A stretch of DNA of 64,000 nucleotides. It comes from Myxococcus stipitatus. GTDB taxonomy: Bacteria; Myxococcota; Myxococcia; Myxococcales; Myxococcaceae. Of this stretch, positions 1-64,000 are shown one piece after another. The notes under the pieces were generated by a model. It was not told where the DNA came from. It searched no databases and saw only the letters and a program-made list of their open reading frames with translations. How positions within the stretch are numbered: position 1 is the stretch's first letter; every line of letters starts with the position of its first letter. The translations under genes and the position numbers were made by a program. The stretch spans positions 7,686,001 through 7,750,000 of the forward strand of contig NZ_CP147913.1 of assembly GCF_037414475.1 (NCBI RefSeq). The letters run 5' to 3'.

Positions 1-816
1 CGCCTTGCGTGCGTCCTCCAGCAGTCCGTACAGGTTGAAGGACGGCTCCACGCCCACCGCGTTGCCAAAGCCCAGGGCGATGCCCAGCGCCTCTCGAGCG
101 CGGCGCAGGTGCTCATCCCCGGAGACGAGCGCGCTGCGCGCCAGCGCCACGTCCTGGTTCACCCGCACCACGTCGAGCTGGTTGCTGGCGCCCAGGTCGA
201 ACGAGCGGGTGGTCAACGCGGAGCGCTCCAACGCTTGGAGCAGGCCCACGCGGTTGAGCTCCGCGGCGCGCTCGGCCGCGACGGTGGCCACCAACGAGCG
301 CGCCAGGCCCAGCGTGAGCCGGCGCCGCATGTCCTGGAGGCTCGCCACCGCGCCCCGTTCGGAGGCGGCGTTCGACGACAGGTTCCGCCACGCGCTCACA
401 TCCACCAGCGACTGGCTCAAGGACGCGCTGACCGTCCCGACGACGGGCGTGGTGGGCTTGCGTCCCTCCAACGCGGGCGTGGCGAACACGCCCACGGGCG
501 TGTCCGAGTTGAGCAGGTCATGCGCGGCGCTCGCCGAAGCCCGCGCGTTGGGAAGGAGCGCGGCCAGGGCCTGGCGCCAGCGTCCCTCGGCGCGCTGGAC
601 GCCCGCCTCCGCGGTCCTCAGGTCCGTGGAGCGCTCCCGGACAAGAGTCAACGCCTGCTCCCAGGTGCTCACCTGTTGGGGGGCGGGAGGGACCGGGGCA
701 AGCATGGGGTCGTCCACCTTCGTCTGGAACGGCACGGGAGGTGGAACGGGAGCACTCGACGCGGACGGCGTCGAGCTCGCGACGAGCGCCAGGAGAAGGA
801 CTGTGGGGGCGGACAT
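1..816 (-). CDS. TolC-family outer-membrane efflux protein (3' end outside window)
   Basis: This looks like the outer-membrane channel of a tripartite efflux or type I secretion system. The 272 residues in the window begin with a signal-peptide-like stretch (MSAPTVLLLALVASS), then a Pro-rich linker, then STWEQALTLVRERSTDLRTA and a helical region rich in Ala, Glu and Arg, as in the first coiled-coil repeat of TolC. The frame stays open to base 1, so the C-terminal part lies beyond the window. The start is the ATG read from the complement at 814-816. A MarR-type regulator is divergent just upstream, a common arrangement for drug-responsive efflux operons. Fold and divergence are visible; the substrate cannot be told. 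Confidence 0.8.
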   Translation of the reverse strand, partial: MSAPTVLLLALVASSTPSASSAPVPPPVPFQTKVDDPMLAPVPPAPQQVSTWEQALTLVRERSTDLRTAEAGVQRAEGRWRQALAALLPNARASASAAHDLLNSDTPVGVFATPALEGRKPTTPVVGTVSASLSQSLVDVSAWRNLSSNAASERGAVASLQDMRRRLTLGLARSLVATVAAERAAELNRVGLLQALERSALTTRSFDLGASNQLDVVRVNQDVALARSALVSGDEHLRRAREALGIALGFGNAVGVEPSFNLYGLLEDARKA

Positions 817-890
817 TCGAAGAGGCCAGGCAAGGTTGACGACAGGTGAAAATCGACTCCCCCCGACAACCAACCGCGCAGCCGATGTAA

Positions 891-919
891 TTGACAACCA
901 TTGTAGGCCACAACTATTT
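891..919 (+). promoter_or_regulatory. Putative marR promoter with ACAA-N3-TTGT inverted repeat
   Basis: Between the divergent tolC-like and marR genes, TTGACA (891-896) is followed after 16-17 bases by a weak -10 (ACTATT/CTATTT, about 913-919). The repeat ACAA-CCA-TTGT at 894-904 overlaps the -35, where a MarR-type repressor would block RNA polymerase. With the marR ATG at 931 the leader would be very short. This is pattern-based only. Confidence 0.4.
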
Positions 920-930
920 CTGCGGCCGAG

Positions 931-1431
931 ATGACTTTCGCGGAGCAACTGGCCTCGCTGCGGCGCACTGTCCGCCGTCACCTGACCGAGAAGCTCGGGA
1001 CACGGACGAGCAGGCCGTTCAGTCAACTGCTGGCGTTGAAGGTCATTTCCGAGGGTGTGAGTCGGCAGGCGGCGCTCGCGGAGCGGCTGATGGTGGATGC
1101 GCCCGCGGCGAGCCGGCTGGTGGATCGGCTGGAAGAGGATGGGATGGTGGTGCGGCGCGCGGGCGTGGACCGGCGCTGCTTCCGTCTGGAGCTCACGGCC
1201 GAAGGTGTGCGTGAGCTGGGCCTTCTCCTGGACGCGCTGCGGGAGCAGGACGGCGAGCTGGGGGAGTTCCTCCCCGAGCCGGAGCTGATGGAGCTCAAGC
1301 GGCTGATGCAGAAGCTGCAGGGGGGCTTGTCCCTGCGCGCTGGAGGTCCCGGGTGCTCCGCGGCGGACACCTGTGGGCCGGCCTTGGGGCTCGAGTCCGA
1401 AAACGACGAGGGGCCCGGCTCCCGGAAGTGA
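931..1431 (+). CDS. MarR-family transcriptional regulator
   Basis: A 166-residue winged-helix regulator. Residues ~45-100 carry the MarR signature: an HTH (SRQAALAERLMVDAPAASRL), a recognition helix running into VDRLEEDGMVVRR, and the wing with the DRR motif (GVDRRCFRLELT). It is divergent from the TolC-type gene, and an ACAA-N3-TTGT repeat lies in the shared promoter region, so it probably represses the efflux operon and itself. The C-terminal tail (after ~135) is longer than in most MarR proteins and has two Cys (in PGCSAADTC). These could be redox-sensitive, but that is speculation. Confidence 0.85.
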   Translation: MTFAEQLASLRRTVRRHLTEKLGTRTSRPFSQLLALKVISEGVSRQAALAERLMVDAPAASRLVDRLEEDGMVVRRAGVDRRCFRLELTAEGVRELGLLLDALREQDGELGEFLPEPELMELKRLMQKLQGGLSLRAGGPGCSAADTCGPALGLESENDEGPGSRK

Positions 1432-1450
1432 TTCCGGAAGGCCGAGCCCC
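1410..1450. terminator. Hairpin embedding the marR stop codon
   Basis: CCGGAA (1422-1427) and TTCCGG (1432-1437) form a perfect stem whose 4-base loop holds most of the marR TGA. Outer arms GGGGC (1410-1414) and GCCCC (1446-1450) extend it. It lies between two convergent genes and could end transcription from both sides, though no clear T-run follows. Confidence 0.5.
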
Positions 1451-1476
1451 AGGCTCGAAGCGGTGAGACGTGACGG

Positions 1477-2487
1477 TCAGGCCTGCTGCGCGGGCTTGGC
1501 GTCGGCGGTGGCCTCGGTGGCCGGAGCCTCCGGGGCGGCGGCCTGGGCCTCCGACTCAGCGCGCACGCGGATGGTCTCCTCGGTGCGCTGGTCGCTGGCG
1601 GCCATCTCCTCGGGGGTGAGCTCGGTGCGCTCAGCCAGGATGCCGGACTTCTTCTCCAGGTCCTTGATGGCGCGGCGCATGAGGTCGCGCTCCAGAAGGG
1701 TCCGGTTCAGGCGCTTCTCCAGCGCCTTGTACTTGTCCTTCATCAGGTCCAGGTCGCTCTTGGTCGCGGCGTAGACGCGCTGCTGCGTATCCGCGCGGCC
1801 CTTGACCCGGCGCACTTCCTTCTCCAGCTCCACCGCGCGGGAACGGTCCTTGGCGGCGCTCTGCTCCAGCCGGTCCATCTTCTCGCGGTCCGCCTCGCTC
1901 AGCTCGCGGATGACGCGGCGGGGAGTGCGGTCCTCGCGCGGAGCCTCGGGCGCCGCGGTCACGGCGGCGGTGGCCTCCGCGGACTCACCCTCCACCTTGG
2001 CGGGGGCGGGGGCGGCCGCCTGCGGGGCGGCGACGGGCGCGGGGGTGGCGGCCTGCGGCTCACGGCGGCGGCCCCGGCCCTCGGACTCGGACTTCAGCCG
2101 CTGGTTCTCCGTGAGGACCTGCGCCAGCTCCTGGCGGGTCTGCTCGAGCTGGATGGACGCGTTGCGCTCCACCTCGGCCCGCGCCTTGGCCAGGTCCTGG
2201 GAGCCCTTGTCGGACTCCTTCTGCTCGAAAATCTTGCGCTTGGCCTGCTTGAGCTGCTCCTTCACCTCCTGGAGCTGCCCGCGATGCTCATCCAGTTCCT
2301 TCTGCTTTCGTTGAAGCTCGCCTTCCGCCTTCGCGCGCGCGGCCTTGTGGTCGGCTTCCAAGTCGCCACGGGGCGCGTTGGACGACGCGGAAGATGAGGG
2401 GAGCGCAGCCTGCTTCGGGCCGCCGAAAAGGTTGAAATACAGAGAGATGGCGAGCCCGACTGCCAGGGCGATGACCAGGACCAACAC
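1477..2487 (-). CDS. Membrane-anchored coiled-coil protein, function unknown
   Basis: A 336-residue protein with one N-terminal membrane helix (VLVIALAVGLAISLYFNLF, residues ~3-21). It continues with a long charged coiled coil (~45-145), an Ala/Pro-rich low-complexity linker (~145-185), a second coiled coil (~190-285) and an Ala/Glu-rich tail. The start is GTG at 2487, chosen because GGAGG lies seven bases upstream. No catalytic motif is visible. The architecture recalls TolA-like or envelope-spanning structural proteins, but similarity may reflect composition only. It converges on marR and is divergent from the E2-like gene. Confidence 0.75.
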   Translation of the reverse strand: MLVLVIALAVGLAISLYFNLFGGPKQAALPSSSASSNAPRGDLEADHKAARAKAEGELQRKQKELDEHRGQLQEVKEQLKQAKRKIFEQKESDKGSQDLAKARAEVERNASIQLEQTRQELAQVLTENQRLKSESEGRGRRREPQAATPAPVAAPQAAAPAPAKVEGESAEATAAVTAAPEAPREDRTPRRVIRELSEADREKMDRLEQSAAKDRSRAVELEKEVRRVKGRADTQQRVYAATKSDLDLMKDKYKALEKRLNRTLLERDLMRRAIKDLEKKSGILAERTELTPEEMAASDQRTEETIRVRAESEAQAAAPEAPATEATADAKPAQQA

Positions 2488-2724
2488 GGGACGACCTCCA
2501 CGGGAGGGATCTGCAAAAAGCGGGGCAGCCTAACGCCCAGCGCAGGCCCGTCAAGAGTGGGCTGGCGCTATCCCCGGGTTTGGCGCCTCCATGCCCTGTT
2601 CTCGCGCGGCGTGCACGCTGGAAATCCACACCCCCATGGAGAGGAGTCGTCCAGGCGGGGACTTCCCCGCCCCGCCGGGAGCCGCGATGCTGCGCCGCCC
2701 CGAGCACCCCGGAGTCGCCGCCCG
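2488..2724. other. Divergent intergenic region (237 bases)
   Basis: This separates the coiled-coil gene and the E2-like gene and must hold both promoters. I see no convincing -35/-10 pair. The + strand frame open through here (from 2557) is an upstream extension of the E2-like gene without family similarity. Confidence 0.5.
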
Positions 2725-3552
2725 ATGGCCCACCTGGAGCTGAGACCCAAGCTGCGTGTGTCGAGCTTCCGCAAGCTGGCGGTGGGCAGTTGGGGGTCGG
2801 CCTATGACCCCACCGTCTACGGGACCTTGACGGTGCGGATGGACCGGGCGCTGGCCTACATGGAGGCCTTCCGGCGAAGCACGGGGCTGGGGCTGACGGT
2901 GACCCACCTGGTGCTCAAGGCGCTGGCCGAGGCGCTGCGCCGCTGCCCGGACGCCAACGCGGTGCTGCGCTTCCATCGCATCTACCTGCGCCAGCGCATC
3001 ACCGTGTCCGCGTTGCTGCGGACGGAGGGTGGGCCGGACGGGTGGGCCCCGGTGCGGGTGGCGGACGCGGACCGGAAGGGGCTGCGCGACATCGTCCTGA
3101 CGCTCGAGGCCGGGCGGGGAGGCCTCGCGGAGCGGCGGGCGAGGCGCTGGCTCGAGTGGGTTCCCACGCCGCTGATGGGGCTGTTCACCCGCTGCGTGTC
3201 GTTTCTGGCGGTGACGCTCAACCTGGACCTGGACCGTTTCGGGTTGCCGAGGGATGCGTTCGGCGCGGCCATCGTCACGGACGTGGGGGAGCTGGGGCTG
3301 GATGCGGCCTATCTGCCGTTGGTGCCCTTCACGCGGGTGGCTGTGTTCCTGGCGCCTGGAGCGGTGCGCGACACACCGGTGGTGGAGGACGGGCGGGTGG
3401 TGGTGGGGAAGGTGATGAGCCTCAACGCATCCATCGATCACCGCTTCATCGATGGCTTCCACGCGGGCGTGCTGGCCAACACGTTGAAGGAGTTGCTGGA
3501 GGACCCCGAGGCCGCGTTCGGTCCGCCGGATGCGGCGGCCTCGGGGAGCTGA
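2725..3552 (+). CDS. Stand-alone 2-oxoacid dehydrogenase E2-type acyltransferase domain
   Basis: A 275-residue protein corresponding to the catalytic (CAT) domain of dihydrolipoamide acyltransferases. The signature DHRFIDG is at residues 238-244, with H239 as the expected catalytic His and D243 the partner Asp. LTVTHLVLKALAEALRRCP (~55-75) matches the conserved N-terminal part of the CAT fold. No lipoyl or E1/E3-binding domain precedes it and no E1 or E3 genes are near, so it is unlikely to work in a classical dehydrogenase complex. It may transfer an acyl group like the related chloramphenicol acetyltransferases. Start ATG 2725 has GGAG ten bases upstream; the longer frame from 2557 adds only unrelated sequence. 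Confidence 0.75.
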   Translation: MAHLELRPKLRVSSFRKLAVGSWGSAYDPTVYGTLTVRMDRALAYMEAFRRSTGLGLTVTHLVLKALAEALRRCPDANAVLRFHRIYLRQRITVSALLRTEGGPDGWAPVRVADADRKGLRDIVLTLEAGRGGLAERRARRWLEWVPTPLMGLFTRCVSFLAVTLNLDLDRFGLPRDAFGAAIVTDVGELGLDAAYLPLVPFTRVAVFLAPGAVRDTPVVEDGRVVVGKVMSLNASIDHRFIDGFHAGVLANTLKELLEDPEAAFGPPDAAASGS

Positions 3553-3594
3553 CGCGGGAGCCTGGGGACAGGTCTCCCGCGCCGGGAGGTCACG

Positions 3595-4572
3595 TCAGTA
3601 CGCATACTCCCAACCGCCGCGCGACCTCGAGCCGCCCGTGCGTGCCCGCATCTCGCGCAGCCGGCGCACCCGCTCCGGGATGGGCGGGTGGGTGGAGAAC
3701 AGCGACATCACGCCGCCCTTGTGCAGCGGGTTGACGATGAACAGGTGCGACGTCGCCGGGGCGCGGTCGTAGGGCATCAGCTCCGCGCCTCGCTCCAGCT
3801 TCAGCAGCGCATCCGCCAGGGCATCCGGGTCCCCGGTCAGCTCGGCGCCCGTCGCATCCGCGCCATACTCGCGCGAGCGGCTCACGGCGAGCTGCAGCAG
3901 CGTCGCGGCGATGGGCGCCACCAGGAGGAGGCCCAGGTTGGCCATCGCGTTGCCAAGCCCGCCTTCATCGTCGTCGCTCCGGCTGAGCATGGAGCCGCCG
4001 AACCAGAAGAGCATCTGCGCCGCGTAGCTGATGATGCCGGCCAGCGTCGCCGCCACCGTGCCGATGAGCGTGTCCCGGTTGCGCACGTGCCCGATTTCGT
4101 GCGCGAGCACGCCCTCGAGCTCGCGCTGGTCGAGGATCTGCATGAGGCCGGACGTCACCGCGACGGCGGCATGCTTGGGGCTGCGGCCCGTGGCGAACGC
4201 GTTGGGCGCGGCCGTGGGCAGGATGTAGACCTTGGGCTTGGGCATGCCCGCGCGCGCGGAGATCCGCTCCACCATCTGGTGCAGCCAGGGTGCCTGCTCA
4301 TAGGGGAGCGGCTGCGCGCCGTGGATGGCCAGGGCAATCTTGTCGCTGAACCAATACGAGCCGAAGTTCATCACCACGGCGAAGAAGCCGGCGAACATCA
4401 GTCCTTGGGCGCCGCCCAGCCGCTGGCCGATGACGAGCACCAGCGCGGTGAGGCCCGCGAGCAGCACCGTCGTCTTGAGGGCGTTGCCCAGGCGGTGCCA
4501 CCCACCGCCGCCGTGCAGCGCCGGACGTCCGCCGCCGTTCCGGGAAGTGTCGTGGGTGCCAGAGTCAGCCAT
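3595..4572 (-). CDS. htpX: Membrane zinc metalloprotease HtpX (M48 family)
   Basis: HtpX is a membrane-embedded zinc endopeptidase that degrades misfolded inner-membrane proteins. The 325-residue product has two N-terminal membrane helices (~30-75), the zinc motif HEIGH (H158, E159, H162), two further hydrophobic segments (~180-235) and SREYGADATGAEL with the downstream zinc-ligand Glu. The start at 4572 has AAGGA upstream and fits the family length; an in-frame start at 4728 would add a non-conserved extension. In E. coli htpX is under CpxR control; nothing equivalent is recognisable here. Confidence 0.92.
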   Translation of the reverse strand: MADSGTHDTSRNGGGRPALHGGGGWHRLGNALKTTVLLAGLTALVLVIGQRLGGAQGLMFAGFFAVVMNFGSYWFSDKIALAIHGAQPLPYEQAPWLHQMVERISARAGMPKPKVYILPTAAPNAFATGRSPKHAAVAVTSGLMQILDQRELEGVLAHEIGHVRNRDTLIGTVAATLAGIISYAAQMLFWFGGSMLSRSDDDEGGLGNAMANLGLLLVAPIAATLLQLAVSRSREYGADATGAELTGDPDALADALLKLERGAELMPYDRAPATSHLFIVNPLHKGGVMSLFSTHPPIPERVRRLREMRARTGGSRSRGGWEYAY

Positions 4573-4813
4573 GTCGTCTCGTTCCTTTCCCCCGCTCAGG
4601 GGCTTCAGAAACGTAAACAGGGAGGCGGGCTCGTCAATGAAAGCCCCCGAAAGGCTCCGTGAATCCAAGGGGTTGGCGCCACGCTCGGAGCCCAGGCGAA
4701 CAGCCGGGCTCATGGCCGCGTGATTCATCGCCGGGCCAGGGCACGAGGTCCCTGGACCCCATGTGTTTCATGGATGACTTCGACCTCGCGCGAGCCGCCG
4801 GGCGTGCGGTGGC

Positions 4814-6253
4814 TCAGCGGGCCTGGGCGCGCAGGGTGGGGCGCAGCTCGATGGGCGGCGAGTCGGGCGCCGGGAGGATCCACGGCTTCGCGCGCAGGCC
4901 ATCCGTCTCGCGAGCCAGGTCCACCGCCGGGTCCACGAGCAGCTGCGCCGAGCGCCCGTTCAACGACACACGGGCGTCCGCGCGCACCTGGACGGGGCCA
5001 TGGCCTCGCGCCTCGAAGTCGCGGGCGATGTGCCGCGCGAGCTGGAGGATGAGGTCGGGCTGAACGGACATCTCCCGCTCTTGAAGGCGCGTGAGGTACT
5101 CGCTGGGAGAGACGTGCCACTCGCGACCGGTGTTGGCCTGGGTGACGATGAACGTCACGCTGCCGTTCTTCTCGCGCGCCATCACCCGCCACGAGAAGCG
5201 CATGCCCTGTTCGTGCCAGAGGACGTTGCCACCATACAGGTGCGTGCGCAGCGGCATCGCCACCTGGATGACCGCGTAGACCAGCGCCACGCTCAGCGCG
5301 AGTCGCCCCTTCCATCCGGGAATGGCCAGGGCGGCGGCACGGGGAGGCTCGGGTGCCGCCGCGGGCGCGGTGCCGTGCTTGTCGAGCCATCGCTTGAGCC
5401 GCGCACCCACGCGGCGCGGCCAGGACGAATCGAAGAAGACGAGCGCCGCCGTCACCATGATGAACGGGAACATCCCGATGGGGAACAGCACGGACGTCGC
5501 GGCGTGGAAGCCCACCACCACCACGTACGCGAAGGGGCGCAGCCGGCGTGAGAGCAGGAACGCGGCGATGGTGGTGTCGAAGAGGAAGCCCGCCCAGGCC
5601 GCGGCGTACGCCACCCACCGCTCCTCGAGCAGCGGGCCCACGAAGGGCATGCTCGTGCGGGCCGCAAGCCAGATGTTGAGCGGCTGGGCGTGCAACAGCC
5701 AATCGGTGGTGAGCTTCGCCAGGCCCGCGAACACGTAGACGACGGTGACCTGGAAGCGCAGGAGCAGCGTGCACCACGCGGGCAGCGTGTCACCGCGAAG
5801 CTCGGGCCTGCGCCACGCGTCGAGGGAGAATGCGCGGTGCGCGGGCACGAAGACGAGCAACCCGAGCAGCAGGCTCACCAGGTAGTAGTGATTCAGGTAG
5901 TTGCTGACGTCGACGAGCTGGACGTACGAGAAGGTGACGAAGAGCAGCACGGTCGTCACCCGGTAGAACAGCCCCGCCGTCAGGCACAGCCCCAGCACTC
6001 CGAGCGCGGCGAACACCGCGTGCATCCACGGCGCGGGCAGCGCCGGCACCCAGTCGAAGCCCCAGTAGGTGAAGTGGTAGCGGGGGCGGGTGAACAGCAC
6101 GTCCACCCAGCCGTAGGCCAGGAAGCGGATGGACGAGACGGTGATGAGCATCCCGAGCGCCATCCGGAACGCCACCAGCGCCGCGATGTCCCGCGGCGCG
6201 AGGAGCAGACTCCAGAGGCGCTCGACGCGCGACGCCCGGCCTGACTCAGTCAT
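4814..6253 (-). CDS. HTTM-domain membrane protein (vitamin K gamma-carboxylase-like fold)
   Basis: A 479-residue membrane protein resembling the HTTM domain shared with vitamin K-dependent gamma-carboxylase. Several membrane helices cover residues ~15-330 (e.g. LVAFRMALGMLITVSSIRFL, NYLNHYYLVSLLLGLLVFVP), followed by a soluble C-terminal domain (~345-479). The start overlaps the imelysin stop by eight bases (6246-6253), showing translational coupling. Together with the Fur-box-like site upstream of imelysin, this suggests a role in iron-related envelope biology. The biochemical activity of bacterial HTTM proteins is largely unknown, and I do not assert carboxylase activity. Confidence 0.75.
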   Translation of the reverse strand: MTESGRASRVERLWSLLLAPRDIAALVAFRMALGMLITVSSIRFLAYGWVDVLFTRPRYHFTYWGFDWVPALPAPWMHAVFAALGVLGLCLTAGLFYRVTTVLLFVTFSYVQLVDVSNYLNHYYLVSLLLGLLVFVPAHRAFSLDAWRRPELRGDTLPAWCTLLLRFQVTVVYVFAGLAKLTTDWLLHAQPLNIWLAARTSMPFVGPLLEERWVAYAAAWAGFLFDTTIAAFLLSRRLRPFAYVVVVGFHAATSVLFPIGMFPFIMVTAALVFFDSSWPRRVGARLKRWLDKHGTAPAAAPEPPRAAALAIPGWKGRLALSVALVYAVIQVAMPLRTHLYGGNVLWHEQGMRFSWRVMAREKNGSVTFIVTQANTGREWHVSPSEYLTRLQEREMSVQPDLILQLARHIARDFEARGHGPVQVRADARVSLNGRSAQLLVDPAVDLARETDGLRAKPWILPAPDSPPIELRPTLRAQAR

Positions 6254-7475
6254 TGTCCCCTTCGACGGACTGGGGCAGCTCCAGGTCCAGCACGGTGACC
6301 ATCTCCGTCTTGAGCACGTCGGTGACGCCCTTGAACGCGTCATGGAGCGCACGCACGGAAGGCTTGTCCGCCGCCAGCGCTTCCTTCAGGTCCGCCTCTT
6401 CGATGTTGTTCAGCGCGCCCTCCACCTCGAGCAGCTTCTCGCGCATCTTCTGGGTGAGCGGCTCGGCGCCCGAGGCGACCAGCACGTCGTCGAAGCCCAT
6501 GCCCGAGTAGCCCTCGCCGCACCCTTCCGCGAGCAGGCGGAAGCCCTTGAGGTTCGCGCGGAGGTTGGCCTTCGAGCGGTGCGCGAACTGCGACTCGAGG
6601 TGCTCCGGGCAGGACTCCGTCGAGCACTCGCGCAGCCCCAGCGGACGCGCCAGCTTCAGGTCCTTGCCCTCGCGCTCGAAGTAGAACATCGCGTCGCTCA
6701 CCGAGTTGAGCGCCGCCTGGTTCGTGGGGAACACGCGGTTGCCGGAGCCCGCGGTCTCCAGCGTCTGGAGGAAGTTGTCCTGGTCCGCCGCCCACGCCTT
6801 CACGAGCTGCGCGGCCCGCTGGCTCACGTCCTTGGCCACCACGGCGGCATAGGCGCGCTTGCGAGTGGCCCGCTCATCCGCGGACAGCGCCGCCCACGTG
6901 CCCTGCGCGACGATGGGGGAGGTGCTCTGGCACGCCGTCGACGCGTCCTCGTGGAACAGCAGGTACTCGAGCGCGTACAGCCCGCGCCGGCTCACCAGCG
7001 ACGTGGCGAAGCTCTCCGCTTCGTAGCTCTTGCTGACGACCTGCTCCTCGACGGCGCAGCGGCTCACCAGCGGCCACGAGTAGATGTTGTCGCGAACCTC
7101 CGCGCCGCCCGCCGCGCTGCGCGGCGCCGCCGGACCCACCTGCATGACCTCCGCCACCTGCCACACATCCATGGCCTCGTGGAACGCCGCGCGCGCCTGT
7201 GCCTGAGTCGCCGCGTCGGGCTGGCTCGCGTACCGGCTCACCGCTTCCGCCAGCATGGCGCTCACCGTCTGGAACTGGCGCGCCGTCTTCTCCACGCAGG
7301 CTCCCGTCGCCTTCAGCAGGGCCACTCGCGCCGTCTCCGAGGGGGTGGGCTCTCCGGTGACGGGCGGCTCCTTCTTGTCGGACCCTTTGCACCCTGAAAC
7401 GAAGGCCAGGGCGGCGAGGAGCAGGAACGCGCGCGGGCGGCGCGTGGCGAAGGGGCTCGGCGTCAGGTGGACCAT
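6246..7475 (-). CDS. Imelysin-family lipoprotein, iron-regulated
   Basis: A 409-residue exported protein with an N-terminal hydrophobic helix and lipobox (LAFVSGC). The imelysin fold signature is RRGLYALEYLLFHED (~155-170), followed by helix-rich sequence. Imelysins (IrpA/ICMP family) are iron-repressed envelope proteins, typically next to iron transport genes, as here next to a FecA-like receptor. Classical imelysins have GxHxxE; here the His position is Tyr (GLYALE), placing it in the variant subgroup with GLxALEYLLF. It is first in a two-gene unit with the HTTM gene and is divergent from the delta-60 gene across a Fur-box-like palindrome. Confidence 0.85.
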   Translation of the reverse strand: MVHLTPSPFATRRPRAFLLLAALAFVSGCKGSDKKEPPVTGEPTPSETARVALLKATGACVEKTARQFQTVSAMLAEAVSRYASQPDAATQAQARAAFHEAMDVWQVAEVMQVGPAAPRSAAGGAEVRDNIYSWPLVSRCAVEEQVVSKSYEAESFATSLVSRRGLYALEYLLFHEDASTACQSTSPIVAQGTWAALSADERATRKRAYAAVVAKDVSQRAAQLVKAWAADQDNFLQTLETAGSGNRVFPTNQAALNSVSDAMFYFEREGKDLKLARPLGLRECSTESCPEHLESQFAHRSKANLRANLKGFRLLAEGCGEGYSGMGFDDVLVASGAEPLTQKMREKLLEVEGALNNIEEADLKEALAADKPSVRALHDAFKGVTDVLKTEMVTVLDLELPQSVEGDND

Positions 7476-7571
7476 GGGCCTTCATATCTCGAAGTTGCCA
7501 ATGACAATCAATTTCAAAGTGCCTTGACAATCCAGGGGTTCCTGGCTTACGCAGCCGCATCTTTCGATTTT

Positions 7572-7584
7572 GATAACGATTATC
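7572..7584. promoter_or_regulatory. Fur-box-like palindrome
   Basis: GATAA-CGA-TTATC is a perfect inverted repeat inside an AT-rich stretch (7564-7590) of otherwise GC-rich DNA, and it resembles the core of the Fur operator. It lies between the imelysin and delta-60 genes, whose neighbours include a FecA-like receptor. That context makes iron repression likely. A second AT-rich tract at ~7498-7520 (AATGACAATCAATTTC) may be a weaker half-site nearer the imelysin gene. Confidence 0.65.
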
Positions 7585-7626
7585 GATAGCAGATTTCAGA
7601 GCGTTTCCCAGGGAGAGGGGTTCACG

Positions 7627-9069
7627 ATGTCGAGCAGGATGGAGCAGCGCAGGTCGTTCGCGGGCGTGGCGGTCCTCACGTTGGCGCTGGCGGTCTTCGG
7701 CAGCGCGTGTGGCGACGACGACGAGAAGGAGCCGCAGGGGACTCCGGACGCGGGCGGCAACCCGGACGCGGGCCAGCCTGACTCCGGCGCCGCGGTGATC
7801 GACAGCGACGTCGCGCTGGCGCGCTTCAACGAGAACGGCACGCTCGACACGACGTTCGGCGCGGGCGGCACCACGCGCGTGGACCTGAGCACGGTGGCCG
7901 CTGGCACGCGCGACTCCGTCTGGGGCCTGACGGTGGACAGCAGCAACCGCCTGGTCGTCTTCGGCTCCCGGCGCGGCGAGGGTGACCGCGTGGACGCGGA
8001 CCGCTTCGTGATGCGCCTCACGGCGGACGGTGCTCGCGACACGTCCTTCGCCACGGACGGCGTGCACACGCTCAACATCAGCAACCTGAGCGACGGCGCG
8101 CGCCACGGCATCGTGGACCGCAACGGCAAGATTGTCGCCTCGGGCTACACCAGCCAGCCGACGGGCGTGGGCACGCAGGCGGCCAATCGCATCGTGCTGC
8201 TGCGTCTGGACGACGCGGGCAAGCCGGACAACACCTTCGGTTGGAAGGGCGTGGTGAACTCGGCGCCGTTCCTGGAGCAGAGCCAGTCCAATCCCGAGTG
8301 GGGCATGGCCGAGGCGTACGCCGTGGACCAGTTCTCCGATGGCAGCTACGTGACGACGGGCTACGGCCGCAAGGCGGCCTCGGGCGCGGTGGACGTGGTG
8401 AACTTCAAGTTCTCCGCCACGGGGGAGCGCAGCACGACGTGGGGCAACAGTGGCGTGGCGCTGCTGGACCTCGTCGGCGACAACGACCGCGGCCGCAACC
8501 TGGTGGTCCTGAACGATGACCGCGTGTGCACGGTGGGCAGCGTGACGCCGTCGGCGGGGAAGGTCACCGCCATGGTGTTCATGCTGGACAAGGACGGCGC
8601 CGCCGACAAGACGTTCGCGGCGGAAGGCTACAAGTCGTACGACTTCGAGCGTCCGGAGCAGGCGTTCTTCGGCGTGGCGAAGTCGAAGGATGGCAAGTGG
8701 GTGGCCGCCGCGGGTTACCGCGCGGGTGGCAGCCAGGATGACGACAGCGTGCTCGCCATCATCCCGGTGGGTGGCACGGGGGCCGAGTTCGTCAAGGCAG
8801 TGCCCATCTCCGAGACGGACCATGACCGCTTCTGGTCCGTGGCCTTCGATGCGTCCAACCGCATCTACGCGGCGGGCTACGTCACCGAGGGGGGCGACAA
8901 CCGGATGGTGATTGCGCGCTACAACACGGACGGCGCGCTGGACACCACGTTCGGCACGGGCGGCATCGTCAAGCACAACTTCGTCGTCGGGAAGGTCGAG
9001 GAGGCCGTTCGCGGCATCGTCGTCCAGGCCAACGGCAAGATCGTCGTGGCGGGTACGGCCGACAAGTAG
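7627..9069 (+). CDS. Delta-60-repeat (beta-propeller-like) lipoprotein
   Basis: A 480-residue lipoprotein: a signal helix ending in VFGSAC, a linker rich in Asp, Gly and Pro, then about seven repeats of ~55-65 residues. Each carries the delta-60 signature, e.g. LDTTFGAGGTTRVDL near residue 70 and LDTTFGTGGIVKHNF near the C-terminus. Such repeats are frequent in myxobacteria and probably fold as a beta-propeller. Position between a Fur-box-like site and a FecA-like gene suggests it is an iron-regulated surface protein, perhaps binding ligand for the receptor; that is inference. The start at 7627 follows GGGAGAGGGG and precedes the signal peptide. A strong hairpin follows the stop. Confidence 0.85.
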   Translation: MSSRMEQRRSFAGVAVLTLALAVFGSACGDDDEKEPQGTPDAGGNPDAGQPDSGAAVIDSDVALARFNENGTLDTTFGAGGTTRVDLSTVAAGTRDSVWGLTVDSSNRLVVFGSRRGEGDRVDADRFVMRLTADGARDTSFATDGVHTLNISNLSDGARHGIVDRNGKIVASGYTSQPTGVGTQAANRIVLLRLDDAGKPDNTFGWKGVVNSAPFLEQSQSNPEWGMAEAYAVDQFSDGSYVTTGYGRKAASGAVDVVNFKFSATGERSTTWGNSGVALLDLVGDNDRGRNLVVLNDDRVCTVGSVTPSAGKVTAMVFMLDKDGAADKTFAAEGYKSYDFERPEQAFFGVAKSKDGKWVAAAGYRAGGSQDDDSVLAIIPVGGTGAEFVKAVPISETDHDRFWSVAFDASNRIYAAGYVTEGGDNRMVIARYNTDGALDTTFGTGGIVKHNFVVGKVEEAVRGIVVQANGKIVVAGTADK

Positions 9070-9106
9070 CCGTCGCGCGAGTTCGAAGTCGTAGTAGGTA
9101 GTGCCC

Positions 9107-9151
9107 GAGCCGGAGCGGTGGGTTCTCTCGAGGAACCGCCCACTCCGGCTC
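9107..9151 (+). terminator. Hairpin between the delta-60 and fecA-like genes
   Basis: GAGCCGGAG (9107-9115) pairs perfectly with CTCCGGCTC (9143-9151), and the inner arms GGGTTC and GAACCGCCC continue the stem. It lies 38 bases after the delta-60 stop and before the receptor gene, so it would reduce read-through into fecA or stabilise the upstream message. Confidence 0.6.
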
Positions 9152-9228
9152 GTGGCGTCTGACGCAGTGCCGCCGCACCACCGAGACAAGGGCGTACTTC
9201 GCTGATGGCATGGCTCAAGGACAGGTCG

Positions 9229-11637
9229 ATGCGGGCACGGAGCTATCTGGCTCCGATGCTCATGTGGGGACTGGCTTCAACCGCGGGTGCCCAGTCCGTG
9301 CCGCCCGAGGAGACAACCGCTCCGGCTCCGCCGAGTGAGACCCGCGCGCCCGCTTCGTCCGCGGCGCCGGTGGAGCCAGTGGCCGTCCCGGCGCCTGCCC
9401 CCGAGCCCCAGTCCGCGCCCACCGCCGAGGCCGCGCCGGTGGCTTCCCCCGAGGCACCCGCGACGCCCGGTGACGCGCCCACGGTGGAGCGCCTCGAGGG
9501 CGAGACGCCCGCGCCCACGGTGGAGCTGCCGCCCGAGGAGAGTTCGAAGAAGTTCGAGAGCGTGGTGGTGGGGACCTCGGAGACGCGCACGAGCGGCTCG
9601 GTCCACATCGTCAAGCCCGCTCAATTGGAGCGCTACGAGAAGGACGACCCCAACGCCGTGCTGATGAGCGTGCCAGGGGTCTATGCACGCGGCGAGGACG
9701 GCTTCGGCTTGCGGCCCAACGTGGGTCTGCGCGGCGTCAATCCGGACCGCAGCAAGAAAGTCACGCTGCTCGAGGACGGGGTCCTCTTCGGCCCGGCGCC
9801 GTACTCCGCGCCCGCGGCCTACTACTTCCCGCTCGTCACCCGGATGCAGTCGGTGCGCGTGCTCAAGGGCCCTTCGGCCATCCAGCATGGTCCGCAGACG
9901 GTGGCGGGTTCGGTGGAGTTCATCACCCGCGACATCCCCGCCTCCGAGTCCGCGAAGCTGGACATCGCCGGCGGCGGCTATCTGTACGGCAAGGCGCATG
10001 GGGTCTTCGGCGCGAGCACCGAGCGCGCGGGCTTCGTGGTGGAGGGCATCCACCTGCGCAGCAACGGCTTCAAGGAGCTGGACGGCGGCGGCACGACGGG
10101 TTTCCGCCGCAACGAGTGGATGGCCAAGGCGCGCTACCGCCTGGTTCCCGAAGGGCAGGTTCGCCAGACGCTGAACCTCAAGCTGGGCTACTCGGATGAG
10201 CTGTCCAACGAGACGTACCTGGGCCTGTCGGACGCGGACTACGACGCCAATCCGCTGCGCCGCTATGCCGGCAGCGCGTTGGACCAGATGAAGTGGCACC
10301 GCACGCAAGTGGCGGCCAGCCACGTGCTGGAGTCCGGCTCGTTGGCCATCACCACGACCGCGTACCGCAATGACTTCGCGCGCATCTGGCGCAAGGTGAA
10401 TCGCTTCGGGGGCGCGGCCATCGCCAACGTGCTGGCCGACCCGACGAGCGCGCGCAACGCCATCTACTACGGCGTGCTCACCGGACAGATCGACACGTCC
10501 TCCACGCAGGACCTGTTGTTCATCGGTCCAAATGACCGCACCTTCGTCTCCCAGGGTGTCCAGAGCATCGCGCGGTGGAACACCACCACGGGCCCCGTGA
10601 GCCACAGCATCGAGGTGGGCGCGCGCTTCCACTACGACAGCATCGACCGGAAGCACTCGGAGGACGCCTACCGCATGTCGGGCGGCGAACTGGTCCGGGC
10701 CGGTGAGCCCACGCTCTTCACCGCGAACAACAAGGACGCCACGCACGCCGTCGCGCTGCACGTGACGGACGCCATCGCCTGGGGCCCGTTCGTCCTGACG
10801 CCCGGGCTGCGCCTGGAGGTCCTCCGCTCGCGCTCGTTTGACCGGCTCAAGGGCACGGACAAGGACGGCGCCCTGGAAGTGTTGATGCCCGGCATGGGGG
10901 CCTACGGCGCGGTGACGCCCGACCTGGGGTTCTTCGCGGGGGCCTACCGGGGCTTCTCTCCGCCGTCGCCGGGCCAGCCCGATTCGGTGAAGCCGGAGCA
11001 GAGCATCAACTACGAGGGGGGCGCCCGCTGGACGCGCCGGGGTGAGCGCTTCGAGGTCGTCGGCTTCTTCAACGACTACACGAACCTCACCGCCATCTGC
11101 ACCTTCTCGGGGGGCTGCGTGGACGAGGACCTGGACCGGCAGACGGACGCGGGCCGGGCTCAAATCTACGGGCTCGAGGTCTACGCGGAGAAGACGTTCC
11201 GGCCCGGCGGCGGCGTGACCTTCCCGCTCTCCGCCTCGTACACGCTGACGAACACGGAGCTCTTGAACGACTTCCGTTCGGCGGACCCTCAGTTCGGCGC
11301 GGTGAAGGCCGGAGACGAGCTGCCGTACGTGCCTCGCCACCAGGTCTTCGCCTCGGCCGGTGTGGAGGGCGTGCTGGGCGGTGTGTTCGTCAGCGCGCTC
11401 TACATCGACACCATGCGCGAGAAGGCGGGGCAGGGCGAGGCCGCGCCTGGAGAGCTGACGGACTCGCTGCTGACGTTCGATGTCAACGCGAACTGGAACT
11501 TCACGCGCTGGGGCCAGCTCTACCTGAGCGCGCGCAACGTGCTGGACGCGGATGGTGTCGTCTCGCGGCGTCCGTACGGCGCGCGCCCCAACGCTCCGCG
11601 CACGGTCATCGTGGGCTTCAAGCTCTCCCACGACTAG
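9229..11637 (+). CDS. TonB-dependent receptor, FecA-like (ferric dicitrate type)
   Basis: An outer-membrane active transporter, most like FecA. A signal peptide (residues 1-22) is followed by an unusually long Pro/Ala/Glu-rich linker (~23-100). The plug domain has VGLRGVNPDRSKKVTLLEDG and IQHGPQTVAGSVEFITR, the FecA-type plug motifs. A ~600-residue barrel ends in VIVGFKLSHD. No N-terminal STN signalling domain is recognisable, so a FecIR-type sigma cascade is unlikely. The start at 9229 is preferred because AAGGA lies seven bases upstream and a clean signal peptide follows; ATG 9205 adds eight residues. Genes to the left (imelysin, HTTM, Fur-box-like site) support an iron role. Confidence 0.88.
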   Translation: MRARSYLAPMLMWGLASTAGAQSVPPEETTAPAPPSETRAPASSAAPVEPVAVPAPAPEPQSAPTAEAAPVASPEAPATPGDAPTVERLEGETPAPTVELPPEESSKKFESVVVGTSETRTSGSVHIVKPAQLERYEKDDPNAVLMSVPGVYARGEDGFGLRPNVGLRGVNPDRSKKVTLLEDGVLFGPAPYSAPAAYYFPLVTRMQSVRVLKGPSAIQHGPQTVAGSVEFITRDIPASESAKLDIAGGGYLYGKAHGVFGASTERAGFVVEGIHLRSNGFKELDGGGTTGFRRNEWMAKARYRLVPEGQVRQTLNLKLGYSDELSNETYLGLSDADYDANPLRRYAGSALDQMKWHRTQVAASHVLESGSLAITTTAYRNDFARIWRKVNRFGGAAIANVLADPTSARNAIYYGVLTGQIDTSSTQDLLFIGPNDRTFVSQGVQSIARWNTTTGPVSHSIEVGARFHYDSIDRKHSEDAYRMSGGELVRAGEPTLFTANNKDATHAVALHVTDAIAWGPFVLTPGLRLEVLRSRSFDRLKGTDKDGALEVLMPGMGAYGAVTPDLGFFAGAYRGFSPPSPGQPDSVKPEQSINYEGGARWTRRGERFEVVGFFNDYTNLTAICTFSGGCVDEDLDRQTDAGRAQIYGLEVYAEKTFRPGGGVTFPLSASYTLTNTELLNDFRSADPQFGAVKAGDELPYVPRHQVFASAGVEGVLGGVFVSALYIDTMREKAGQGEAAPGELTDSLLTFDVNANWNFTRWGQLYLSARNVLDADGVVSRRPYGARPNAPRTVIVGFKLSHD

Positions 11638-11647
11638 CGGGAAGACG

Positions 11648-11681
11648 GGCGCACGCCCTGGCTCTTTTCGGGGCGTGTGCC
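11648..11681. terminator. Terminator between fecA-like and DsrE genes
   Basis: GGCGCACGCCC (11648-11658) pairs with GGGCGTGTGCC (11671-11681), with one G-U pair. The loop holds CTCTTTTCG. It sits between convergent stop codons and probably serves both strands. Confidence 0.65.
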
Positions 11682-11684
11682 GCG

Positions 11685-12107
11685 TCAGAGGTAGAAGCGG
11701 TCCGTCACGCCCGCGGTGCGCTGGAGGATGGCGCTCCAACCCAGCCACAGCTCGATGCCGCTGCGAGCCGTGTCGGGCTCGCCTCCCAACGCGCCGAGCG
11801 AGCCCGTGCAGCCCGCAAGCGTGCACAGCCCTGACTCGTTCAAGTGCTCCAGCAGCGCGCGGAGCGTGGGCATGCCTCGCGACTCGAAGCGCTCGGAGAC
11901 ATCGTCGCGGCCCGGGAAGTCCGGCTCGTCCAGCGAGCCCTTCAGGAAGCGCTCGAGCGCCCACCAGAAGAGGTACACCTCCGCGCGCCGGCCGGACGCG
12001 GTCGCCGCGGCGGCGATGGACAACCCCTGGTGGACCCGGTCGTAGTCTCCGCTGTGCAGGAAGACGACCACCTTGGGCGATGTGGGCGCGCTCACGCGGG
12101 GCCTCAT
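11685..12107 (-). CDS. DsrE/DsrF-like small protein
   Basis: A 140-residue protein with an N-terminal beta-alpha pattern (PKVVVFLHSGDYDRVHQGLS) and YLFWWALERFLKGSL, like the DsrE/DsrF/TusD fold of sulfur-relay and redox proteins. Two Cys occur in CTLAGCTGSLGALGG (~100-115), in the region where related proteins carry the active Cys. The start at 12107 gives the conserved N-terminus; a longer frame exists upstream without similarity. It is divergent from the mevalonate operon. Sulfur relay to Fe-S or tRNA pathways is possible but unproven. Confidence 0.65.
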   Translation of the reverse strand: MRPRVSAPTSPKVVVFLHSGDYDRVHQGLSIAAAATASGRRAEVYLFWWALERFLKGSLDEPDFPGRDDVSERFESRGMPTLRALLEHLNESGLCTLAGCTGSLGALGGEPDTARSGIELWLGWSAILQRTAGVTDRFYL

Positions 12108-12259
12108 ACCGTCCAGCAGCCGCGTCCGTCCATTGGCGTCCCACAGCGGACCGCTCGGGGTCCTTTGGCTTGCGCCTGTCCCCCGGCGCTTGCTAGGAAA
12201 CCCGCGCCTCGTCAGGGACTTACAGGGCTTGACGGCTTTCAGGACGGACCGCTTCGGAC

Positions 12260-13318
12260 ATGGTCGAGGACACCACAGCACGGCGTAAGGACGCGCATCT
12301 CGACCTGTGTGCGAAGGGCGAAGTGGAGCCCGTCGAGAACAGCACCCTGCTGGAGCACGTGCACCTGGTCCACTGCGCCATGCCGGAGATGGCCGTGGAG
12401 GACGTGGACCTTTCCACACCCTTCCTGGGCAAGCGGCTGCGCTACCCGTTGCTCGTCACCGGAATGACCGGGGGCACCGAGCGAGCAGGTGCGGTCAATC
12501 GTGACCTCGCCCTGGTCGCCGAGCGGCATGGGCTGGCCTTTGGCGTGGGGAGCCAGCGCGCCATGGCGGAGGACGCCGCTCGGGCGGTGACGTTCCAGGT
12601 GCGCCAGGTGGCTCCCACGGTGGCGCTCCTGGGGAACATCGGGATGTACCAGGCGGCGGGGCTGGGCGTGGATGGAGTCCGGCGGCTGATGGATGCGATT
12701 GGCGCGGATGGAATCGCGCTGCATCTCAACGCCGGGCAGGAATTGACCCAGCCGGAGGGCGACAGAGATTTCCGAGGCGGTTACGACGTCGTGAAGGCGT
12801 TGGTGGGAGCGCTTGGCGAGAGGCTCTTGGTGAAGGAGACCGGGTGTGGCATTGGCCCCGAGGTGGCGCGGCGGCTGGTGGAGCTAGGGGTGCGCAACCT
12901 GGATGTGTCGGGGCTGGGCGGGACTTCGTGGGTTCGCGTGGAACAGCTTCGGGCCTCGGGCGTACAAGCCAAGGTAGGTGCGGAGTTCAGCGCGTGGGGG
13001 ATTCCCACGGCGGCGGCGGTGGCGACGGTGCGCACGGCGGTGGGGGCGCAGGTACGACTGGTGGGCAGTGGTGGGATTCGGACGGGACTGGAAGTGGCGA
13101 AGGTGCTGGCGCTGGGGGCGGACCTGGCGGGCATGGCGCTTCCCCTGTTCCGAGCTCAGCAGGAGGGTGGGGTGGAGGGAGCGGAGCGCGCCTTGGAGGT
13201 CATCCTCACGGGGCTGCGGCATGCGCTGGTGCTGACGGGGAGCAGGAGCTGCGCGGAGCTTCGGCGGCGTCCTCGGGTGGTGAGCGGAGTCTTGAAGGAT
13301 TGGATGGCGGCGCTGTAG
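12260..13318 (+). CDS. fni: Type II isopentenyl-diphosphate delta-isomerase
   Basis: Interconverts IPP and DMAPP using reduced FMN, the last step before prenyl chain synthesis. The 352-residue product has RRKDAHLDLC at the N-terminus, the FMN region LVTGMTGGTERAGAVNRDLA, the glycine-rich GVGSQRAM, HLNAGQELTQPEGD (catalytic His and Gln region), VKETGCGIGPEVARRL and the phosphate-binding VGSGGIRTGLEVAKVLALGA. Length matches the type II family. It opens the mevalonate operon: the HMG-CoA reductase gene starts 40 bases after its stop. Confidence 0.93.
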   Translation: MVEDTTARRKDAHLDLCAKGEVEPVENSTLLEHVHLVHCAMPEMAVEDVDLSTPFLGKRLRYPLLVTGMTGGTERAGAVNRDLALVAERHGLAFGVGSQRAMAEDAARAVTFQVRQVAPTVALLGNIGMYQAAGLGVDGVRRLMDAIGADGIALHLNAGQELTQPEGDRDFRGGYDVVKALVGALGERLLVKETGCGIGPEVARRLVELGVRNLDVSGLGGTSWVRVEQLRASGVQAKVGAEFSAWGIPTAAAVATVRTAVGAQVRLVGSGGIRTGLEVAKVLALGADLAGMALPLFRAQQEGGVEGAERALEVILTGLRHALVLTGSRSCAELRRRPRVVSGVLKDWMAAL

Positions 13319-13358
13319 TTGCGGGTGCTGGCCTAAGCAGGAAGAAAGAAGACTCAAT

Positions 13359-14687
13359 ATGTCTGAGACGGTGACGTCCCGGCTCGCCGGGTTCCACAAG
13401 CTGCCAATGGACGAGCGCCTCGCGCAGCTCGCCCGCATGTTCCGGCTGTCGCCCGGCGACCTGGAGCAGCTGCGTGGGACCGAGGCCCTGCAGCCGGTGC
13501 TGGCCAACCAGATGATTGAGAATGCGGTGGGGACCTTCTCCCTGCCGCTGGGCCTGGGGCTCAACCTCCAGGTGAACGGGCGCGACTACCTGGTGCCCAT
13601 GGCGGTGGAGGAGCCGTCCGTGGTGGCCGCGGTGTCGTTCGCCGCGAAGATCGTCCGTGAGGCTGGCGGCTTCATCGCCGAGGCCGACGAGTCGATGATG
13701 ATTGGCCAGATTCAAGTCACCCGGTACGGCGACCCGACCGAGGCCACCGAGAAGATTCTCGCGCACAAGGAGCAGCTGTTGGCGCTGGCCAACAGCTTCC
13801 ACCCGGCGATGGTCGCCCGCGGTGGTGGCGCCAAGGACGTGGAGGTTCGCGTGCTGCCGGCCCCCGAGGGTCCGCGCGGCGAGCCGCTGCTCGTGGTCCA
13901 CATCCTCATCGACACGCAGGAGGCGATGGGGGCCAACCTCATCAACACCGTGGCGGAGGGCGTTGCGCCCCTGGTGGAGCAGATCACCGGCGGCAAGGTG
14001 TACCTGCGCATCCTCTCCAACCTGGCGGACCGGCGGCTGTCGCGCGCCACGTGCCGCATCCCGCTGTCGCTCCTGGCGGACTTCGAGATGCCGGGCGAGG
14101 TCATCGCCGAGGGCATCGCCCAGGCCAGCCGCTTCGCGGAGGCGGACCCGTACCGCGCCGCCACGCACAACAAGGGCGTGATGAACGGCATCGACTCGGT
14201 GGCCATCGCCACGGGGCAGGACTGGCGCGCCATCGAAGCGGGGGCGCACGCGTTCGCCTGCCGCGGCGGTCAGTACCGTCCGCTGTCGACGTGGTACCTG
14301 GAGGAAGGTCACCTGGTGGGCCGCATCGAGCTGCCCATGGCGTTGGGCATGGTGGGTGGCCCCATCAAGGTGCACCCGGGCGTGCAGCTGGCGCTCAAGC
14401 TCCTGCGCGCGTCGACCGTGCGTGAGCTGTCCATGGTGTTCGCGGCGGTGGGGCTCGCGCAGAACTTCGCGGCGCTGCGGGCGCTGGGCAGCATCGGCAT
14501 CCAGAAGGGCCACATGGCGCTGCACGCGCGCTGCGTGGCGGTGACGGCGGGCGCGCGTGGGGACTGGGTGGAGAAGCTCGCGGACCTGCTGGTGAAGGCA
14601 GGGCACGTGAAGGTGGAGAAGGCGCGGGAGATTCTCGCCAGCCTGTCCGCCGAGGAAGCCGCGGCCGCCACCGGTACGACTCTCTGA
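13359..14687 (+). CDS. mvaA: Hydroxymethylglutaryl-CoA reductase, class II
   Basis: Reduces HMG-CoA to mevalonate. The 442-residue protein has class II features: VEEPSVVAAVSFAAKI (catalytic Glu region), TQEAMGANLINTVAEGVAPL (dinucleotide-binding, DAMG-like) and GHMALHARCVAVTAG near the C-terminus with the catalytic His. It lacks the membrane domain of class I enzymes, as expected in bacteria. Class II enzymes are often called degradative, but placement inside a complete mevalonate kinase/decarboxylase operon makes a biosynthetic role far more likely. Mevalonate kinase begins six bases after its stop. Confidence 0.93.
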   Translation: MSETVTSRLAGFHKLPMDERLAQLARMFRLSPGDLEQLRGTEALQPVLANQMIENAVGTFSLPLGLGLNLQVNGRDYLVPMAVEEPSVVAAVSFAAKIVREAGGFIAEADESMMIGQIQVTRYGDPTEATEKILAHKEQLLALANSFHPAMVARGGGAKDVEVRVLPAPEGPRGEPLLVVHILIDTQEAMGANLINTVAEGVAPLVEQITGGKVYLRILSNLADRRLSRATCRIPLSLLADFEMPGEVIAEGIAQASRFAEADPYRAATHNKGVMNGIDSVAIATGQDWRAIEAGAHAFACRGGQYRPLSTWYLEEGHLVGRIELPMALGMVGGPIKVHPGVQLALKLLRASTVRELSMVFAAVGLAQNFAALRALGSIGIQKGHMALHARCVAVTAGARGDWVEKLADLLVKAGHVKVEKAREILASLSAEEAAAATGTTL

Positions 14688-14692
14688 GCGCC

Positions 14693-15625
14693 GTGGCCAC
14701 CGGAAATTCCCTGTCCACGTTCGGCGCTGGCAAGGTCATCCTCCTGGGTGAACACAGCGTCGTGTATGGCCACCCCGCGCTGGCGGGCCCGCTGTCGCAG
14801 GGCGTGAAGGCGCGCGGCGTGCCGGCGAAGAAGTGCCAGCTCGTCCTGCCGTCCACGCTGAGCCGGCCGCAGCGGACGTTGCTGCTCGGGGCCTTCAGCC
14901 GCGCCGCGAAGCTCGTGGGTGAGCCCCCCGTGAAGGTGACGTTGGACCCGGAGCTGCCGCTGGCCGTGGGGCTGGGCAGCTCCGCCGCGTTGTCCGTGGC
15001 GTGCGCGCGCATGTTGCTGCTCGCCGCGGGCAAGGCGCCTTCGCCCAAGGAGGCCGCGCGCCTGGCGTGGGCGATGGAGCAGGAGTTCCACGGCACGCCC
15101 TCGGGCGTGGACCACACGACGAGCGCGGAGGAGCAGCTCTTGCTCTACCGCAAGCAGCCGGGTGCGTCCTCGGTCGGGCGGGGAAAGACGGTGGACAGTC
15201 CGCGCGCGCTGAAGGTGGTGGTGGCGTTGGCGGGCGAGCGCAGCCCCACGAAGAAGACGGTGGCGGCGTTGCGGCAGCGGCAGGCGCGCTGGCCGGAGCG
15301 CTACCAGCGCATCTTCAAGGAGATGGGGCGGCTGGCGTCGGAAGGCGCGAAGGCGGTGGAGGCCGGAGACCTGGAGGCGCTGGGTGACGCGATGAACGTC
15401 AACCAGGGGCTCCTGTCCGCGCTGGGCCTGTCTTCGCCCCCGTTGGAGGAGATGGTGTATCGACTGCGGAGCCTGGGCGCGCTGGGCGCCAAGCTCACCG
15501 GCGCGGGTGGGGACGGCGGGGCCGTGGTCGGTTTGTTCATTGACCCTGAGTCCGCGGTGGTCCAGCTGACCCGGCAAGGTGTGCGCTGCTTCAGCAGCCA
15601 GCTCGCCGGCCCGCGGGCGTTGTGA
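14693..15625 (+). CDS. mvk: Mevalonate kinase
   Basis: Phosphorylates mevalonate at C5. GHMP-kinase hallmarks in 310 residues: FGAGKVILLGEHSVVYGHPA (motif 1), PLAVGLGSSAALSVACARM (ATP-binding motif 2, ~85-105), SGVDHTTSAEEQLLLY (substrate region with the catalytic Asp) and AKLTGAGGDGGAVVGLF (motif 3). It starts at GTG 14693, five bases after the mvaA stop, and ends with a stop four to nine bases before the candidate mvaD starts, so translation is probably coupled. Confidence 0.9.
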   Translation: MATGNSLSTFGAGKVILLGEHSVVYGHPALAGPLSQGVKARGVPAKKCQLVLPSTLSRPQRTLLLGAFSRAAKLVGEPPVKVTLDPELPLAVGLGSSAALSVACARMLLLAAGKAPSPKEAARLAWAMEQEFHGTPSGVDHTTSAEEQLLLYRKQPGASSVGRGKTVDSPRALKVVVALAGERSPTKKTVAALRQRQARWPERYQRIFKEMGRLASEGAKAVEAGDLEALGDAMNVNQGLLSALGLSSPPLEEMVYRLRSLGALGAKLTGAGGDGGAVVGLFIDPESAVVQLTRQGVRCFSSQLAGPRAL

Positions 15626-15633
15626 GAGCACCC

Positions 15634-16620
15634 ATGAAAGCCACAGCCCTGGCGCATCCCAACATCGCCCTGGTGAAGTACTGGGGGAAGCGGGACGACG
15701 CGCTGATTCTCCCGCACCAGTCCAGCCTGTCCATGACGCTGTCGCCGCTGTCGGTGACGACGACGGTGGAGTTCGGCGTGGCGACGGACGCGGTGGACAT
15801 CAATGGCCACACCGCGAAGGGCAGCGAGCGCGAGCGGGTGCTGAAGCTGCTGGAGTCGGTGCGCGCGCAGGCGAAGGAGCCGCTGGGCCCGGCGAAGGTG
15901 GTGTCTCGCGGAGACTTCCCCATGGCGGCGGGCCTGGCCAGCAGCGCGGCGGGCTTCGCGGCGCTGGCGGTGGCGGGGCGCGCGGCGGCGGGGCTCCCGT
16001 CGGATGCACGCGCGGCGAGCATCCTGGCGCGGCTGGGAAGTGGCTCGGCCTGCCGCAGCGTGCAGGGAGGCTTCTGCGAGTGGATGCGCGGCGAGCGTCC
16101 GGACGGCGACGACAGCTTCGCGGTGCAGCGCTTCGATGCGGCGCACTGGCCGGACCTGCGCATGGTGGTGGCCGTCGTCGACCGGGGCGAGAAGGACGTG
16201 AAGTCCCGCGACGGCATGAAGCAGACGGTGGAGACCAGCCCGTACTACCCGGCCTGGGTGCGCGACGCGGAGGCGGAGGTGCCTCGCGCGCGTGAGTTCA
16301 TCGCGCGGAAGGATTTGCAGGCGCTGGGCGAGTTGTGTGAGCGCAACGCGTGGCGGATGCATGCCACGTCGCTCGCGGCCGACCCTCCGCTCTGCTACCT
16401 CAACGCCGGAACGCTGGGGCTCATCCAGCACCTGCGCGAGGCTCGCAAGAAGGGTGTGCCCGTCTGGTTCACGCTGGACGCGGGGCCCAACCCGGTGCTG
16501 CTGACGGACGCGGCGCACGAGGTGGCGGCGGAGGCGCTGGCGCGTGCGTGCGGCGCGCTCGACGTGGTCCGTTGCGTGCCCGGTGGAGACGCGGTGTTGA
16601 AGCAGGAGCACCTGTTCTGA
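15634..16620 (+). CDS. mvaD: Diphosphomevalonate decarboxylase
   Basis: Converts mevalonate diphosphate to IPP by ATP-dependent decarboxylation. The 328-residue product has AHPNIALVKYWGKRD at the N-terminus, AAGLASSAAGFAALAVAG (P-loop), GSGSACRSVQGGFCEW (binding site with Ser/Arg) and FTLDAGPNPVLLT near the C-terminus with the catalytic Asp. ATG 15634 gives the standard N-terminus; GTG 15622 would overlap the mvk stop and add four residues. The stop TGA (16618-16620) shares its A with the next gene's ATG. Confidence 0.92.
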   Translation: MKATALAHPNIALVKYWGKRDDALILPHQSSLSMTLSPLSVTTTVEFGVATDAVDINGHTAKGSERERVLKLLESVRAQAKEPLGPAKVVSRGDFPMAAGLASSAAGFAALAVAGRAAAGLPSDARAASILARLGSGSACRSVQGGFCEWMRGERPDGDDSFAVQRFDAAHWPDLRMVVAVVDRGEKDVKSRDGMKQTVETSPYYPAWVRDAEAEVPRAREFIARKDLQALGELCERNAWRMHATSLAADPPLCYLNAGTLGLIQHLREARKKGVPVWFTLDAGPNPVLLTDAAHEVAAEALARACGALDVVRCVPGGDAVLKQEHLF

Positions 16621-17699
16621 TGGAGCGCGCCCTCTCGGCGCCGGGCAAGCTGTTTGTCTCCGGCGAGTACGCGGTGCTGTGGGGCGGCGTGGCGCGAGTG
16701 GCGGCGGTGGCTCCCCGCACCGCGGCCCATGTGCGGCGGCGCGAGGATGCGCGTGTCCACGTCTGTCTGGAGGAAGGGACACTCGCGGGCAGCGTGACGC
16801 CGAAGGGCGTGCGCTGGGCGCGCGAGGTGCCACAGGGCTTCGTCTTCGTGGCGCGTGCGCTCGACGAGGCGCTGCGTGCGCATGGCCGCGCGAGCCAGGG
16901 CTTCGACCTCGCGGTGGCGCCCTCCGCGGTGGGCCCCAATGGCCAGAAGCTGGGCATGGGCGGCAGCGCGTGTGCGACGGTGCTCGCGGCCGAGGGTGCG
17001 CGCTATGTGCTCGAGGAGCGCCACGACACGCTGAAGCTCGCGCTCCTGGCGCACACGCTGGGGCAGGGGGGCAAGGGCAGCGGCGGCGACGTGGCGGCGA
17101 GCTTCGCGGGCGGGGTGCTGCGCTATCGGCGCTATGACGTGTCGCCCCTGGTCGACGCGAGCAATGGCGGGCGGCTGGGGGCCGCGCTGGTGGAGTCACC
17201 TTCGGTGGACGTGTGGCGTCTGCCCTCGCCTCGCATGGCCATGGCCTATGCCTTCACGGGGGAGAGTGCTTCCACGAAGGTGCTGATTGGCCAGGTGGAG
17301 GCGCGGCTGGAGGAAGTCGGCCGGCGCGCGTTCGTGGAGCGCTCGGACGCGGTGGGGCAGGCGGTGGAGGAGGGGCTCGCGGGCGGCGACTTCCGAGGCT
17401 TCACCGAGGCCGTGAAGGCTCAGCACGCGCTGTTGCTGGAGTTGGGCCCCTTGGAGACGGAGGCCATGCGCCGCGTGCTGTCGATGGCGGCCGCCTACGG
17501 CTGCGCGGGCAAGCTGTCGGGCGCGGGCGGAGGCGACGGCTGCATCCTCTTCGCTCCGGACGTGGAGGCTCGCGCGGAGCTCTGCAAGGGACTGGAGGCT
17601 CGCGGCTTCCACACCCTGCTGCTGGAGCCCGAGCCCGGCGTCCGCGGCGAGACTCACGTGGACGCGCGGCTTCGCGCGTGGATGGACGTGCTCGTCTGA
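16620..17699 (+). CDS. Phosphomevalonate kinase (GHMP family)
   Basis: Phosphorylates phosphomevalonate, the step between mvk and mvaD. The 359-residue protein has the GHMP motifs SAPGKLFVSGEYAVLWGGV (N-terminus), GQKLGMGGSACATVLAAEGA (ATP loop, ~105-125) and CAGKLSGAGGGDGCILF (motif 3, ~300-315). The ATG at 16620 overlaps the mvaD stop by one base (TGATG), indicating coupled translation. It is the last gene of the operon. Only HMG-CoA synthase is missing from the route acetoacetyl-CoA to IPP and must be encoded elsewhere. Confidence 0.88.
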   Translation: MERALSAPGKLFVSGEYAVLWGGVARVAAVAPRTAAHVRRREDARVHVCLEEGTLAGSVTPKGVRWAREVPQGFVFVARALDEALRAHGRASQGFDLAVAPSAVGPNGQKLGMGGSACATVLAAEGARYVLEERHDTLKLALLAHTLGQGGKGSGGDVAASFAGGVLRYRRYDVSPLVDASNGGRLGAALVESPSVDVWRLPSPRMAMAYAFTGESASTKVLIGQVEARLEEVGRRAFVERSDAVGQAVEEGLAGGDFRGFTEAVKAQHALLLELGPLETEAMRRVLSMAAAYGCAGKLSGAGGGDGCILFAPDVEARAELCKGLEARGFHTLLLEPEPGVRGETHVDARLRAWMDVLV

Positions 17700-17719
17700 G
17701 TCCGGTCGGCCCGGCTCAG
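17696..17719. terminator. Bidirectional terminator holding two convergent stop codons
   Basis: CTGAG-T-CCGG (17696-17705) pairs with CCGG-CTCAG (17711-17719) around a short loop, with one bulged base. The stem contains the phosphomevalonate kinase TGA and, on the complement, the Omp85-like gene stop. Only 16 bases separate the two genes, so one small hairpin would serve both. Confidence 0.5.
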
Positions 17720-18888
17720 AACATGTGGCCGAAGGTGACGTAGAAGCGCTGGCGTCCCGTCTCCGTGGAGCGCGCGTAGTCCATGCGGACGATGGCCGCG
17801 CGCCGCGACAGGCGCACGCCTCCGCCGATGCCCGGGTGCCACTCGTGCCACTTGCCGTCCGACACCCCCGGGTGCCACACGCGCCCCAGGTCCAGGAACA
17901 TCACCGCGCCCACCTTCATGCTCTTGCCGAACACTTGAAGGTTCGCGGCGTGGAAGCGCAGCTCGGTGTTGGTGAACGCCTTGATGTTGCCGGAGAAGCG
18001 GTTGCGCTCGATTCCGCGCACGCTGCTCATGCCGCCGATTCCCTCCGACACGTTGACTCCGCCCGTGTTGCTCCACTCGAAGAACGGGACGTCGCCAAAC
18101 AGCATGTCCAACGTCAGCCGCTGCGCCAGCGTCAGCCGCGATGACAGCCGCAGGTAGCGCCGCTCGCTCAAGGTGATGCCCGCGTACTGGTAGCGGCTGC
18201 CCGTTGCCTGTCCGGAGACGCGCAGGGCGATCTCCTCCACGCCGCCCTCCAGCGGGTCCGTCTCGTCGTCGCGGGTGTCCCACAGCGCGCCGACCAGGAG
18301 CTGGCCCGTGGAGCCTCCCTCGATTCCGAGCGGGCGCTGCTGCGTCAACATGGAGTGGTCATACGTGTCCACGCTCGTGTACCGCCAGGCGTAGCCGACG
18401 TAGGACTGGAGGGGGTGCTTGGGGCCGAAGGGGCGGCCCCTCAAGCGGAACCATGCGCCGGGAGCCCCCTTGTCGAAGGCATAGCGCTCATTGTCCACGT
18501 CGCCGCGGAAGTCCGGCGCGGACAGGTTTCCCGCCCCGAAGAAGGGGCTGCGCAGCTCCCGCTTGTACTCGAGCCCCGCCTCCAGCCGCAGCGGTCCGAT
18601 GAGCCGCGGCCCGTCGTAGCGTAGGTAGTGGCTCTGCACGCCTCGGCTGCTGAACAGCACCTGCGCGCCGATGCCATGCGCGTACGGCGTCTTGCCCGGG
18701 CCGTACAGGTAGATGCCGCCTACCGCGCCGTAGCTCAGCCCGTGGTCCGAGCTGAACGTCATCATCGGCAGCGCGATGATGTCCGAGCCGGAGTCCGTCT
18801 GCGTGGGGGGCAGTCCGGGCGCTGGCCGGGAGGGCGACTTCACCGGCGCGGCACCAAGAATGACGAGCAGAACAGCGGGAAGGAGCAT
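17716..18888 (-). CDS. Outer-membrane beta-barrel protein, Omp85/D15-like surface antigen
   Basis: A 390-residue exported protein: signal peptide (LLPAVLLVILGAAPV), then aromatic/Gly-alternating strands to a C-terminal Phe (FYVTFGHMF), typical of BAM-assembled barrels. MSSVRGIERNRFSGN (~275-290) matches the VRGxxxxxxxGN region of the Omp85 conserved loop. It lacks POTRA domains, so it is a barrel-only member and not BamA. Function is unknown: possibly secretion or lipid export. It converges on the mevalonate operon. Confidence 0.75.
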   Translation of the reverse strand: MLLPAVLLVILGAAPVKSPSRPAPGLPPTQTDSGSDIIALPMMTFSSDHGLSYGAVGGIYLYGPGKTPYAHGIGAQVLFSSRGVQSHYLRYDGPRLIGPLRLEAGLEYKRELRSPFFGAGNLSAPDFRGDVDNERYAFDKGAPGAWFRLRGRPFGPKHPLQSYVGYAWRYTSVDTYDHSMLTQQRPLGIEGGSTGQLLVGALWDTRDDETDPLEGGVEEIALRVSGQATGSRYQYAGITLSERRYLRLSSRLTLAQRLTLDMLFGDVPFFEWSNTGGVNVSEGIGGMSSVRGIERNRFSGNIKAFTNTELRFHAANLQVFGKSMKVGAVMFLDLGRVWHPGVSDGKWHEWHPGIGGGVRLSRRAAIVRMDYARSTETGRQRFYVTFGHMF

Positions 18889-19040
18889 GGGGACCGTGGT
18901 GACGCGTCACTGTGTCGGAACCATCCCGACAGAAGGACGGCGCTACTTGCCCGCCTGCATTCCAGGAGGGCTGCCTTCGACTGAAGGCGGCCGTCCCCCC
19001 AAGTGCTCATCTTGGCTGCTGGGGGAGGGGAGGCGTCAAC

Positions 19041-20624
19041 GTGAGTGCTGCCATGACTCCAACTTCTGGGATGTGGGCACGAGCGCTTGCGCGGCGGATT
19101 CGTTCGAAAGTTCCGCCCGCAGCGGCGCACGGCCGACGAAACCTTCTGATTGTGCACCTCGATGGCGTACCCAAAGCCCTTCTGGACGAGGCGATGGTTG
19201 CCGGCCAACTGCCGTTCTTCTCCCGACTCATCCGGTCCGGCGAGTTTCTCCTGGATGACGCCTTTTGGGGCGCGCCGACGTCCACGCCGTACTTCGAAGC
19301 GGGGCTGCTGTACGGGCTGCGGCACTCCAACCTGCCCGCATACTCATGGTTCGACCGGGAGCTGGGGCGCGAGCTGCGGATGAACGTGCCCGCGGACGCG
19401 CTCGAGGTCGAACGGCGGCTGCGGGGCAACGGTCGCGGCAGCCTGTTGGACGGTGGGGGCCATGGCTACTTCACGCTGTTCCGGGCGGGCGCACAGAACG
19501 CGTTCAGCATGAGCACGCTGGGCAGCTTGAGGCTGATGGCGGAGGGCTTCTCCTACGAGATGATGGGGCTGTCCTCCGGGCACACGCAAAGCGTCTGGTC
19601 CTTCCTGCGCTCGCTGGGCGTGGATGCGTGGCAGTCGGCGCGCGAGATGTTGCGCTGGGCGCGGGCGAGGAAGGACTGGCGTCACGAGCGCGCCTTCCTC
19701 ATCAGCCGGATCTTCTTCCAGAGGTTGGGCTGGAGCTTCGCGCACACGAAGGCCCTGGTGGACATGGCGCGCGGCGTGCCCGTCATCTACCTGGTGTACG
19801 GCAACTACGACGAGACAGCGCATCGCCGAGGTCCCCGCTCGTGTCTCGCGCGCTCGGAGCTCCACCGCGTGGATGCGTACCTCGCGGAGCTCTACGCGAT
19901 GGCCCGTTCGGTGGAGCGGCCCTACGACGTCGTCATCCTCTCGGACCACGGCCATGTGGACAGTGTCCCTCTGGCGGAACGCCAGGGCACGCGGCTCGAG
20001 TCCGCGCTCTTGAGCGGGCCCGACGCACCGCTCCCGGACGACGTGGTGAGTGGCTTGTGTGAAGGGCGTCCTCGTCCGGAGCGCGACTTGCGTCCACGCA
20101 AGCCCTTCACGCCCGTGGTCGTCGAGTGCGGCAACTTCGCCCACGTCTATCTCTCAGGAGAGCGCGAGGCGCTGGAGGCTCGGGAGTTGCTGGCGCGTCA
20201 CCCGGACGTGCTGGCGCGTGCGGTGCGGAACCCGGACGTGGGGTTGGTCGCGATGCGGCGAGGGCGCTCCGCGGCGGTGGTGGTGCAAGGAGGTGTCTAC
20301 GGTCCGGAGGACCTGGCGCGTGCGCCCTTGTCCTCCGAGTTCAGCCGCCGCGCGCTGATGGACTTCCTCCGGGGCTTGCCGGCCATGAAGACAGCGGGAG
20401 ACCTGGTGCTCTTCGGCCAGGTGTTGCACCGAGGCGGCACCGTGGGCTTCGCGTGGGAGCTCGGCTCGCACGGGGGGCTGACGCGCACGGAGGCCAACAG
20501 CCTGGTGTGTTGGCCGGCCGAGGCGCCGGTGGACCTGTCGGGCCTGGGCCACTGCGTGGACCTGCATGAGCGGCTCGCGGAAGCCTACCTGGAGCCTGTG
20601 CGCCGCCTTCGGTGGGCGCCGTGA
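19041..20624 (+). CDS. Alkaline phosphatase-superfamily protein (type I phosphodiesterase-like)
   Basis: A 527-residue protein resembling the alkaline phosphatase/nucleotide pyrophosphatase superfamily. Visible motifs: NLLIVHLDGVPKALLDEA (first metal-site Asp), the nucleophile region FWGAPTSTPYFEAGL with Thr/Ser near Pro, VYGNYDETAHRRGP (metal-site Asp/His) and VVILSDHGHVDSVPLAERQG with the SDHGH metal motif. No signal peptide is evident. GTG 19041 is chosen because GGGGAGG lies eight bases upstream; ATG 19053 is also possible. The next gene, an LPG-synthase-type membrane protein, overlaps by four bases, suggesting a joint role in membrane lipid or headgroup metabolism. Confidence 0.72.
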   Translation: MSAAMTPTSGMWARALARRIRSKVPPAAAHGRRNLLIVHLDGVPKALLDEAMVAGQLPFFSRLIRSGEFLLDDAFWGAPTSTPYFEAGLLYGLRHSNLPAYSWFDRELGRELRMNVPADALEVERRLRGNGRGSLLDGGGHGYFTLFRAGAQNAFSMSTLGSLRLMAEGFSYEMMGLSSGHTQSVWSFLRSLGVDAWQSAREMLRWARARKDWRHERAFLISRIFFQRLGWSFAHTKALVDMARGVPVIYLVYGNYDETAHRRGPRSCLARSELHRVDAYLAELYAMARSVERPYDVVILSDHGHVDSVPLAERQGTRLESALLSGPDAPLPDDVVSGLCEGRPRPERDLRPRKPFTPVVVECGNFAHVYLSGEREALEARELLARHPDVLARAVRNPDVGLVAMRRGRSAAVVVQGGVYGPEDLARAPLSSEFSRRALMDFLRGLPAMKTAGDLVLFGQVLHRGGTVGFAWELGSHGGLTRTEANSLVCWPAEAPVDLSGLGHCVDLHERLAEAYLEPVRRLRWAP

Positions 20625-21736
20625 GGCAAGGGCTCCAGCCGCGGAAGGGCTGGGGCCCGTGGCCTTCGCCGCGAGGAGGCGGCCTCTCCAAGGTGTTGTT
20701 CGTGGTGCTGGGGACGCTGTTCTCCCTCGTCCTGCTCTCCACTGCCTTCTTCCGTTGGAACCTTCGAGGACCCGGACCCCTCCTGGCGCCACGCTTCTCG
20801 TTCTCGGACTTCATCGGGGACTTGCCGGGGCACCTCGTGTGGCTGATTCCCTTCGTGGTACTCCAGGGGAGTGTCATCCCGCTGCGGGCCGTGCAGTGGC
20901 AGAGCACGCTGCCCAAGCGCGTGCCCTTTCGCGAGCGCTACCATCTGGTGGCTATTGGCGCCTTCGCCCACAACGTGCTGCCCGGAAAGCTGGGCGATCT
21001 CCTTCGCGCGTTCCTGCTGTCGCGCACGGAGCGCATCCCCTTCCTGCTCTGCCTGGGCACGGTGGCCGTCTGCAAGTTGATGGAGTTCGCCGCCCTGATG
21101 CTGGTGGTCTCCCTCTCCCTGCTGGGGCCCTTCGGGGCCACGCTCTCCCGTTTCCGGGGGCAGCTCGAGGTGGCGGTGTTCTTGTGCGTGGGGTTGGTGG
21201 TCCTCGTCGTCCTCCTGGCCCGAGGCTCCGCGCCGCTGGCGAGGTTCCTCCACCAGCGCCACCGCTTCCCCCGCGTGGAGGGCTTCCTCCACCACGTCAG
21301 CGACGGACTGGGGGCGGCCCGCTCCTTCCTGGGAATGGCGAAGGTGCTCTTCTTCTCCGCGGGGCCGGTGCTGGCGTCGGTGCTGGCCTACGGGTTGGCA
21401 CTCCAGGGCCTGTCCATCCCCGGTGGCCTCTTCGCGGGCGCGGTGGTGTTGGGCGCTATCTCCCTGGGGCAGGCGCTGCCGGGGGTGCCCGCGGGCATGG
21501 GGCTCTACTACTTCGTCACGAGCTGGGCGGCGCGCAGCCTGGGCTCGTCACCAGAGGACGCGGCGGCCTTCGCGACGCTCACCCACCTGGGGACGGTGCT
21601 CAGCCAGGCCGGGGTCGGCGCTGTCTCCGTCTACGTCCGGAAGATTCGGATTCGGGATCTACGCAAGGGCGGCAGCCTGGCGCGAGAGGCGGCGCACCAC
21701 GTGGCCCACGAAGCCGTCGAGCCCGCGCGGCCATGA
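20621..21736 (+). CDS. Lysylphosphatidylglycerol synthase-type transmembrane protein
   Basis: A ~371-residue membrane protein with the fold of the LPG synthase/UPF0104 flippase family. About eight hydrophobic segments are visible, with the family motif AIGAFAHNVLPGKLGDLLRAFLLS and SLGQALPGVPAGMGLYYFV. It lacks the soluble MprF aminoacyl-transfer domain, so it is more likely a glycolipid-related transporter or an AglD-like protein. GTG 20621 overlaps the upstream TGA (GTGA); GTG 20612 in the same frame is an alternative. The upstream phosphatase-like gene forms an operon with it. A bidirectional terminator follows. Confidence 0.75.
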   Translation: MRQGLQPRKGWGPWPSPRGGGLSKVLFVVLGTLFSLVLLSTAFFRWNLRGPGPLLAPRFSFSDFIGDLPGHLVWLIPFVVLQGSVIPLRAVQWQSTLPKRVPFRERYHLVAIGAFAHNVLPGKLGDLLRAFLLSRTERIPFLLCLGTVAVCKLMEFAALMLVVSLSLLGPFGATLSRFRGQLEVAVFLCVGLVVLVVLLARGSAPLARFLHQRHRFPRVEGFLHHVSDGLGAARSFLGMAKVLFFSAGPVLASVLAYGLALQGLSIPGGLFAGAVVLGAISLGQALPGVPAGMGLYYFVTSWAARSLGSSPEDAAAFATLTHLGTVLSQAGVGAVSVYVRKIRIRDLRKGGSLAREAAHHVAHEAVEPARP

Positions 21737-21758
21737 GCGAGGAGGGCCCAGAAACGCG

Positions 21759-21792
21759 AAAGGGGCCCCGGCTAACAAGCCGGGACCCCTTA
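21759..21792. terminator. Bidirectional terminator between the LPG-like gene and tRNA-Leu
   Basis: A long GC-rich stem pairs AGGGG..CCGGCT (21761-21773) with AGCCGG..CCCCT (21778-21790) around AACA. Read leftwards it is followed by CCTTTCGCGTTT, suitable for ending tRNA transcription; read rightwards it follows the LPG-like gene. Confidence 0.75.
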
Positions 21793-21799
21793 TCGACTG

Positions 21800-21883
21800 T
21801 GCCCAGGAGAGGACTCGAACCTCCATGCCCTTGCAGGCGCTAGACCCTGAATCTAGTGTGTCTACCAATTCCACCACCTGGGC
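21800..21883 (-). tRNA. tRNA-Leu, anticodon CAG
   Basis: The complement folds as a class II tRNA. The acceptor stem is GCCCAGG/CCTGGGC; the D-arm contains AATTGGTAGACAC. The anticodon stem-loop is CTAGA-TTCAGGG-TCTAG with anticodon CAG, reading CUG, the commonest Leu codon in this GC-rich genome. A variable arm precedes the T-arm with GGTTCGAGTCC. The discriminator is A, and CCA is not encoded. It has its own promoter upstream (21927-21955) and a strong terminator downstream. Confidence 0.95.
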
Positions 21884-21926
21884 AGGTGGTTCATCGCGGC
21901 GCTGCGGCGTGCTGCGATGGGCGGGA

Positions 21927-21955
21927 CATATAGGTGTACTGCCCCGCCCCGTCAA
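21927..21955 (-). promoter_or_regulatory. Promoter of tRNA-Leu with GC-rich discriminator
   Basis: On the complement TTGACG (21950-21955) is separated by exactly 17 bases from TATATG (21927-21932), which is followed by TCCCGCCC. A near-consensus sigma-70 promoter with a GC-rich discriminator is the hallmark of stable RNA promoters under stringent control. It lies between fdx and the tRNA, so the tRNA is transcribed apart from the isc operon. Confidence 0.8.
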
Positions 21956-21971
21956 GAACTACGTAACAACC

Positions 21972-22349
21972 TCACTTCTTCAGCGGCCATTTCCCCTGGG
22001 CCTCGAGGGCGCGGCGGATGACCGGGTTCTCGTCCATGAAGGCGGTGAGGGACTCCTCGGTGATTTCGACCACCACGTCCTCCTGGCTGAGCTCCGTCTG
22101 GCAGCTCAACCGGGAGTACGGGCGCACGTCGAACCCCATGTCCAGACGGTCCGCCTCCGCGTCCGTCTGCTCACTCAGCGAGTCGAGCCCCTTGCGCACC
22201 CAGATGTGACAGGTGGAGCAGCCGCAGACCCCGCCACAGCTATGGCCCACCTGGGCACCACACTGCTCGGCCGCGTCCAGGAGGGTGGTTCCGGCGGGCA
22301 CGTCCGCGCTGACCTCGGCCAGCGGGCTCTTGAATGTCACCTTGGGCAC
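21972..22349 (-). CDS. fdx: [2Fe-2S] ferredoxin of the ISC system
   Basis: An adrenodoxin-type ferredoxin of 125 residues that supplies electrons for Fe-S cluster assembly on IscU. Ligands C38, C44 and C47 (C-x5-C-x2-C) and C83 (SCQTEL) bind the cluster. It starts one base after the hscA stop, as the last gene of isc. The ~20-residue C-terminal extension (after ~105) is slightly longer than E. coli Fdx. Confidence 0.92.
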   Translation of the reverse strand: MPKVTFKSPLAEVSADVPAGTTLLDAAEQCGAQVGHSCGGVCGCSTCHIWVRKGLDSLSEQTDAEADRLDMGFDVRPYSRLSCQTELSQEDVVVEITEESLTAFMDENPVIRRALEAQGKWPLKK

Positions 22350-22350
22350 G

Positions 22351-24195
22351 TCAGTACTCCTCCACCGAGTGGCCAGCCACGACCTGGGTGATGGCCTGGT
22401 TCATCACCCGCTCGATGAACGGCCGAGACGTCTCATCCAGCGCGTGAACCGCTTCCTTCAGCTTCAAGTAGTCCTGGCCCGCCGCCACCTCGCGCACCTT
22501 CGCCATGGCGGCGTCGATGGTGGCTTTCTCCTCGCCCTGGAGGAGCGAGCCGTGCTCGCGAAGCTGCCGGTCGGCCTCGGCCAGCACCCGCTCGGCGTCC
22601 ACGCGCTGCTCACGCAGCTGCCGCGCCTGGATGTCGTCCTCGGCGTACTCGATGGAGTCGAGCAGCATCCGCTCAATCTCTTCCTCCGTGAGGCCGTGGC
22701 TGGGCTTGACGGTGATGGACTGGGCGGCGCCGGTGCTCTGCTCCTTGGCGGAGACGGAGAGGATGCCGTCCGCGTCCACCTGGAAGCGGACCTCCACCCG
22801 GGCCATGCCCGCCGCGAGCGGGGGGATGCCGGAGAGGGTGAAGCGCGCCAGGCTGCGATTGTCCTCGACCAGCTCGCGCTCGCCCTGCACCACGTGGACG
22901 TCCAGACCCGTCTGCCCGTCCTTGAACGTGGTGAACACCTGCGCCGCGGCGGTGGGGATGGTGGAGTTGCGCTGGATGAGCTTCTCGGTGATTCCGCCCA
23001 TCGTCTCCAGACCGAGCGACAGGGGAATCACGTCCAAGAGCAGCACCTCGTCCTGGCGGGACTCGTTGGTGAGCAGGTCCGCCTGCACCGCCGCGCCCAA
23101 CGCCACCACCTGGTCCGGGTCGATGTCGCCCAGGGGCTCGCGGCCGAACAGCTCCGCCACATAGCGGCGCACCGCGGGCACTCGCGTCGAGCCGCCCACC
23201 AGGATGACCCCGTCCAACTCGCCCGGCGCCACGCCCGCGTCCTTCATCGCCCGGCGGCAGACGAGGCCCGTCTTCTGGACCAGCGGTTGGATCCACGCGT
23301 CGAAGTCCGCGCGCTTCACCGTGTACGCCCGGCCGTCCACCGTGAGCGTCGCCTCCGGCGCGTCGGTGAGGGCCTCCTTGGCCTTGCGCGAGGCGGCCAG
23401 CGTCTCCGCCACCAGGGCGGGGGAGGGCGCCGAGACTCCCAGGTCCTGGAACACCTTCTGGGCAATGGCCCGGTCGAAGTCGTCGCCGCCCAGGGCGGAG
23501 TCGCCGCCGGTGGACTTCACCTCGAACACGCCATCCACCAGCTTGAGGATGGAGATGTCGAAGGTGCCACCGCCCAAGTCGTAGACGGCGAAGGTGCCCT
23601 GGCTGCCCTTGTCCAGGCCGTAGGCCAGCGCCGCCGCGGTGGGCTCGTTGAGCAGCCGCAGCACTTCCAAGCCCGCGAGCCGGCCCGCGTCCTTGGTGGC
23701 CTGCCGCTGAGCGTCGTCGAAGTACGCCGGCACGGTGATGACGGCCTGCTCCACCTTGCTGGAGAAGTGGGCCTCCGCGCGGCGCTTGAGCGCGCGCAGG
23801 ATTTCACCCGACACCTCGATGGGCGTCACCGGGTTGCCGCCCGCCACGTCGAAGCGCACCACCTTGCCGCCGGGCACGAACTGGTAGTGCCCCAGCTTGC
23901 GCGTCTCCGCGTCGTCGGCGCTCCGGCCCATGAAGCGCTTGGCGGAGCTGATGGTGTCGGTGGGGTGCTCGGCGGCCAGCGCGCGGGCCTTGGCGCCCAC
24001 CACCACGCCGCCGTCCTTGCCGTAGTGCACGACGGAGGGGAGCAAGAGCGCGTTGCCCTCGTCCACCGGGACGCAGTGGGGCTTGCCCTGCGACACCGCC
24101 GCGACGAGCGAGTGCGTGGTGCCCAGGTCGATGCCCACCGCCTGCCCCTTGGGCTTCAGCGGGTCGTGGATCTGCAGGTAGCCGTTCTTGCTCAC
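22351..24195 (-). CDS. hscA: Fe-S assembly chaperone HscA (Hsp70)
   Basis: A DnaK-type ATPase that with HscB releases clusters from IscU. The 614-residue product has the phosphate-1 motif [14 protein letters not shown], phosphate-2 [14 protein letters not shown], the adenosine motif [17 protein letters not shown], and a substrate domain from about residue 385 ([17 protein letters not shown]). HscA rather than DnaK is indicated by its length, the divergent C-terminus and its place between hscB and fdx. The start GTG overlaps the hscB stop (GTGA) with GGAGGAGAG just upstream. Confidence 0.94.
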
Positions 24196-24749
24196 GACAG
24201 ACTCTCCTCCTCGAACGCTTCCACCTGCTCGAGAAAGCGCGTGAAGTAGCGCACCCGCCCCAGGGCGTGCGACGCCTTTCTCACCTGCGCCTGCGCATCT
24301 TCCCCCGTCCCGCCGCCTTCCAGGGCGCGCAGGGCACCGGCCGCCTCGTCGAGCGCCGCCTTGCGCCGGCCCTCCACCTGCGTCCCCATGGCCTGCACCC
24401 GCGCCAGGTCCTTCTTCTCCATGGCGGTGTCCAATGCCTCGCGCAGCTCCATGACCTCCTCGAGGAACTCCAGGGGCATGTCCTTCTGCGCGCCCGCGTC
24501 CTCGCGCTCCAGGTCCACTCCGTGCAGCTTCAGGAGGTAGAAGGCGCGGCGCACCGGGTCCTTCAGCGTCTTGAAGGCCTCGTTCAGGGCGGTGGTGCCC
24601 TCCAGGGCCTTGAGGCGCTCCTTCGCGTCGGCCTGGGCCACGCGGTCCGGGTGCAGCTGGAGCGACAGCTCGCGGTACTGCTTCTCCAGCGCCGGCACAT
24701 ACACGTCATAGCGACGCGCGAGTCCGAAGACGTCGAAGTGGGTCCTCAC
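24192..24749 (-). CDS. hscB: Fe-S assembly co-chaperone HscB (J-domain)
   Basis: A J-domain partner that brings IscU to HscA and stimulates its ATPase. The HPD motif is at residues 33-35 ([11 protein letters not shown]), followed by the C-terminal three-helix IscU-binding domain (~95-185). The 185 residues fit the family. It starts with GTG and overlaps hscA by four bases. A strong hairpin lies between iscA and this gene, so hscB-hscA-fdx may be expressed at a lower level than iscSUA. Confidence 0.9.
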
Positions 24750-24780
24750 TCGGAATGCTCCATGGGGCGGACAAACGAAA

Positions 24781-24838
24781 GGGGCCCGGTGGTTGGCCGG
24801 GCCCCGCGTGACGGCGTCCCTTCCGGAAGGGAAGGGAC
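24781..24838 (-). terminator. Two hairpins inside the isc operon, between iscA and hscB
   Basis: GGGGCCCGG (24781-24789) pairs perfectly with CCGGGCCCC (24797-24805); leftwards it is followed by TTTCGTTTG, a partial T-run. A second stem, GTCCCTT/AAGGGAC (24816-24838), lies between it and the iscA stop. Placement within a same-strand operon suggests partial termination or mRNA processing that sets iscSUA above hscBA-fdx. Confidence 0.65.
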
Positions 24839-24854
24839 CCGAATGGACTGACGC

Positions 24855-25256
24855 TCAGACGGAGAAGCTCTCTCCGCAGCCGCACGCGGCCTTGATGTTG
24901 GGGTTGTTCAGCTTGAAGCCGGAGGCCATGAGCGTCTGCTCGAACACCAGCTCCGTGCCGATGAGGTACAGGTAGCTCTTGGGGTCCACGAAGACGCGCA
25001 CGCCGTCCTTCTCGAAAATCTTGTCGCGCTCGCGGGACTTCTCCGACCACTCCATGGAGTATTGAAGCCCGGAGCAGCCGCCGCCCTTCACCGCCAGCCG
25101 CAAGCCGGCCTCGGGCGTCTGGCGCTGCTCCAGGAGCTCCTTCAGCCGAGCCACGGCGCTGTCCGCCAGGACGATGCCCTTGGGGGCGGGCTTCGCCACG
25201 GGCGCGGGCGTGGGCCCCGGGCTCTGCGTCGTCTGCTGGGTCGCCTGTTCGCTCAT
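24855..25256 (-). CDS. iscA: A-type Fe-S carrier IscA
   Basis: Carries clusters or iron to apo-proteins. The 133-residue protein has the A-type Cys set: C61 (KGGGCSGLQY) and C125/C127 (AACGCGESF). An N-terminal extension of ~27 residues rich in Gln, Pro and Thr precedes the core (GIVLADSAVARLKELL) and is absent from E. coli IscA. It lies 35 bases after iscU. Confidence 0.92.
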   Translation of the reverse strand: MSEQATQQTTQSPGPTPAPVAKPAPKGIVLADSAVARLKELLEQRQTPEAGLRLAVKGGGCSGLQYSMEWSEKSRERDKIFEKDGVRVFVDPKSYLYLIGTELVFEQTLMASGFKLNNPNIKAACGCGESFSV

Positions 25257-25291
25257 GGTCTGCCTCCTGGAGTCCCGAAATGCCTCAGGAC

Positions 25292-25693
25292 CTACGATGC
25301 CTGGGCCTTGCGCGCGGCGCGCTTCTTCTTGAAGTCCTCGATGGCCGCCTTGATGGCGTCCTCGGCCAGCACCGAGCAGTGGATCTTCACCGGCGGCAGC
25401 GCCAGCTCGCGGGCCACGTCCTTGTTGGAGATGGTCATCGCCTGGTCCACCGTCTTGCCCTTCACCCACTCGGTGACGAGCGACGACGACGCGATGGCCG
25501 ACCCGCAGCCGAAGGTCTTGAACCGCGCGTCCTCGATGAGCCCGTCGTCCGAAATCTTCAGCTGCAGGCGCATCACGTCGCCGCAGGCGGGCGCGCCCAC
25601 CAGGCCGGTGCCGACGTTCGGGTCTTCCTTGTCCATCGTCCCGACGTTGCGGGGGTTCTCGTAGTGGTCGATGACCTTGTCGCTGTAAGCCAT
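25292..25693 (-). CDS. iscU: Fe-S scaffold IscU
   Basis: The scaffold on which IscS sulfur and iron build [2Fe-2S] clusters. All ligand positions are present and numbered as in E. coli: C37 (followed by D39), C63 and C106. The HscA-recognition motif LPPVK is at 99-103. The 133 residues match the family. It lies 98 bases downstream of iscS. Confidence 0.96.
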   Translation of the reverse strand: MAYSDKVIDHYENPRNVGTMDKEDPNVGTGLVGAPACGDVMRLQLKISDDGLIEDARFKTFGCGSAIASSSLVTEWVKGKTVDQAMTISNKDVARELALPPVKIHCSVLAEDAIKAAIEDFKKKRAARKAQAS

Positions 25694-25791
25694 GACAGCT
25701 CCTTCAACCGATGCTTCTCACCAAAGGTTCCGAGGGGCAATGCCCACCGGGGGAGGGGCCATGCGCCCCGCTGATTGCCTGGAAAGGCGCG

Positions 25792-27156
25792 CTAATGCGC
25801 CGTCCACTCGATGCTCTTGAGGTCGATGCCTTCCTTGGCCATCTCGTACAGGGGGCTCATGTCTCGCAACTTGCGCACCTTGTCCACGACGAGCTGGACG
25901 ACGTAGTCGACCTCCTCCTCGGTGGTGAAGCGCCCCAGTCCGAAGCGGATGGAGCTGTGGGCCAGCTCCTCGTCCACGCCCAACGCGCGCAGCACGTAGG
26001 AGGGCTCCAGCGAGGCGGACGTGCACGCGGACCCGGAGGACACCGCCACGTCCTTGATGCCCATCATCAGCGACTCGCCCTCGGCGTGGGCGAAGGAGAT
26101 GTTGAGGTTGCCCGGCAGCCGGTGCTCCATGGACCCGTTGATGATGGTCATGTCCAGCGCGTCCGTCAGGCCTTTGCGCAGCTTCTCGCGCAGGCGGAGG
26201 ATGCGGGCGGCCTCGTCGGCCAGCTCCTCGCGCGCCAGCTGCGCCGCGTGGCCGAAGCCGACGATGGCCGCGACGTTGAGCGTGCCGGAGCGCATGCCGC
26301 GCTCATGGCCGCCGCCGTCGATGATGGGGGCGATGCGCACGCGCGGCTTGCGGCGCACGTACAGCGCGCCGATGCCCTTGGGGCCGTACATCTTGTGCGA
26401 GGTGATGGAGGCCAGGTCCACCTTCATGGCCTCCACGTCGAAGGGCACCTTGCCGATGCCCTGCACCGCGTCGCAGTGGAAGAGGATGCCCTTCTTGCGG
26501 CACAGCGCGCCAATCTCCGCGATGGGCTGCACGACGCCAATCTCGTTGTTCACGAACATGATGGAGACGAGCACCGTCTTCGGCGTCATCGCCTCCTCGA
26601 GCTTCTCCAGGTTGACGCGCCCGTCCTTCTCCACGTCCAGGTACGTCACGCGAGCGCCGCCGGTGGGCATCTCCGCCCACTTCTCGTACGTCTCGTCGTT
26701 CTCCAGGTCGTGCTTCGCGGCGAGCTCCGCCACTTCCTCGGGGGAGACGTCCCGGCCGGCCAACTGCCCGAGGCGCAGGAGCTTCAGCTCGTCCAGCCGC
26801 TCCTGACGCACGCGCTCCAGGCGCTTGCAGGTGTCCAGGATGGCCTTGTGCTCGGTCTTCAGGGTGATGATGTGGTCACCCTTCGTCTTGTAGTACTCGA
26901 CGACGCCCTTGATGGCGAGGTTGTCGGACTCGGTGGCGCCCGAGGTGAAGACAATCTCCTGGTCCGTCGCGCCGATGAGCTCCGCCACCTGCTGGCGCGC
27001 CTTCTTCACCGCCGCTTCGGCCTTCCAGCCGAACACGTGGTTGCGGCTGGACGCGTTGCCGAAGTCCTCGCGCAGATAGGGAAGCATCACGTCCAACACG
27101 CGCGGGTCCAGCGGCGTCGTGGCGTGGTTGTCCATGTAGATTGGCAGCTTCACCAT
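25792..27156 (-). CDS. iscS: Cysteine desulfurase IscS (enlarged)
   Basis: A PLP enzyme that removes sulfur from cysteine and passes it to IscU and tRNA-modifying proteins. [15 protein letters not shown] opens the protein; [16 protein letters not shown] has the PLP Lys; [17 protein letters not shown] has the catalytic Cys loop. At 454 residues it is about 50 longer than E. coli IscS. The extra residues lie after [20 protein letters not shown] (~residues 110-165), a charged insertion between well-conserved blocks. Start 27156 gives the canonical N-terminus. It is the first gene of isc; no iscR precedes it. Confidence 0.93.
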
Positions 27157-27255
27157 TGCTTCCCACACCTTCCTGAAGGGCTGATACCGGCCCCCGCACC
27201 CCGGCGCCACACTGGGGGCGCTCTGCGGCGGCATACACCGTCTCACATGAATGTG

Positions 27256-27297
27256 GACCGGACTGGTCAATTATAAAATCGGGTGCCCTCGGGTCAA
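27256..27297 (-). promoter_or_regulatory. isc operon promoter with overlapping palindrome
   Basis: On the complement TTGACC (27292-27297), a 16-base spacer and a perfect TATAAT (27270-27275) form a strong sigma-70 promoter about 115 bases before iscS. The repeat GACC-N5-GGTC (27256-27268) lies where the transcript would begin, a typical repressor site. No iscR is nearby, so the regulator is unknown. The palindrome is short and could be chance. Confidence 0.7.
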
Positions 27298-27520
27298 GGG
27301 AACATAAGGCAGAGAACAGAGCCCCTGGGGGCGACCTGGCGAGTGGATGTCGGCGAGGCGACTGCGGGACCAGGATGTATCAATCCGGGTGAGCCGTCCT
27401 GGAGCAGCCCGCGCCGGAATGGTGCGGTGGTGGGCCCAGGCCTGGGCCAAGCGCTTGATTTCCTGGGAGGCGCGTGGCTGGCCGGCCGCCTGCAACCTGT
27501 GTGTGTGCCAGGAGGCAGGC

Positions 27521-29293
27521 ATGAGCGCGAAGCAGACGTCCCGGACGAAGGAGCAGGCGGAGTCGGCCGAAGGCGGCCGGGCGCAGTTGGTCCGGATGGA
27601 CGGAGGTGGGGGCTTGGAGCGAAGCCGCTACTCGGAAGGGTGGCGCGCGGGGAAGCCCGCGGAGGACCCGGAGAAGATGAAGCGCTGGGGGCTCATCACC
27701 GCGCGGCCCAGCGAGTTCCTCGTCCACATGCGCCGCGGGCGGGTGCGGGAGGTCAGCGGCCAGGGGGCCAGCTGCTTCAAGCTGCCGGGGGACTCGGTGG
27801 CCATCGTCCCCACCAGCATCCAGCGGCTCCAGTTCACCGCGGACCAGGTGACGAACGAGAAGGTGGGCGTGCAGGTGACGGGCCTGGCGGTGTACCGCAT
27901 CGCGGATCCGCTGGTGGCGTTCCGCATGCTCAACTTCTCCTTCCCAGAGCGCGCGCAGGAGAAGCTGGCGGAGCTCTTGCGGGAGATGTTCGTCGGCGCC
28001 GCGCGTCGCCTCGTCGCCAACCTCTCCGTGGAGGAGTGCCTGTCGCGGCGCAAGGAGGGTATCGCCGCGGAGCTGATGCGCGAAATCGCGCCGGTGCTGT
28101 CGGGCCGAGGCCGGCTGGAGGACACGACCGACGCGGGCTGGGGCGTGCTGCTGGACACGATTGAAATCCAGGACGTGCGTGTCCTGTCGTCCACCGTCTT
28201 CGAGAACATGCAGGCGCGCTACCGGCGCGAGCAGGAGCGCCAGGCGCGCGAGGCGGAGCTGGCCAAGGAGCGCTTCGTCCACCGCGAGGAGACGGAGGCG
28301 GAACGTCAGCTGAGCCTCCAGCGGCTGACGGCGCAGGACGAGGTGCGCCAGAAGAAGCAGACCGCGGACGAACAAGCCCGGCTGGAGACGCTGGCCATCG
28401 ACGCGCGCGTGGCCGAGGCCAAGCTCGCCCAGGAGCGCACGCTCAAGCAGGAGCAAGTCACGGTGGAGCGCGAGGTGGCGCTCACCAAGCTGGCCGCGGA
28501 GCAGGAGGTGCGCCAGAAGAAGCAGGTGGCCGACGAGCAGGCGAAGCTGGAGGCGCTCAGCGCGGAGGCGCGGTTGGTGGAGGCGAAGATTGTCTCCGAG
28601 CGCGCGCTGGCCGCGAGCCGCGCCCAGGTGGACATGGAGAAGCTGTCGCGCGAACAGGAGCTGGAGGCGGCGCGCGCCCGCATCGACCTGGAGAAGCTCA
28701 AGCGCGAACAGGACGCGGAGGCAGGCCGCGCGAAGCTGGAGCAGGAGAAGCAGAAGCTGGCCCAGGAGGCGGAGGCCGCGCAGGCCCGCTTCGAGCTGCT
28801 GCGACTGCAACGCGCCCAGGAGTCCGACGACGCGAAGGCGCGCATGGAGCTGGAGCGCCTGCGCCGCGAACAAGAACAAGCCGCGGCGCGGCATGAGGGG
28901 CAACTGGCCGAGCAACTCCAGGAAGTGGAGAAGCTCCAGGCACAGCTTCAAGTGGCGCAGTCCCGGCGAGCCATCGCGGAGGCGGAGGTGGCCATCGCGG
29001 AGCTGGAGGTGCGGCGGGAGAACGCGCGCCAGGAACTGGAGCTGTCGCGGGCCCGCGCGCTGCGTGACATCGAGAACACCATCAGCCCGGAGGTCATCCA
29101 GATGACGCTCGCGCAGCAGCTCCCCCAAGTGGCGGCGGCCTTCCAGCAGAAGATGGGCGAGGTTCACGTCACGGCGGTGGATGGCGCCAATCCATTTGGT
29201 TACATCGCAGCGGCAGTGGAAGGAGTGATGGGGCTTGCGCGTTCAGCGGGTCTGAAGGTGCCTGGCCCCTCGCTTGCCACCACGGCGCAGTAG
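27521..29293 (+). CDS. SPFH/band-7 (flotillin-like) protein with long coiled coil
   Basis: A 590-residue SPFH-domain protein. The SPFH region spans ~55-240 (FLVHMRRGRVREVSGQG, LLDTIEIQDVRVLSSTVFEN) and is followed by a ~290-residue coiled coil (~235-525) and a C-terminal Gly/Ala-rich tail. The coiled coil contains a tandem duplication: EVRQKKQTADEQARLE (~272) and EVRQKKQVADEQAKLE (~329). No membrane helix is evident, so attachment would be peripheral. Start 27521 has AGGAGG five bases upstream; longer in-frame starts add unrelated sequence. Flotillin-like proteins scaffold membrane microdomains; the specific role here is unknown. Confidence 0.85.
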   Translation: MSAKQTSRTKEQAESAEGGRAQLVRMDGGGGLERSRYSEGWRAGKPAEDPEKMKRWGLITARPSEFLVHMRRGRVREVSGQGASCFKLPGDSVAIVPTSIQRLQFTADQVTNEKVGVQVTGLAVYRIADPLVAFRMLNFSFPERAQEKLAELLREMFVGAARRLVANLSVEECLSRRKEGIAAELMREIAPVLSGRGRLEDTTDAGWGVLLDTIEIQDVRVLSSTVFENMQARYRREQERQAREAELAKERFVHREETEAERQLSLQRLTAQDEVRQKKQTADEQARLETLAIDARVAEAKLAQERTLKQEQVTVEREVALTKLAAEQEVRQKKQVADEQAKLEALSAEARLVEAKIVSERALAASRAQVDMEKLSREQELEAARARIDLEKLKREQDAEAGRAKLEQEKQKLAQEAEAAQARFELLRLQRAQESDDAKARMELERLRREQEQAAARHEGQLAEQLQEVEKLQAQLQVAQSRRAIAEAEVAIAELEVRRENARQELELSRARALRDIENTISPEVIQMTLAQQLPQVAAAFQQKMGEVHVTAVDGANPFGYIAAAVEGVMGLARSAGLKVPGPSLATTAQ

Positions 29294-29353
29294 CCCGCCG
29301 CCCGGGGCCTGCGTATACAAGGCGGGCCCCTGGGACGACGGAGCAGAGCGCGC

Positions 29354-30796
29354 ATGAATGGCAAGAAGCTGGGATTGTTGGCCGTGCTGGCGGGCGTGGC
29401 GGTGGTCATGGTGCCGTGGCTGTTGCCCACCGGCCCCAGCACCGAGCTCGACGCGGCGCGTTTCCTGGAGTCCGGCAGCCTCTTCCTCGGCGCGGCCATC
29501 GTCTTCGCCGGCGGATTGCTCACCGCGTTGACGCCGTGTGTCTACCCGCTCATCCCCATCACCGTGTCGGTGTTCGGCGCCCGCAAGGCGGACAGCCGCG
29601 GCAAGGCGATGCTGCTCACCACGTCGTACATCGTCGGCATGGGTGTGGTGTTCAGCGCGCTGGGCATCCTCGCGGCGAAGACGGGGCAGGCGTTTGGTTC
29701 CATGCTGGGACACCCCGCGGTGGTGACGGGCCTGGCGGTGTTCCTGCTGTTGCTCGCGTCGTCCATGTTCGGCGCCTTCGAGCTGGCGCTGCCGTCGGGG
29801 TTGCAGTCGCGCTTGAACTCGGTGGGCGGCGCGGGGGTGGCGGGTGCGTTCCTGATGGGAAGCGTGTCGGGCTTCCTCGCGGCGCCGTGCACGGGGCCGG
29901 TGCTGACGGGCCTGTTGGCCTTCGTGGCGAAGACGGCGAACACCACGCTGGGCGCGACGCTGCTGTTCATCTACGCGCTGGGCATCGGCGTGCCGTTCTT
30001 CATCCTGGGGGTGTCCACGGTGCGGCTGCCCAAGAGCGGCGTGTGGATGGAGTGGGTGAAGAGCGTGCTGGGAATCGTCCTGGTGGCGCTGGCCTTCAGC
30101 TACCTGAAGGACGCGTCGCCGTGGGCGCGCGGGGTGGTGAAGGCGGCGGGCGCGGAGCTGGGCCGGATGCCGGGCGCGGCGTTGGCCGGCGCGCTGGCGG
30201 TGGTGGGCGTGCTGGTGGGCGCGGTGCACCGCTCGTTCAAGGAAGGCTCGCGCGAGTTCTCGCTCAAGGCCGTGGGGGTGGTGCTCGTGGTGGTGGCGCT
30301 GGTGATTCGCGGCGGGGCGCTGGACGCCGGGCCGGTGGGCTCGCTCTGGGTCCGCATGGGCCTGGCCGAGCCGCCCCGCGCGCCGTCCTGGCAGTGGCAC
30401 CACGTCATGCCGGCCAAGCACGCGACGTTCTCCGCCGACGCCTTCGAGAAAGTGCTGGCGCAGGCGAAGGCCGAGGGGCGCCCGGTGCTCATCGACTTCT
30501 TCGCGGACTGGTGCGCGGCCTGCAAGGAGCTGGACCGCGAGACATACCCGGCCGCCGAGGTCATCTCCCAGTCGTCGGAGGGCCAGTTCCTCAACATCAA
30601 GATTGATGCGACCAACAGCGAGGACGCGCTCGACGCGTTGATGGAGCGCTTTGGCGTGGAGGGGCTGCCCACGGTGGCCTTTGTGTCCCAGGACGGCAAG
30701 GTGCTGACGCGGCCTCGCATCACCGGCTTCCTGGAGCCCACGCCGTTCGCCGCGGAGATGCGCAAGGCGCGCTGCACCGACGGCGGCTCGTGCTGA
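29354..30796 (+). CDS. dsbD: Thiol:disulfide interchange protein DsbD (no alpha domain)
   Basis: Moves reducing power from cytoplasmic thioredoxin across the inner membrane. The 480 residues have a CcdA/DsbD-beta membrane core with redox Cys C62 (LTPCVYPL) and C178 (AAPCTGPV), several further helices to ~330, then a thioredoxin-like gamma domain with DWCAACKE. The N-terminal periplasmic alpha domain of E. coli DsbD is absent, so electrons must go straight from the gamma domain to its targets. The C-terminal end has two more Cys (ARCTDGGSC). A hairpin follows the stop. Confidence 0.88.
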   Translation: MNGKKLGLLAVLAGVAVVMVPWLLPTGPSTELDAARFLESGSLFLGAAIVFAGGLLTALTPCVYPLIPITVSVFGARKADSRGKAMLLTTSYIVGMGVVFSALGILAAKTGQAFGSMLGHPAVVTGLAVFLLLLASSMFGAFELALPSGLQSRLNSVGGAGVAGAFLMGSVSGFLAAPCTGPVLTGLLAFVAKTANTTLGATLLFIYALGIGVPFFILGVSTVRLPKSGVWMEWVKSVLGIVLVALAFSYLKDASPWARGVVKAAGAELGRMPGAALAGALAVVGVLVGAVHRSFKEGSREFSLKAVGVVLVVVALVIRGGALDAGPVGSLWVRMGLAEPPRAPSWQWHHVMPAKHATFSADAFEKVLAQAKAEGRPVLIDFFADWCAACKELDRETYPAAEVISQSSEGQFLNIKIDATNSEDALDALMERFGVEGLPTVAFVSQDGKVLTRPRITGFLEPTPFAAEMRKARCTDGGSC

Positions 30797-30824
30797 GGGG
30801 CTGAAACGCTCGAGGCCCTGGCCC

Positions 30825-30856
30825 GGCCATCGTGATGTCTTCACATCGCGGTGGCC
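30825..30856. terminator. Terminator between dsbD and the DTW gene
   Basis: GGCCATCGTGATG (30825-30837) pairs with CATCGCGGTGGCC (30844-30856) over 13 positions with two G-U pairs and a TCTTCA loop. It lies between convergent stop codons. Confidence 0.7.
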
Positions 30857-30865
30857 GTGAGCGCC

Positions 30866-31483
30866 TCAGTCCTCTGCGTCCTCGTCACACGATGGGAAGG
30901 GCAGGCGGCCCCGGCTCGTGAGCACGCGGTCGATCATCCGCTCATGCAGCTCGTAGAGCGGCCGCGCCACGTCCTCGCCCTCCAGATACGCGAGCGCCCC
31001 GGCCATGGCCTCCAGCGTGGACATGCCATCGGGATGCGGAGGTCTGCGCAGCCGGCGCGAGTCGGGTGGCGGTGGAGGCAGCTTCAATCCCGGCAGGCGG
31101 CGCAGCGCGGGCATCCGTTGCACCATGCGCCGAGCCTGGCCCCAGCTCCCATCCAGGACGATGAGCTTGCGAGGTGGAGGTGCCTCGGGCCCTGGTATCT
31201 GCTGGGCATCCGGGAAGAGCAGCCAGGTGGGCCCGTCATCCTCGAGCACGGAGGCGTCGAACGGCTGGCCCGGTGAGCCATACGAGACGATGCGGCAGCG
31301 CGGCAACGCGAGCGCGGCCATGCGAGCGGTGTTGGTCGACTTCAGCGTCTCCTTGTGGTGACGGATGACGAGCAGCTCCGTGCGCGTGGGGACGCTCGGA
31401 ATCTCGGCGCACAGACACAGGAGCGACGGCAGGAAACAGCGCGGACAGCGGCCCGCGAGGTCCTCTGGTGTTCGAGACCTCAT
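30866..31483 (-). CDS. DTW-domain tRNA-uridine aminocarboxypropyltransferase
   Basis: DTW enzymes (TapT/YfiP family) add the 3-amino-3-carboxypropyl group from SAM to tRNA uridine (acp3U). The 205-residue protein has the N-terminal Cys cluster CPRCFLPSLLCLC, a likely zinc site, then LLVIRHHKETLKSTNTARM and LIVLDGSWGQARRM, where the DTW position reads D-G-S-W as in many family members. Its stop lies close to the dsbD hairpin. A hypothetical gene upstream overlaps its start by four bases. Confidence 0.8.
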   Translation of the reverse strand: MRSRTPEDLAGRCPRCFLPSLLCLCAEIPSVPTRTELLVIRHHKETLKSTNTARMAALALPRCRIVSYGSPGQPFDASVLEDDGPTWLLFPDAQQIPGPEAPPPRKLIVLDGSWGQARRMVQRMPALRRLPGLKLPPPPPDSRRLRRPPHPDGMSTLEAMAGALAYLEGEDVARPLYELHERMIDRVLTSRGRLPFPSCDEDAED

Positions 31484-32034
31484 TTCCCCTGACGGTAGCG
31501 CTCCATCAGCACGCGCGCCTCGCGAAGTTTCTCCTCGACGAAGCGGTCATCCGCGTCCGGCTCGTAGTCGGCGTCGGGCACGTCGAGCTGGAAGATGGCG
31601 GCCAGGAGGATGGGGGCCACTTCCAGCCACTCGGCCGTGCGGTTGAGCGCGGCCTGCCTGCGCCCCGCGAAGGTCTCCGGTCCATCCTCGGGGCCACAGC
31701 GGCAGATGCGCGCCGAATCGCCGGAGACATCCACATAGAGGCCCAACACCTCCGCGTCGACCTCGGCCGCCAGCGCGCACGTGGCCTCGCTGACATAGGC
31801 GGCCATGGCCTGCGCGGCGGAGCGCTCGGTGAGGGAGCGCACCAGATACACCTGCCAGCCGGCCTCGGAGAGCGCGCCCGACTCCTGGATGGGGGTCAGC
31901 TCCGCCGGTGGTGCCTGGATGCGCGACAGCAGCCGTCGCACGGGCGCCTCCAGCCGCTCCAGCCTCGCGCTCGACGCGGGGCAGAAGAAGAGGACGCGAT
32001 ACTCACGGCTGTCTGCTGCGGTTTCCATGGGCAT
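31480..32034 (-). CDS. Hypothetical protein upstream of and coupled to the DTW gene
   Basis: A 184-residue protein I do not recognise. It is soluble, with no signal peptide or membrane helix, and has mixed alpha/beta character (EYRVLFFCPASSARLERLEA, AEVDAEVLGLYVDVSGD, ICRCGPEDG). The C-terminus is acidic. Its TGA overlaps the DTW gene's ATG (ATGA), so the two are co-translated and may work together in tRNA modification. ATG 32028 is an alternative start two residues in. Confidence 0.6.
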   Translation of the reverse strand: MPMETAADSREYRVLFFCPASSARLERLEAPVRRLLSRIQAPPAELTPIQESGALSEAGWQVYLVRSLTERSAAQAMAAYVSEATCALAAEVDAEVLGLYVDVSGDSARICRCGPEDGPETFAGRRQAALNRTAEWLEVAPILLAAIFQLDVPDADYEPDADDRFVEEKLREARVLMERYRQGK

Positions 32035-32134
32035 ACGGCGTCGCCGGGCGCTCTTGCAAAGGAGGGGCTTCTGCTTGGGCCCAAGAGGACCAAAGGAATC
32101 ACCGACCTTGCAAGTGGGGAGTTGGGTGGAGGGT

Positions 32135-33004
32135 TCAAGGTGCGGCGGACGGGACTGGCGCGCTTGACCCGGGGGCCTTCCGCTCGGAGGCGACCCAGAC
32201 CCCCGCGGCGAGGACCATGAGACCACCCACGACGCCCAGGGGCGTGAGGGACTCGGAGAAGACGGCCCAGCCCACCACCGACGCCGTCAGCGGCTCCAGG
32301 TAGGTGAGCGCCCCGGCCGCCGCGGTGGGAACGTGCCGCAGCCCGGCATTGAAGAGGCCGGTGCCCGTCAGTCCACACACCACGCCACCCGCGAGCACCT
32401 GGAGCGTGGCGCCATCCAACGCCGGAGGCAGTGCGTCCGTCCCCGCGATGAGGAGCAGCACCAGCGCGGACACGGGCGCATGGAGCGAAGCGACGGCCAG
32501 GGGCGAATAGGACCGTGTCGCTGCTTTCGTCCCCAGGATGATGGCCGCGAAGAAGAGGGCGCTGCCGGCCCCCAGGGCCGCGGTCATCTGCGCGCCGCCG
32601 CCACCGTCGGGCCGGCCGATGAGCAGCATCAACCCCATCAGCGTCACGGGGGCGGCCACCATCGCGCGAAGCGACCTCCGCTCCGCGAGCACCCAGGGCG
32701 CCACGAGCGCAATCAGGAGCGGCGCCAGGTAGTGCGTGAGCACCGCGATGGACACGGGGCCGCGCTTCATCGCGGCGAAGAAGAGGCTGATGTTGCCCGC
32801 GTCCGCGAGCGCCACCACGAGCAGGGCGCCGGTGGCCCGCGTGTCCTTCCAGGGCGCGCCGCGCAGCAGCAAGGGCACCGGCAGCGACATGGCGACGAGG
32901 GCCAGGAACGCGTTCTGGGACCAGGACAGGCCGGCCGGACGAAGGAAGAGAGACCAGCACCCCCAGAGGGTGGCTCCGGCCGCGACCATGGCGAAGTGCC
33001 GCAC
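32135..33004 (-). CDS. EamA/DMT-family transporter
   Basis: A 289-residue membrane protein with ten predicted helices arranged as two EamA repeats: the first to ~135 (SIAVLTHYLAPLLIALVAPW), the second ~150-275 (AAAGALTYLEPLTASVVGWA). The family exports amino acids, nucleosides or other metabolites; the substrate cannot be inferred. It lies on the same strand as the hypothetical/DTW pair, 100 bases upstream of it. Confidence 0.85.
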   Translation of the reverse strand: MRHFAMVAAGATLWGCWSLFLRPAGLSWSQNAFLALVAMSLPVPLLLRGAPWKDTRATGALLVVALADAGNISLFFAAMKRGPVSIAVLTHYLAPLLIALVAPWVLAERRSLRAMVAAPVTLMGLMLLIGRPDGGGGAQMTAALGAGSALFFAAIILGTKAATRSYSPLAVASLHAPVSALVLLLIAGTDALPPALDGATLQVLAGGVVCGLTGTGLFNAGLRHVPTAAAGALTYLEPLTASVVGWAVFSESLTPLGVVGGLMVLAAGVWVASERKAPGSSAPVPSAAP

Positions 33005-33347
33005 GACAGATGACTCCTGACGAGTCCGCGTCGCTCCGTGGCGACGACGGGGCGCGCAGACTAACTCAGGGGCTGTGTTTCGCGCTCAGGTTGCGGAGCA
33101 AGCAGGCCCGAGACGAGCGGGAAGATGGAGCGGGGGCACCACTCGTCTGGCTTCGGGCACCCCTGGGAACACGGGGTGGCTGGGGCCCGATGACCGCTTC
33201 GTGTACCAGAACCGCCTGGACGTCAGCGATTGGGCCGGATGCCGGGCGGGGTAGGTGAGGGTCACGCCGCCTGACCGCGGTCGGCGTGATGCCCAGGCTT
33301 GGGGGGCTCAGGTCCAGCCCCACCTCGCGGGTCGCGCACCCGTTTCG
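33005..33347. other. Intergenic stretch without recognised features
   Basis: 343 bases between the EamA gene and the small Thr/Lys-rich gene. Short frames are open on both strands but none has a convincing ribosome site or coding character. It should contain the EamA promoter. I see no repeat or RNA gene. Confidence 0.5.
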
Positions 33348-33557
33348 CTATTTCACGACGGTCTTGGTGACGGTCACCTTCTTGGTTGTCGCCGTCTTTG
33401 TTGTTGCTGCTTTTGTAGTGGTCGTCGTGACCGTTTTCGTCTGACCCGCTGTGGGTGTCGCCGCCTCGGCCGTCGACATCACAGTGTTTGAATTGAATCC
33501 CTTCATGAAAAGCACAACGAGCGCGAGAGCAGACAAAACACCAGCCAGTGATTTCAT
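33348..33557 (-). CDS. Small secreted Thr/Lys-rich protein
   Basis: A 69-residue protein with a signal-peptide-like N-terminus (MKSLAGVLSALALVVLF), a likely cleavage site near STAEA, and a mature part of ~35 residues made almost only of Thr, Lys, Ala and Val (VTTTTTKAATTKTATTKK). AGGAG lies at normal distance before ATG 33557. The Thr density makes it an attractive substrate for O-mannosylation, and the adjacent gene on the same strand is a PMT-like mannosyltransferase. That link is my inference. Base composition is less GC-rich than the surroundings. Confidence 0.7.
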   Translation of the reverse strand: MKSLAGVLSALALVVLFMKGFNSNTVMSTAEAATPTAGQTKTVTTTTTKAATTKTATTKKVTVTKTVVK

Positions 33558-33675
33558 AGGGTCTCCTGTTGACAGCCTGTCATGAGAAAATCAGGAAATC
33601 AAGAAGAGGGGAGAGGGGCTCGGCTCTCAGGAAAGAACGGGGAGCGGCGGCCTTCATTGCCGAGGTTGCGGAGAG

Positions 33676-34905
33676 CTACCCCCAAGGCGCCAGCGGATTG
33701 CGTGGGAACCAATAAAAGAACCACGCCAAGACGCCGGCGCAGAATGTCAGCATGGCCCCGCGTGGCAGTTTCGAAAGTGCCAGCGCCGATAGAATGCATT
33801 GACTGGGAATAAACAACAGCATGTAGAACGGGTAGGTCACGCGCACGTGCGCGACCAAGATGAAGAGCAGATACGGGACACCGATCAGCATCAAGGCGAG
33901 GAGCGCCAGCGGATGTCGCTTCTGAATGTCCGGCCAGACGAGCGGAATGGCGAGCCAGATGAACAGCAGAATGACCAGGTTGGGCTGATCCATGTACTGG
34001 AGAAGATCGCGCGGAATGCTGCCGTCCTCAGCCTGAATTGACGTGACGTAATACGGCGAGTTTGGAAATCCCGAGAACCAGCGAAGCGGATGCACGCTGT
34101 CGCTCATTCCTGGCGAACCAATGGCCTGGTGGTAGCTGGCCATGCTCGCGATGTGATGCAGCGGATTGGGAGAGGCACGATAAACGATGTCGTAGATGCC
34201 CAGACCCGCGAGAAAGGTCAGTGCCGCGGGAATGCCGACGCTGAAGCCGGCCCGTGTGGTTGCCTTGAGCGCGGCCTTGGAGCGCCACTGTTCCTGATTG
34301 ACCAAGACGTAGAGGACAAGCGCGATGAAGACCATCGCGACCACTCCCTTGGCGAGCATGCCGAGGCCGAGCGCGACTCCGGAGAGCCGCCACCTTTGTC
34401 CCGTGAACAGGTAGATCCCCAGCACTGCGAAAAAGAACGCCGGGATGTCGAGCATGGCGATCGACGAGTGGACGAACCAGAGGTTCTCAAACCCGAGCAG
34501 AAATGCAGCAAGAAGCGCGACACGGCTGTCAGTGAACCGACGCGTGAGAAGGTAGACCAGCACCAGCGTGAAGCTGCCTGCGAAGACGGAGGGCAGGCGC
34601 CAGCCGAATCCGCAGTCACCGAACATCTGGATGCTGAGTGCAATGAATACTTTGGCAAGAGGTGGGTGTTCCTCGTTGCAGACCGTCCCGTCGAACAGAC
34701 ACTTTGCCGCCGGTACGTAGTGGGCCTCGTCGAAGACATAGGACGTGGGCGGCTGATCAATGATGATCAAGTGGAGTAGAAAGACGGCCGCCACGAGCCC
34801 CACAAGTGCCCAGTCATGATTGGGCGTTGATGGCTCCGATGACGCTGACCCATCAAACAGCGGTGTCGTACGAATCAATCGGGAAAGAGCGTCCATCGTT
34901 TCCAT
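33676..34905 (-). CDS. PMT-family (GT39-like) membrane glycosyltransferase
   Basis: A 409-residue GT-C fold membrane enzyme resembling protein O-mannosyltransferases, which use a polyprenyl-phosphate sugar. The first extracytoplasmic loop has the catalytic acidic pair (SYVFDEAHYVPAAK, D59/E60) and NEEHPPLAKVFIALSIQMFG, the family's HPPLxK motif. About ten hydrophobic segments follow. GC content is visibly lower than in neighbouring genes, suggesting horizontal acquisition. A Thr-rich secreted protein downstream could be a substrate. ATG 34896 is an alternative start. Confidence 0.8.
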   Translation of the reverse strand: METMDALSRLIRTTPLFDGSASSEPSTPNHDWALVGLVAAVFLLHLIIIDQPPTSYVFDEAHYVPAAKCLFDGTVCNEEHPPLAKVFIALSIQMFGDCGFGWRLPSVFAGSFTLVLVYLLTRRFTDSRVALLAAFLLGFENLWFVHSSIAMLDIPAFFFAVLGIYLFTGQRWRLSGVALGLGMLAKGVVAMVFIALVLYVLVNQEQWRSKAALKATTRAGFSVGIPAALTFLAGLGIYDIVYRASPNPLHHIASMASYHQAIGSPGMSDSVHPLRWFSGFPNSPYYVTSIQAEDGSIPRDLLQYMDQPNLVILLFIWLAIPLVWPDIQKRHPLALLALMLIGVPYLLFILVAHVRVTYPFYMLLFIPSQCILSALALSKLPRGAMLTFCAGVLAWFFYWFPRNPLAPWG

Positions 34906-35699
34906 GAATCACGCCTGCTGCCATCGAGCCGAAGCCGCGTCCGAGGCGATTTGATGAGGGATTTCAGGAGGATGCATGGCGGGGGTGACAGGGTGCTGGC
35001 GGGGCTGAGAAAGTTTCCTACGTATGCATCAATTCCGGCCTTGGCACCACCCTAGATGAGGGGCCACGGCCATCTGTTCCTCGCGCCCTGAGCCATCCCG
35101 GGCCAAAGCTTTCACGAAGGATGAGTTGTTCGCCCAGGAGTTGCGCGAGCCCCTTCATCAAGGGCAGCAACGGGCTCTTGGAGTGACGCGGTCTCGTGGC
35201 TCTCCCGCACATGGCATGGGGCTCCTCCGGAGACATGGGGAGTGCGGTTATCAGTCGGCCGCCGCCGGAGTGTCATTGGCCCATGGCTCCATGGGGGCCA
35301 TGACGGTGTCGGCGTCTTGGTGAAGGCGCCGCCCGCCGCAAGGGTGTGCTTCCTTCAGCCAGGCTCCGAATCGACGGCGGAGTTCGTAGGGGCTGGCTGC
35401 TCGAAACGTCCGCCCGACGCCGAATCAAGGTCGGGAGGATGCTCTAGCCTGCGCCAGGCCTGCACTCGGGGGCGATAGGGCTTGTCGACTCCATGAAGCC
35501 TCTGCCCTGAAATGTGGTGGACTCTCTCGGGGTCAGGCGCGCACCGGGTCGCGGCACGGCGAAGCAGGCGGGGATGGACTTCTATCGACGTGGGGTCTGG
35601 CTTCACGTACTGTGTGAGATTGTCTGGATGGAGTGCCGCCCGCGGGGGGCGCGGCAGCCCCGCGAGCGGATGTGCTTCTGGCCGACCCAAGGGGTATCC
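34906..35699. other. Long intergenic stretch (794 bases)
   Basis: No supported gene. Open frames here lack ribosome sites and recognisable sequence. An AT-richer tract at ~34980-35030 may hold the PMT gene's promoter. The frame running into the M57 peptidase gene from 35514 is an upstream extension before a good signal peptide. I see no repeat or RNA gene. Confidence 0.5.
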
Positions 35700-37007
35700 A
35701 TGCTCAGGAAGAGTCTCGTCCTCGCGGTGGGATGCAGTGCATTGATGTTCGGATGTGGGGAACAACCCGATGAGACCCAGGTGATTGTCGACAACCTGGT
35801 CGAGGCCGGGTTTCCGGCAGATGACATCATGGTCGTCGACGGGAAGGTCTATGTCGGGCGAGACGCCGAGGTCTCCCTGGCCGCGTCGCACGAGCTGCTC
35901 ACACAGGACATCTCCACTCAAGAGCAGTACCGCACGACGAACCTCGTCGGTTCGGCGGTGACGAAGATCTGCATCAACGGCTCGACGTTCACGGGCGCGT
36001 TCAGCACGGCGCTCGACCTGGCCATCCAGAACTACGACGAGATGGCGCTGGCCTTCGACATGGCGCGCGCGCCGAGCACCGGCTGCAGCTTCACCATCAA
36101 CGCGGTCATCCAGCCCGGGGTCGTTGGAGGCTCTGCGGGGTTTCCCTCGGGCGGGCTGCCGTACCACACCATCAACATCGGCGATGGGCTCGCCCCCTAC
36201 GGCGTCGACGTCATCGAGCACGTCATCACCCACGAGATTGGCCACACCGTCGGTTTCCGCCACACGGACTACTACAACCGCAGCATCAGCTGCGGCAGTG
36301 GCGGCAACGAAGGTGACGCGGGCGTCGGCGCCATCCACGTCCCGGGTACGCCGACGACGGCGACCGTCGGCGGCTCGCTCATGAACTCCTGCTTCCGCTC
36401 GGTCGAAACAGGGGAGTTCGCCTCCGGCGACCGCACCGCGCTGACCTACCTGTATCCGCCGAGGGGTTATGCGATGTTGAACTTCGAGTCGGGAGATGCG
36501 CGCCGCACGTCCTCCACCGGCGATTGGGCCCCCGGCGAGTACAAGGCCGAGTGCGCCAGTGGTGAGCCGGTGACGGGGCTGTCCCTCAACCCCAGCTCGC
36601 GGTACACCCGCGTTGCGCTCTGCCCCACCGCGGGGGACGCGCGCTTCCCGCACAACGGCTGCTACGCCCGGAACTTCTCCACCGCTGACAACCGCGGCAC
36701 CTCGGCCACTGGGGACTGGGACCCCGGCTACTACAAGGGGGAGTGCGGCCCCAACGAGTTCGTCGCCGGTGTCGCCCAGAGCACCGCGCACGCCATCACC
36801 TCCGTGCTCTGCTGCCCTGGCACTGTCGCCCACACCTCTTGCGCCGCTCGCGTCTTCGACGGCCAGGATGCACGTGAGTCCTCCGCGTCGGGCGACTGGG
36901 ACCCCGACAACTGGAAGGGTGAGTGCGGTCCTGGCCGGTACGTCGGAGGTCTCTCTCGCAGTGTCTCCGGCGGCGCGCCCCACGCACTGCTCTGCTGCAG
37001 CCCGTAA
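35700..37007 (+). CDS. M57-like zinc metallopeptidase lipoprotein with three C-terminal repeats
   Basis: A 435-residue secreted peptidase. The signal peptide ends in a lipobox-like ALMFGC (C19). A short propeptide is followed by the catalytic domain with HEIGHTVGFRH (H178, H182, H188, catalytic E179), the zinc motif of the dual-action HEIGH metallopeptidases. After ~residue 255 come three repeats of ~55 residues marked by TGDWAPGEYKAEC, TGDWDPGYYKGEC and SGDWDPDNWKGEC, each ending in a Cys-rich LCP/LCCP/LCCS segment. These may bind carbohydrate or substrate. Start 35700 has AAGGGG five bases upstream. A terminator follows. Confidence 0.85.
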   Translation: MLRKSLVLAVGCSALMFGCGEQPDETQVIVDNLVEAGFPADDIMVVDGKVYVGRDAEVSLAASHELLTQDISTQEQYRTTNLVGSAVTKICINGSTFTGAFSTALDLAIQNYDEMALAFDMARAPSTGCSFTINAVIQPGVVGGSAGFPSGGLPYHTINIGDGLAPYGVDVIEHVITHEIGHTVGFRHTDYYNRSISCGSGGNEGDAGVGAIHVPGTPTTATVGGSLMNSCFRSVETGEFASGDRTALTYLYPPRGYAMLNFESGDARRTSSTGDWAPGEYKAECASGEPVTGLSLNPSSRYTRVALCPTAGDARFPHNGCYARNFSTADNRGTSATGDWDPGYYKGECGPNEFVAGVAQSTAHAITSVLCCPGTVAHTSCAARVFDGQDARESSASGDWDPDNWKGECGPGRYVGGLSRSVSGGAPHALLCCSP

Positions 37008-37039
37008 CGGAGCACCGGCGACTCGGAGTTGAAGAAACA

Positions 37040-37081
37040 GACGCGGGCCGGCATCGGTGAACTCCAGAGCCGGCCCGTGTC
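37040..37081. terminator. Terminator after the M57 peptidase gene
   Basis: GACGCGGGCCGGC (37040-37052) pairs with GCCGGCCCGTGTC (37069-37081) over 13 positions with one G-U pair, between convergent stop codons. Confidence 0.7.
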
Positions 37082-37084
37082 GGC

Positions 37085-37390
37085 TCACATCCGCGCGTCG
37101 AAGGGAATCAACAGTCCATCGCTCTCACCCTCGTGGGTCCCTTCGATATCCAGGGCGACCATTCCCGTGTCGGGCGCGACGTCGTAGCCCACCACGATTG
37201 TTCCCCGGACGAGCAGGCCCCTCCTGAGCGCGGGCAGGTTCACGTCATCGTCGTCTTCATCTTCGTCGAGCAGCACGCGCCCCGAAGACTCCCCGCGGGC
37301 GAACTGTGTCCACGAGTCGAGCCGGCCCTCGAAGACGATGTTGTCGGCGCCCTCTACCCATTGGGGCAAGGTCGAGTCCGGGACACGCAT
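37085..37390 (-). CDS. Small acidic hypothetical protein
   Basis: A 101-residue soluble protein with no known family. It has a very acidic patch (LLDEDEDDDDVNLP, ~40-53) and beta-rich flanks (NIVFEGRLDSW, LLVRGTIVVGYDVA). GGAG lies six bases before the ATG at 37390, and the M57 terminator follows its stop. The preceding frame (37354-37536) overlaps its start by 37 bases. Confidence 0.55.
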   Translation of the reverse strand: MRVPDSTLPQWVEGADNIVFEGRLDSWTQFARGESSGRVLLDEDEDDDDVNLPALRRGLLVRGTIVVGYDVAPDTGMVALDIEGTHEGESDGLLIPFDARM

Positions 37391-37536
37391 GATGTGCTCC
37401 GTAAGGTCAGCCGGTGCAGCACCAGGAACAGATAGCCGAGCAACCGTTGGTCCCGGTCCGTGAACCGCTTTTCCTGCGCCAGGTCGCGCAGCCTGGTGAC
37501 GATTTGCAGCTCCTGCTCCGCGTACATGTCATCCAA
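37354..37536 (-). CDS. Possible 60-residue protein coupled to the acidic hypothetical
   Basis: An amphipathic helical N-terminus (AEQELQIVTRLRDLAQEKRF) and a hydrophobic LLGYLFLVLHRL look coding-like. The last part overlaps the start of the next gene in another frame. The ribosome site (GGA close to the ATG) is weak. It could be a real coupled small gene or a remnant; a 16-base inverted repeat begins just upstream. Confidence 0.35.
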   Translation of the reverse strand: MDDMYAEQELQIVTRLRDLAQEKRFTDRDQRLLGYLFLVLHRLTLRSTSCVSRTRPCPNG

Positions 37537-37545
37537 CAGTGGAGA

Positions 37546-37677
37546 CGACCTTCAAGAAGCGCGGGTCTTGGAACCACACGAGCGCGGAGAAGCGCGGGGT
37601 TGGAGGGCCGCGCAGTGGCGCTCGAGGTGCCGAAATCTGGCGGCAGGGGAGCCTTGAGCCACGCTTCTTGAAGGTCG
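37546..37677. repeat. 16-base perfect inverted repeat enclosing 100 bases
   Basis: CGACCTTCAAGAAGCG (37546-37561) recurs exactly inverted as CGCTTCTTGAAGGTCG (37662-37677). It lies next to a decayed transposase gene, so it may be the ends of a small non-autonomous element, but no target duplication is obvious. Confidence 0.6.
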
Positions 37678-37879
37678 CATCCATCCGCCATCGCAGACCA
37701 TCTCGTGCACAAGAGATTGCTTGTCCGCATCACCGGCAAGTCTCTCCGCTCCGACCAGGAGCAAGAGCTCGACGCGGCCTGATTGAACCCCTCCGCATGA
37801 CTGACTGCCGGCCGGCAAGCGTCGCGCTCTCGTGAACGCTCTGCCGGCCGTCTCTCTTCCTGCGATCCTGGCTCACGCG

Positions 37880-38053
37880 ATCAAAACGCCGCGCCTTTTC
37901 AGGAGCGTCTCCACCCCTGGTCGCCGTCGGCGGTTCAGCGCGGAGGAGAAGAGGCGGTTCCTGGCCGAGGCGGAGGTGGCCGGGTAGATCATCTCCTCGG
38001 TAGCCCGTCGCTATGGACTGTCGCCGAGCATGTTGTTCCACTGGAGGTGGTAG
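37880..38053 (+). pseudogene. Remnant of IS66/IS3-type transposase N-terminal (TnpA/OrfA) HTH
   Basis: Reading + in the frame of base 37913 gives RRRRFSAEEKRRFLAEAEVAG, a stop (TAG at 37985), then IISSVARRYGLSPSMLFHWRW and a second stop at 38051. This matches the start of IS66 TnpA or IS3 OrfA proteins: a basic segment, SAEEK helix and the HTH with VARRYGLSPSMLFHW. The internal stop falls where intact proteins read straight on, and no later transposase sequence follows. The remnant ends 63 bases before the histidine kinase gene. Confidence 0.75.
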
Positions 38054-38116
38054 CACCCGTCGTCGAGCCTCCTCCTTCCTGGACAGCGCCATGGGGACCT
38101 CTGCCACACTCCGTTC

Positions 38117-39724
38117 ATGGGGCCTCTGTTCGCCTACAGCCTTGTGCCGGTCCTCTCGGTGTCGCTGCTCCTGTGTTTCACCGCGGCGCCGCGAGGCCGT
38201 GATGCCCGGGGGCTGACGCTCTACTGTCTCGCCACGGCTGTCTGGAGCGGCGCCTTGCTGTTGATGTGTGTGCCCCAGGCCGTCTGGCTGGGCGAGCGCT
38301 TCGCCGCGACAGGCGCCTTCACCGCCGCCGCCTATCTCCACGTCGCGTTTGATGCCACCCGTCAGCGTTCCTACCGGCTCGTCGTGCTGGCCTATGCGGT
38401 GGCCACCGTCGTCACGCTGGTGGGCGCGCTCTTCCCCGACGCGTTGTATGGCCCCCTGGCGATGAAGCGGGGCCCGTTGTTCTGGCCCATCATCGCGTTG
38501 TCGGTCTCCGCGGCCGGAGTGCCACTGTTGCACCTGGTTCGCGAGTACCGGCGGGAGACTCCCGAGCGAAGGCCGCTGCTCCTGAGCCTGGTGTTCGTGG
38601 GGGTGCTGGCGTACGCGGGTGGGCTCGGCACCGCGCTGTTGTTGTCGGCGGGGTATGCGTTGCCGGTGGGGATGTACCTGGTGCTGGCGGCGCTCCTCGT
38701 ACTGGTCCAGGTCGTCAACTCGCAGCAACCCCCCGGAGAGCGGCGGCTCCTGGAGCGCAGCCTGGTGTATTCGGCGCTGGCGGCCGTGTTGTCCGCGGGC
38801 TTCCTCTTCGGCGTGCTCACGCTGATGGCGGGCAGCGGCCAGCCCTTCCTGATGCAGTACCGGGTGGGCGCGTTCTTCCTCCTGGCCCTGGCGGCGCTGG
38901 CGTTCGAGCCCGTGCGGCAGCGGCTCCAGGAGTGGCTGGGACAGCGGCTGCTCAAGGGGCGGGCCACGGGGACGCAGCTGGTGGCGGCGCTGGCTGAACA
39001 GGAGGCTCGCGCGGACCAGGCGGCCCGGCTGGCGGAGCTGGGGCAGTTCACCTCCGCGGTGGCGCACGAGGTCCGCAATCCGCTGGGCGTGCTGGCCGCG
39101 CACCTGAAGCTGCTGGAGCGTCAGGGCGTGGACGCGGACTCGGTGGCCGCCATGCGCGAGCAGATTGCCCGCGCGGGGCACTTCGTGGAGGAGCTGCTCC
39201 GGTATGGGCGGCCCCGGCCCCTGGAGCTGCGCCCCGTGGAACTCCAGGCGACGGTGGCGCTGGCGTACTCCACCGCGCGTCAGGGATTGGGCGAGCTGTC
39301 CCCCGAGGTGGCCTTCGAGCCTCCTGGCGGCGAACCCGTGACGCTGGAGGCGGACCAGTCCCAGTTGTCGCAGGTGTTTGTGATTGTGCTGGAGAATGCC
39401 TTGCTCGCGCTGCGGGAGGTGCCCACGGCGCGGCTTCGGGTGTCGTGTCTGCGCGAGGCGTCGATGCTCCAGGTCCTCGTGGAGGACAGCGGACCGGGCA
39501 TCGCTCCGGAGCTGCTTCCCCGTTTGTTCCAGCCCTTCGTCACGGGGCGCCGCCGCGAGGGACCCCGCCCGGGGACAGGGCTGGGATTGGCCATCGCGCG
39601 AGGCATCGTCGAACGGCACGGAGGGGCGATGCGCGCCGGGCGCTCCGCGTCACTCGGCGGGGCCTGCTTCGAGGTTCGACTGCCATTGACGCAACCCGCG
39701 CCGCTGTCCGCCGCCGCGTCCTGA
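38117..39724 (+). CDS. Membrane sensor histidine kinase
   Basis: A 535-residue kinase. Residues 1-275 hold about eight hydrophobic segments forming an integral membrane sensor without a large loop. The HisKA region has SAVAHEVRNPLG with H317 as phospho-acceptor; the ATPase domain shows the N-box (VLENALLAL), G1 (EDSGPGIAPELL), F-box (LFQPF) and G2 (GTGLGLAIARGI). No response regulator is adjacent; the next gene, 150 bases on, is the sigma factor of the CHAT module. Joint control with that module is possible but there is no coupling. Confidence 0.88.
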   Translation: MGPLFAYSLVPVLSVSLLLCFTAAPRGRDARGLTLYCLATAVWSGALLLMCVPQAVWLGERFAATGAFTAAAYLHVAFDATRQRSYRLVVLAYAVATVVTLVGALFPDALYGPLAMKRGPLFWPIIALSVSAAGVPLLHLVREYRRETPERRPLLLSLVFVGVLAYAGGLGTALLLSAGYALPVGMYLVLAALLVLVQVVNSQQPPGERRLLERSLVYSALAAVLSAGFLFGVLTLMAGSGQPFLMQYRVGAFFLLALAALAFEPVRQRLQEWLGQRLLKGRATGTQLVAALAEQEARADQAARLAELGQFTSAVAHEVRNPLGVLAAHLKLLERQGVDADSVAAMREQIARAGHFVEELLRYGRPRPLELRPVELQATVALAYSTARQGLGELSPEVAFEPPGGEPVTLEADQSQLSQVFVIVLENALLALREVPTARLRVSCLREASMLQVLVEDSGPGIAPELLPRLFQPFVTGRRREGPRPGTGLGLAIARGIVERHGGAMRAGRSASLGGACFEVRLPLTQPAPLSAAAS

Positions 39725-39874
39725 TGCCCTCTGGGGCAGGGCGGTGTCTCCCCAAGAACACTTTTGTCCTCATGGTTCCCAGGTGTCGCTGGATAACCGT
39801 CGCTGTGAGGAAAAGGGCGGGTCGGCAATAAAGCAGACTTGGCGCGTTCTCTGGGGAAAGGAAGGTGGGGGGCC
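39725..39874 (+). promoter_or_regulatory. Upstream region of sigma-factor module 1, with CGTTCT at 39845-39850
   Basis: CGTTCT lies 24 bases before the sigma-factor ATG, preceded at 16 bases by GGCAA (TCGGCAA, 39822-39828). The flanking AAGCAGACTTGGCG is close to AAGCAGGACCTGGGG before the same hexamer upstream of the small Pro-rich gene near module 2 (59633). This suggests a shared ECF-type promoter, possibly auto-regulated. Confidence 0.4.
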
Positions 39875-40462
39875 ATGAGCGCGAGACCAGGATTGAGGGT
39901 CGTGAAGCCGCCGGGTTGTGCACCCGTCGAGGACTTTGAAGTCTTTGCGCGTCAGTTCCAGCCCGCTTTGTTTGCCATTCTCCGGAAGTCGTGTGCTGGG
40001 ATTGAACACGAGGCCGAGGACCTGGTGCACGATGTATTGCTGCGTGCGCTGCTCCGGTGGGAAGACCTACAGCACTGGGATGCCTTCAAGCAGCGCTGCT
40101 GGTTGGGCCGGGTGGCGAAGAACTGCTTCCTGGACCGGATTCGACGTCGGAAGAGTGAGGCGGACCGGCTCCGGAGCCTGCTCGAGCTCCAGGACGAGGA
40201 GGAAGGGACTGACGCGGCCGCACAGGAGGAACTCTGGGGCCATGTCGGTGAGGAGGACCTGAAGCGGGCGATGGGATTCCTCAGCGTCCGGCTGCGTCAC
40301 ACCTTCGAGCTGTTCCTGCAAGGGATGACCTACGCGCGGATTGCACAGGCGACGGGAGTGCCGCAGGGCACGGTGGGAGCACGGCTGCATCACGCCCGGT
40401 TGGAGTTGCGTGAGTTGTTGAGAGAGACAGCCGAGCGGCGTCGGCGGGAGTGGCGGCGATGA
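39875..40462 (+). CDS. ECF-like sigma-70 family factor, module 1
   Basis: A 195-residue sigma factor. Region 2 spans ~residues 25-90 (FQPALFAILRKSC, EAEDLVHDVLLRALLRW, RVAKNCFLDRIRRRKSE) and region 4 ~140-185 (FELFLQGMTYARIAQATGVP, TVGARLHHARLELRELL). Regions 1 and 3 are missing, as in ECF factors. The ATG at 39875 follows AAAGGAAGGTGGGG. Its TGA overlaps the ATG of the anti-sigma/CHAT gene (ATGA, 40459-40462), the usual arrangement for a sigma factor and its cognate anti-sigma. It is paralogous to the factor at 60128-60724. Confidence 0.9.
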   Translation: MSARPGLRVVKPPGCAPVEDFEVFARQFQPALFAILRKSCAGIEHEAEDLVHDVLLRALLRWEDLQHWDAFKQRCWLGRVAKNCFLDRIRRRKSEADRLRSLLELQDEEEGTDAAAQEELWGHVGEEDLKRAMGFLSVRLRHTFELFLQGMTYARIAQATGVPQGTVGARLHHARLELRELLRETAERRRREWRR

Positions 40463-43461
40463 GCACCGCATGCAAGGACTTGCAGCGTTTTCTAGATGGT
40501 CAGATGAACGCGGGGGAGCAGGGCCGGTTTCGCGAGCACCTGGCGCGATGCCATCACTGTGAGGCGGGTTTCCTGGATGGGCTGCAGTTGGAGTTGCTGG
40601 CGCACAAGGCCTTGGTCCCGGAAGTACAACTGCCCGAGGATTCGCCGCCGCCGAGGCCGCCTCCCCTGGGGCCTGGAGGTTGGAAGTCTTTGCTGTGGAA
40701 GCGGGGCGGGCTGGTGTTGTTGGTCGCGGGCGTCGCGCTGCCCCTTCTCATCCCGAGCCTTGGCCCCTGGGGGGCTGGCTCGATGTCATGGCTCGTCGGG
40801 GATGGGCCTCGCGTGCTCGAGGCGCGCGTGACGTACCCCGCCGTGGATTCGCGCTATCGGCCGTATGTCCCGAACCGGAGTGGGGCCATGTTGGCTCGAG
40901 GCGTGGCGACGGTGCCCATCCATGAGCTGTCGAGGATGGAGGGGCGGGGGGACCTGCACGGCATCGCCACGGCCTATCTGCTTCATGGCGCCCCCCGGCA
41001 AGCCGAGGCCTTCCTGAAGCGGCTGCCCGTATCGGCGGACCGGGACAGTGACCTCGCGTTGCTCGCGTTGGAGGATGCTCGCCAGGGCGGGGGGCCCGTG
41101 GACACGAGCCCCGCGCGGCTGGAAGAGGCACTGGGGCTCATCGATGGGGTGCTGCGCATCGCGCCTCGACATGCCCAGGCGCTGTGGAATCAAGCGCTCG
41201 CGTTGGTGGAGCTGGGGTTGTCGCTTCAAGCGGCGAATTCATTCAGCGAGGTCGCGAAGCTGGGTGAGCCTGGATGGAGCGAGGAGGCCGCGGAGCGGGC
41301 GCGTGTGCTGCGTGAGAACACTCTGGCGCGTGGCCGGGAGTGGAAGGAAGCCCTCGCCGCGACGAAAGACCTGGTGACGGATACCGCCGCGCCGCTGCCC
41401 CTTTCGTTGGCGCGTGCGCACCCCGGCGTCGTCCGGCTGGGTTTCTATGACGCCGTCCGAGCGGCGCCCACGAAGGCGGATGTCCTGCGGCTGGAGCCGC
41501 TCGCGCGGGTGTTGGATGAAGGCTACGGCGGGCAGGTCCTCCAGCGGTGGGTCTCCCATGTGGCGGCGCGGGACTTCACGCGGCGGGGGCCGCTGGCTCG
41601 GGAGTACGCGCGAATCGTGCAGGGCTCGCTTCCTCCTTCGGGAGAGGTGATGGCGCGGCTGCGTGAATCGGGAGAAGAGGACCTCTATCTCGGGGCGCTT
41701 GTGCGGTTGGCCGCCGCGCGCAAGCCCGTGGACGTGGAGGCGCTGGTCCGGTTGGGCAAAGCGTCGGAAGACCCGTGGATGCAACTGCTCGTGGAGATGG
41801 AGCAGGCCAAGGTGGAGCAGCGGGAGGGCCGGTGGTGGGCCGCCGAGCAGCGGCTCCTCGAGTCGCTGGAGACCTGTCAGAAGCAGGGCGTGGTGTATCG
41901 CTGCTTGAGCTTGGAGTTCGCACTCGCGGACCTCTACCTGGAGCTGCACCGTCCGGCGGACGCCTTCCCCCATGCGTGGAACGGGTGGGCCCGAGCGCGG
42001 GAGGCGCTCGAATGGCAATACGAGCAGGGGTTCCTCCAGTTGCTCGCGGACGTGGCGCGCTACCAGCATTCCTTCACGAGTGCTCGGGCGTACCTGGAGG
42101 AGTCCCTGCTGCGAATGCCAGAGAACTGTGCCCAGCGCACGCATGTCCACAGCAACGTGGCGCTGTTGGAGTGGCAGCGGTTTCGCCTGGAGGCCGCGCG
42201 CGAGTCGTTGGAGCTCGCGATGGAATGTGAGCGGCCGCTGGGGCTGACGGGGGCGTTGACGCTGTCGGAGATGGCTCGCTCCATTCCCAGGCAGCATGAC
42301 GCGCAGGTGCTGCGCCGGGCGCTCGCGGACTTGCGCCGCAACGGGGTGTCTCCAGGCCGTGAGGCGCTGCTGCTCTTCATCGAGGGGCAGTTCGCGATGG
42401 AGGAGTCTCGCGACGCGGGCCAGGCGCTCATCCAGCGGAGCTTGTCGATGGCGGAGCGGGAGCCGGACAGCGTGGATGCGCGCAAGGCGCGAGCCTTTGG
42501 CTACTCCACGTTGATTTCAGAAGCGGGGCGCGTGGGCGCCTGGCAGGAGGCCCTGCGATTGATGGGACAGGAGCTGCACCTGGAGCCCGTGCCCACGAGC
42601 TGCCTGCTGGCCGTGTCGGTTCAGCACGAGCGGACCCTGGTGGTCGCGCGAGGGGCCGAAGGCGAGCTGAAGGGTGTCTACTCCACGTCGCGCAAGGAGC
42701 CACTGCGCGACGATGCCTCGGGGTTGGTGCCCCCCTCGCTCGTGAAGGAGCTCGCGGGGTGTCCACACGTGGATGTCCTCACGCGTCCTCCCGTGCATGG
42801 GCTCACTGGGTTGTTGCCGGACTCGATGGCGTGGAGCTATCGCGTGGGGCGTGGCACTCAGCCTCCTGCGTTGGTGGGAGGCCGCTCGAGTCACCTGGTC
42901 ATCACCGAGGTCTCGGGCCCGCCCGCGTTGCGGCTGGCCAAGTTGGGAGCCCTCACGCCTCCGCGAGTGCCGGACCCATGGCGGGTGGAACTCCGGGGCT
43001 CGGAGGCCACGCCGTCGCGGGTGCTCCATGAGATGACGGAGGCTTCCGAGGTGGAGATTCACACGCACGGTCTCTACAGCACGTCCATGTCGGATGCGTC
43101 GATGGTGGTGCTCGCGCCGGACGCGGATGGAAGCTTCGCGTTGACGGCCGACAAGGTCCGCCAGATGCGGCTGACGCGGGCGCCACTCGTGTTGTTGGCC
43201 GCTTGTGGCGCGGCGAGGATGGCGCCTTTTCCGCATGAGTCCTTCAGTCTGCCCATGGCCTTCATCTCGGCGGGCGCGAGCGCGGTGCTGGCCTCGTCCG
43301 TGGAGATTCCCGACACGGCGGGCGCGTTCTTCGAGAAGGTGCGTGAGCGAATCCGTGCGGGAACGCGTCCATCCGCGGCCTTGAGGGACTTGCGTGCCGC
43401 ATGGCGCGAGGAGCATCCGGAAGATGCCCGGTGGCTCACCCACGTCCTCCTGTTCGAGTGA
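40459..43461 (+). CDS. Zinc-finger anti-sigma / TM / TPR / CHAT-protease fusion, module 1
   Basis: A 1000-residue protein. Residues 1-40 form a zinc anti-sigma (ZAS) domain with C5, H27, C31 and C34 (HLARCHHC). After a Pro-rich linker comes one membrane helix (~84-103), then a helical TPR-like region (~165-690; WWAAEQRLLESLETC, RPADAFPHAWNGWARAREAL). The C-terminal ~250 residues are a CHAT domain: VEIHTHG with H870 and LLAACGAARMAPF with C916, the His/Cys pair of caspase-like CHAT peptidases. It overlaps the sigma-factor stop (ATGA). The likely role is to hold the sigma factor at the membrane until the protease part or its sensor changes state. If it has normal ZAS topology, TPR and CHAT face the periplasm. 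Paralogue: 60721-63714. Confidence 0.88.
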   Translation: MSTACKDLQRFLDGQMNAGEQGRFREHLARCHHCEAGFLDGLQLELLAHKALVPEVQLPEDSPPPRPPPLGPGGWKSLLWKRGGLVLLVAGVALPLLIPSLGPWGAGSMSWLVGDGPRVLEARVTYPAVDSRYRPYVPNRSGAMLARGVATVPIHELSRMEGRGDLHGIATAYLLHGAPRQAEAFLKRLPVSADRDSDLALLALEDARQGGGPVDTSPARLEEALGLIDGVLRIAPRHAQALWNQALALVELGLSLQAANSFSEVAKLGEPGWSEEAAERARVLRENTLARGREWKEALAATKDLVTDTAAPLPLSLARAHPGVVRLGFYDAVRAAPTKADVLRLEPLARVLDEGYGGQVLQRWVSHVAARDFTRRGPLAREYARIVQGSLPPSGEVMARLRESGEEDLYLGALVRLAAARKPVDVEALVRLGKASEDPWMQLLVEMEQAKVEQREGRWWAAEQRLLESLETCQKQGVVYRCLSLEFALADLYLELHRPADAFPHAWNGWARAREALEWQYEQGFLQLLADVARYQHSFTSARAYLEESLLRMPENCAQRTHVHSNVALLEWQRFRLEAARESLELAMECERPLGLTGALTLSEMARSIPRQHDAQVLRRALADLRRNGVSPGREALLLFIEGQFAMEESRDAGQALIQRSLSMAEREPDSVDARKARAFGYSTLISEAGRVGAWQEALRLMGQELHLEPVPTSCLLAVSVQHERTLVVARGAEGELKGVYSTSRKEPLRDDASGLVPPSLVKELAGCPHVDVLTRPPVHGLTGLLPDSMAWSYRVGRGTQPPALVGGRSSHLVITEVSGPPALRLAKLGALTPPRVPDPWRVELRGSEATPSRVLHEMTEASEVEIHTHGLYSTSMSDASMVVLAPDADGSFALTADKVRQMRLTRAPLVLLAACGAARMAPFPHESFSLPMAFISAGASAVLASSVEIPDTAGAFFEKVRERIRAGTRPSAALRDLRAAWREEHPEDARWLTHVLLFE

Positions 43462-43627
43462 GGATGGACGGGCTGCCTCGGGGGGGCGAGCGGGTGGTGC
43501 CCGGGCCGGGGGGACGCCGGGCCACTCGCCGCCAGGTCGCACGGTCCTCCTGGCGCGTGGCCGGAAGCAGGAGGGCTTCCCATCCTGAGGGCTGTGGCTT
43601 CCTCGGATTTGAGCGGCTCCACGCGGC

Positions 43628-44593
43628 ATGATGCGACCCCCTGTTCCACGCCAATGCCTGCCTGACCTCCATGACGATTCATGGAGTCTGGCCGCCAGTG
43701 ACGTCCTGGAGCGCCGCTCCCGCTACGGGCGCAACGACGTGGCGTCGCGGCCTCGGCGTTCCTTGCTCCAGGCCCTGCCCGAGTCAGCGGGAGACCCGAT
43801 GCTCGGGCTCCTCGTGGGGATGCGCACGCTCTATTCCAGCCTGGGCAGGCTGTCGGAGGGGCTGGGGTTGCTTGGGGCCATCGCTCCGTTGCTTCGCTTG
43901 GACGTCTTCCTGCATCACCGGACCCAGGTGTCCACCGAGGGACTGCGGAGCTGCCTGGCGGCAAGCGCTTGGGTCCTGCGAGAGGGGCATGAAGAGGGCG
44001 TCTCCGCCATGGGCGGGGTGGTGGGCGACCGGGTGCGCGTGGAGGCCGGCTCCTATTGTCCTCTTCCCGTGGATGGCCTCATCGTCCGGGGTGAGGGACT
44101 CCAGGTGGAGGCGTCCTCGTTGACGAGGGAGGCCCTGCCCGTGGGCAATCGGCCCTTGTCGCACCTGCCACCTGGAGAGGCGCCTCCCGTGGCGGGGCGG
44201 CACTGGGGAATGACGGTGGCCGCGGCGCTGTGTGTGGTGCTCGCCGTCGTTCGCTGGCGCCAGGGGGGCGGATGGACGGATGCGCCGTTGAGCGCCGCCA
44301 CGCTTGGCGTGGCCGTCCTGCCCGAGGCGTTTCCCCTGGCGCTCATCCTCTTCCTGGGCGCCAGTGTGTACCGGGTCGCCCGGAGACAGGCTCTGGTCCG
44401 GCGCGCTGTCTCGGTGGAGAGCGCCGTGCGAGTCTCGGTGCCCGTCCACCTGGGAAGGGTTGTCGCCACCCGCCAGCGTGAGACGGCGGTGGTGGAGGAC
44501 GGGAAGGGGCGTCTCCTCACCGCCGTGAAGAGCGCACCGGAGCGGGGCCCCGCCCCTTCACTCACTTCGAGCGTCCGGTCCACATGGCGGTGA
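43628..44593 (+). CDS. Truncated P-type ATPase-like protein without phosphorylation site
   Basis: A 321-residue protein matching the N-terminal third of a P-type cation ATPase. It has an N-domain-like segment (SDVLERRSRYGRNDVASRPR), an actuator-type segment (GDRVRVEAGSYCPLPVDG) and the M4-like AVLPEAFPLALILFLG, where pumps have PEGLP. The TGES loop reads T-R-E-A, and the expected DKTGTLT after VRRAVSVES is missing. The phosphorylation, nucleotide-binding and later membrane domains are absent, so it cannot pump ions. It could be a decayed gene or a retained pseudoenzyme. It overlaps treT by ten bases. Confidence 0.65.
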   Translation: MMRPPVPRQCLPDLHDDSWSLAASDVLERRSRYGRNDVASRPRRSLLQALPESAGDPMLGLLVGMRTLYSSLGRLSEGLGLLGAIAPLLRLDVFLHHRTQVSTEGLRSCLAASAWVLREGHEEGVSAMGGVVGDRVRVEAGSYCPLPVDGLIVRGEGLQVEASSLTREALPVGNRPLSHLPPGEAPPVAGRHWGMTVAAALCVVLAVVRWRQGGGWTDAPLSAATLGVAVLPEAFPLALILFLGASVYRVARRQALVRRAVSVESAVRVSVPVHLGRVVATRQRETAVVEDGKGRLLTAVKSAPERGPAPSLTSSVRSTWR

Positions 44594-45906
44594 GAGTCAT
44601 GCTGCCGAAAGTCTCTGTCCACCGGTTCAGCTGCGCGCCGTTCACCAACGTCGAGAACTATCGGCGTCTCGTCGGGGGCGACGTCATCGACGAGATTGAG
44701 GCCTTGGCCCATGCGCTGAAGGGGGCTCGCGTCTGCCATATCAACTCGACGGGTTTCGGTGGCGGCGTCGCGGAGCTGCTGGCCCGCCTGGTTCCTCTCG
44801 CTCGGGCTCTTGGCATCAACGCCGACTGGCGGCTCATCCAGGGGTCACCCGAGTTCTTCCGCGTCACGAAGGCGTTCCACAACGCGCTGCAGGGCTCGGC
44901 GTACTCGCTCTCTGAGTCGGACAAGTCCATCTACCTGCAGGTGAATCGCGAGAGCGCCCGGCTGCTCGATGACAGCTATGACGTCTTTGTCGTCCACGAC
45001 CCTCAGCCCGCGGCGTTCCGCGCGGCGGTGGGTGAGCGCGGCGCGAAGTGGATATGGCGCTGTCACATCGATACGTCGGAGCCGAACCGGGAGGTCGCGG
45101 CGTTCCTGCTCCCCTTCCTGGAGCTCCATGACGTGGCCGTCTTCACGATGCGGGAGTTCGCGCTTCCCGGACTGGATGCCCGCCGTACGGCATTCATCGC
45201 ACCGGCCATCGACCCGCTCTCCACCAAGAACATGGAGTTGCCCGACGCGCTCTGCCTGGAGGTCATCGCCAACGCGGGCCTCGACACGCGCCGTCCCCGG
45301 GTCGTCCAGGTCTCGCGCTTCGACCCCTGGAAGGACCCGCTGGGCGTCATCGACGCGTACCGCACCGCCAGGCGAGAGGTCCCCGGCCTCCAACTCTCGC
45401 TGGTGGGCTCCATCGCTGGAGACGACCCGGAGGGATGGCAGCTGCTCGCGCGAGTCCAGGAGGAGACCGCGGGAGACGACGACATCTACGTCTTCACCAA
45501 CCTGGCGGGCGTGGGGAGCATGGAGGTGAATGCCTTCCAGCGCGCGGCGGATGTCGTCATCCAGAAATCCGTCCGCGAGGGGTTCGGCCTGGTCGTCTCG
45601 GAGGCTTTCTGGAAGGGCAAGCCGCTCGTGGCGGGACGCGCGGGCGGAATCCCGATGCAGTTCCCAGAAGGACACGAGCGCTATCTCATCTCCTCCAACG
45701 AGGAACTCGCCGCACGTGTCGTCGAACTCATCGGCGACCCCGCCCAGCGCAAGGCGTTCGGAGCCGCGGCCCGTGAGCACGTGCGCGAGCGGTTCCTCCT
45801 CCCGAGATTGCTGCGCGATGAACTCCGGCTCATCCACTCGGTGCTCACCGGAGGCGAGCGTCGCGCGCCGCCTCCAGCAGCACCCGGCGCTCCGCCGAAG
45901 CGATGA
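44584..45906 (+). CDS. treT: Trehalose glycosyltransferring synthase, TreT-like (GT4)
   Basis: TreT makes trehalose from NDP-glucose and glucose. The 440-residue protein has TreT-type blocks: [20 protein letters not shown] (donor loop), [59 protein letters not shown] and the GT4 nucleotide-sugar motif [19 protein letters not shown] Pro-rich C-terminal tail overlaps by 62 bases the end of the convergent PEP synthase gene. ATG 44599 is an alternative start. Trehalose synthesis fits an osmotic or energy-stress locus. Confidence 0.82.
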
Positions 45907-48166
45907 CCCGTCGGGCCGCGTCCACGGCGCTCGGGTCCACGGAGATGGAGGTGATGCCCGCGCGCACCAGATGCTCCGCGAACTCGGGCCGGTTGGATGG
46001 AGCCTGACCACAGAGGGACGAGGAGATGCCCGCCTCCCGGCTCGCGTGGATGATGCGGGTGATGGCGTCCAGGACCGCGGCGTCGGACTCGTCGAACAGC
46101 TCCGCGCACACCTCCGAGTCGCGGTCCACACCCAGCATGAGCTGGGTCAGGTCATTGGAGCCGATGGACACTCCGGTGATTCCCATCCGGGCGTACTCGG
46201 GGATGCGATAGACGACGGAGGGCACCTCCGCCATCACCCACCGCTCCAGGCCCCTGCGGCGTCCCAACGGGCTTTGGTCCATGGCCTCGAGGCAGGCCTC
46301 GAGCTCCCAGCTCGTGCGCACGAAGGGAATCATCACGTGTAGGTTGGGCGTCTGCTCGTGCACCCGGGCGAGCGCCTCCAGTTCGAGCCGGAAGATGTCG
46401 GGCTCGCGGATGTAGCGGTAGCAGCCGCGGTAGCCAATCATCGGGTTGGCCTCGGTGGGCTCGAACTCGGCTCCGCCCGCGAGGCCCCGGAACTCGTTCG
46501 TCCGGAAGTCCGTGGTCCGGTAGACGACGGGCCGCGGCTGGAAGGCACGGGTGATTTCGAGGAGCGCGCCGCTCAGCGCGTCCACGAACTCCTGGCTCCG
46601 CCCCTGGGCCAGCAGTCGCTTGGGGTGGACGCCCCCCAGTGCCTCGGTGAGCATGAACTCGGCGCGCAGCAGGCCCACGCCATCCACGGGGAGCTGCGCC
46701 ACCTCGCGCGCCTGTCCTGGCATGGCGAGATTGACGTAGAGCCGGGTGGCGAGCGGCGTCGACGTGGCCTGCGTGGTGGCCTGGGTGGGGGGCGCGGAGA
46801 TTCTCGGCGCCTCGAGTCCCGCGCGCACCTGTCCCGTGGCGCCGTCCACCGTCACGGCCTCGCCATCGCGCAGCACTCGCGTGGCCGAGCGCGTCCCCAC
46901 GATGCAGGGGATGCGCAGCTCGCGGCTGACGATGGCGGCATGGCACGTCATCCCGCCGCTGTCGGTGACGATGGCGGCGGCGCGGCGCAGCGTGGGAACC
47001 CAGTCCGGAGACGTCATGGGCGCCACGAGCACTTCACCCTGTTGCAGCCGGGGGCCTTCCTCGGGGCGATGAAGGACTCGCACCCGTCCGGACACGACTC
47101 CGGGCGATGCGCCCAGCCCGGCGATGAGCGTCGCGCCTCCGCCCGAGCGCTCCCGGGCCGCTGGGTGTTCCTCCTGCCGCGCCAGGGTGGTGATGGGGCG
47201 CGTCTGGACGAGGTACAGGTGTCCCCTCGACTCCGCCCATTCGATGTCCTGGGCGGCTCCGTAGTGCTGCTCCACGCGCAGCCCGAGCCGGACCAGCTCC
47301 AGCACCTCCTCGTCCTGGAGCACGCGCCGGGTGGCCTCGTCAGGCGCGAGTTCGACGCGGCGCTCTCCACCCGCGCCATCGCCCACGAGCTGGAAGTCCT
47401 TGTGGCCCACCCGTGTCTCCAGCACGCGCGGGTGCGACTTGTCCACGACGTAGGTGTCGGGTTCCACCTGGCCGCTCACGACGGCCTCGCCCAGTCCGAA
47501 CGCGGCCTCGATGACGACCCGGTTCACGTCACCGGTGGTGGGGTCCGCGGTGAACATCACCCCCGAGCGGGAGGATTCGACCATCTCCTGCACCACCACG
47601 GCGAGCGTGGGCTCCTCCGAGAGTCCCTGGCTGCGCCGGTAGGCCACCACGCGCTCGGCATAGGCGGAGCTCCAGCAGTCTCTCACCCGCCGCAGCAGCG
47701 CCTCCTCGCCCACCACGTGGGTATACGACTCATGCATGCCCGCGAACGAGGTGGCCGCGGTGTCCTCGGCGGTGGCGGAGGAGCGGACCGCGACGGCGCG
47801 CCCCGCGCCCAGCCGGCGATAGGCGCCGAGCAGGGCCTCGCGGACTGGCGCGGGCAGCTCCACCTGCCGCACCAGCGCGACGAGCTCTCGGGAGGCCGAG
47901 GCCAGCGCGTCGGCGTCATCCGGGTCGATTGCTCGCCACAATTCACCCAGCCTCGCGCGGATGGGGGCGAGCGACTGCTGGAACGCGTCGGCGGTGACGA
48001 CGAAGCCCGGAGGGACAGGCAGGCCCGCGCGGGTCATCTCCCCCAGGTTCGCGCCCTTTCCTCCGACCCTGGCGGTGTCGGTTCGCGACAGGGATTCGAA
48101 CCAGAGGATGGGGACGGGAGCCCCTGACTCCCCTGGGCCCTGCGCGGACATGCGTGGGGTCTGCAT
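45845..48166 (-). CDS. ppsA: Phosphoenolpyruvate synthase (PpsA-like)
   Basis: Makes PEP, AMP and phosphate from pyruvate and ATP. The 773-residue protein has the ATP-grasp N-terminal domain ([35 protein letters not shown]), the swivelling phospho-His domain ([18 protein letters not shown] with the catalytic His) and the C-terminal barrel ([38 protein letters not shown]). Start 48166 is chosen for AAGGAG seven bases upstream. It follows the alcohol dehydrogenase by 52 bases as its operon partner. Its 3' end overlaps treT. Confidence 0.88.
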
Positions 48167-48218
48167 GGTGTGCTCCTTGTCTGGGTCCCCGGCGGGAGCC
48201 CACGACGTGGCCTGCGCC

Positions 48219-49274
48219 TCACGGGCGGATGGCGACCTTGATGACGCCATCGCGCCGCTCGCCAAAGAGCGCGTAGGCCTCGCGGATGTCCTTCAGCGCG
48301 AAGCGGTGCGTGAGCAGCGGCGTGAGGTCCACCCGTCCGGATTGGATGATGGCCATCAGCCGCCGCATTCGCTCCTTTCCACCAGGGCAGAGCGTGGTGA
48401 CGACGCGGTGGTCGCCGAGTCCCGCGGCGAAGGCGTCATAGGGCAGTTGAAGCTTGCCGGAGTAGACGCCCAGGCTGGAGAGGGTGCCGCCCGGGCGCAG
48501 CGAGCGCAGCGCATTCTCGAAGGTCTCCTGCGTCCCGAGCGCCTCGATGGCCACGTCCGCGCCGCCGCCCGTCAGACGCTTCACCTCGGCCACCACGTCC
48601 TGACTCCGATGGTCGAGCACGACGTCCACGCCCATCTTGCGGGCGAACGCCAGGCGGGCCTCATCCCCATCGACGCCGATGACCCGCGCGGCGCCCATCA
48701 GCCGGGCGCCGATGGAAGCGCACAGCCCGATGGGCCCCTGGGCGAAGACGACCACCGTGTCGCCGATCCGCACGCCGCCCGACTCCGCGCCGCTGAAGCC
48801 CGTGGAGGCGATGTCCGCCAGGAGCAGCACCTGCTCGTCCGTGAGCCCCTCCGGCACCGGCGCGAGGTTGGCCTGCGCGGAGGGAATCCTGACGAAATCC
48901 GCCTGCGCGCCGGGAAGGGTGTTGCCTAGCCTCCAGCCTCCCATCGCCTCGTATCCCGCGCCGTGCCCGCATTGGGACAGGTGGCCGGACAGGCACGCGT
49001 TGCATTGGCCGCAGGGGGTGATGGCGCCAACGAGGACACGCTCACCGACCCGGTAGCCTTCCAACCCAGGGCCCAACTCGTCGATGACCCCCACCATCTC
49101 ATGGCCGATGGTGAGCCCCGGTTTGACAGGGTACTCGCCCCGGACGATGTGCAGGTCCGTGCCGCAGATGGTCGTCAACGTCACGCGGACGATGGCGTCT
49201 CCCGCGCCGGCATGTGGTTTCTCGACCTCTTCCAGACCGAACTTCCCGGCGCCTCGAAAGACGGTTGCTCGCAT
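48219..49274 (-). CDS. Zinc-dependent alcohol dehydrogenase (MDR family)
   Basis: A 351-residue medium-chain dehydrogenase. Catalytic zinc: C37-type CGTD and GHEMVG; structural zinc: four Cys in [15 protein letters not shown]. The Rossmann part has [20 protein letters not shown] followed by [10 protein letters not shown], where the Asp after the loop favours NAD. The pattern [17 protein letters not shown] and [11 protein letters not shown] is closest to secondary or threonine-type alcohol dehydrogenases; the substrate is unknown. It is divergent from the N-ATPase operon and cotranscribed with ppsA. Confidence 0.85.
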
Positions 49275-51364
<2,090 letters not shown>

Positions 51365-51372
<8 letters not shown>

Positions 51373-51655
51373 GCGTTCACCCCCTCTTCGCTCCGAACAG
51401 GCTCGCGAGCGGGCGAGAAGAGACCTCTCGAGGTTCGAGCGGCGCGAGCCTGCGGGCCAGTTCTGGCGGTCGCTGTCGCTGATTGGAAGCGTGGGGTGGC
51501 CCATCGTCCTGCTGGCCGTGGGCGGAGCGCTGCTGGGCTGGCACCTCGATACCTGGCTGGGGACGGGGATTCGGCTGACGTTGGTGCTGCTGACGGTGGG
51601 GGTCGTGTCGGGATGTCTGCTCGCCTTCCGGGCGGTGCGCGGGAGCGGGACGTGA
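51365..51655 (+). CDS. atpQ: N-ATPase AtpQ (AtpI-like)
   Basis: A 96-residue membrane protein with two helices (SLIGSVGWPIVLLAVGGALL, RLTLVLLTVGVVSGCLLAF) joined by GWHLDTWLGTG, as in the AtpI/ATPase_gene1 family. It probably helps c-ring assembly or Mg transport. A charged cytoplasmic N-terminus of ~40 residues precedes helix 1. Overlaps atpC by eight and atpR by four bases. Confidence 0.85.
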
Positions 51656-51885
51656 GCGGCTGGGTCTTCGTGCTCGCGGGCGTCGGCGTGGGCCTGGTGC
51701 AGTCGCGGCTGCTCGCAAGCTCGGTGCGAGGGGGCGCTCACCTCCTGTCGCTGCTGCTGCGGCTGGGGCTCGTCGGTGCCGTGTTGTTCCTCTCGGCCCG
51801 GGCAGGTCACCTGGCCTCGGGCGCGGCCGGCTGGTTCGCGGGGTTCGTCGCCGCCAGCGTGTGGCTCCAGCGGAGGATGGGATGA
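51652..51885 (+). CDS. atpR: N-ATPase AtpR
   Basis: A 77-residue membrane protein with three short helices and an Arg in the middle one (HLLSLLLRLGLVGAVLF). AtpR is diagnostic of N-ATPases and is thought to interact with the c-ring carboxylates. GTG 51652 overlaps the atpQ stop (GTGA) and gives a compact three-helix product; a longer upstream frame is less likely. Confidence 0.85.
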   Translation: MSGWVFVLAGVGVGLVQSRLLASSVRGGAHLLSLLLRLGLVGAVLFLSARAGHLASGAAGWFAGFVAASVWLQRRMG

Positions 51886-52556
51886 GCGCGGAGGTCTTCA
51901 CCGAACAGATACTCGTCTGGCTTGGCCCCGTGCCCCTCACGCGCACGATGGTGAGCAGCGCGGCCACCAGCCTGATTCTCGTGTTGGTGCTCGCGCCGGT
52001 GGGGAGGGCGGTCGCGCGGGCTCCCTCCGGGCGTCTGGCCGCCGCCGGACGGCTCATGCATGGGTTTCTCACGGACCTGGTGACGCAGGCGGTGGGCCGC
52101 CCCTCGCCGGGGCTCGAGCGCTTCGCGGGAAGCCTCTTCCTGTTCATCGCCGGGGCGGCCCTCCTGGGGCAATTGCCGGGGGTCGTGCCGCCGACCGCGA
52201 ACCTGGCCGCGACGAGCTCGCTCGCCGCGCTGGTGTTCCTGGCGGTCCCCATCGCCGGCGTCCGTGCGCGCGGTCCGCTGGGCTATGTGAAGCACTACTT
52301 CCAGCCGAACCCGCTCCTCTTTCCGCTTCACCTCGTCAGCGAGCTGTCGCGGACGCTCGCACTCGCGCTGCGCCTCTTCGGAAACATGATGAGCGGCCAC
52401 CTCATCGTGGCGCTCATCGTCGCGCTGGTGGGCCTCATCGTGCCCGTGCCGCTCATGGCGCTGGACCTGCTCATCGGCCTGCTCCAGGCCTACATCTTCA
52501 CCATTCTAGCGAGCGTCTACATCGGCGCGGCAATCCGTGTCGGGGAGGAGGACTGA
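51882..52556 (+). CDS. atpB: N-ATPase a subunit
   Basis: The ion-channel stator subunit, 224 residues with about five helices. LALALRLFGNMMSGHLIVAL has the essential Arg facing the c-ring. GQLPGVVPPTANLAATSSLA and FILASVYIGAAIRVGEED complete the family pattern. ATG 51882 overlaps the atpR stop, with GGAGG five bases upstream. Confidence 0.93.
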   Translation: MSAEVFTEQILVWLGPVPLTRTMVSSAATSLILVLVLAPVGRAVARAPSGRLAAAGRLMHGFLTDLVTQAVGRPSPGLERFAGSLFLFIAGAALLGQLPGVVPPTANLAATSSLAALVFLAVPIAGVRARGPLGYVKHYFQPNPLLFPLHLVSELSRTLALALRLFGNMMSGHLIVALIVALVGLIVPVPLMALDLLIGLLQAYIFTILASVYIGAAIRVGEED

Positions 52557-52558
52557 GC

Positions 52559-52819
52559 ATGAGTGAGCACACCATCCTGGCGCTGGTGTCCATCGTCACG
52601 GCGGGGCTGACGATGGCGCTCGGGGCCATCGGCGCGGCGCTCGGGGAGAGCCGCATTGGCGCCGCGAGCATGGACGCGCTCGCCCGTCAGCCCGATGAGG
52701 CGGGCGTCATCACACGCAACCAGTTCGTGGCGCTGGCGATGGTGGAGTCGACCGCCATCTTCTGTCTCGTCATCGCGCTGGTCCTTCTCTTCGCGAACCC
52801 CTTGCTGCCCGCGAGGTGA
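52559..52819 (+). CDS. atpE: N-ATPase c subunit with two membrane carboxylates
   Basis: An 86-residue two-helix proteolipid. Helix 2 has the ion-binding E63 with S64-T65 (AMVESTAIFCLV). Helix 1 has E30 (GAALGESRIG) at the position of Gln in Na+-type rings such as Ilyobacter. This double-Glu arrangement is typical of N-ATPases, which have large c-rings. Loop ARQPDEAG is canonical. Ion preference (H+ or Na+) cannot be fixed from sequence alone. Confidence 0.93.
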   Translation: MSEHTILALVSIVTAGLTMALGAIGAALGESRIGAASMDALARQPDEAGVITRNQFVALAMVESTAIFCLVIALVLLFANPLLPAR

Positions 52820-52825
52820 GCCACC

Positions 52826-53560
52826 GTGTCGCCTGGCCTCACCAACTTCCTGTTCGAGGCGGCGAACTTCTTGTTGCTGGCCGCCGCGCTGGGGTGGCTG
52901 CTCTTCAAGCCGGTTCGCCGCGCGCTCGACGCGGAGCAGGCGCGGCACTCCCAGCAGGAGGACGAGGCGCGGCGGATGCGGCAGGAGGCCGAGGTGCTGG
53001 TGCGCGCGGCCCGCGCCGAGCGTGAGGCCGCGGCACGCGAGAGCGACGAACGCCGGCGCGCGCTCCTCGAGTCCGCGCGTCGGGAGGGGGCCCGGGAGGC
53101 GGAGACGGCGAGGCGCGCCCAGGCCGAGGAGCGGCGCCGGATGGAGCGGGAACTCTTGGACTGGAAGGACGCCAGGGCCGAGGAGTTGACGGAGACGGTG
53201 GGGCGCATCGCCGCCGAATCCGTTCGCGGGCTGCTCGCGGCGCTCGAGGGGCCCGCGCTCGACCTCGCGCTTGTCCGCGCGGCCTGCGTGGAGCTGGGCG
53301 CGGTGCCCGTGGAGGCGCGCGGGGCCGCGCTGGTCGAGTGCGCCCGGCCGCTGGATGCCGAGTCGCGTGCGCTGCTGGAGTCGGTTCTTGGGGGCGCGCT
53401 GAAGGAGCGGGTCGTCGGTGAACTCCAGGCGGGGGTTCGCGTGACGACCTCCGCGGGACAAGTGGACGCCACCGCGGTCGCCATGGCGCGCCGCGCGGCG
53501 CGGGCCTTGAAGCGTACGAGCGACGCGCCCGAGGGGGACAGGAGGGTGGGGGATGCCTGA
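52826..53560 (+). CDS. atpF: N-ATPase b subunit (b-delta fusion type)
   Basis: A 244-residue peripheral-stalk subunit. An N-terminal helix (FLFEAANFLLLAAALGWLLF) anchors a long charged coiled coil (~35-150). The C-terminal ~90 residues (ALDLALVRAACVELG, LKERVVGELQAGVRVTTSAG) resemble the delta/OSCP end, consistent with the absence of a separate atpH. GTG start at 52826. Overlaps atpA by eight bases. Confidence 0.85.
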   Translation: MSPGLTNFLFEAANFLLLAAALGWLLFKPVRRALDAEQARHSQQEDEARRMRQEAEVLVRAARAEREAAARESDERRRALLESARREGAREAETARRAQAEERRRMERELLDWKDARAEELTETVGRIAAESVRGLLAALEGPALDLALVRAACVELGAVPVEARGAALVECARPLDAESRALLESVLGGALKERVVGELQAGVRVTTSAGQVDATAVAMARRAARALKRTSDAPEGDRRVGDA

Positions 53561-55046
53561 CGACGGACTCCTTCAGCGCATCGCGGAGGCCTCCGACCTG
53601 GAGTTGCGGAGGGCCGCCGCGCTTCGCGGAGCGGTCGTGGAGGTGGGCGATGGCGTGGCAAGGGCGGTGGGCCTCTCCACGTGTGGTGCCGACGAACTCG
53701 TGATGCTCGACTCGGGCGCGCTGGGCATGGCGTATGAGCTTTCGCCCACGCACACGGGCATCGTCCTCTTGCAAGGGGCGCAAGGCGTCCGCGCGGGGGA
53801 AGGGGTTGACGCGCTGGGGCGGCTTCCGTCGTTGCCTGTGGGGCATGCGTTGCTCGGCCGGGTGGTGGACCCGCTGGGACGGCCGCTCGATGACCACCCC
53901 CCTCCATCCGGGAAGCGGCGCCCCGTCTTCCGGAGCGCTCCGGCGCTCACGGAGCGCGCGCCCGTGGTCAAGCCCCTGCTCACGGGGGTGATGGTGATAG
54001 ACGCGGCCATTCCCATCGGACGAGGGCAACGTCAGCTCATCGTGGGCGACCACAACGTCGGCAAGACGGCCCTGGCACTGGACATCATCTCCGCCCAGGT
54101 TCAAGCCCGGGTCCCTTGTGTCTATGTCGCCATCGGTCAGCCGAGCTCCAGGGTTCAGGGCGTCCGCGAGCAGCTCGAGCGGTGCGGGGCCCTCGGCGGC
54201 ACGGTGGTGATTGCGTCGGCCGCGGGCGACCCGCCGGGGCTCCAGTATCTCGCGCCCTATGCGGGGGCCACCGCCGCCGAGCACTTTCGCGATGGGGGAG
54301 AGGACGCGCTGGTCGTCTTCGATGACCTGACCAAGCACGCCGATGCCTACCGGGAGCTGGCGCTCTTGTTGGGGCGCCCCCCTGGCAGGGAGGCCTTCCC
54401 GGGCGACATCTTCTACATCCACGCCCAGCTGCTCGAGCGAGCGACGGCGATGTCGGAGTCCATGGGCGGCGGCTCGCTGACCGCCTTTCCGGTGGTCGAG
54501 ACCACGGAGAGCGACATCACCGCGTACATCCCGACGAACCTCATCTCGATAACGGACGGGCAGCTCTATCTGGACACCGCCCTCTTCGCGAGGAACCAGT
54601 TGCCGGCGGTTGATGTCGGGCGAAGTGTTTCGCGAGTGGGAGGCGCGGCGCAGCCCGCCTTGCTTCGAGCGGAGGCTCGGAACCTGCGCATCTCCCTGTC
54701 TCGGTTCGAGGCGCTCGAAGCGCTCACCCGCGTGGGGCTCGAGGTGGACCCGGTGACACAAGAGGCGGTGACCCGGGGACACATCTTGAGGGCGCTTCTG
54801 CGCCAGCCTCGCTTCACCCAAAGGACAGAGGTGGACCAGGTCATCGCGCTCACGGCCGTGGCGGAAGGTTGGTTGGACGGGGTGCCGCCCGAGGCAGCGG
54901 CCGCCAAGGTGTGGTCCGTGGCGGAGAGCCTCCCCGCGCGAGCTCCCGGCCTCCGCGAGGAGATGGTCAAGCCCGGCGGCTCCGAGGGGGAATGGAAGCG
55001 CCGCCTGCGGGCACTCTTTCAATCCCCAGTGGAGGCGAGCCGATGA
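53553..55046 (+). CDS. atpA: N-ATPase alpha subunit
   Basis: The non-catalytic F1 subunit, 497 residues. Walker A GDHNVGKTALALD (~165-175), VYVAIGQPSSRVQGVREQLE, ALVVFDDLTKHADAYREL (Walker B) and SLTAFPVVETTESDITAYIP are family blocks. Overlaps the gamma gene by four bases. Confidence 0.94.
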   Translation: MPDDGLLQRIAEASDLELRRAAALRGAVVEVGDGVARAVGLSTCGADELVMLDSGALGMAYELSPTHTGIVLLQGAQGVRAGEGVDALGRLPSLPVGHALLGRVVDPLGRPLDDHPPPSGKRRPVFRSAPALTERAPVVKPLLTGVMVIDAAIPIGRGQRQLIVGDHNVGKTALALDIISAQVQARVPCVYVAIGQPSSRVQGVREQLERCGALGGTVVIASAAGDPPGLQYLAPYAGATAAEHFRDGGEDALVVFDDLTKHADAYRELALLLGRPPGREAFPGDIFYIHAQLLERATAMSESMGGGSLTAFPVVETTESDITAYIPTNLISITDGQLYLDTALFARNQLPAVDVGRSVSRVGGAAQPALLRAEARNLRISLSRFEALEALTRVGLEVDPVTQEAVTRGHILRALLRQPRFTQRTEVDQVIALTAVAEGWLDGVPPEAAAAKVWSVAESLPARAPGLREEMVKPGGSEGEWKRRLRALFQSPVEASR

Positions 55047-55873
55047 AGAGCCGCGGGGAGCAGCGCGGAAGGCTCCGGTCGCTCGAGGCCCTGGGCGAGG
55101 CGGTGGGGGCGATGAAGAGTCTCTCCGCGCATCACCTGAGGGAAGCCCGCCTGGCTGTCGAGATGGCCCGCGTCTACCGGAGCGGAGTCGAGCACCTGTT
55201 GGAGGGCGTGGGGGCGGCGTTCGCCACGGGAGCGGGCGGCGCGGGGCTGCTCATCATCGGGGCCGAGCTGGGGCTCTGCGGAAGCTACAACGCCCAGGTC
55301 GTCGCCGAAGCCCTGGCTCGCCGTGCGACGCTTCAGGAGGGGCCCACGCTCTGTGTCGGGCATCGCGCCGCGGTGCTGCTGGAGCGCAAGGGCGTGAGGG
55401 TGCTTCGCACCTACCCGACGCCGACCAGCGTGTCGGGCATCACGGGGCTGTTGCTGCGTCTGGCGGAAGACGTGCTCGGCTGCTATGCGAAAGACCGGCT
55501 TTCGAGCTTCGACATCGTCTCGAGCCGATTCTCGGGTGTGGGGAGTGTGAGCCCGATGAGCGTGCGCCTGCTCCCCTTCGAGGCGCGGAGCGCGGACGCG
55601 CGGCGGCGGATTCGGTACGTCCCCCCCGAGGCGTTCTCCTTCGCGGCGATTCGAGAGTTCCTCTACATCACGCTGTATGACCTGTTGCTTGACGCGCTCG
55701 CCTCGGAATACGGGGCGCGTCTGGTCGCAACGCAGTCGGCGGAGAAGTGGCTGGACGAGCGCACGCGTGTCTTGCGTCAGCAACTCGCGGCGGCTCGCCG
55801 GGAGGCCAGCACCCAGGAGGTGCTGGAGATCGCCGCGGGAGTCAGGGCACGCCGCGAGGGCAGGGGGGCTTGA
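55043..55873 (+). CDS. atpG: N-ATPase gamma subunit
   Basis: The central stalk, 276 residues: N-terminal helix with AVGAMKSLSAHHLREAR, the Rossmann-like middle (LLIIGAELGLCGSYNAQVVA) and a C-terminal helix (EKWLDERTRVLRQQLAAARR). It is divergent from standard gamma, as usual in N-ATPases. ATG 55043 overlaps the atpA stop. Last gene of the operon. Confidence 0.9.
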   Translation: MKSRGEQRGRLRSLEALGEAVGAMKSLSAHHLREARLAVEMARVYRSGVEHLLEGVGAAFATGAGGAGLLIIGAELGLCGSYNAQVVAEALARRATLQEGPTLCVGHRAAVLLERKGVRVLRTYPTPTSVSGITGLLLRLAEDVLGCYAKDRLSSFDIVSSRFSGVGSVSPMSVRLLPFEARSADARRRIRYVPPEAFSFAAIREFLYITLYDLLLDALASEYGARLVATQSAEKWLDERTRVLRQQLAAARREASTQEVLEIAAGVRARREGRGA

Positions 55874-56006
55874 GACGGGGCCCTGGACGAAGATGCCCCC
55901 GTGTCGTCGGTTCGTAGGCCGACCGACTTCGTGCCGCGGAGGACTGGGCCCACCTGCCGAGCAATCGCGCGGGTTCCCGGCGCGGTGGTGCTCCCAACGC
56001 CGCCGC

Positions 56007-57011
56007 TCAGCCTTGGCTGGGAGCGCGCTCGAAGACGGCCACGGATTGCACGTAGTCGAGCGTCACGCGAAAGAACCTCAACGCATTGCCGCCCAGCGCT
56101 CCTTCGATGGGCTTGTCCATGAACCGGGACATGTGCTCACGGAAGTCGGCATCGGCGCGGGTGGTGAACCAGACGGGGCCGACCTCATGGCCCGCAACCT
56201 CGATGCGGGGGACCTCGATGAGGACGGCGCCAGGAAGCTGGGCATCCGCGTCTTCGATGACGCGCCAGTCCGGGTGCCGTTGGTGCCAGCGCTCATAGGT
56301 GGAGACGGTGATGAAGCTCGCGGCGCGCTCGGAAGGCCGTCCATCCGCGAGGGCCATCCGCGCGGACTCCGACAGGGACATCAGCGCTCCCGTGTCGAGG
56401 ACCAGGTCGAGCACCTCCCCATCCACCCGCACCTGGATGCGAGGGAAGTGGGTCTCCCGCTTTCCGGATGAATCCGACGGGAGCCCCAGCGTGACGCGAT
56501 GCCGGGCCTCGCCTTTCGGGAGGTCACCCGCGTCCCGCAGCCACAGCTTTCCGGCGGGATAGTCGAACGTCCAGACGCGCCCCGCGAACCAGGCCTGGCC
56601 GAGTATCCCATCCCCGAAGGTGCCTGGGTCGAAGGCCACGGGGGCCACGGGAAGCAAGCCTTCGCTCCCATCGGGCCCGGGTATCCAGGCGTCTGTCTGG
56701 AAGTCGGGAAGCCGGACCCAATCCAGCGTCTCGCCGCTGTCCAACTTCTTGGCGACTCTCGGGAGCGCCAGTTGGAGGGCGGTGTCTGGCTGGATGAAGA
56801 GTCCTCCGCCCGTGGCCGTGAAGAACGTGAGCGTCCGCCCATCGCGAGTCGTCGGCTGGACGAGGAAGTTGCCCTCGTGGAACAGCACGGGGAGCGAGAC
56901 GGGGGCGCGGTTCGCCGAGGAGGGCTTCCCGGCGGAGTTGTTGATGCTGGGGGCCGAGACACAGGACACCCACAACACACCCAAGAGCATCAACGAGAGT
57001 CGCTGCGGCAT
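56007..57011 (-). CDS. Secreted retropepsin-like aspartyl protease
   Basis: A 334-residue exported protein. The N-terminus is hydrophobic and ends in LWVSC, close to a lipobox although the -3 residue is Trp. LDLVLDTGALMSLSESARMA (~205-225) has the DTGA active-site motif of aspartyl proteases; a second part ends GALGGNALRFFRVTLDYVQS. An N-terminal half of similar length (GILGQAWFAGRVWTFDYPAG) may be the other lobe. AGGAA lies upstream of ATG 57011. It is last in an operon with the two genes upstream. Confidence 0.75.
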   Translation of the reverse strand: MPQRLSLMLLGVLWVSCVSAPSINNSAGKPSSANRAPVSLPVLFHEGNFLVQPTTRDGRTLTFFTATGGGLFIQPDTALQLALPRVAKKLDSGETLDWVRLPDFQTDAWIPGPDGSEGLLPVAPVAFDPGTFGDGILGQAWFAGRVWTFDYPAGKLWLRDAGDLPKGEARHRVTLGLPSDSSGKRETHFPRIQVRVDGEVLDLVLDTGALMSLSESARMALADGRPSERAASFITVSTYERWHQRHPDWRVIEDADAQLPGAVLIEVPRIEVAGHEVGPVWFTTRADADFREHMSRFMDKPIEGALGGNALRFFRVTLDYVQSVAVFERAPSQG

Positions 57012-57048
57012 GCGTGTGATTTCCTTTCGCTGGAGGCGGGAGGCTTCC

Positions 57049-59301
57049 TCAGTAGACATACGGCGCGCGCTTGGCCCAGGAGGTCTTCCCATATTGCTTG
57101 TGGAGATAGCGGAATGCCGCGCGAGCCTCTGGTGTGTCCTGCTGGCAGCTGTGCTGACTGGCGCGGACGGCGCGGTAGAGCGCCATGGGCGAGCGAGGGT
57201 CTTCGGGATGTGCCTTGGCCCAATCGAGCGCGACCTTCGAGAAATACACCACGGAGTGGCCCGCGTCGGTGAGCGTCTTCCACTCGGCGGCGGCCGCCGC
57301 GCGTTCGTCCTCGGTGGTGAAGGCGAGTGAAGGCATGGGCCCGTTGGGTTGTGCGGGAGCACACCAACCATTGCGTTCGCGGGAGAGGACCTGGGTCAGG
57401 TTCAGCTTCGGGTCGATGCTCTCGATGCGGTCCCTCCCCGAGACCAGCGTCGCGGAGACGGCGGGAAGTCCCATGAGCAGCACACGTGCGTCGAACATGC
57501 GCTCCTCGACGCCCTTGCGCTCGACGATGGCGAGCAGCTCCTCCTTCGCCGCGGGTTCGGTCTTGGCCAGCTCCTTCGCCGCGGTCTGGAGTGCTTCGTC
57601 ATCTCCGACGACGGCGGCGCGGGCGAAGGCCGTCCATCGAAGCTGCCTGCGCAGGACAGGGGGCGCGACGTCCGCGCGCGACAGCTCTCCCATCCGGCGC
57701 GCGGTGAGCTGTGGGTCGAGGATGTTCACGGCCTGGGCGCTGAAGGTCACCGGCCGGTCCGCCGGAGCGGCACGGACGCTGTCGCTGAAGGTGTCCATGT
57801 CATCCTCGCCCACCAGTCGCCACGTCGCGTGGGAGAGCGCCTCGTCCCAGCCCTGGGCGAGCACCATGCGCTCCCCGTTGAAGAGGTTGTCGGTGGAGAT
57901 GAGGTCTCGCGTCATCTCGGGCTTCACCCGCGCCAGCCACGCACGTGCCGCTTCATGTTTCTGTTGCTCGTTCAGCAGGTGCATCGCGCGATACGCGAGC
58001 GTCAGGCCCGCGGGGGCGGTGGCTGGCACCTCCTCCGCGGCTTGAATCAAGGTCTCCAGTTCCGGATACCCCACGCGGGCCTTGAGCAACGCGGCGACGA
58101 GCCAGGGCTGGCGGCGGTTCTGCTTCCATCGCGCGACGGCTACGTCATAGGCCTTCCGGTTCTGCGCCTCCTGCTCGGTCAGCGGATACCCGTTGGAGAT
58201 TCCGGCCCGCATGACGCGAATCCACTCCATCAGCTCACGGCCGGAGGCCGGGCCTGCCTTGCATGCGTTTTCAGAAGGGGCGAACGCGTTGAAGTCGTCC
58301 AACTCCGCCGCGAGCCCGGACCCCGTTCCCGGCTGGAGCACGAGCGCGGGAAGCTCACAGGCCCAGGTCTCGGGCTGGGTGCGGACGCGAACGAGGCTGC
58401 GCAGTCGCCGGGCGGGGCCATGGAACTCGCGCGGCTTCGGCTTCGCGAGGAGCGCGGTGATGGTCACGTCCGCTTCACGCAGGCGCGCGAGGAATGTCGC
58501 TTCCTTCTCCGGAGTCACCTCCTGGCTCGCGTCCCACCGCTCCATCAGCGCGCGGCGCACCTGCGTGCGTGCCACGAGGTACTCGGCGCGGGCCTGGTAC
58601 GGCGAGTCTGCACGCCCGGCAATCTGGCGGAAGCCCGCGAGGGCGGCGTCGTAATCCTTGCAATAGAATTGCAAGGCGGCGACCTGGTACTCGCGCTCGG
58701 CCTGGCGGCGGGCCTTCACGGACGCGGGGAGTCCCTGCTCGCGGGCGGTGTCCAGCGCGGGAAGGGGCGCGCACGAACCGCTGAAGATGGCGTCCTGCGC
58801 ATGGAGCCACTCGCCCAACAGCTCCGGATGCTTCTTCCACTGCTGGGAGAGGGACTTCAGCGCCTCCGCCGCGCGCACCAGCGCATCCCCTTGGATGCGA
58901 TTGAAGTTCTCCATGCCCTCATCCCCGGTGTCGATCTTCACCGACTGGTCTCCGGATGAGGGCACGGCCTCCTTTCGGGCCGCGAGCCAGCGCTTCTCCG
59001 CCTGGGTCGTGTCACCGGCGGGGACGTCGCCCTGCAGGCGCGCCCAGGTCTCCACGAGGACGCGCTGCTCGTCGGGTGTGGTGGGCACGCCCATCATCGA
59101 ACGCCACGCATAGGCGAGATACATGGGGCGGTATCCCTCGCGGAGCACGCCAAGACGCCCCGCCGCGAAGTGGTCGAAGGGCCGGTCCGGGTGCGTGGAG
59201 TGGACGTAGACGGGCCCCAGATAGGTGGAGCCACAAGCCTCGGCTCGCCGCGAGGGCCAGAGAAGGGTCAATCCCACGAGGCCGATGAACAGCGTCTTCA
59301 T
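57049..59301 (-). CDS. Large secreted hypothetical protein, helical repeats
   Basis: A 750-residue exported protein with a signal peptide (LFIGLVGLTLLWPSRRAEA) and mature start ACGSTYLGPVYVHSTHPDRP. The body is helical with TPR-like patterns (ALQFYCKDYDAALAGFRQIA, AALLKARVGYPELETLIQAA). No catalytic motif is evident. It lies 37 bases upstream of the aspartyl-protease gene and overlaps the small gene before it by four bases (ATGA), so the three form an operon. I do not recognise the family. Confidence 0.75.
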   Translation of the reverse strand: MKTLFIGLVGLTLLWPSRRAEACGSTYLGPVYVHSTHPDRPFDHFAAGRLGVLREGYRPMYLAYAWRSMMGVPTTPDEQRVLVETWARLQGDVPAGDTTQAEKRWLAARKEAVPSSGDQSVKIDTGDEGMENFNRIQGDALVRAAEALKSLSQQWKKHPELLGEWLHAQDAIFSGSCAPLPALDTAREQGLPASVKARRQAEREYQVAALQFYCKDYDAALAGFRQIAGRADSPYQARAEYLVARTQVRRALMERWDASQEVTPEKEATFLARLREADVTITALLAKPKPREFHGPARRLRSLVRVRTQPETWACELPALVLQPGTGSGLAAELDDFNAFAPSENACKAGPASGRELMEWIRVMRAGISNGYPLTEQEAQNRKAYDVAVARWKQNRRQPWLVAALLKARVGYPELETLIQAAEEVPATAPAGLTLAYRAMHLLNEQQKHEAARAWLARVKPEMTRDLISTDNLFNGERMVLAQGWDEALSHATWRLVGEDDMDTFSDSVRAAPADRPVTFSAQAVNILDPQLTARRMGELSRADVAPPVLRRQLRWTAFARAAVVGDDEALQTAAKELAKTEPAAKEELLAIVERKGVEERMFDARVLLMGLPAVSATLVSGRDRIESIDPKLNLTQVLSRERNGWCAPAQPNGPMPSLAFTTEDERAAAAAEWKTLTDAGHSVVYFSKVALDWAKAHPEDPRSPMALYRAVRASQHSCQQDTPEARAAFRYLHKQYGKTSWAKRAPYVY

Positions 59302-59516
59302 GGTGTCAGGTCCTTCATCGCCTGGGCGAGCGAGTCGCGCGTCCACGGGCGGGGGTTGAAGAGATACAGGGTGCGAGTCCCTGGAGGAACGGCGTGCCAC
59401 TCATCGAGCGAGAGCCCGACGCTGCGTCCACACGGCGCCGTGGCTCCACGTGCGCCACGTCTGCGCCTTCGGGCCCATGACAGGAGCAAGGCTGCGAGAC
59501 GACCACGGCGTGGCAT
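59298..59516 (-). CDS. Small exported hypothetical protein, first gene of the operon
   Basis: A 72-residue protein with a signal-like basic-hydrophobic start (MPRRGRLAALLLSWA) and coding-like C-terminal half (LDEWHAVPPGTRTLYLFNPR). GAGG lies five bases before the ATG. Its TGA overlaps the start of the large secreted protein, supporting translation. No family is known. Confidence 0.5.
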   Translation of the reverse strand: MPRRGRLAALLLSWARRRRRGARGATAPCGRSVGLSLDEWHAVPPGTRTLYLFNPRPWTRDSLAQAMKDLTP

Positions 59517-59707
59517 GACTGCCTCACATAGCAGAGAAGTCGTGGGCTGGAGGACCACGCGAATGTCTTGCGAAGCAATGCCAATGCCAGTGGGCCACCC
59601 CAGCGGATTGATTAAACAAGCAGGACCTGGGGCGTTCTAGGGATTGAGGGCCGCGCGCTATCCGAATCCAGGGGGGAGCCGCCTCCGGCCCCAGGGAGCC
59701 GTGACAC
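59517..59707. promoter_or_regulatory. Divergent region with CGTTCT hexamer (59633-59638)
   Basis: 191 bases between the exported-protein operon and the small Pro-rich gene. CGTTCT lies 69 bases before the latter's ATG; the preceding AAGCAGGACCTGGGG closely resembles the sequence before CGTTCT upstream of sigma factor 1 (AAGCAGACTTGGCG). A common promoter type is suggested. Confidence 0.4.
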
Positions 59708-59947
59708 ATGGCCAGCTGCATGTATGAGGTGAAGGCGTTGGAGGATGTCCCGGCGTTCGATGAGCTCACGTCCGTTGCCGCCGGGCCGGAGCACACGCCG
59801 GTGCCGGACGAGTCCCGGCACGCGAAGAAGCCAGGCCTGCCCATGCCGGGGGCCCGGCCGGATGTGCGAGACCCACCTCCAGACCCGGAGCCGGGGGTGA
59901 CTCAAACCGGTGTGACTGTCCCGGAGCCCAAGCCCCGGGGCACCTAG
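59708..59947 (+). CDS. Small Pro/Asp-rich protein upstream of module 2
   Basis: A 79-residue hydrophilic protein without signal peptide or membrane helix. The first ~25 residues could form a helix (MYEVKALEDVPAFDEL); the rest is disordered-looking (RPDVRDPPPDPEPGV, TVPEPKPRGT). GGAG lies at about nine bases before the ATG. It ends 180 bases before sigma factor 2 on the same strand. A similar small Pro-rich gene follows module 2. It could be a substrate or partner of the CHAT protease, by analogy with small sigma-linked substrates of TPR-CHAT proteins, but nothing proves it. Confidence 0.5.
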   Translation: MASCMYEVKALEDVPAFDELTSVAAGPEHTPVPDESRHAKKPGLPMPGARPDVRDPPPDPEPGVTQTGVTVPEPKPRGT

Positions 59948-60127
59948 TCCAGGGGGAGGCAGGGCTCATGCGGATGTCGCCGGGTGGAGGGTCGGCTCCA
60001 CCCGGGGGGCATCCCTGATGTCCGAGGGCCGTCGGAAACCTGCGGGGTTGCGTTGTTTTCTGGACGGCAACCCAAGGATTCCGGGGGGCTGCGTTTCGAG
60101 TGGGCGTGGAAGGAGGACGCGAGGTCG

Positions 60128-60724
60128 ATGAAGGACCATCGCAATGCCTCGGTGAAGCGATTCACCGTGGCCTACAGTGCCGGCGTGGCACACGAAGGCT
60201 TCGAGGAGTTTGCCCAGCGCGTCAGGCCCATGCTCGTGGCCCTGGCGAAGCGTCTGTGTGGCCAGGGTGGTATCGACCCCGAGGACCTGGCGCAGGAAGC
60301 GCTTGTCCGGGCGCTCGTCCACCACGGCAACCTGTCCGTGCAGCCAGAGCCCGTGTACCGGGCCTGGCTGTGCCGGGCGTTGACCAATCACTTCCTGGAC
60401 CAGTGCCGCAAGAGGAGGACAGAGCTGTTGGAGCAGGAGCGCCGGGACATCCGGCTGGTGCGCGAGGACGTGGCATCTCCCGATGCCCACTCCGGAGAGA
60501 TGTGGGAGCGCATCACCGACGCGGACCTGGTGAAGGCTATTTCCCGGCTGCCGAACCCTCGTGTCCGCGAGGCGTTCGAGCTGCACGCCAAGGGCATGCG
60601 GTACCGGGCCATCGCCCAGCAGATGGGTGTACCCGAAGGGACCGTGGGCAGTTGGTTGTTCCAGGCGCGCAAGGAGCTGCGTGAGCTGCTCATGCCGCTG
60701 ACCGATGGGGGAGGGGCGGCATGA
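60128..60724 (+). CDS. ECF-like sigma-70 family factor, module 2
   Basis: A 198-residue sigma factor. Region 2 (LVALAKRLCGQGG, DPEDLAQEALVRALVHHG, AWLCRALTNHFLDQCRKRR) and region 4 (REAFELHAKGMRYRAIAQQM, VPEGTVGSWLFQARKELREL) are clear. AAGGAGG lies upstream of ATG 60128; longer in-frame starts add unrelated residues. Its TGA overlaps the anti-sigma/CHAT start (ATGA, 60721-60724). It is paralogous to, but well diverged from, the factor of module 1. Confidence 0.9.
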   Translation: MKDHRNASVKRFTVAYSAGVAHEGFEEFAQRVRPMLVALAKRLCGQGGIDPEDLAQEALVRALVHHGNLSVQPEPVYRAWLCRALTNHFLDQCRKRRTELLEQERRDIRLVREDVASPDAHSGEMWERITDADLVKAISRLPNPRVREAFELHAKGMRYRAIAQQMGVPEGTVGSWLFQARKELRELLMPLTDGGGAA

Positions 60725-63714
60725 GCCCTCCATGTAATAAATTGTACCTGTTCCTGGATGGCGAATTGCCTCCAGTCGACGAAGAGAACTTCCGCCATCA
60801 CCTGGCCCGCTGCGCGATGTGCGCCTCGGGGCTGCACGAGGCGATGCAGTTGGAGCTCCTGGGCTTCCAGGCGATGCACTCGGAGGAGGAGCTCCCCGTC
60901 GAGGAGGAACTCCCGAGGTTCGAGGAGCGGGTGGCTCGGCCCAGGCCCACCTTGCGTGGACGCCTGCGGGCGCGGGTGCCCGCGTGGATGAGGCGTGGCG
61001 GCGGGTGGGCCGCGGGCGCGGCGGGAATGGCCGCGGCGCTCGTCGTGCTGGTGTTGACCGTGAATGTGGCCGGGAGCACGCCGCCGGAGGTGTGGCTGGC
61101 CCATCCCGCGCATCGTTCGCTGGAGGCGCGGGTGGCCTATGCGCGCGCGGATGGGTACCGGCGCTACGTGCCCATGCGGGCGGGCCCCGAAGCCTCCCTG
61201 GTCACCACGCCGCTGCCGCTGCGCGAGCTGGCGGAGCTGGAGGAGCGGGGGGACCTGCACGGCATCGCCGCGGCGTACCTGGTGCGCAAGGACTTGCGGC
61301 AGGCGTCGGACTTCCTCCGGCGCACGCCCGCGTCGTTGGACCGGGACAGCGACCTGGCCCTCGTCGCGTTGGAGCAGGGGCACCGCGAGGAGGCGCTGGA
61401 GCTGCTGGAGACAGTGCTGCGCAAGTCCCCGGACCATCCTCAGGCGCTGTGGAACCGGGCGCTGGTGTTGAGGGAGATGGGGCTGACGCTCCAGGCGGCG
61501 GAGGCATTCGAGGAGGTGGCCGCGCTGGGTGAGCCGGGCTGGAGCGAGGAGGCACGGATTCGCGCCCTGGCCTTGCGCAGCGAGACGATGCGGCGCTCGC
61601 GAGATTTCCACGACGCCCGGGCGGCGGCGCTGAACCTGGCCACGTTGGATGGGGCGCGGCTTCCATTAGAGGACGCCCGGCGCTTCCCGGGCGTGGTCCG
61701 TCTGCTCTTCTATGACGCGGTGAGGGCGGCGCCCACGCGCGAGGCCGCTCTTCGCCTGTTGCCGCTCGCGGAGGTCCTGGACGACGTGCAGGGGGATTCC
61801 ACCTTGCGCGACACGGTGAACCAGGTAGCCCATGCGGACTTCCAGCGACGGGGCCCGCTGGCGAGCGACTATGCCCGGCTCCTGCGCGGCGAGCTCCCCG
61901 CGCCCGAGGCGTTCCTCGAGACGCTGCGGCGCTCCGGGGAGGACGACCTGTACCTGGGGGCGCTCGTGGCGCGCGACATGGTGGAGCGCCACCTGGACGA
62001 CTTCGAGCGCATCGCCCGGGCGGGAGGCGACGCGTGGCTGACGCTCCTGGCCGAGCGTGAGCTGTCCGTGCGCGAAGAGCACGCGGGGCAGTGGTGGAAG
62101 GCCGAGCAGCGGCTGCGCGCGGCGCTGGCTTCCTGCTCCGGGCGGGGGCTGGCGTACCGCTGCGCGACGCTCCGGCGGAGGCTCGCGGACCTCTTCGTGC
62201 GGCTGCACCGCCCCGCCGACGCTTTGGAGGAGGCGCGCGACGGGTGGCGGCTGACGCGCGAGCTGGGGGAGTGGAACCTGGAGCAGCAGTTCCTCCAGGA
62301 GATGGCGCAGATTGCCCGCTACCGGCAGAGCGCGGCCAGCGCCCGGGCGTACCTTCGCGAGTCGTTGGCGCGCATCCCGGATGACTGCGAGCAGCGCACG
62401 TACGCGCATCGCAACCTGGCCATGGTCGCGTGGGCGGACTTCCGTCCGGACGAGGCCCGGCAGGAACTGGAGCAGGCCACGCGGTGCGGGCGGCCGTTGG
62501 GGATGTCGGGGGCGTGGGTGCTCTCGTATCTGGCCCGCCATGGCGCGCAGGTCCGCGACGAGGACCTGCTGCGGCTCACGCTGGATGAGCTACGGCGGGG
62601 CTCGCGGACTCCCGGCGAACGGGCGCTGCTGACCTTCCTGGAAGGTCAGTTCATGTTGGAGCGGGACCGCGCATCGGGCCGGGCCCTGCTTCATGGCGCC
62701 ATCGACGCGGCTGAGAAGCTCCCGCTGGACGTGGACGCGCGCAAGGCGCGCACCTTCGCTTACGCCGTGCTGATGAGCGACGCGGGCCAGGCGGGCGCGC
62801 AGGAACAGGTGCTCGATTTGATGGGCCAGGCCTTGCGGGTGCCCGTGCCGCGCCGCTGTGTGCTGGCCATGGCCGTGGACCATGAGCGCACCGTGGCCGC
62901 CGTGCGTGACGCGCAGGGGATGCTGGCGGGTGCGTACGAAGAGGGGCGGAGCGCTCCCCTTCATGGCACCGCGGACGGGCTCGTTCCTCCCCGGCTGGTG
63001 ACGGCGCTGCGGGGATGTGAGCACGTGGATGTGCTGGCCCTGCCGCCCGTGCACGGCCTGCCGGGGCTGCTCCCCGTGGAGCAGGCGTGGAGCTACCGCG
63101 TGGGGCGGACGAGGATGCTTCCGGAGGCGCGGCGCCAGGGCGGCCATCACCTGGTCGTGACGGGCGTGGAAGCGCCTTCGTCGCTGGGCCTGGAGACGCT
63201 CCTGCCCCTGGAGTCCCCACGTGTCCCGGACCCGCTTCGCGTGGAGCTGCGGGGCTCATCGGCCACGCCTTCGCGGGTGCTGCGGGAGATGGAGGACGCC
63301 CGCGAGATTGAAATCCACACCCACGGCATCTTCAGCCCGGAGCTGGCGGATGCCTCGCTCGTGGTGCTCGCGCCGGAGGAGGACGGGCGCTATGCGCTCG
63401 CGGCCTCGCAGGTGCGGGAGCAGACGCTGCGCGGAGCCCCCCTGGTGCTGCTCGCCGCTTGTGGAGCGGCCCGCGCCGCGCCGTTCCTCCATGAGTCGGT
63501 GAGCCTGCCGGTGGCCTTCATCGAGGCGGGGGCGCGCACCGTGCTCGCCTCCACGGGGGACATCCCCGACACCGCGGGGCGCTTCTTCGAATCCGTGCGT
63601 GAGCGCATCCGCGCCGGGACGCCTCCTGCCCGGGCCTTGCGTGACGAGCGCCTGGCGTGGCTGGCTCGCGAGCCCTCCGCGCCGTGGCCCTCCCAGGTCC
63701 TCCTCTTCGAGTGA
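60721..63714 (+). CDS. Zinc-finger anti-sigma / TM / TPR / CHAT-protease fusion, module 2
   Basis: A 997-residue paralogue of the module-1 protein along its full length. ZAS ligands C5, H27, C31 and C34 fall at identical positions (HLARCAMC). An acidic then Arg-rich linker precedes the membrane helix (~96-117, AGMAAALVVLVLTVNVAG). The TPR-like region (~130-690) begins with RGDLHGIAAAYLVRKDLRQA, shared with module 1. The CHAT domain has EIEIHTHG with H868 and LLAACGAARAAPF with C914. Both end in VLLFE. It is coupled to sigma factor 2 by an ATGA overlap, and a small Pro/Asp-rich gene follows. Confidence 0.88.
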   Translation: MSPPCNKLYLFLDGELPPVDEENFRHHLARCAMCASGLHEAMQLELLGFQAMHSEEELPVEEELPRFEERVARPRPTLRGRLRARVPAWMRRGGGWAAGAAGMAAALVVLVLTVNVAGSTPPEVWLAHPAHRSLEARVAYARADGYRRYVPMRAGPEASLVTTPLPLRELAELEERGDLHGIAAAYLVRKDLRQASDFLRRTPASLDRDSDLALVALEQGHREEALELLETVLRKSPDHPQALWNRALVLREMGLTLQAAEAFEEVAALGEPGWSEEARIRALALRSETMRRSRDFHDARAAALNLATLDGARLPLEDARRFPGVVRLLFYDAVRAAPTREAALRLLPLAEVLDDVQGDSTLRDTVNQVAHADFQRRGPLASDYARLLRGELPAPEAFLETLRRSGEDDLYLGALVARDMVERHLDDFERIARAGGDAWLTLLAERELSVREEHAGQWWKAEQRLRAALASCSGRGLAYRCATLRRRLADLFVRLHRPADALEEARDGWRLTRELGEWNLEQQFLQEMAQIARYRQSAASARAYLRESLARIPDDCEQRTYAHRNLAMVAWADFRPDEARQELEQATRCGRPLGMSGAWVLSYLARHGAQVRDEDLLRLTLDELRRGSRTPGERALLTFLEGQFMLERDRASGRALLHGAIDAAEKLPLDVDARKARTFAYAVLMSDAGQAGAQEQVLDLMGQALRVPVPRRCVLAMAVDHERTVAAVRDAQGMLAGAYEEGRSAPLHGTADGLVPPRLVTALRGCEHVDVLALPPVHGLPGLLPVEQAWSYRVGRTRMLPEARRQGGHHLVVTGVEAPSSLGLETLLPLESPRVPDPLRVELRGSSATPSRVLREMEDAREIEIHTHGIFSPELADASLVVLAPEEDGRYALAASQVREQTLRGAPLVLLAACGAARAAPFLHESVSLPVAFIEAGARTVLASTGDIPDTAGRFFESVRERIRAGTPPARALRDERLAWLAREPSAPWPSQVLLFE

Positions 63715-63749
63715 AGTGTCCGCGCCTCATCAAGGATTCCTACCCGATA

Positions 63750-63755
63750 CGTTCT
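63750..63755 (+). promoter_or_regulatory. CGTTCT hexamer upstream of the partial small gene
   Basis: CGTTCT lies 66 bases before ATG 63822. It is preceded by CAAGGATTCC at nine bases; the same 10-mer with the same nine-base gap to CGTT occurs at 60073-60095 upstream of sigma factor 2. Suggests co-regulation of both. Confidence 0.4.
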
Positions 63756-63821
63756 GGAGCTGACGCCACGTCGTCCCGACGGCGCGTCGGCCTTGAAACA
63801 TCGAACAGGGGGGAGTCCCAT

Positions 63822-64000
63822 ATGAAGTCGAGCCCGAGGAATCCTGGCGCGGAACGAATCTCCAACGAGATTCCAGATCCACCACCGGAGCGGGACAAGG
63901 GCCTGCGCGGCCCCGTGGAGGGCGAGGCGGACACCTTCTCCGCGAAGCTCGCCATCCCCGTCACGCCCACGGCGGACGAGTCCCCAGCGAACGACGACCG
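63822..64000 (+). CDS. Small Pro/Asp-rich protein downstream of module 2 (3' end outside window)
   Basis: 59 residues are seen before the window ends. The sequence is hydrophilic and disordered-looking (ERISNEIPDPPPERDKG), like the small protein at 59708-59947. GGGGGAG lies at normal distance before the ATG, and the frame stays open to the end. No family recognised. Confidence 0.6.
   Translation, partial: MKSSPRNPGAERISNEIPDPPPERDKGLRGPVEGEADTFSAKLAIPVTPTADESPANDD

Follow-up and report, generated by a model that had tools for sequence, protein, structure and literature searches.

Within the window, a 64,000-nucleotide stretch of the Myxococcus stipitatus genome, two overlapping genes lie on the plus strand, as do all features described below. 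The upstream gene (39875..40462) runs from ATG 39875 to TGA 40462 and encodes an ECF sigma factor of 195 aa, which passes the Pfam cut-offs for Sigma70_r2 (E 1.1e-12) and Sigma70_r4_2 (E 9.7e-10), scores 70.4 bits vs. 42.9 with the NCBIfam model sigma70-ECF, and matches SigE, SigH, SigL, SigW, and others in the PDB. The gene could also start further upstream, at TTG 39839; the 10 aligned orthologues have an ATG at the corresponding position. The ATG of the following anti-sigma gene (40459-40461) overlaps the TGA of the sigma gene (40460-40462), forming an ATGA at 40459..40462, and a re-reading of the sequence confirmed both the coordinates and the overlap that an earlier, sequence-only reading had given.

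The downstream gene (40459..43461) encodes a DdvA-type anti-sigma factor of 1000 aa with a TPR-CHAT part. At its N-terminus lies a ZAS domain (residues 3-52, 40465..40614), in which zf-HC2 is found at residues 8-34 with 21.4 bits, just below the Pfam cut-off of 22.2; the match to 8rlz, “Antisigma factor DdvA,” is weak with the single protein (E 0.013) and reaches E 2e-15 with a family profile. Cys5, His27, Cys31, and Cys34 (CHCC), a motif kept in sigma-linked relatives, are likely the zinc ligands. Hydropathy and K/R counts place a single membrane helix at residues 83-101 (40705..40761), which has low pLDDT in the AlphaFold2 model. It is followed by a juxtamembrane stretch, PRVLEAR (residues 117-123, 40807..40827), conserved in the 129 family proteins described below: R123 is present in all 129 and E121 in 128, and R118 in 87 of 87 sigma-linked proteins but in 22 of the 42 others. 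As the candidate place of a site-1 type cut, this stretch is our guess. Residues 154-705 (40918..42573) are modeled as a helical TPR-like solenoid with pLDDT mostly above 90, and at the sequence level TPR gives weak Pfam matches below the cut-off. The CHAT domain occupies residues 716-1000 (42604..43458); Pfam CHAT (PF12770) matches residues 845-986 with 60.1 bits against a cut-off of 24, partially, over profile positions 125-270 of 289, and the region finds DdvA, craspase, separase, and gingipain R by fold. It holds His870 (codon 43066..43068) and Cys916 (codon 43204..43206). Four cysteines (473, 482, 715, and 768) are invariant in 129/129 family proteins, as expected of disulfides in an oxidizing place, and we infer the disulfides themselves. 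The joining of ZAS domain, membrane helix, TPR region, and CHAT domain in one 1000-residue chain is thereby borne out by Pfam, hydropathy, the model, and the DdvA match, and profile and fold searches alike find the CHAT assignment.

The protein matches M. xanthus DdvA (8rot_B) from end to end (E 9e-146), and its model superposes on 8rot_A with Z 46.8 over 878 aligned residues, 38% of them identical, covering residues 103-1000. The likeness to DdvA/DdvS (PDB 8rot, 8rw5, 8rlz) extends to the domain order over the whole length, the zinc motif, the one membrane helix, the fold, the position of the His and the Cys, and the sigma gene directly upstream, the overlap being TGATG at the DdvA locus and ATGA here. 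Because this full-length match to a solved protein is joined by orthologues of up to 85% identity among the matches listed, the gene pair is beyond chance. The proposed pairing of sigma and anti-sigma was right at the level of sequence, and judged by sequence and model the pair is a further member of the DdvS/DdvA type, which is also marked by binding and silencing of the sigma factor by the ZAS domain, a membrane dimer, and CarD/CarG dependence. What did not survive is the implication that the fusion is unprecedented: DdvA has the same architecture and a deposited structure, and a full-length solved relative rules out a categorically new fusion. DdvA is the one studied case that we found of a protease-like domain inside an anti-sigma factor. 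The 2024 DdvA paper is said to propose self-cleavage as the site-1 type cut, and its authors reportedly call the His-Cys site incomplete, with three helices lacking.

The two proteins are nevertheless distinct. The window protein is 36-38% identical to DdvA and falls outside the 8-member DdvA branch of a FastTree phylogeny with long branches, and all five copies tested from its own genome are 35-39% identical to DdvA. The DdvA locus (L092) has two CD-NTases, a SAVED-CHAT protein, E1-E2, and a weak Cmr1 match, whereas no defense gene is present among the 10 ORFs scanned around the window pair. An identity as DdvA orthologue or defense-island member was rejected, as 0/10 neighboring ORFs match PADLOC and no copy of its own genome lies in the DdvA branch. 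The neighbor scans covered selected large ORFs of the window; by Pfam, nine of them comprise a histidine kinase, an ATPase fragment, TreT, a PPDK-like protein, an M57 peptidase, an ATP synthase subunit, and three matchless ORFs, and no Cas protein appears among these nine or among the 10 scanned with PADLOC.

Upstream of the sigma gene lies a conserved block, GGCAATAAAGCAGACTTGGCGCGTTCTCTG (39824..39853), whose end is 21 bases 5′ of the sigma start. Across 10 orthologues, 22 of its 30 columns are invariant, compared to 10 of 120 across the remaining intergenic stretch, and we infer that it is probably an autoregulated ECF promoter. With up to three mismatches allowed, a search for the block hits a single place, its own site, both in the window and in the whole genome, so that the search for a regulon by this motif returned the site of the sigma/anti-sigma pair as the sole match. 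For DdvS, passages of one study state that the sigma factor turns active once its anti-sigma DdvA is inactivated and that PddvS depends on DdvS (PMC4374960).

The family is widespread, with 4-11 matches per genome in all 27 Myxococcus genomes searched. A first set of 113 entries was reduced by 22 (seven short entries from six distinct fragments, and 15 duplicates) to 91; the loci came from part of the matches in a list that was itself cut, and of 132 places the best 80 were kept, representing 78 loci. The larger family set began with 199 matches, from which 56 were removed (17 below 850 aa, and 39 with identical last 800 residues), leaving 143, and from these a further 14 sigma-less rows starting less than 700 bases from a sequence end, mostly contig ends, leaving 129 distinct proteins. 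The His/Cys pair singled out by the sequence-only reading is kept in these relatives: His870 in 129/129 and Cys916 in 128/129, the exception being L047, a truncated sigma-linked copy that was excluded from the trees and from the distance correlation. All 87 proteins with an upstream sigma gene (class A) carry the zinc motif, compared to none of the 42 without one (class B). Class B lacks the ZAS domain and the upstream sigma gene, and keeps the His-Cys dyad and the four cysteines in 42/42 together with the juxtamembrane E-x-R; both classes thus retain the dyad, even in members as little as 35% identical to the window protein. Since the dyad persists in every ZAS-less protein, TPR-CHAT seems to serve a purpose independent of the fusion. 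Alignment A1 has 55 invariant columns, and because the dyad is two among many, its constancy alone is no proof of catalysis. Distances of sigma factor and ZAS domain correlate with r 0.92 (86 pairs), vs. 0.74 for ZAS and its own CHAT domain; the sigma-ZAS correlation also reflects shared descent. Repeated loss of the ZAS domain was rejected: a first tree required seven changes, and without the 14 rows near sequence ends two changes are left, the latter tree being preferred. The deep order is unsure because of a FastTree long-branch warning (L092 with L091, L176 with L180) and some low deep supports (31). A search of titles and a few passages, with most subscription journals outside it, found no paper on the paralogues or on the ZAS-less class, which is the freshest lead of this work.

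Among 67 sigma-linked proteins, 59 have more lysine and arginine N-terminal to the helix than C-terminal to it, eight have equal numbers, and none has fewer; this charge bias predicts a cytoplasmic ZAS domain and a periplasmic TPR-CHAT part. With CHAT predicted across the membrane from it, the ZAS domain itself would be out of reach, so that CHAT could make a site-1 type cut only. On these grounds we propose that the sigma factor would be held at the inner membrane by the ZAS domain while the periplasmic TPR-CHAT part senses a signal; activated CHAT may then make a caspase-like periplasmic cut, in a neighboring subunit or in a partner, after which an intramembrane cut by an RseP-type protease would free the sigma factor to activate its own promoter and a regulon. 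To this whole reading, a DdvS/DdvA-type signaling pair including a periplasmic CHAT cut that releases sigma, we assign a probability of about 0.6. We count in its favor the full-length DdvA match, the Z-score of the model, the co-occurrence of sigma gene and ZAS domain, the 0.92 correlation, the K/R bias, the cysteines, the dyad, and the M50 peptidases present in the genome, and against it the partial Pfam CHAT match, the single genomic site of the block, the guessed cut site, and the Cys-less L047.

TPR-CHAT might instead be a non-catalytic sensor of ligand or protein, with a separate DegS-type periplasmic protease cutting first after a change in dimer shape. The partial CHAT match and the incomplete active site that the DdvA abstract reportedly describes are consistent with such a sensor. 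So is the usual scheme as given in passages of PMC10028731, in which RseA is cut by the separate protease DegS. The near-invariance of His870 (129/129) and Cys916 (128/129), which includes 42/42 proteins without an anti-sigma domain, argues against the sensor-only explanation, which we hold to be doubtful. With the near-invariant pair and its retention in ZAS-less proteins, catalysis is testable by a single point mutant.

The same ZAS-less proteins suggest that CHAT could be active mainly on another substrate, with the class B proteins of a genome cutting, or pairing with, its anti-sigma versions in trans. Their retention of dyad, four cysteines, and E-x-R without ZAS or sigma fits this account, as do two class B copies in the window's own genome (L003 and L004). 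Linkage of the two classes was seen in one case, however, where L003 adjoins the broken L006, and class B topology is not fixed by helix charge: in the first sigma-less set, K/R counts were mixed (N-terminal side more in 11, equal in 4, fewer in 7 of 22 helices, a set that still included L093, counted as sigma-less after blast missed the sigma gene later found by HMM), and 4/42 class B proteins have no clear helix by hydropathy. We regard action in trans as improbable. We likewise consider improbable a wider periplasmic network of caspase-like TPR-CHAT proteins in fruiting myxobacteria, in which several anti-sigma versions would each be tied to a separate sigma factor and promoter, and ZAS-less membrane versions retaining the catalytic pair would act on them in trans as site-1 proteases. 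As for a frame error or a chance fusion of two genes, the sub-threshold zf-HC2 score would speak for it, but the same order of parts in 87/87 sigma-linked relatives and in the solved DdvA already rules it out, leaving it a negligible chance.

The signaling-pair reading can be set beside other CHAT and anti-sigma systems. Csx29 of craspase (type III-E CRISPR) shares the TPR-CHAT fold with Z up to 20.8, and it is tied to an ECF-like sigma factor through the inhibitor Csx30, according to passages of PMC10028731. Csx29, however, is a separate protein complexed with Cas7-11 and activated by target RNA, whereas the window CHAT lies inside the anti-sigma factor and is predicted to be across the membrane from ZAS. 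A craspase relation by sequence was dropped, as no match so named was found in the single-protein PDB search or among the best 60 of 71 profile matches, and Csx29 appears in the fold search only. Separase and gingipain R, proteins of different biology, superpose on the CHAT part at Z 15-18 with 9-14% sequence identity in the rows listed. Factors of the RseA/RsiW type resemble the protein in their cytoplasmic anti-sigma domain and membrane helix, the family profile weakly matching RsiW (5wuq_C, E 0.0015), and differ in having no TPR-CHAT part and a separate site-1 protease, which for RseA is DegS. For ECF54 sigma factors, proteolytic control with CHAT-domain neighbors has been proposed (a passage of PMC8999054). 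Should the many paralogues of the window protein function in the same way as DdvA, proteolysis of the caspase type would give predatory, multicellular bacteria a general route for envelope signals to reach transcription, beyond phage defense.

One such paralogous pair lies in the window itself. A second ECF sigma factor, identified by Pfam, is encoded at 60128..60724; its longest ORF begins at 59984, and ATG 60128, common to the aligned relatives, is the likelier start. It is followed, again through an ATGA overlap, by a second ZAS-TM-TPR-CHAT anti-sigma factor of 997 aa (60721..63714), 53% identical to the first.

The window occupies 7686001-7750000 of a 10.3 Mb genome whose closest named relatives belong to Myxococcus. 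It encodes a 195-residue ECF sigma factor (39875-40462), in which Pfam detects sigma regions 2 and 4, and, directly 3′ of it, a putative anti-sigma factor of 1000 residues whose gene overlaps that of the sigma factor by ATGA (40459-40462). In the anti-sigma factor, CHAT scores 60.1 bits in Pfam against a cut-off of 24, TPR matches are weak, and zf-HC2 reaches 21.4 bits, slightly under its cut-off of 22.2; the zinc motif comprises Cys5, His27, Cys31, and Cys34, and a single hydrophobic helix covers residues 83-101. The sequence-only reading had described a sigma gene joined by ATGA to a protein combining a zinc anti-sigma domain (ZAS), a membrane helix, a TPR-like region and CHAT, and the coordinates, Pfam matches and hydrophobic helix all agree with it. 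Its CHAT assignment is borne out by the Pfam score together with fold matches to craspase, separase, and gingipain R, and the His/Cys pair to which it pointed is kept in relatives (His870 in 129/129, Cys916 in 128/129). The observation is real and well read, though the pair is of a known kind.

Searched against the PDB with phmmer, the anti-sigma factor matches 8rot_B (991 aa) over residues 2-1000 with an E-value of 9e-146. The 8rlz fragment, titled "Antisigma factor DdvA," is matched weakly (E 0.013), its aligned residues being identical to those of 8rot_B; Foldseek lists 8rot as transmembrane anti-sigma factor DdvA, and the protein encoded at the DdvA locus of a relative (L092) covers 991/991 residues of 8rot_B with 2191 bits. 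The window protein was modelled with AlphaFold2 from 56 aligned sequences (mean pLDDT 88.2, pTM 0.84), and the model matches 8rot_A with a Foldseek E-value of 2.4e-49 and, over 878 residues, with Z 46.8 and rmsd 3.8; the next fold matches are craspase TPR-CHAT (Z at most 20.8), separase (best 18.3), and gingipain R (17.4). By sequence comparison and predicted fold the window protein is a relative of DdvA, and the deposited DdvA structures make the architecture a known one. A 2024 study of DdvA reportedly places the TPR-CHAT domain in the periplasm, describes its His-Cys site as incomplete and turned towards the dimer interface, and is said to raise autoproteolysis in trans, ahead of RseP, as an idea, so that self-cleavage of DdvA-type anti-sigma factors is reportedly already in print. 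According to PMC4374960, inactivation of DdvA renders DdvS active, and the external signal is given as unknown. The window pair was also considered as the DdvA orthologue and rejected: identity is 36-38% (different measures), and it falls outside the 8-member DdvA branch, which contains no family copy from the window's own genome.

The value of the finding lies instead in the size of the family, its strict His-Cys dyad and a class that lacks ZAS. Once fragments, duplicates, and entries cut by a sequence edge had been removed, the set comprised 129 proteins, all differing in their last 800 residues. A sigma gene precedes 87 of them (junctions ATGA 69, GTGA 10, TGATG 4, 4 not resolved), and all 87 carry the zinc motif (77 with Cys and 10 with His at position 5; His27, Cys31, and Cys34 in 87/87 each). 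The other 42 lack an immediately preceding sigma gene, within at least 910 upstream bases examined, and none of these 42 carries the zinc motif; ZAS and the upstream sigma gene therefore occur together. A hydrophobic helix ahead of the TPR part is present in 38/42, the other 4 falling short of the threshold used. Two such proteins that keep the His-Cys pair (L003 and L004) lie in the window's genome, besides 40 others in the set. When the TPR-CHAT parts of 128 rows are placed on a FastTree tree, two switches of class are needed, against a mean of 35 with shuffled labels. Retention of the dyad where ZAS and the sigma gene are absent suggests that TPR-CHAT is an enzyme with its own function, although many other columns are equally conserved, Cys473, Cys482, Cys715, and Cys768 among them (129/129). 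The sole Cys916 exception, the sigma-linked L047, ends at 895 residues, ahead of the catalytic Cys.

An early hydrophobic helix is found in 67/68 sigma-linked proteins of a first set, with more K/R on its N-side in 59, equal numbers in 8, and fewer in 0; a second, later hydrophobic stretch occurs in 3/68. Given this charge bias, the additional conserved cysteines and the example of DdvA, CHAT most likely lies in the periplasm, which would therefore put it out of reach of ZAS; if it cleaves at all, it would serve as a site-1 protease. For the ZAS-less class (22 helices, with L093, which does have a sigma gene, still included) N-side K/R were more in 11, equal in 4, and fewer in 7, so that charge does not settle the topology. 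By homology with DdvA, ZAS would sequester the sigma factor and the periplasmic TPR-CHAT part would sense; most likely CHAT would then make a caspase-like cut on the periplasmic side, followed by intramembrane cleavage, release of the sigma factor and self-amplification. M50 peptidases, candidates for the intramembrane step, exist in the same genome. As to where CHAT might cut, the conserved stretch 117-123 (R118, E121, R123), 16-22 residues past the helix, is a guess.

A 30-base block in the histidine kinase-sigma gap, ending 21 bases 5′ of the sigma start, has 22/30 invariant columns among 10 orthologues vs. 10/120 in the remaining gap. With up to 3 mismatches allowed it occurs once in the genome, and its reversed control 0 times. 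By eye, more distant orthologues carry a variant, and conserved blocks of a different kind, with a CGTT core, occur in two groups of paralogues. We infer that the pair is autoregulated through this promoter-like block, by analogy with the DdvS-dependent promoter PddvS, and that paralogues control separate regulons. Across 86 sigma-linked pairs, the correlation of sigma distances is 0.92 with those of ZAS, 0.87 with those of TPR, and 0.85 with those of CHAT, and that of ZAS distances with those of their own TPR and CHAT is 0.78 and 0.74; the zinc domain tracks the adjoining sigma factor more tightly than the remainder of its chain, in correlations that are all inflated by shared descent and, for ZAS, drawn from a short stretch.

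The window holds a second, similarly built pair (60128-63714; 53% identical) with a promoter-like block different from the first. The distance between the pairs is 17 kb here but only about 1.2 kb in some relatives (loci L100 and L101). Family matches occur in 33 of the 61 genomes searched (own and 60 relatives), class-wide in 60/116, and in 27/27 searched genomes of the window's genus (own included), with 4-11 each. The best 80 of 132 places gave 78 loci, among which the named hits are from Myxococcus, Pyxidicoccus, Corallococcus, Citreicoccus, Hyalangium, Archangium, two Myxococcaceae MAGs, one Kofleriaceae MAG, and one record labelled Comamonas sp. KCTC 72670 (L164), whose full-length member (50% identity) may reflect a wrong label or transfer. 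All 5 Pfam CHAT matches in the window's genome belong to this DdvA-like family, which has 6 matches there. One of these is partial (L006/L096, about 3274600-3276600 of G000:C1), matched only over residues 2-489 and with an internal TGA; it lies about 2 kb from a ZAS-less copy and is probably decaying.

PADLOC matched none of the window sigma factor, the two window anti-sigma factors or DdvA. The surroundings differ: ten neighbouring ORFs of the window pair gave no PADLOC match, whereas defence genes stand alongside DdvA at L092 (two cyclases, SAVED-CHAT, E1-E2, and a weak Cmr1). There, ddvS is immediately preceded by a CD-NTase and the SAVED-CHAT effector (L092:2536-13756), so that the CHAT anti-sigma factor neighbours a second CHAT protein. 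A Pfam scan of nine ORFs around the window pair left three without a match and identified a histidine kinase, a P-type ATPase fragment, a trehalose synthase, a PPDK-like enzyme, an M57 peptidase, and an ATP synthase subunit. In 10 aligned orthologues the end of the histidine kinase gene (38117-39724) closely precedes the sigma gene, and by eye several relatives have one in the equivalent place ahead of the second-type pair; a functional link with the sigma/anti-sigma pairs is possible. The 321-aa ORF at 43628-44593, which corresponds to no more than the N-terminal portion of a P-type cation ATPase, is perhaps a decayed gene.
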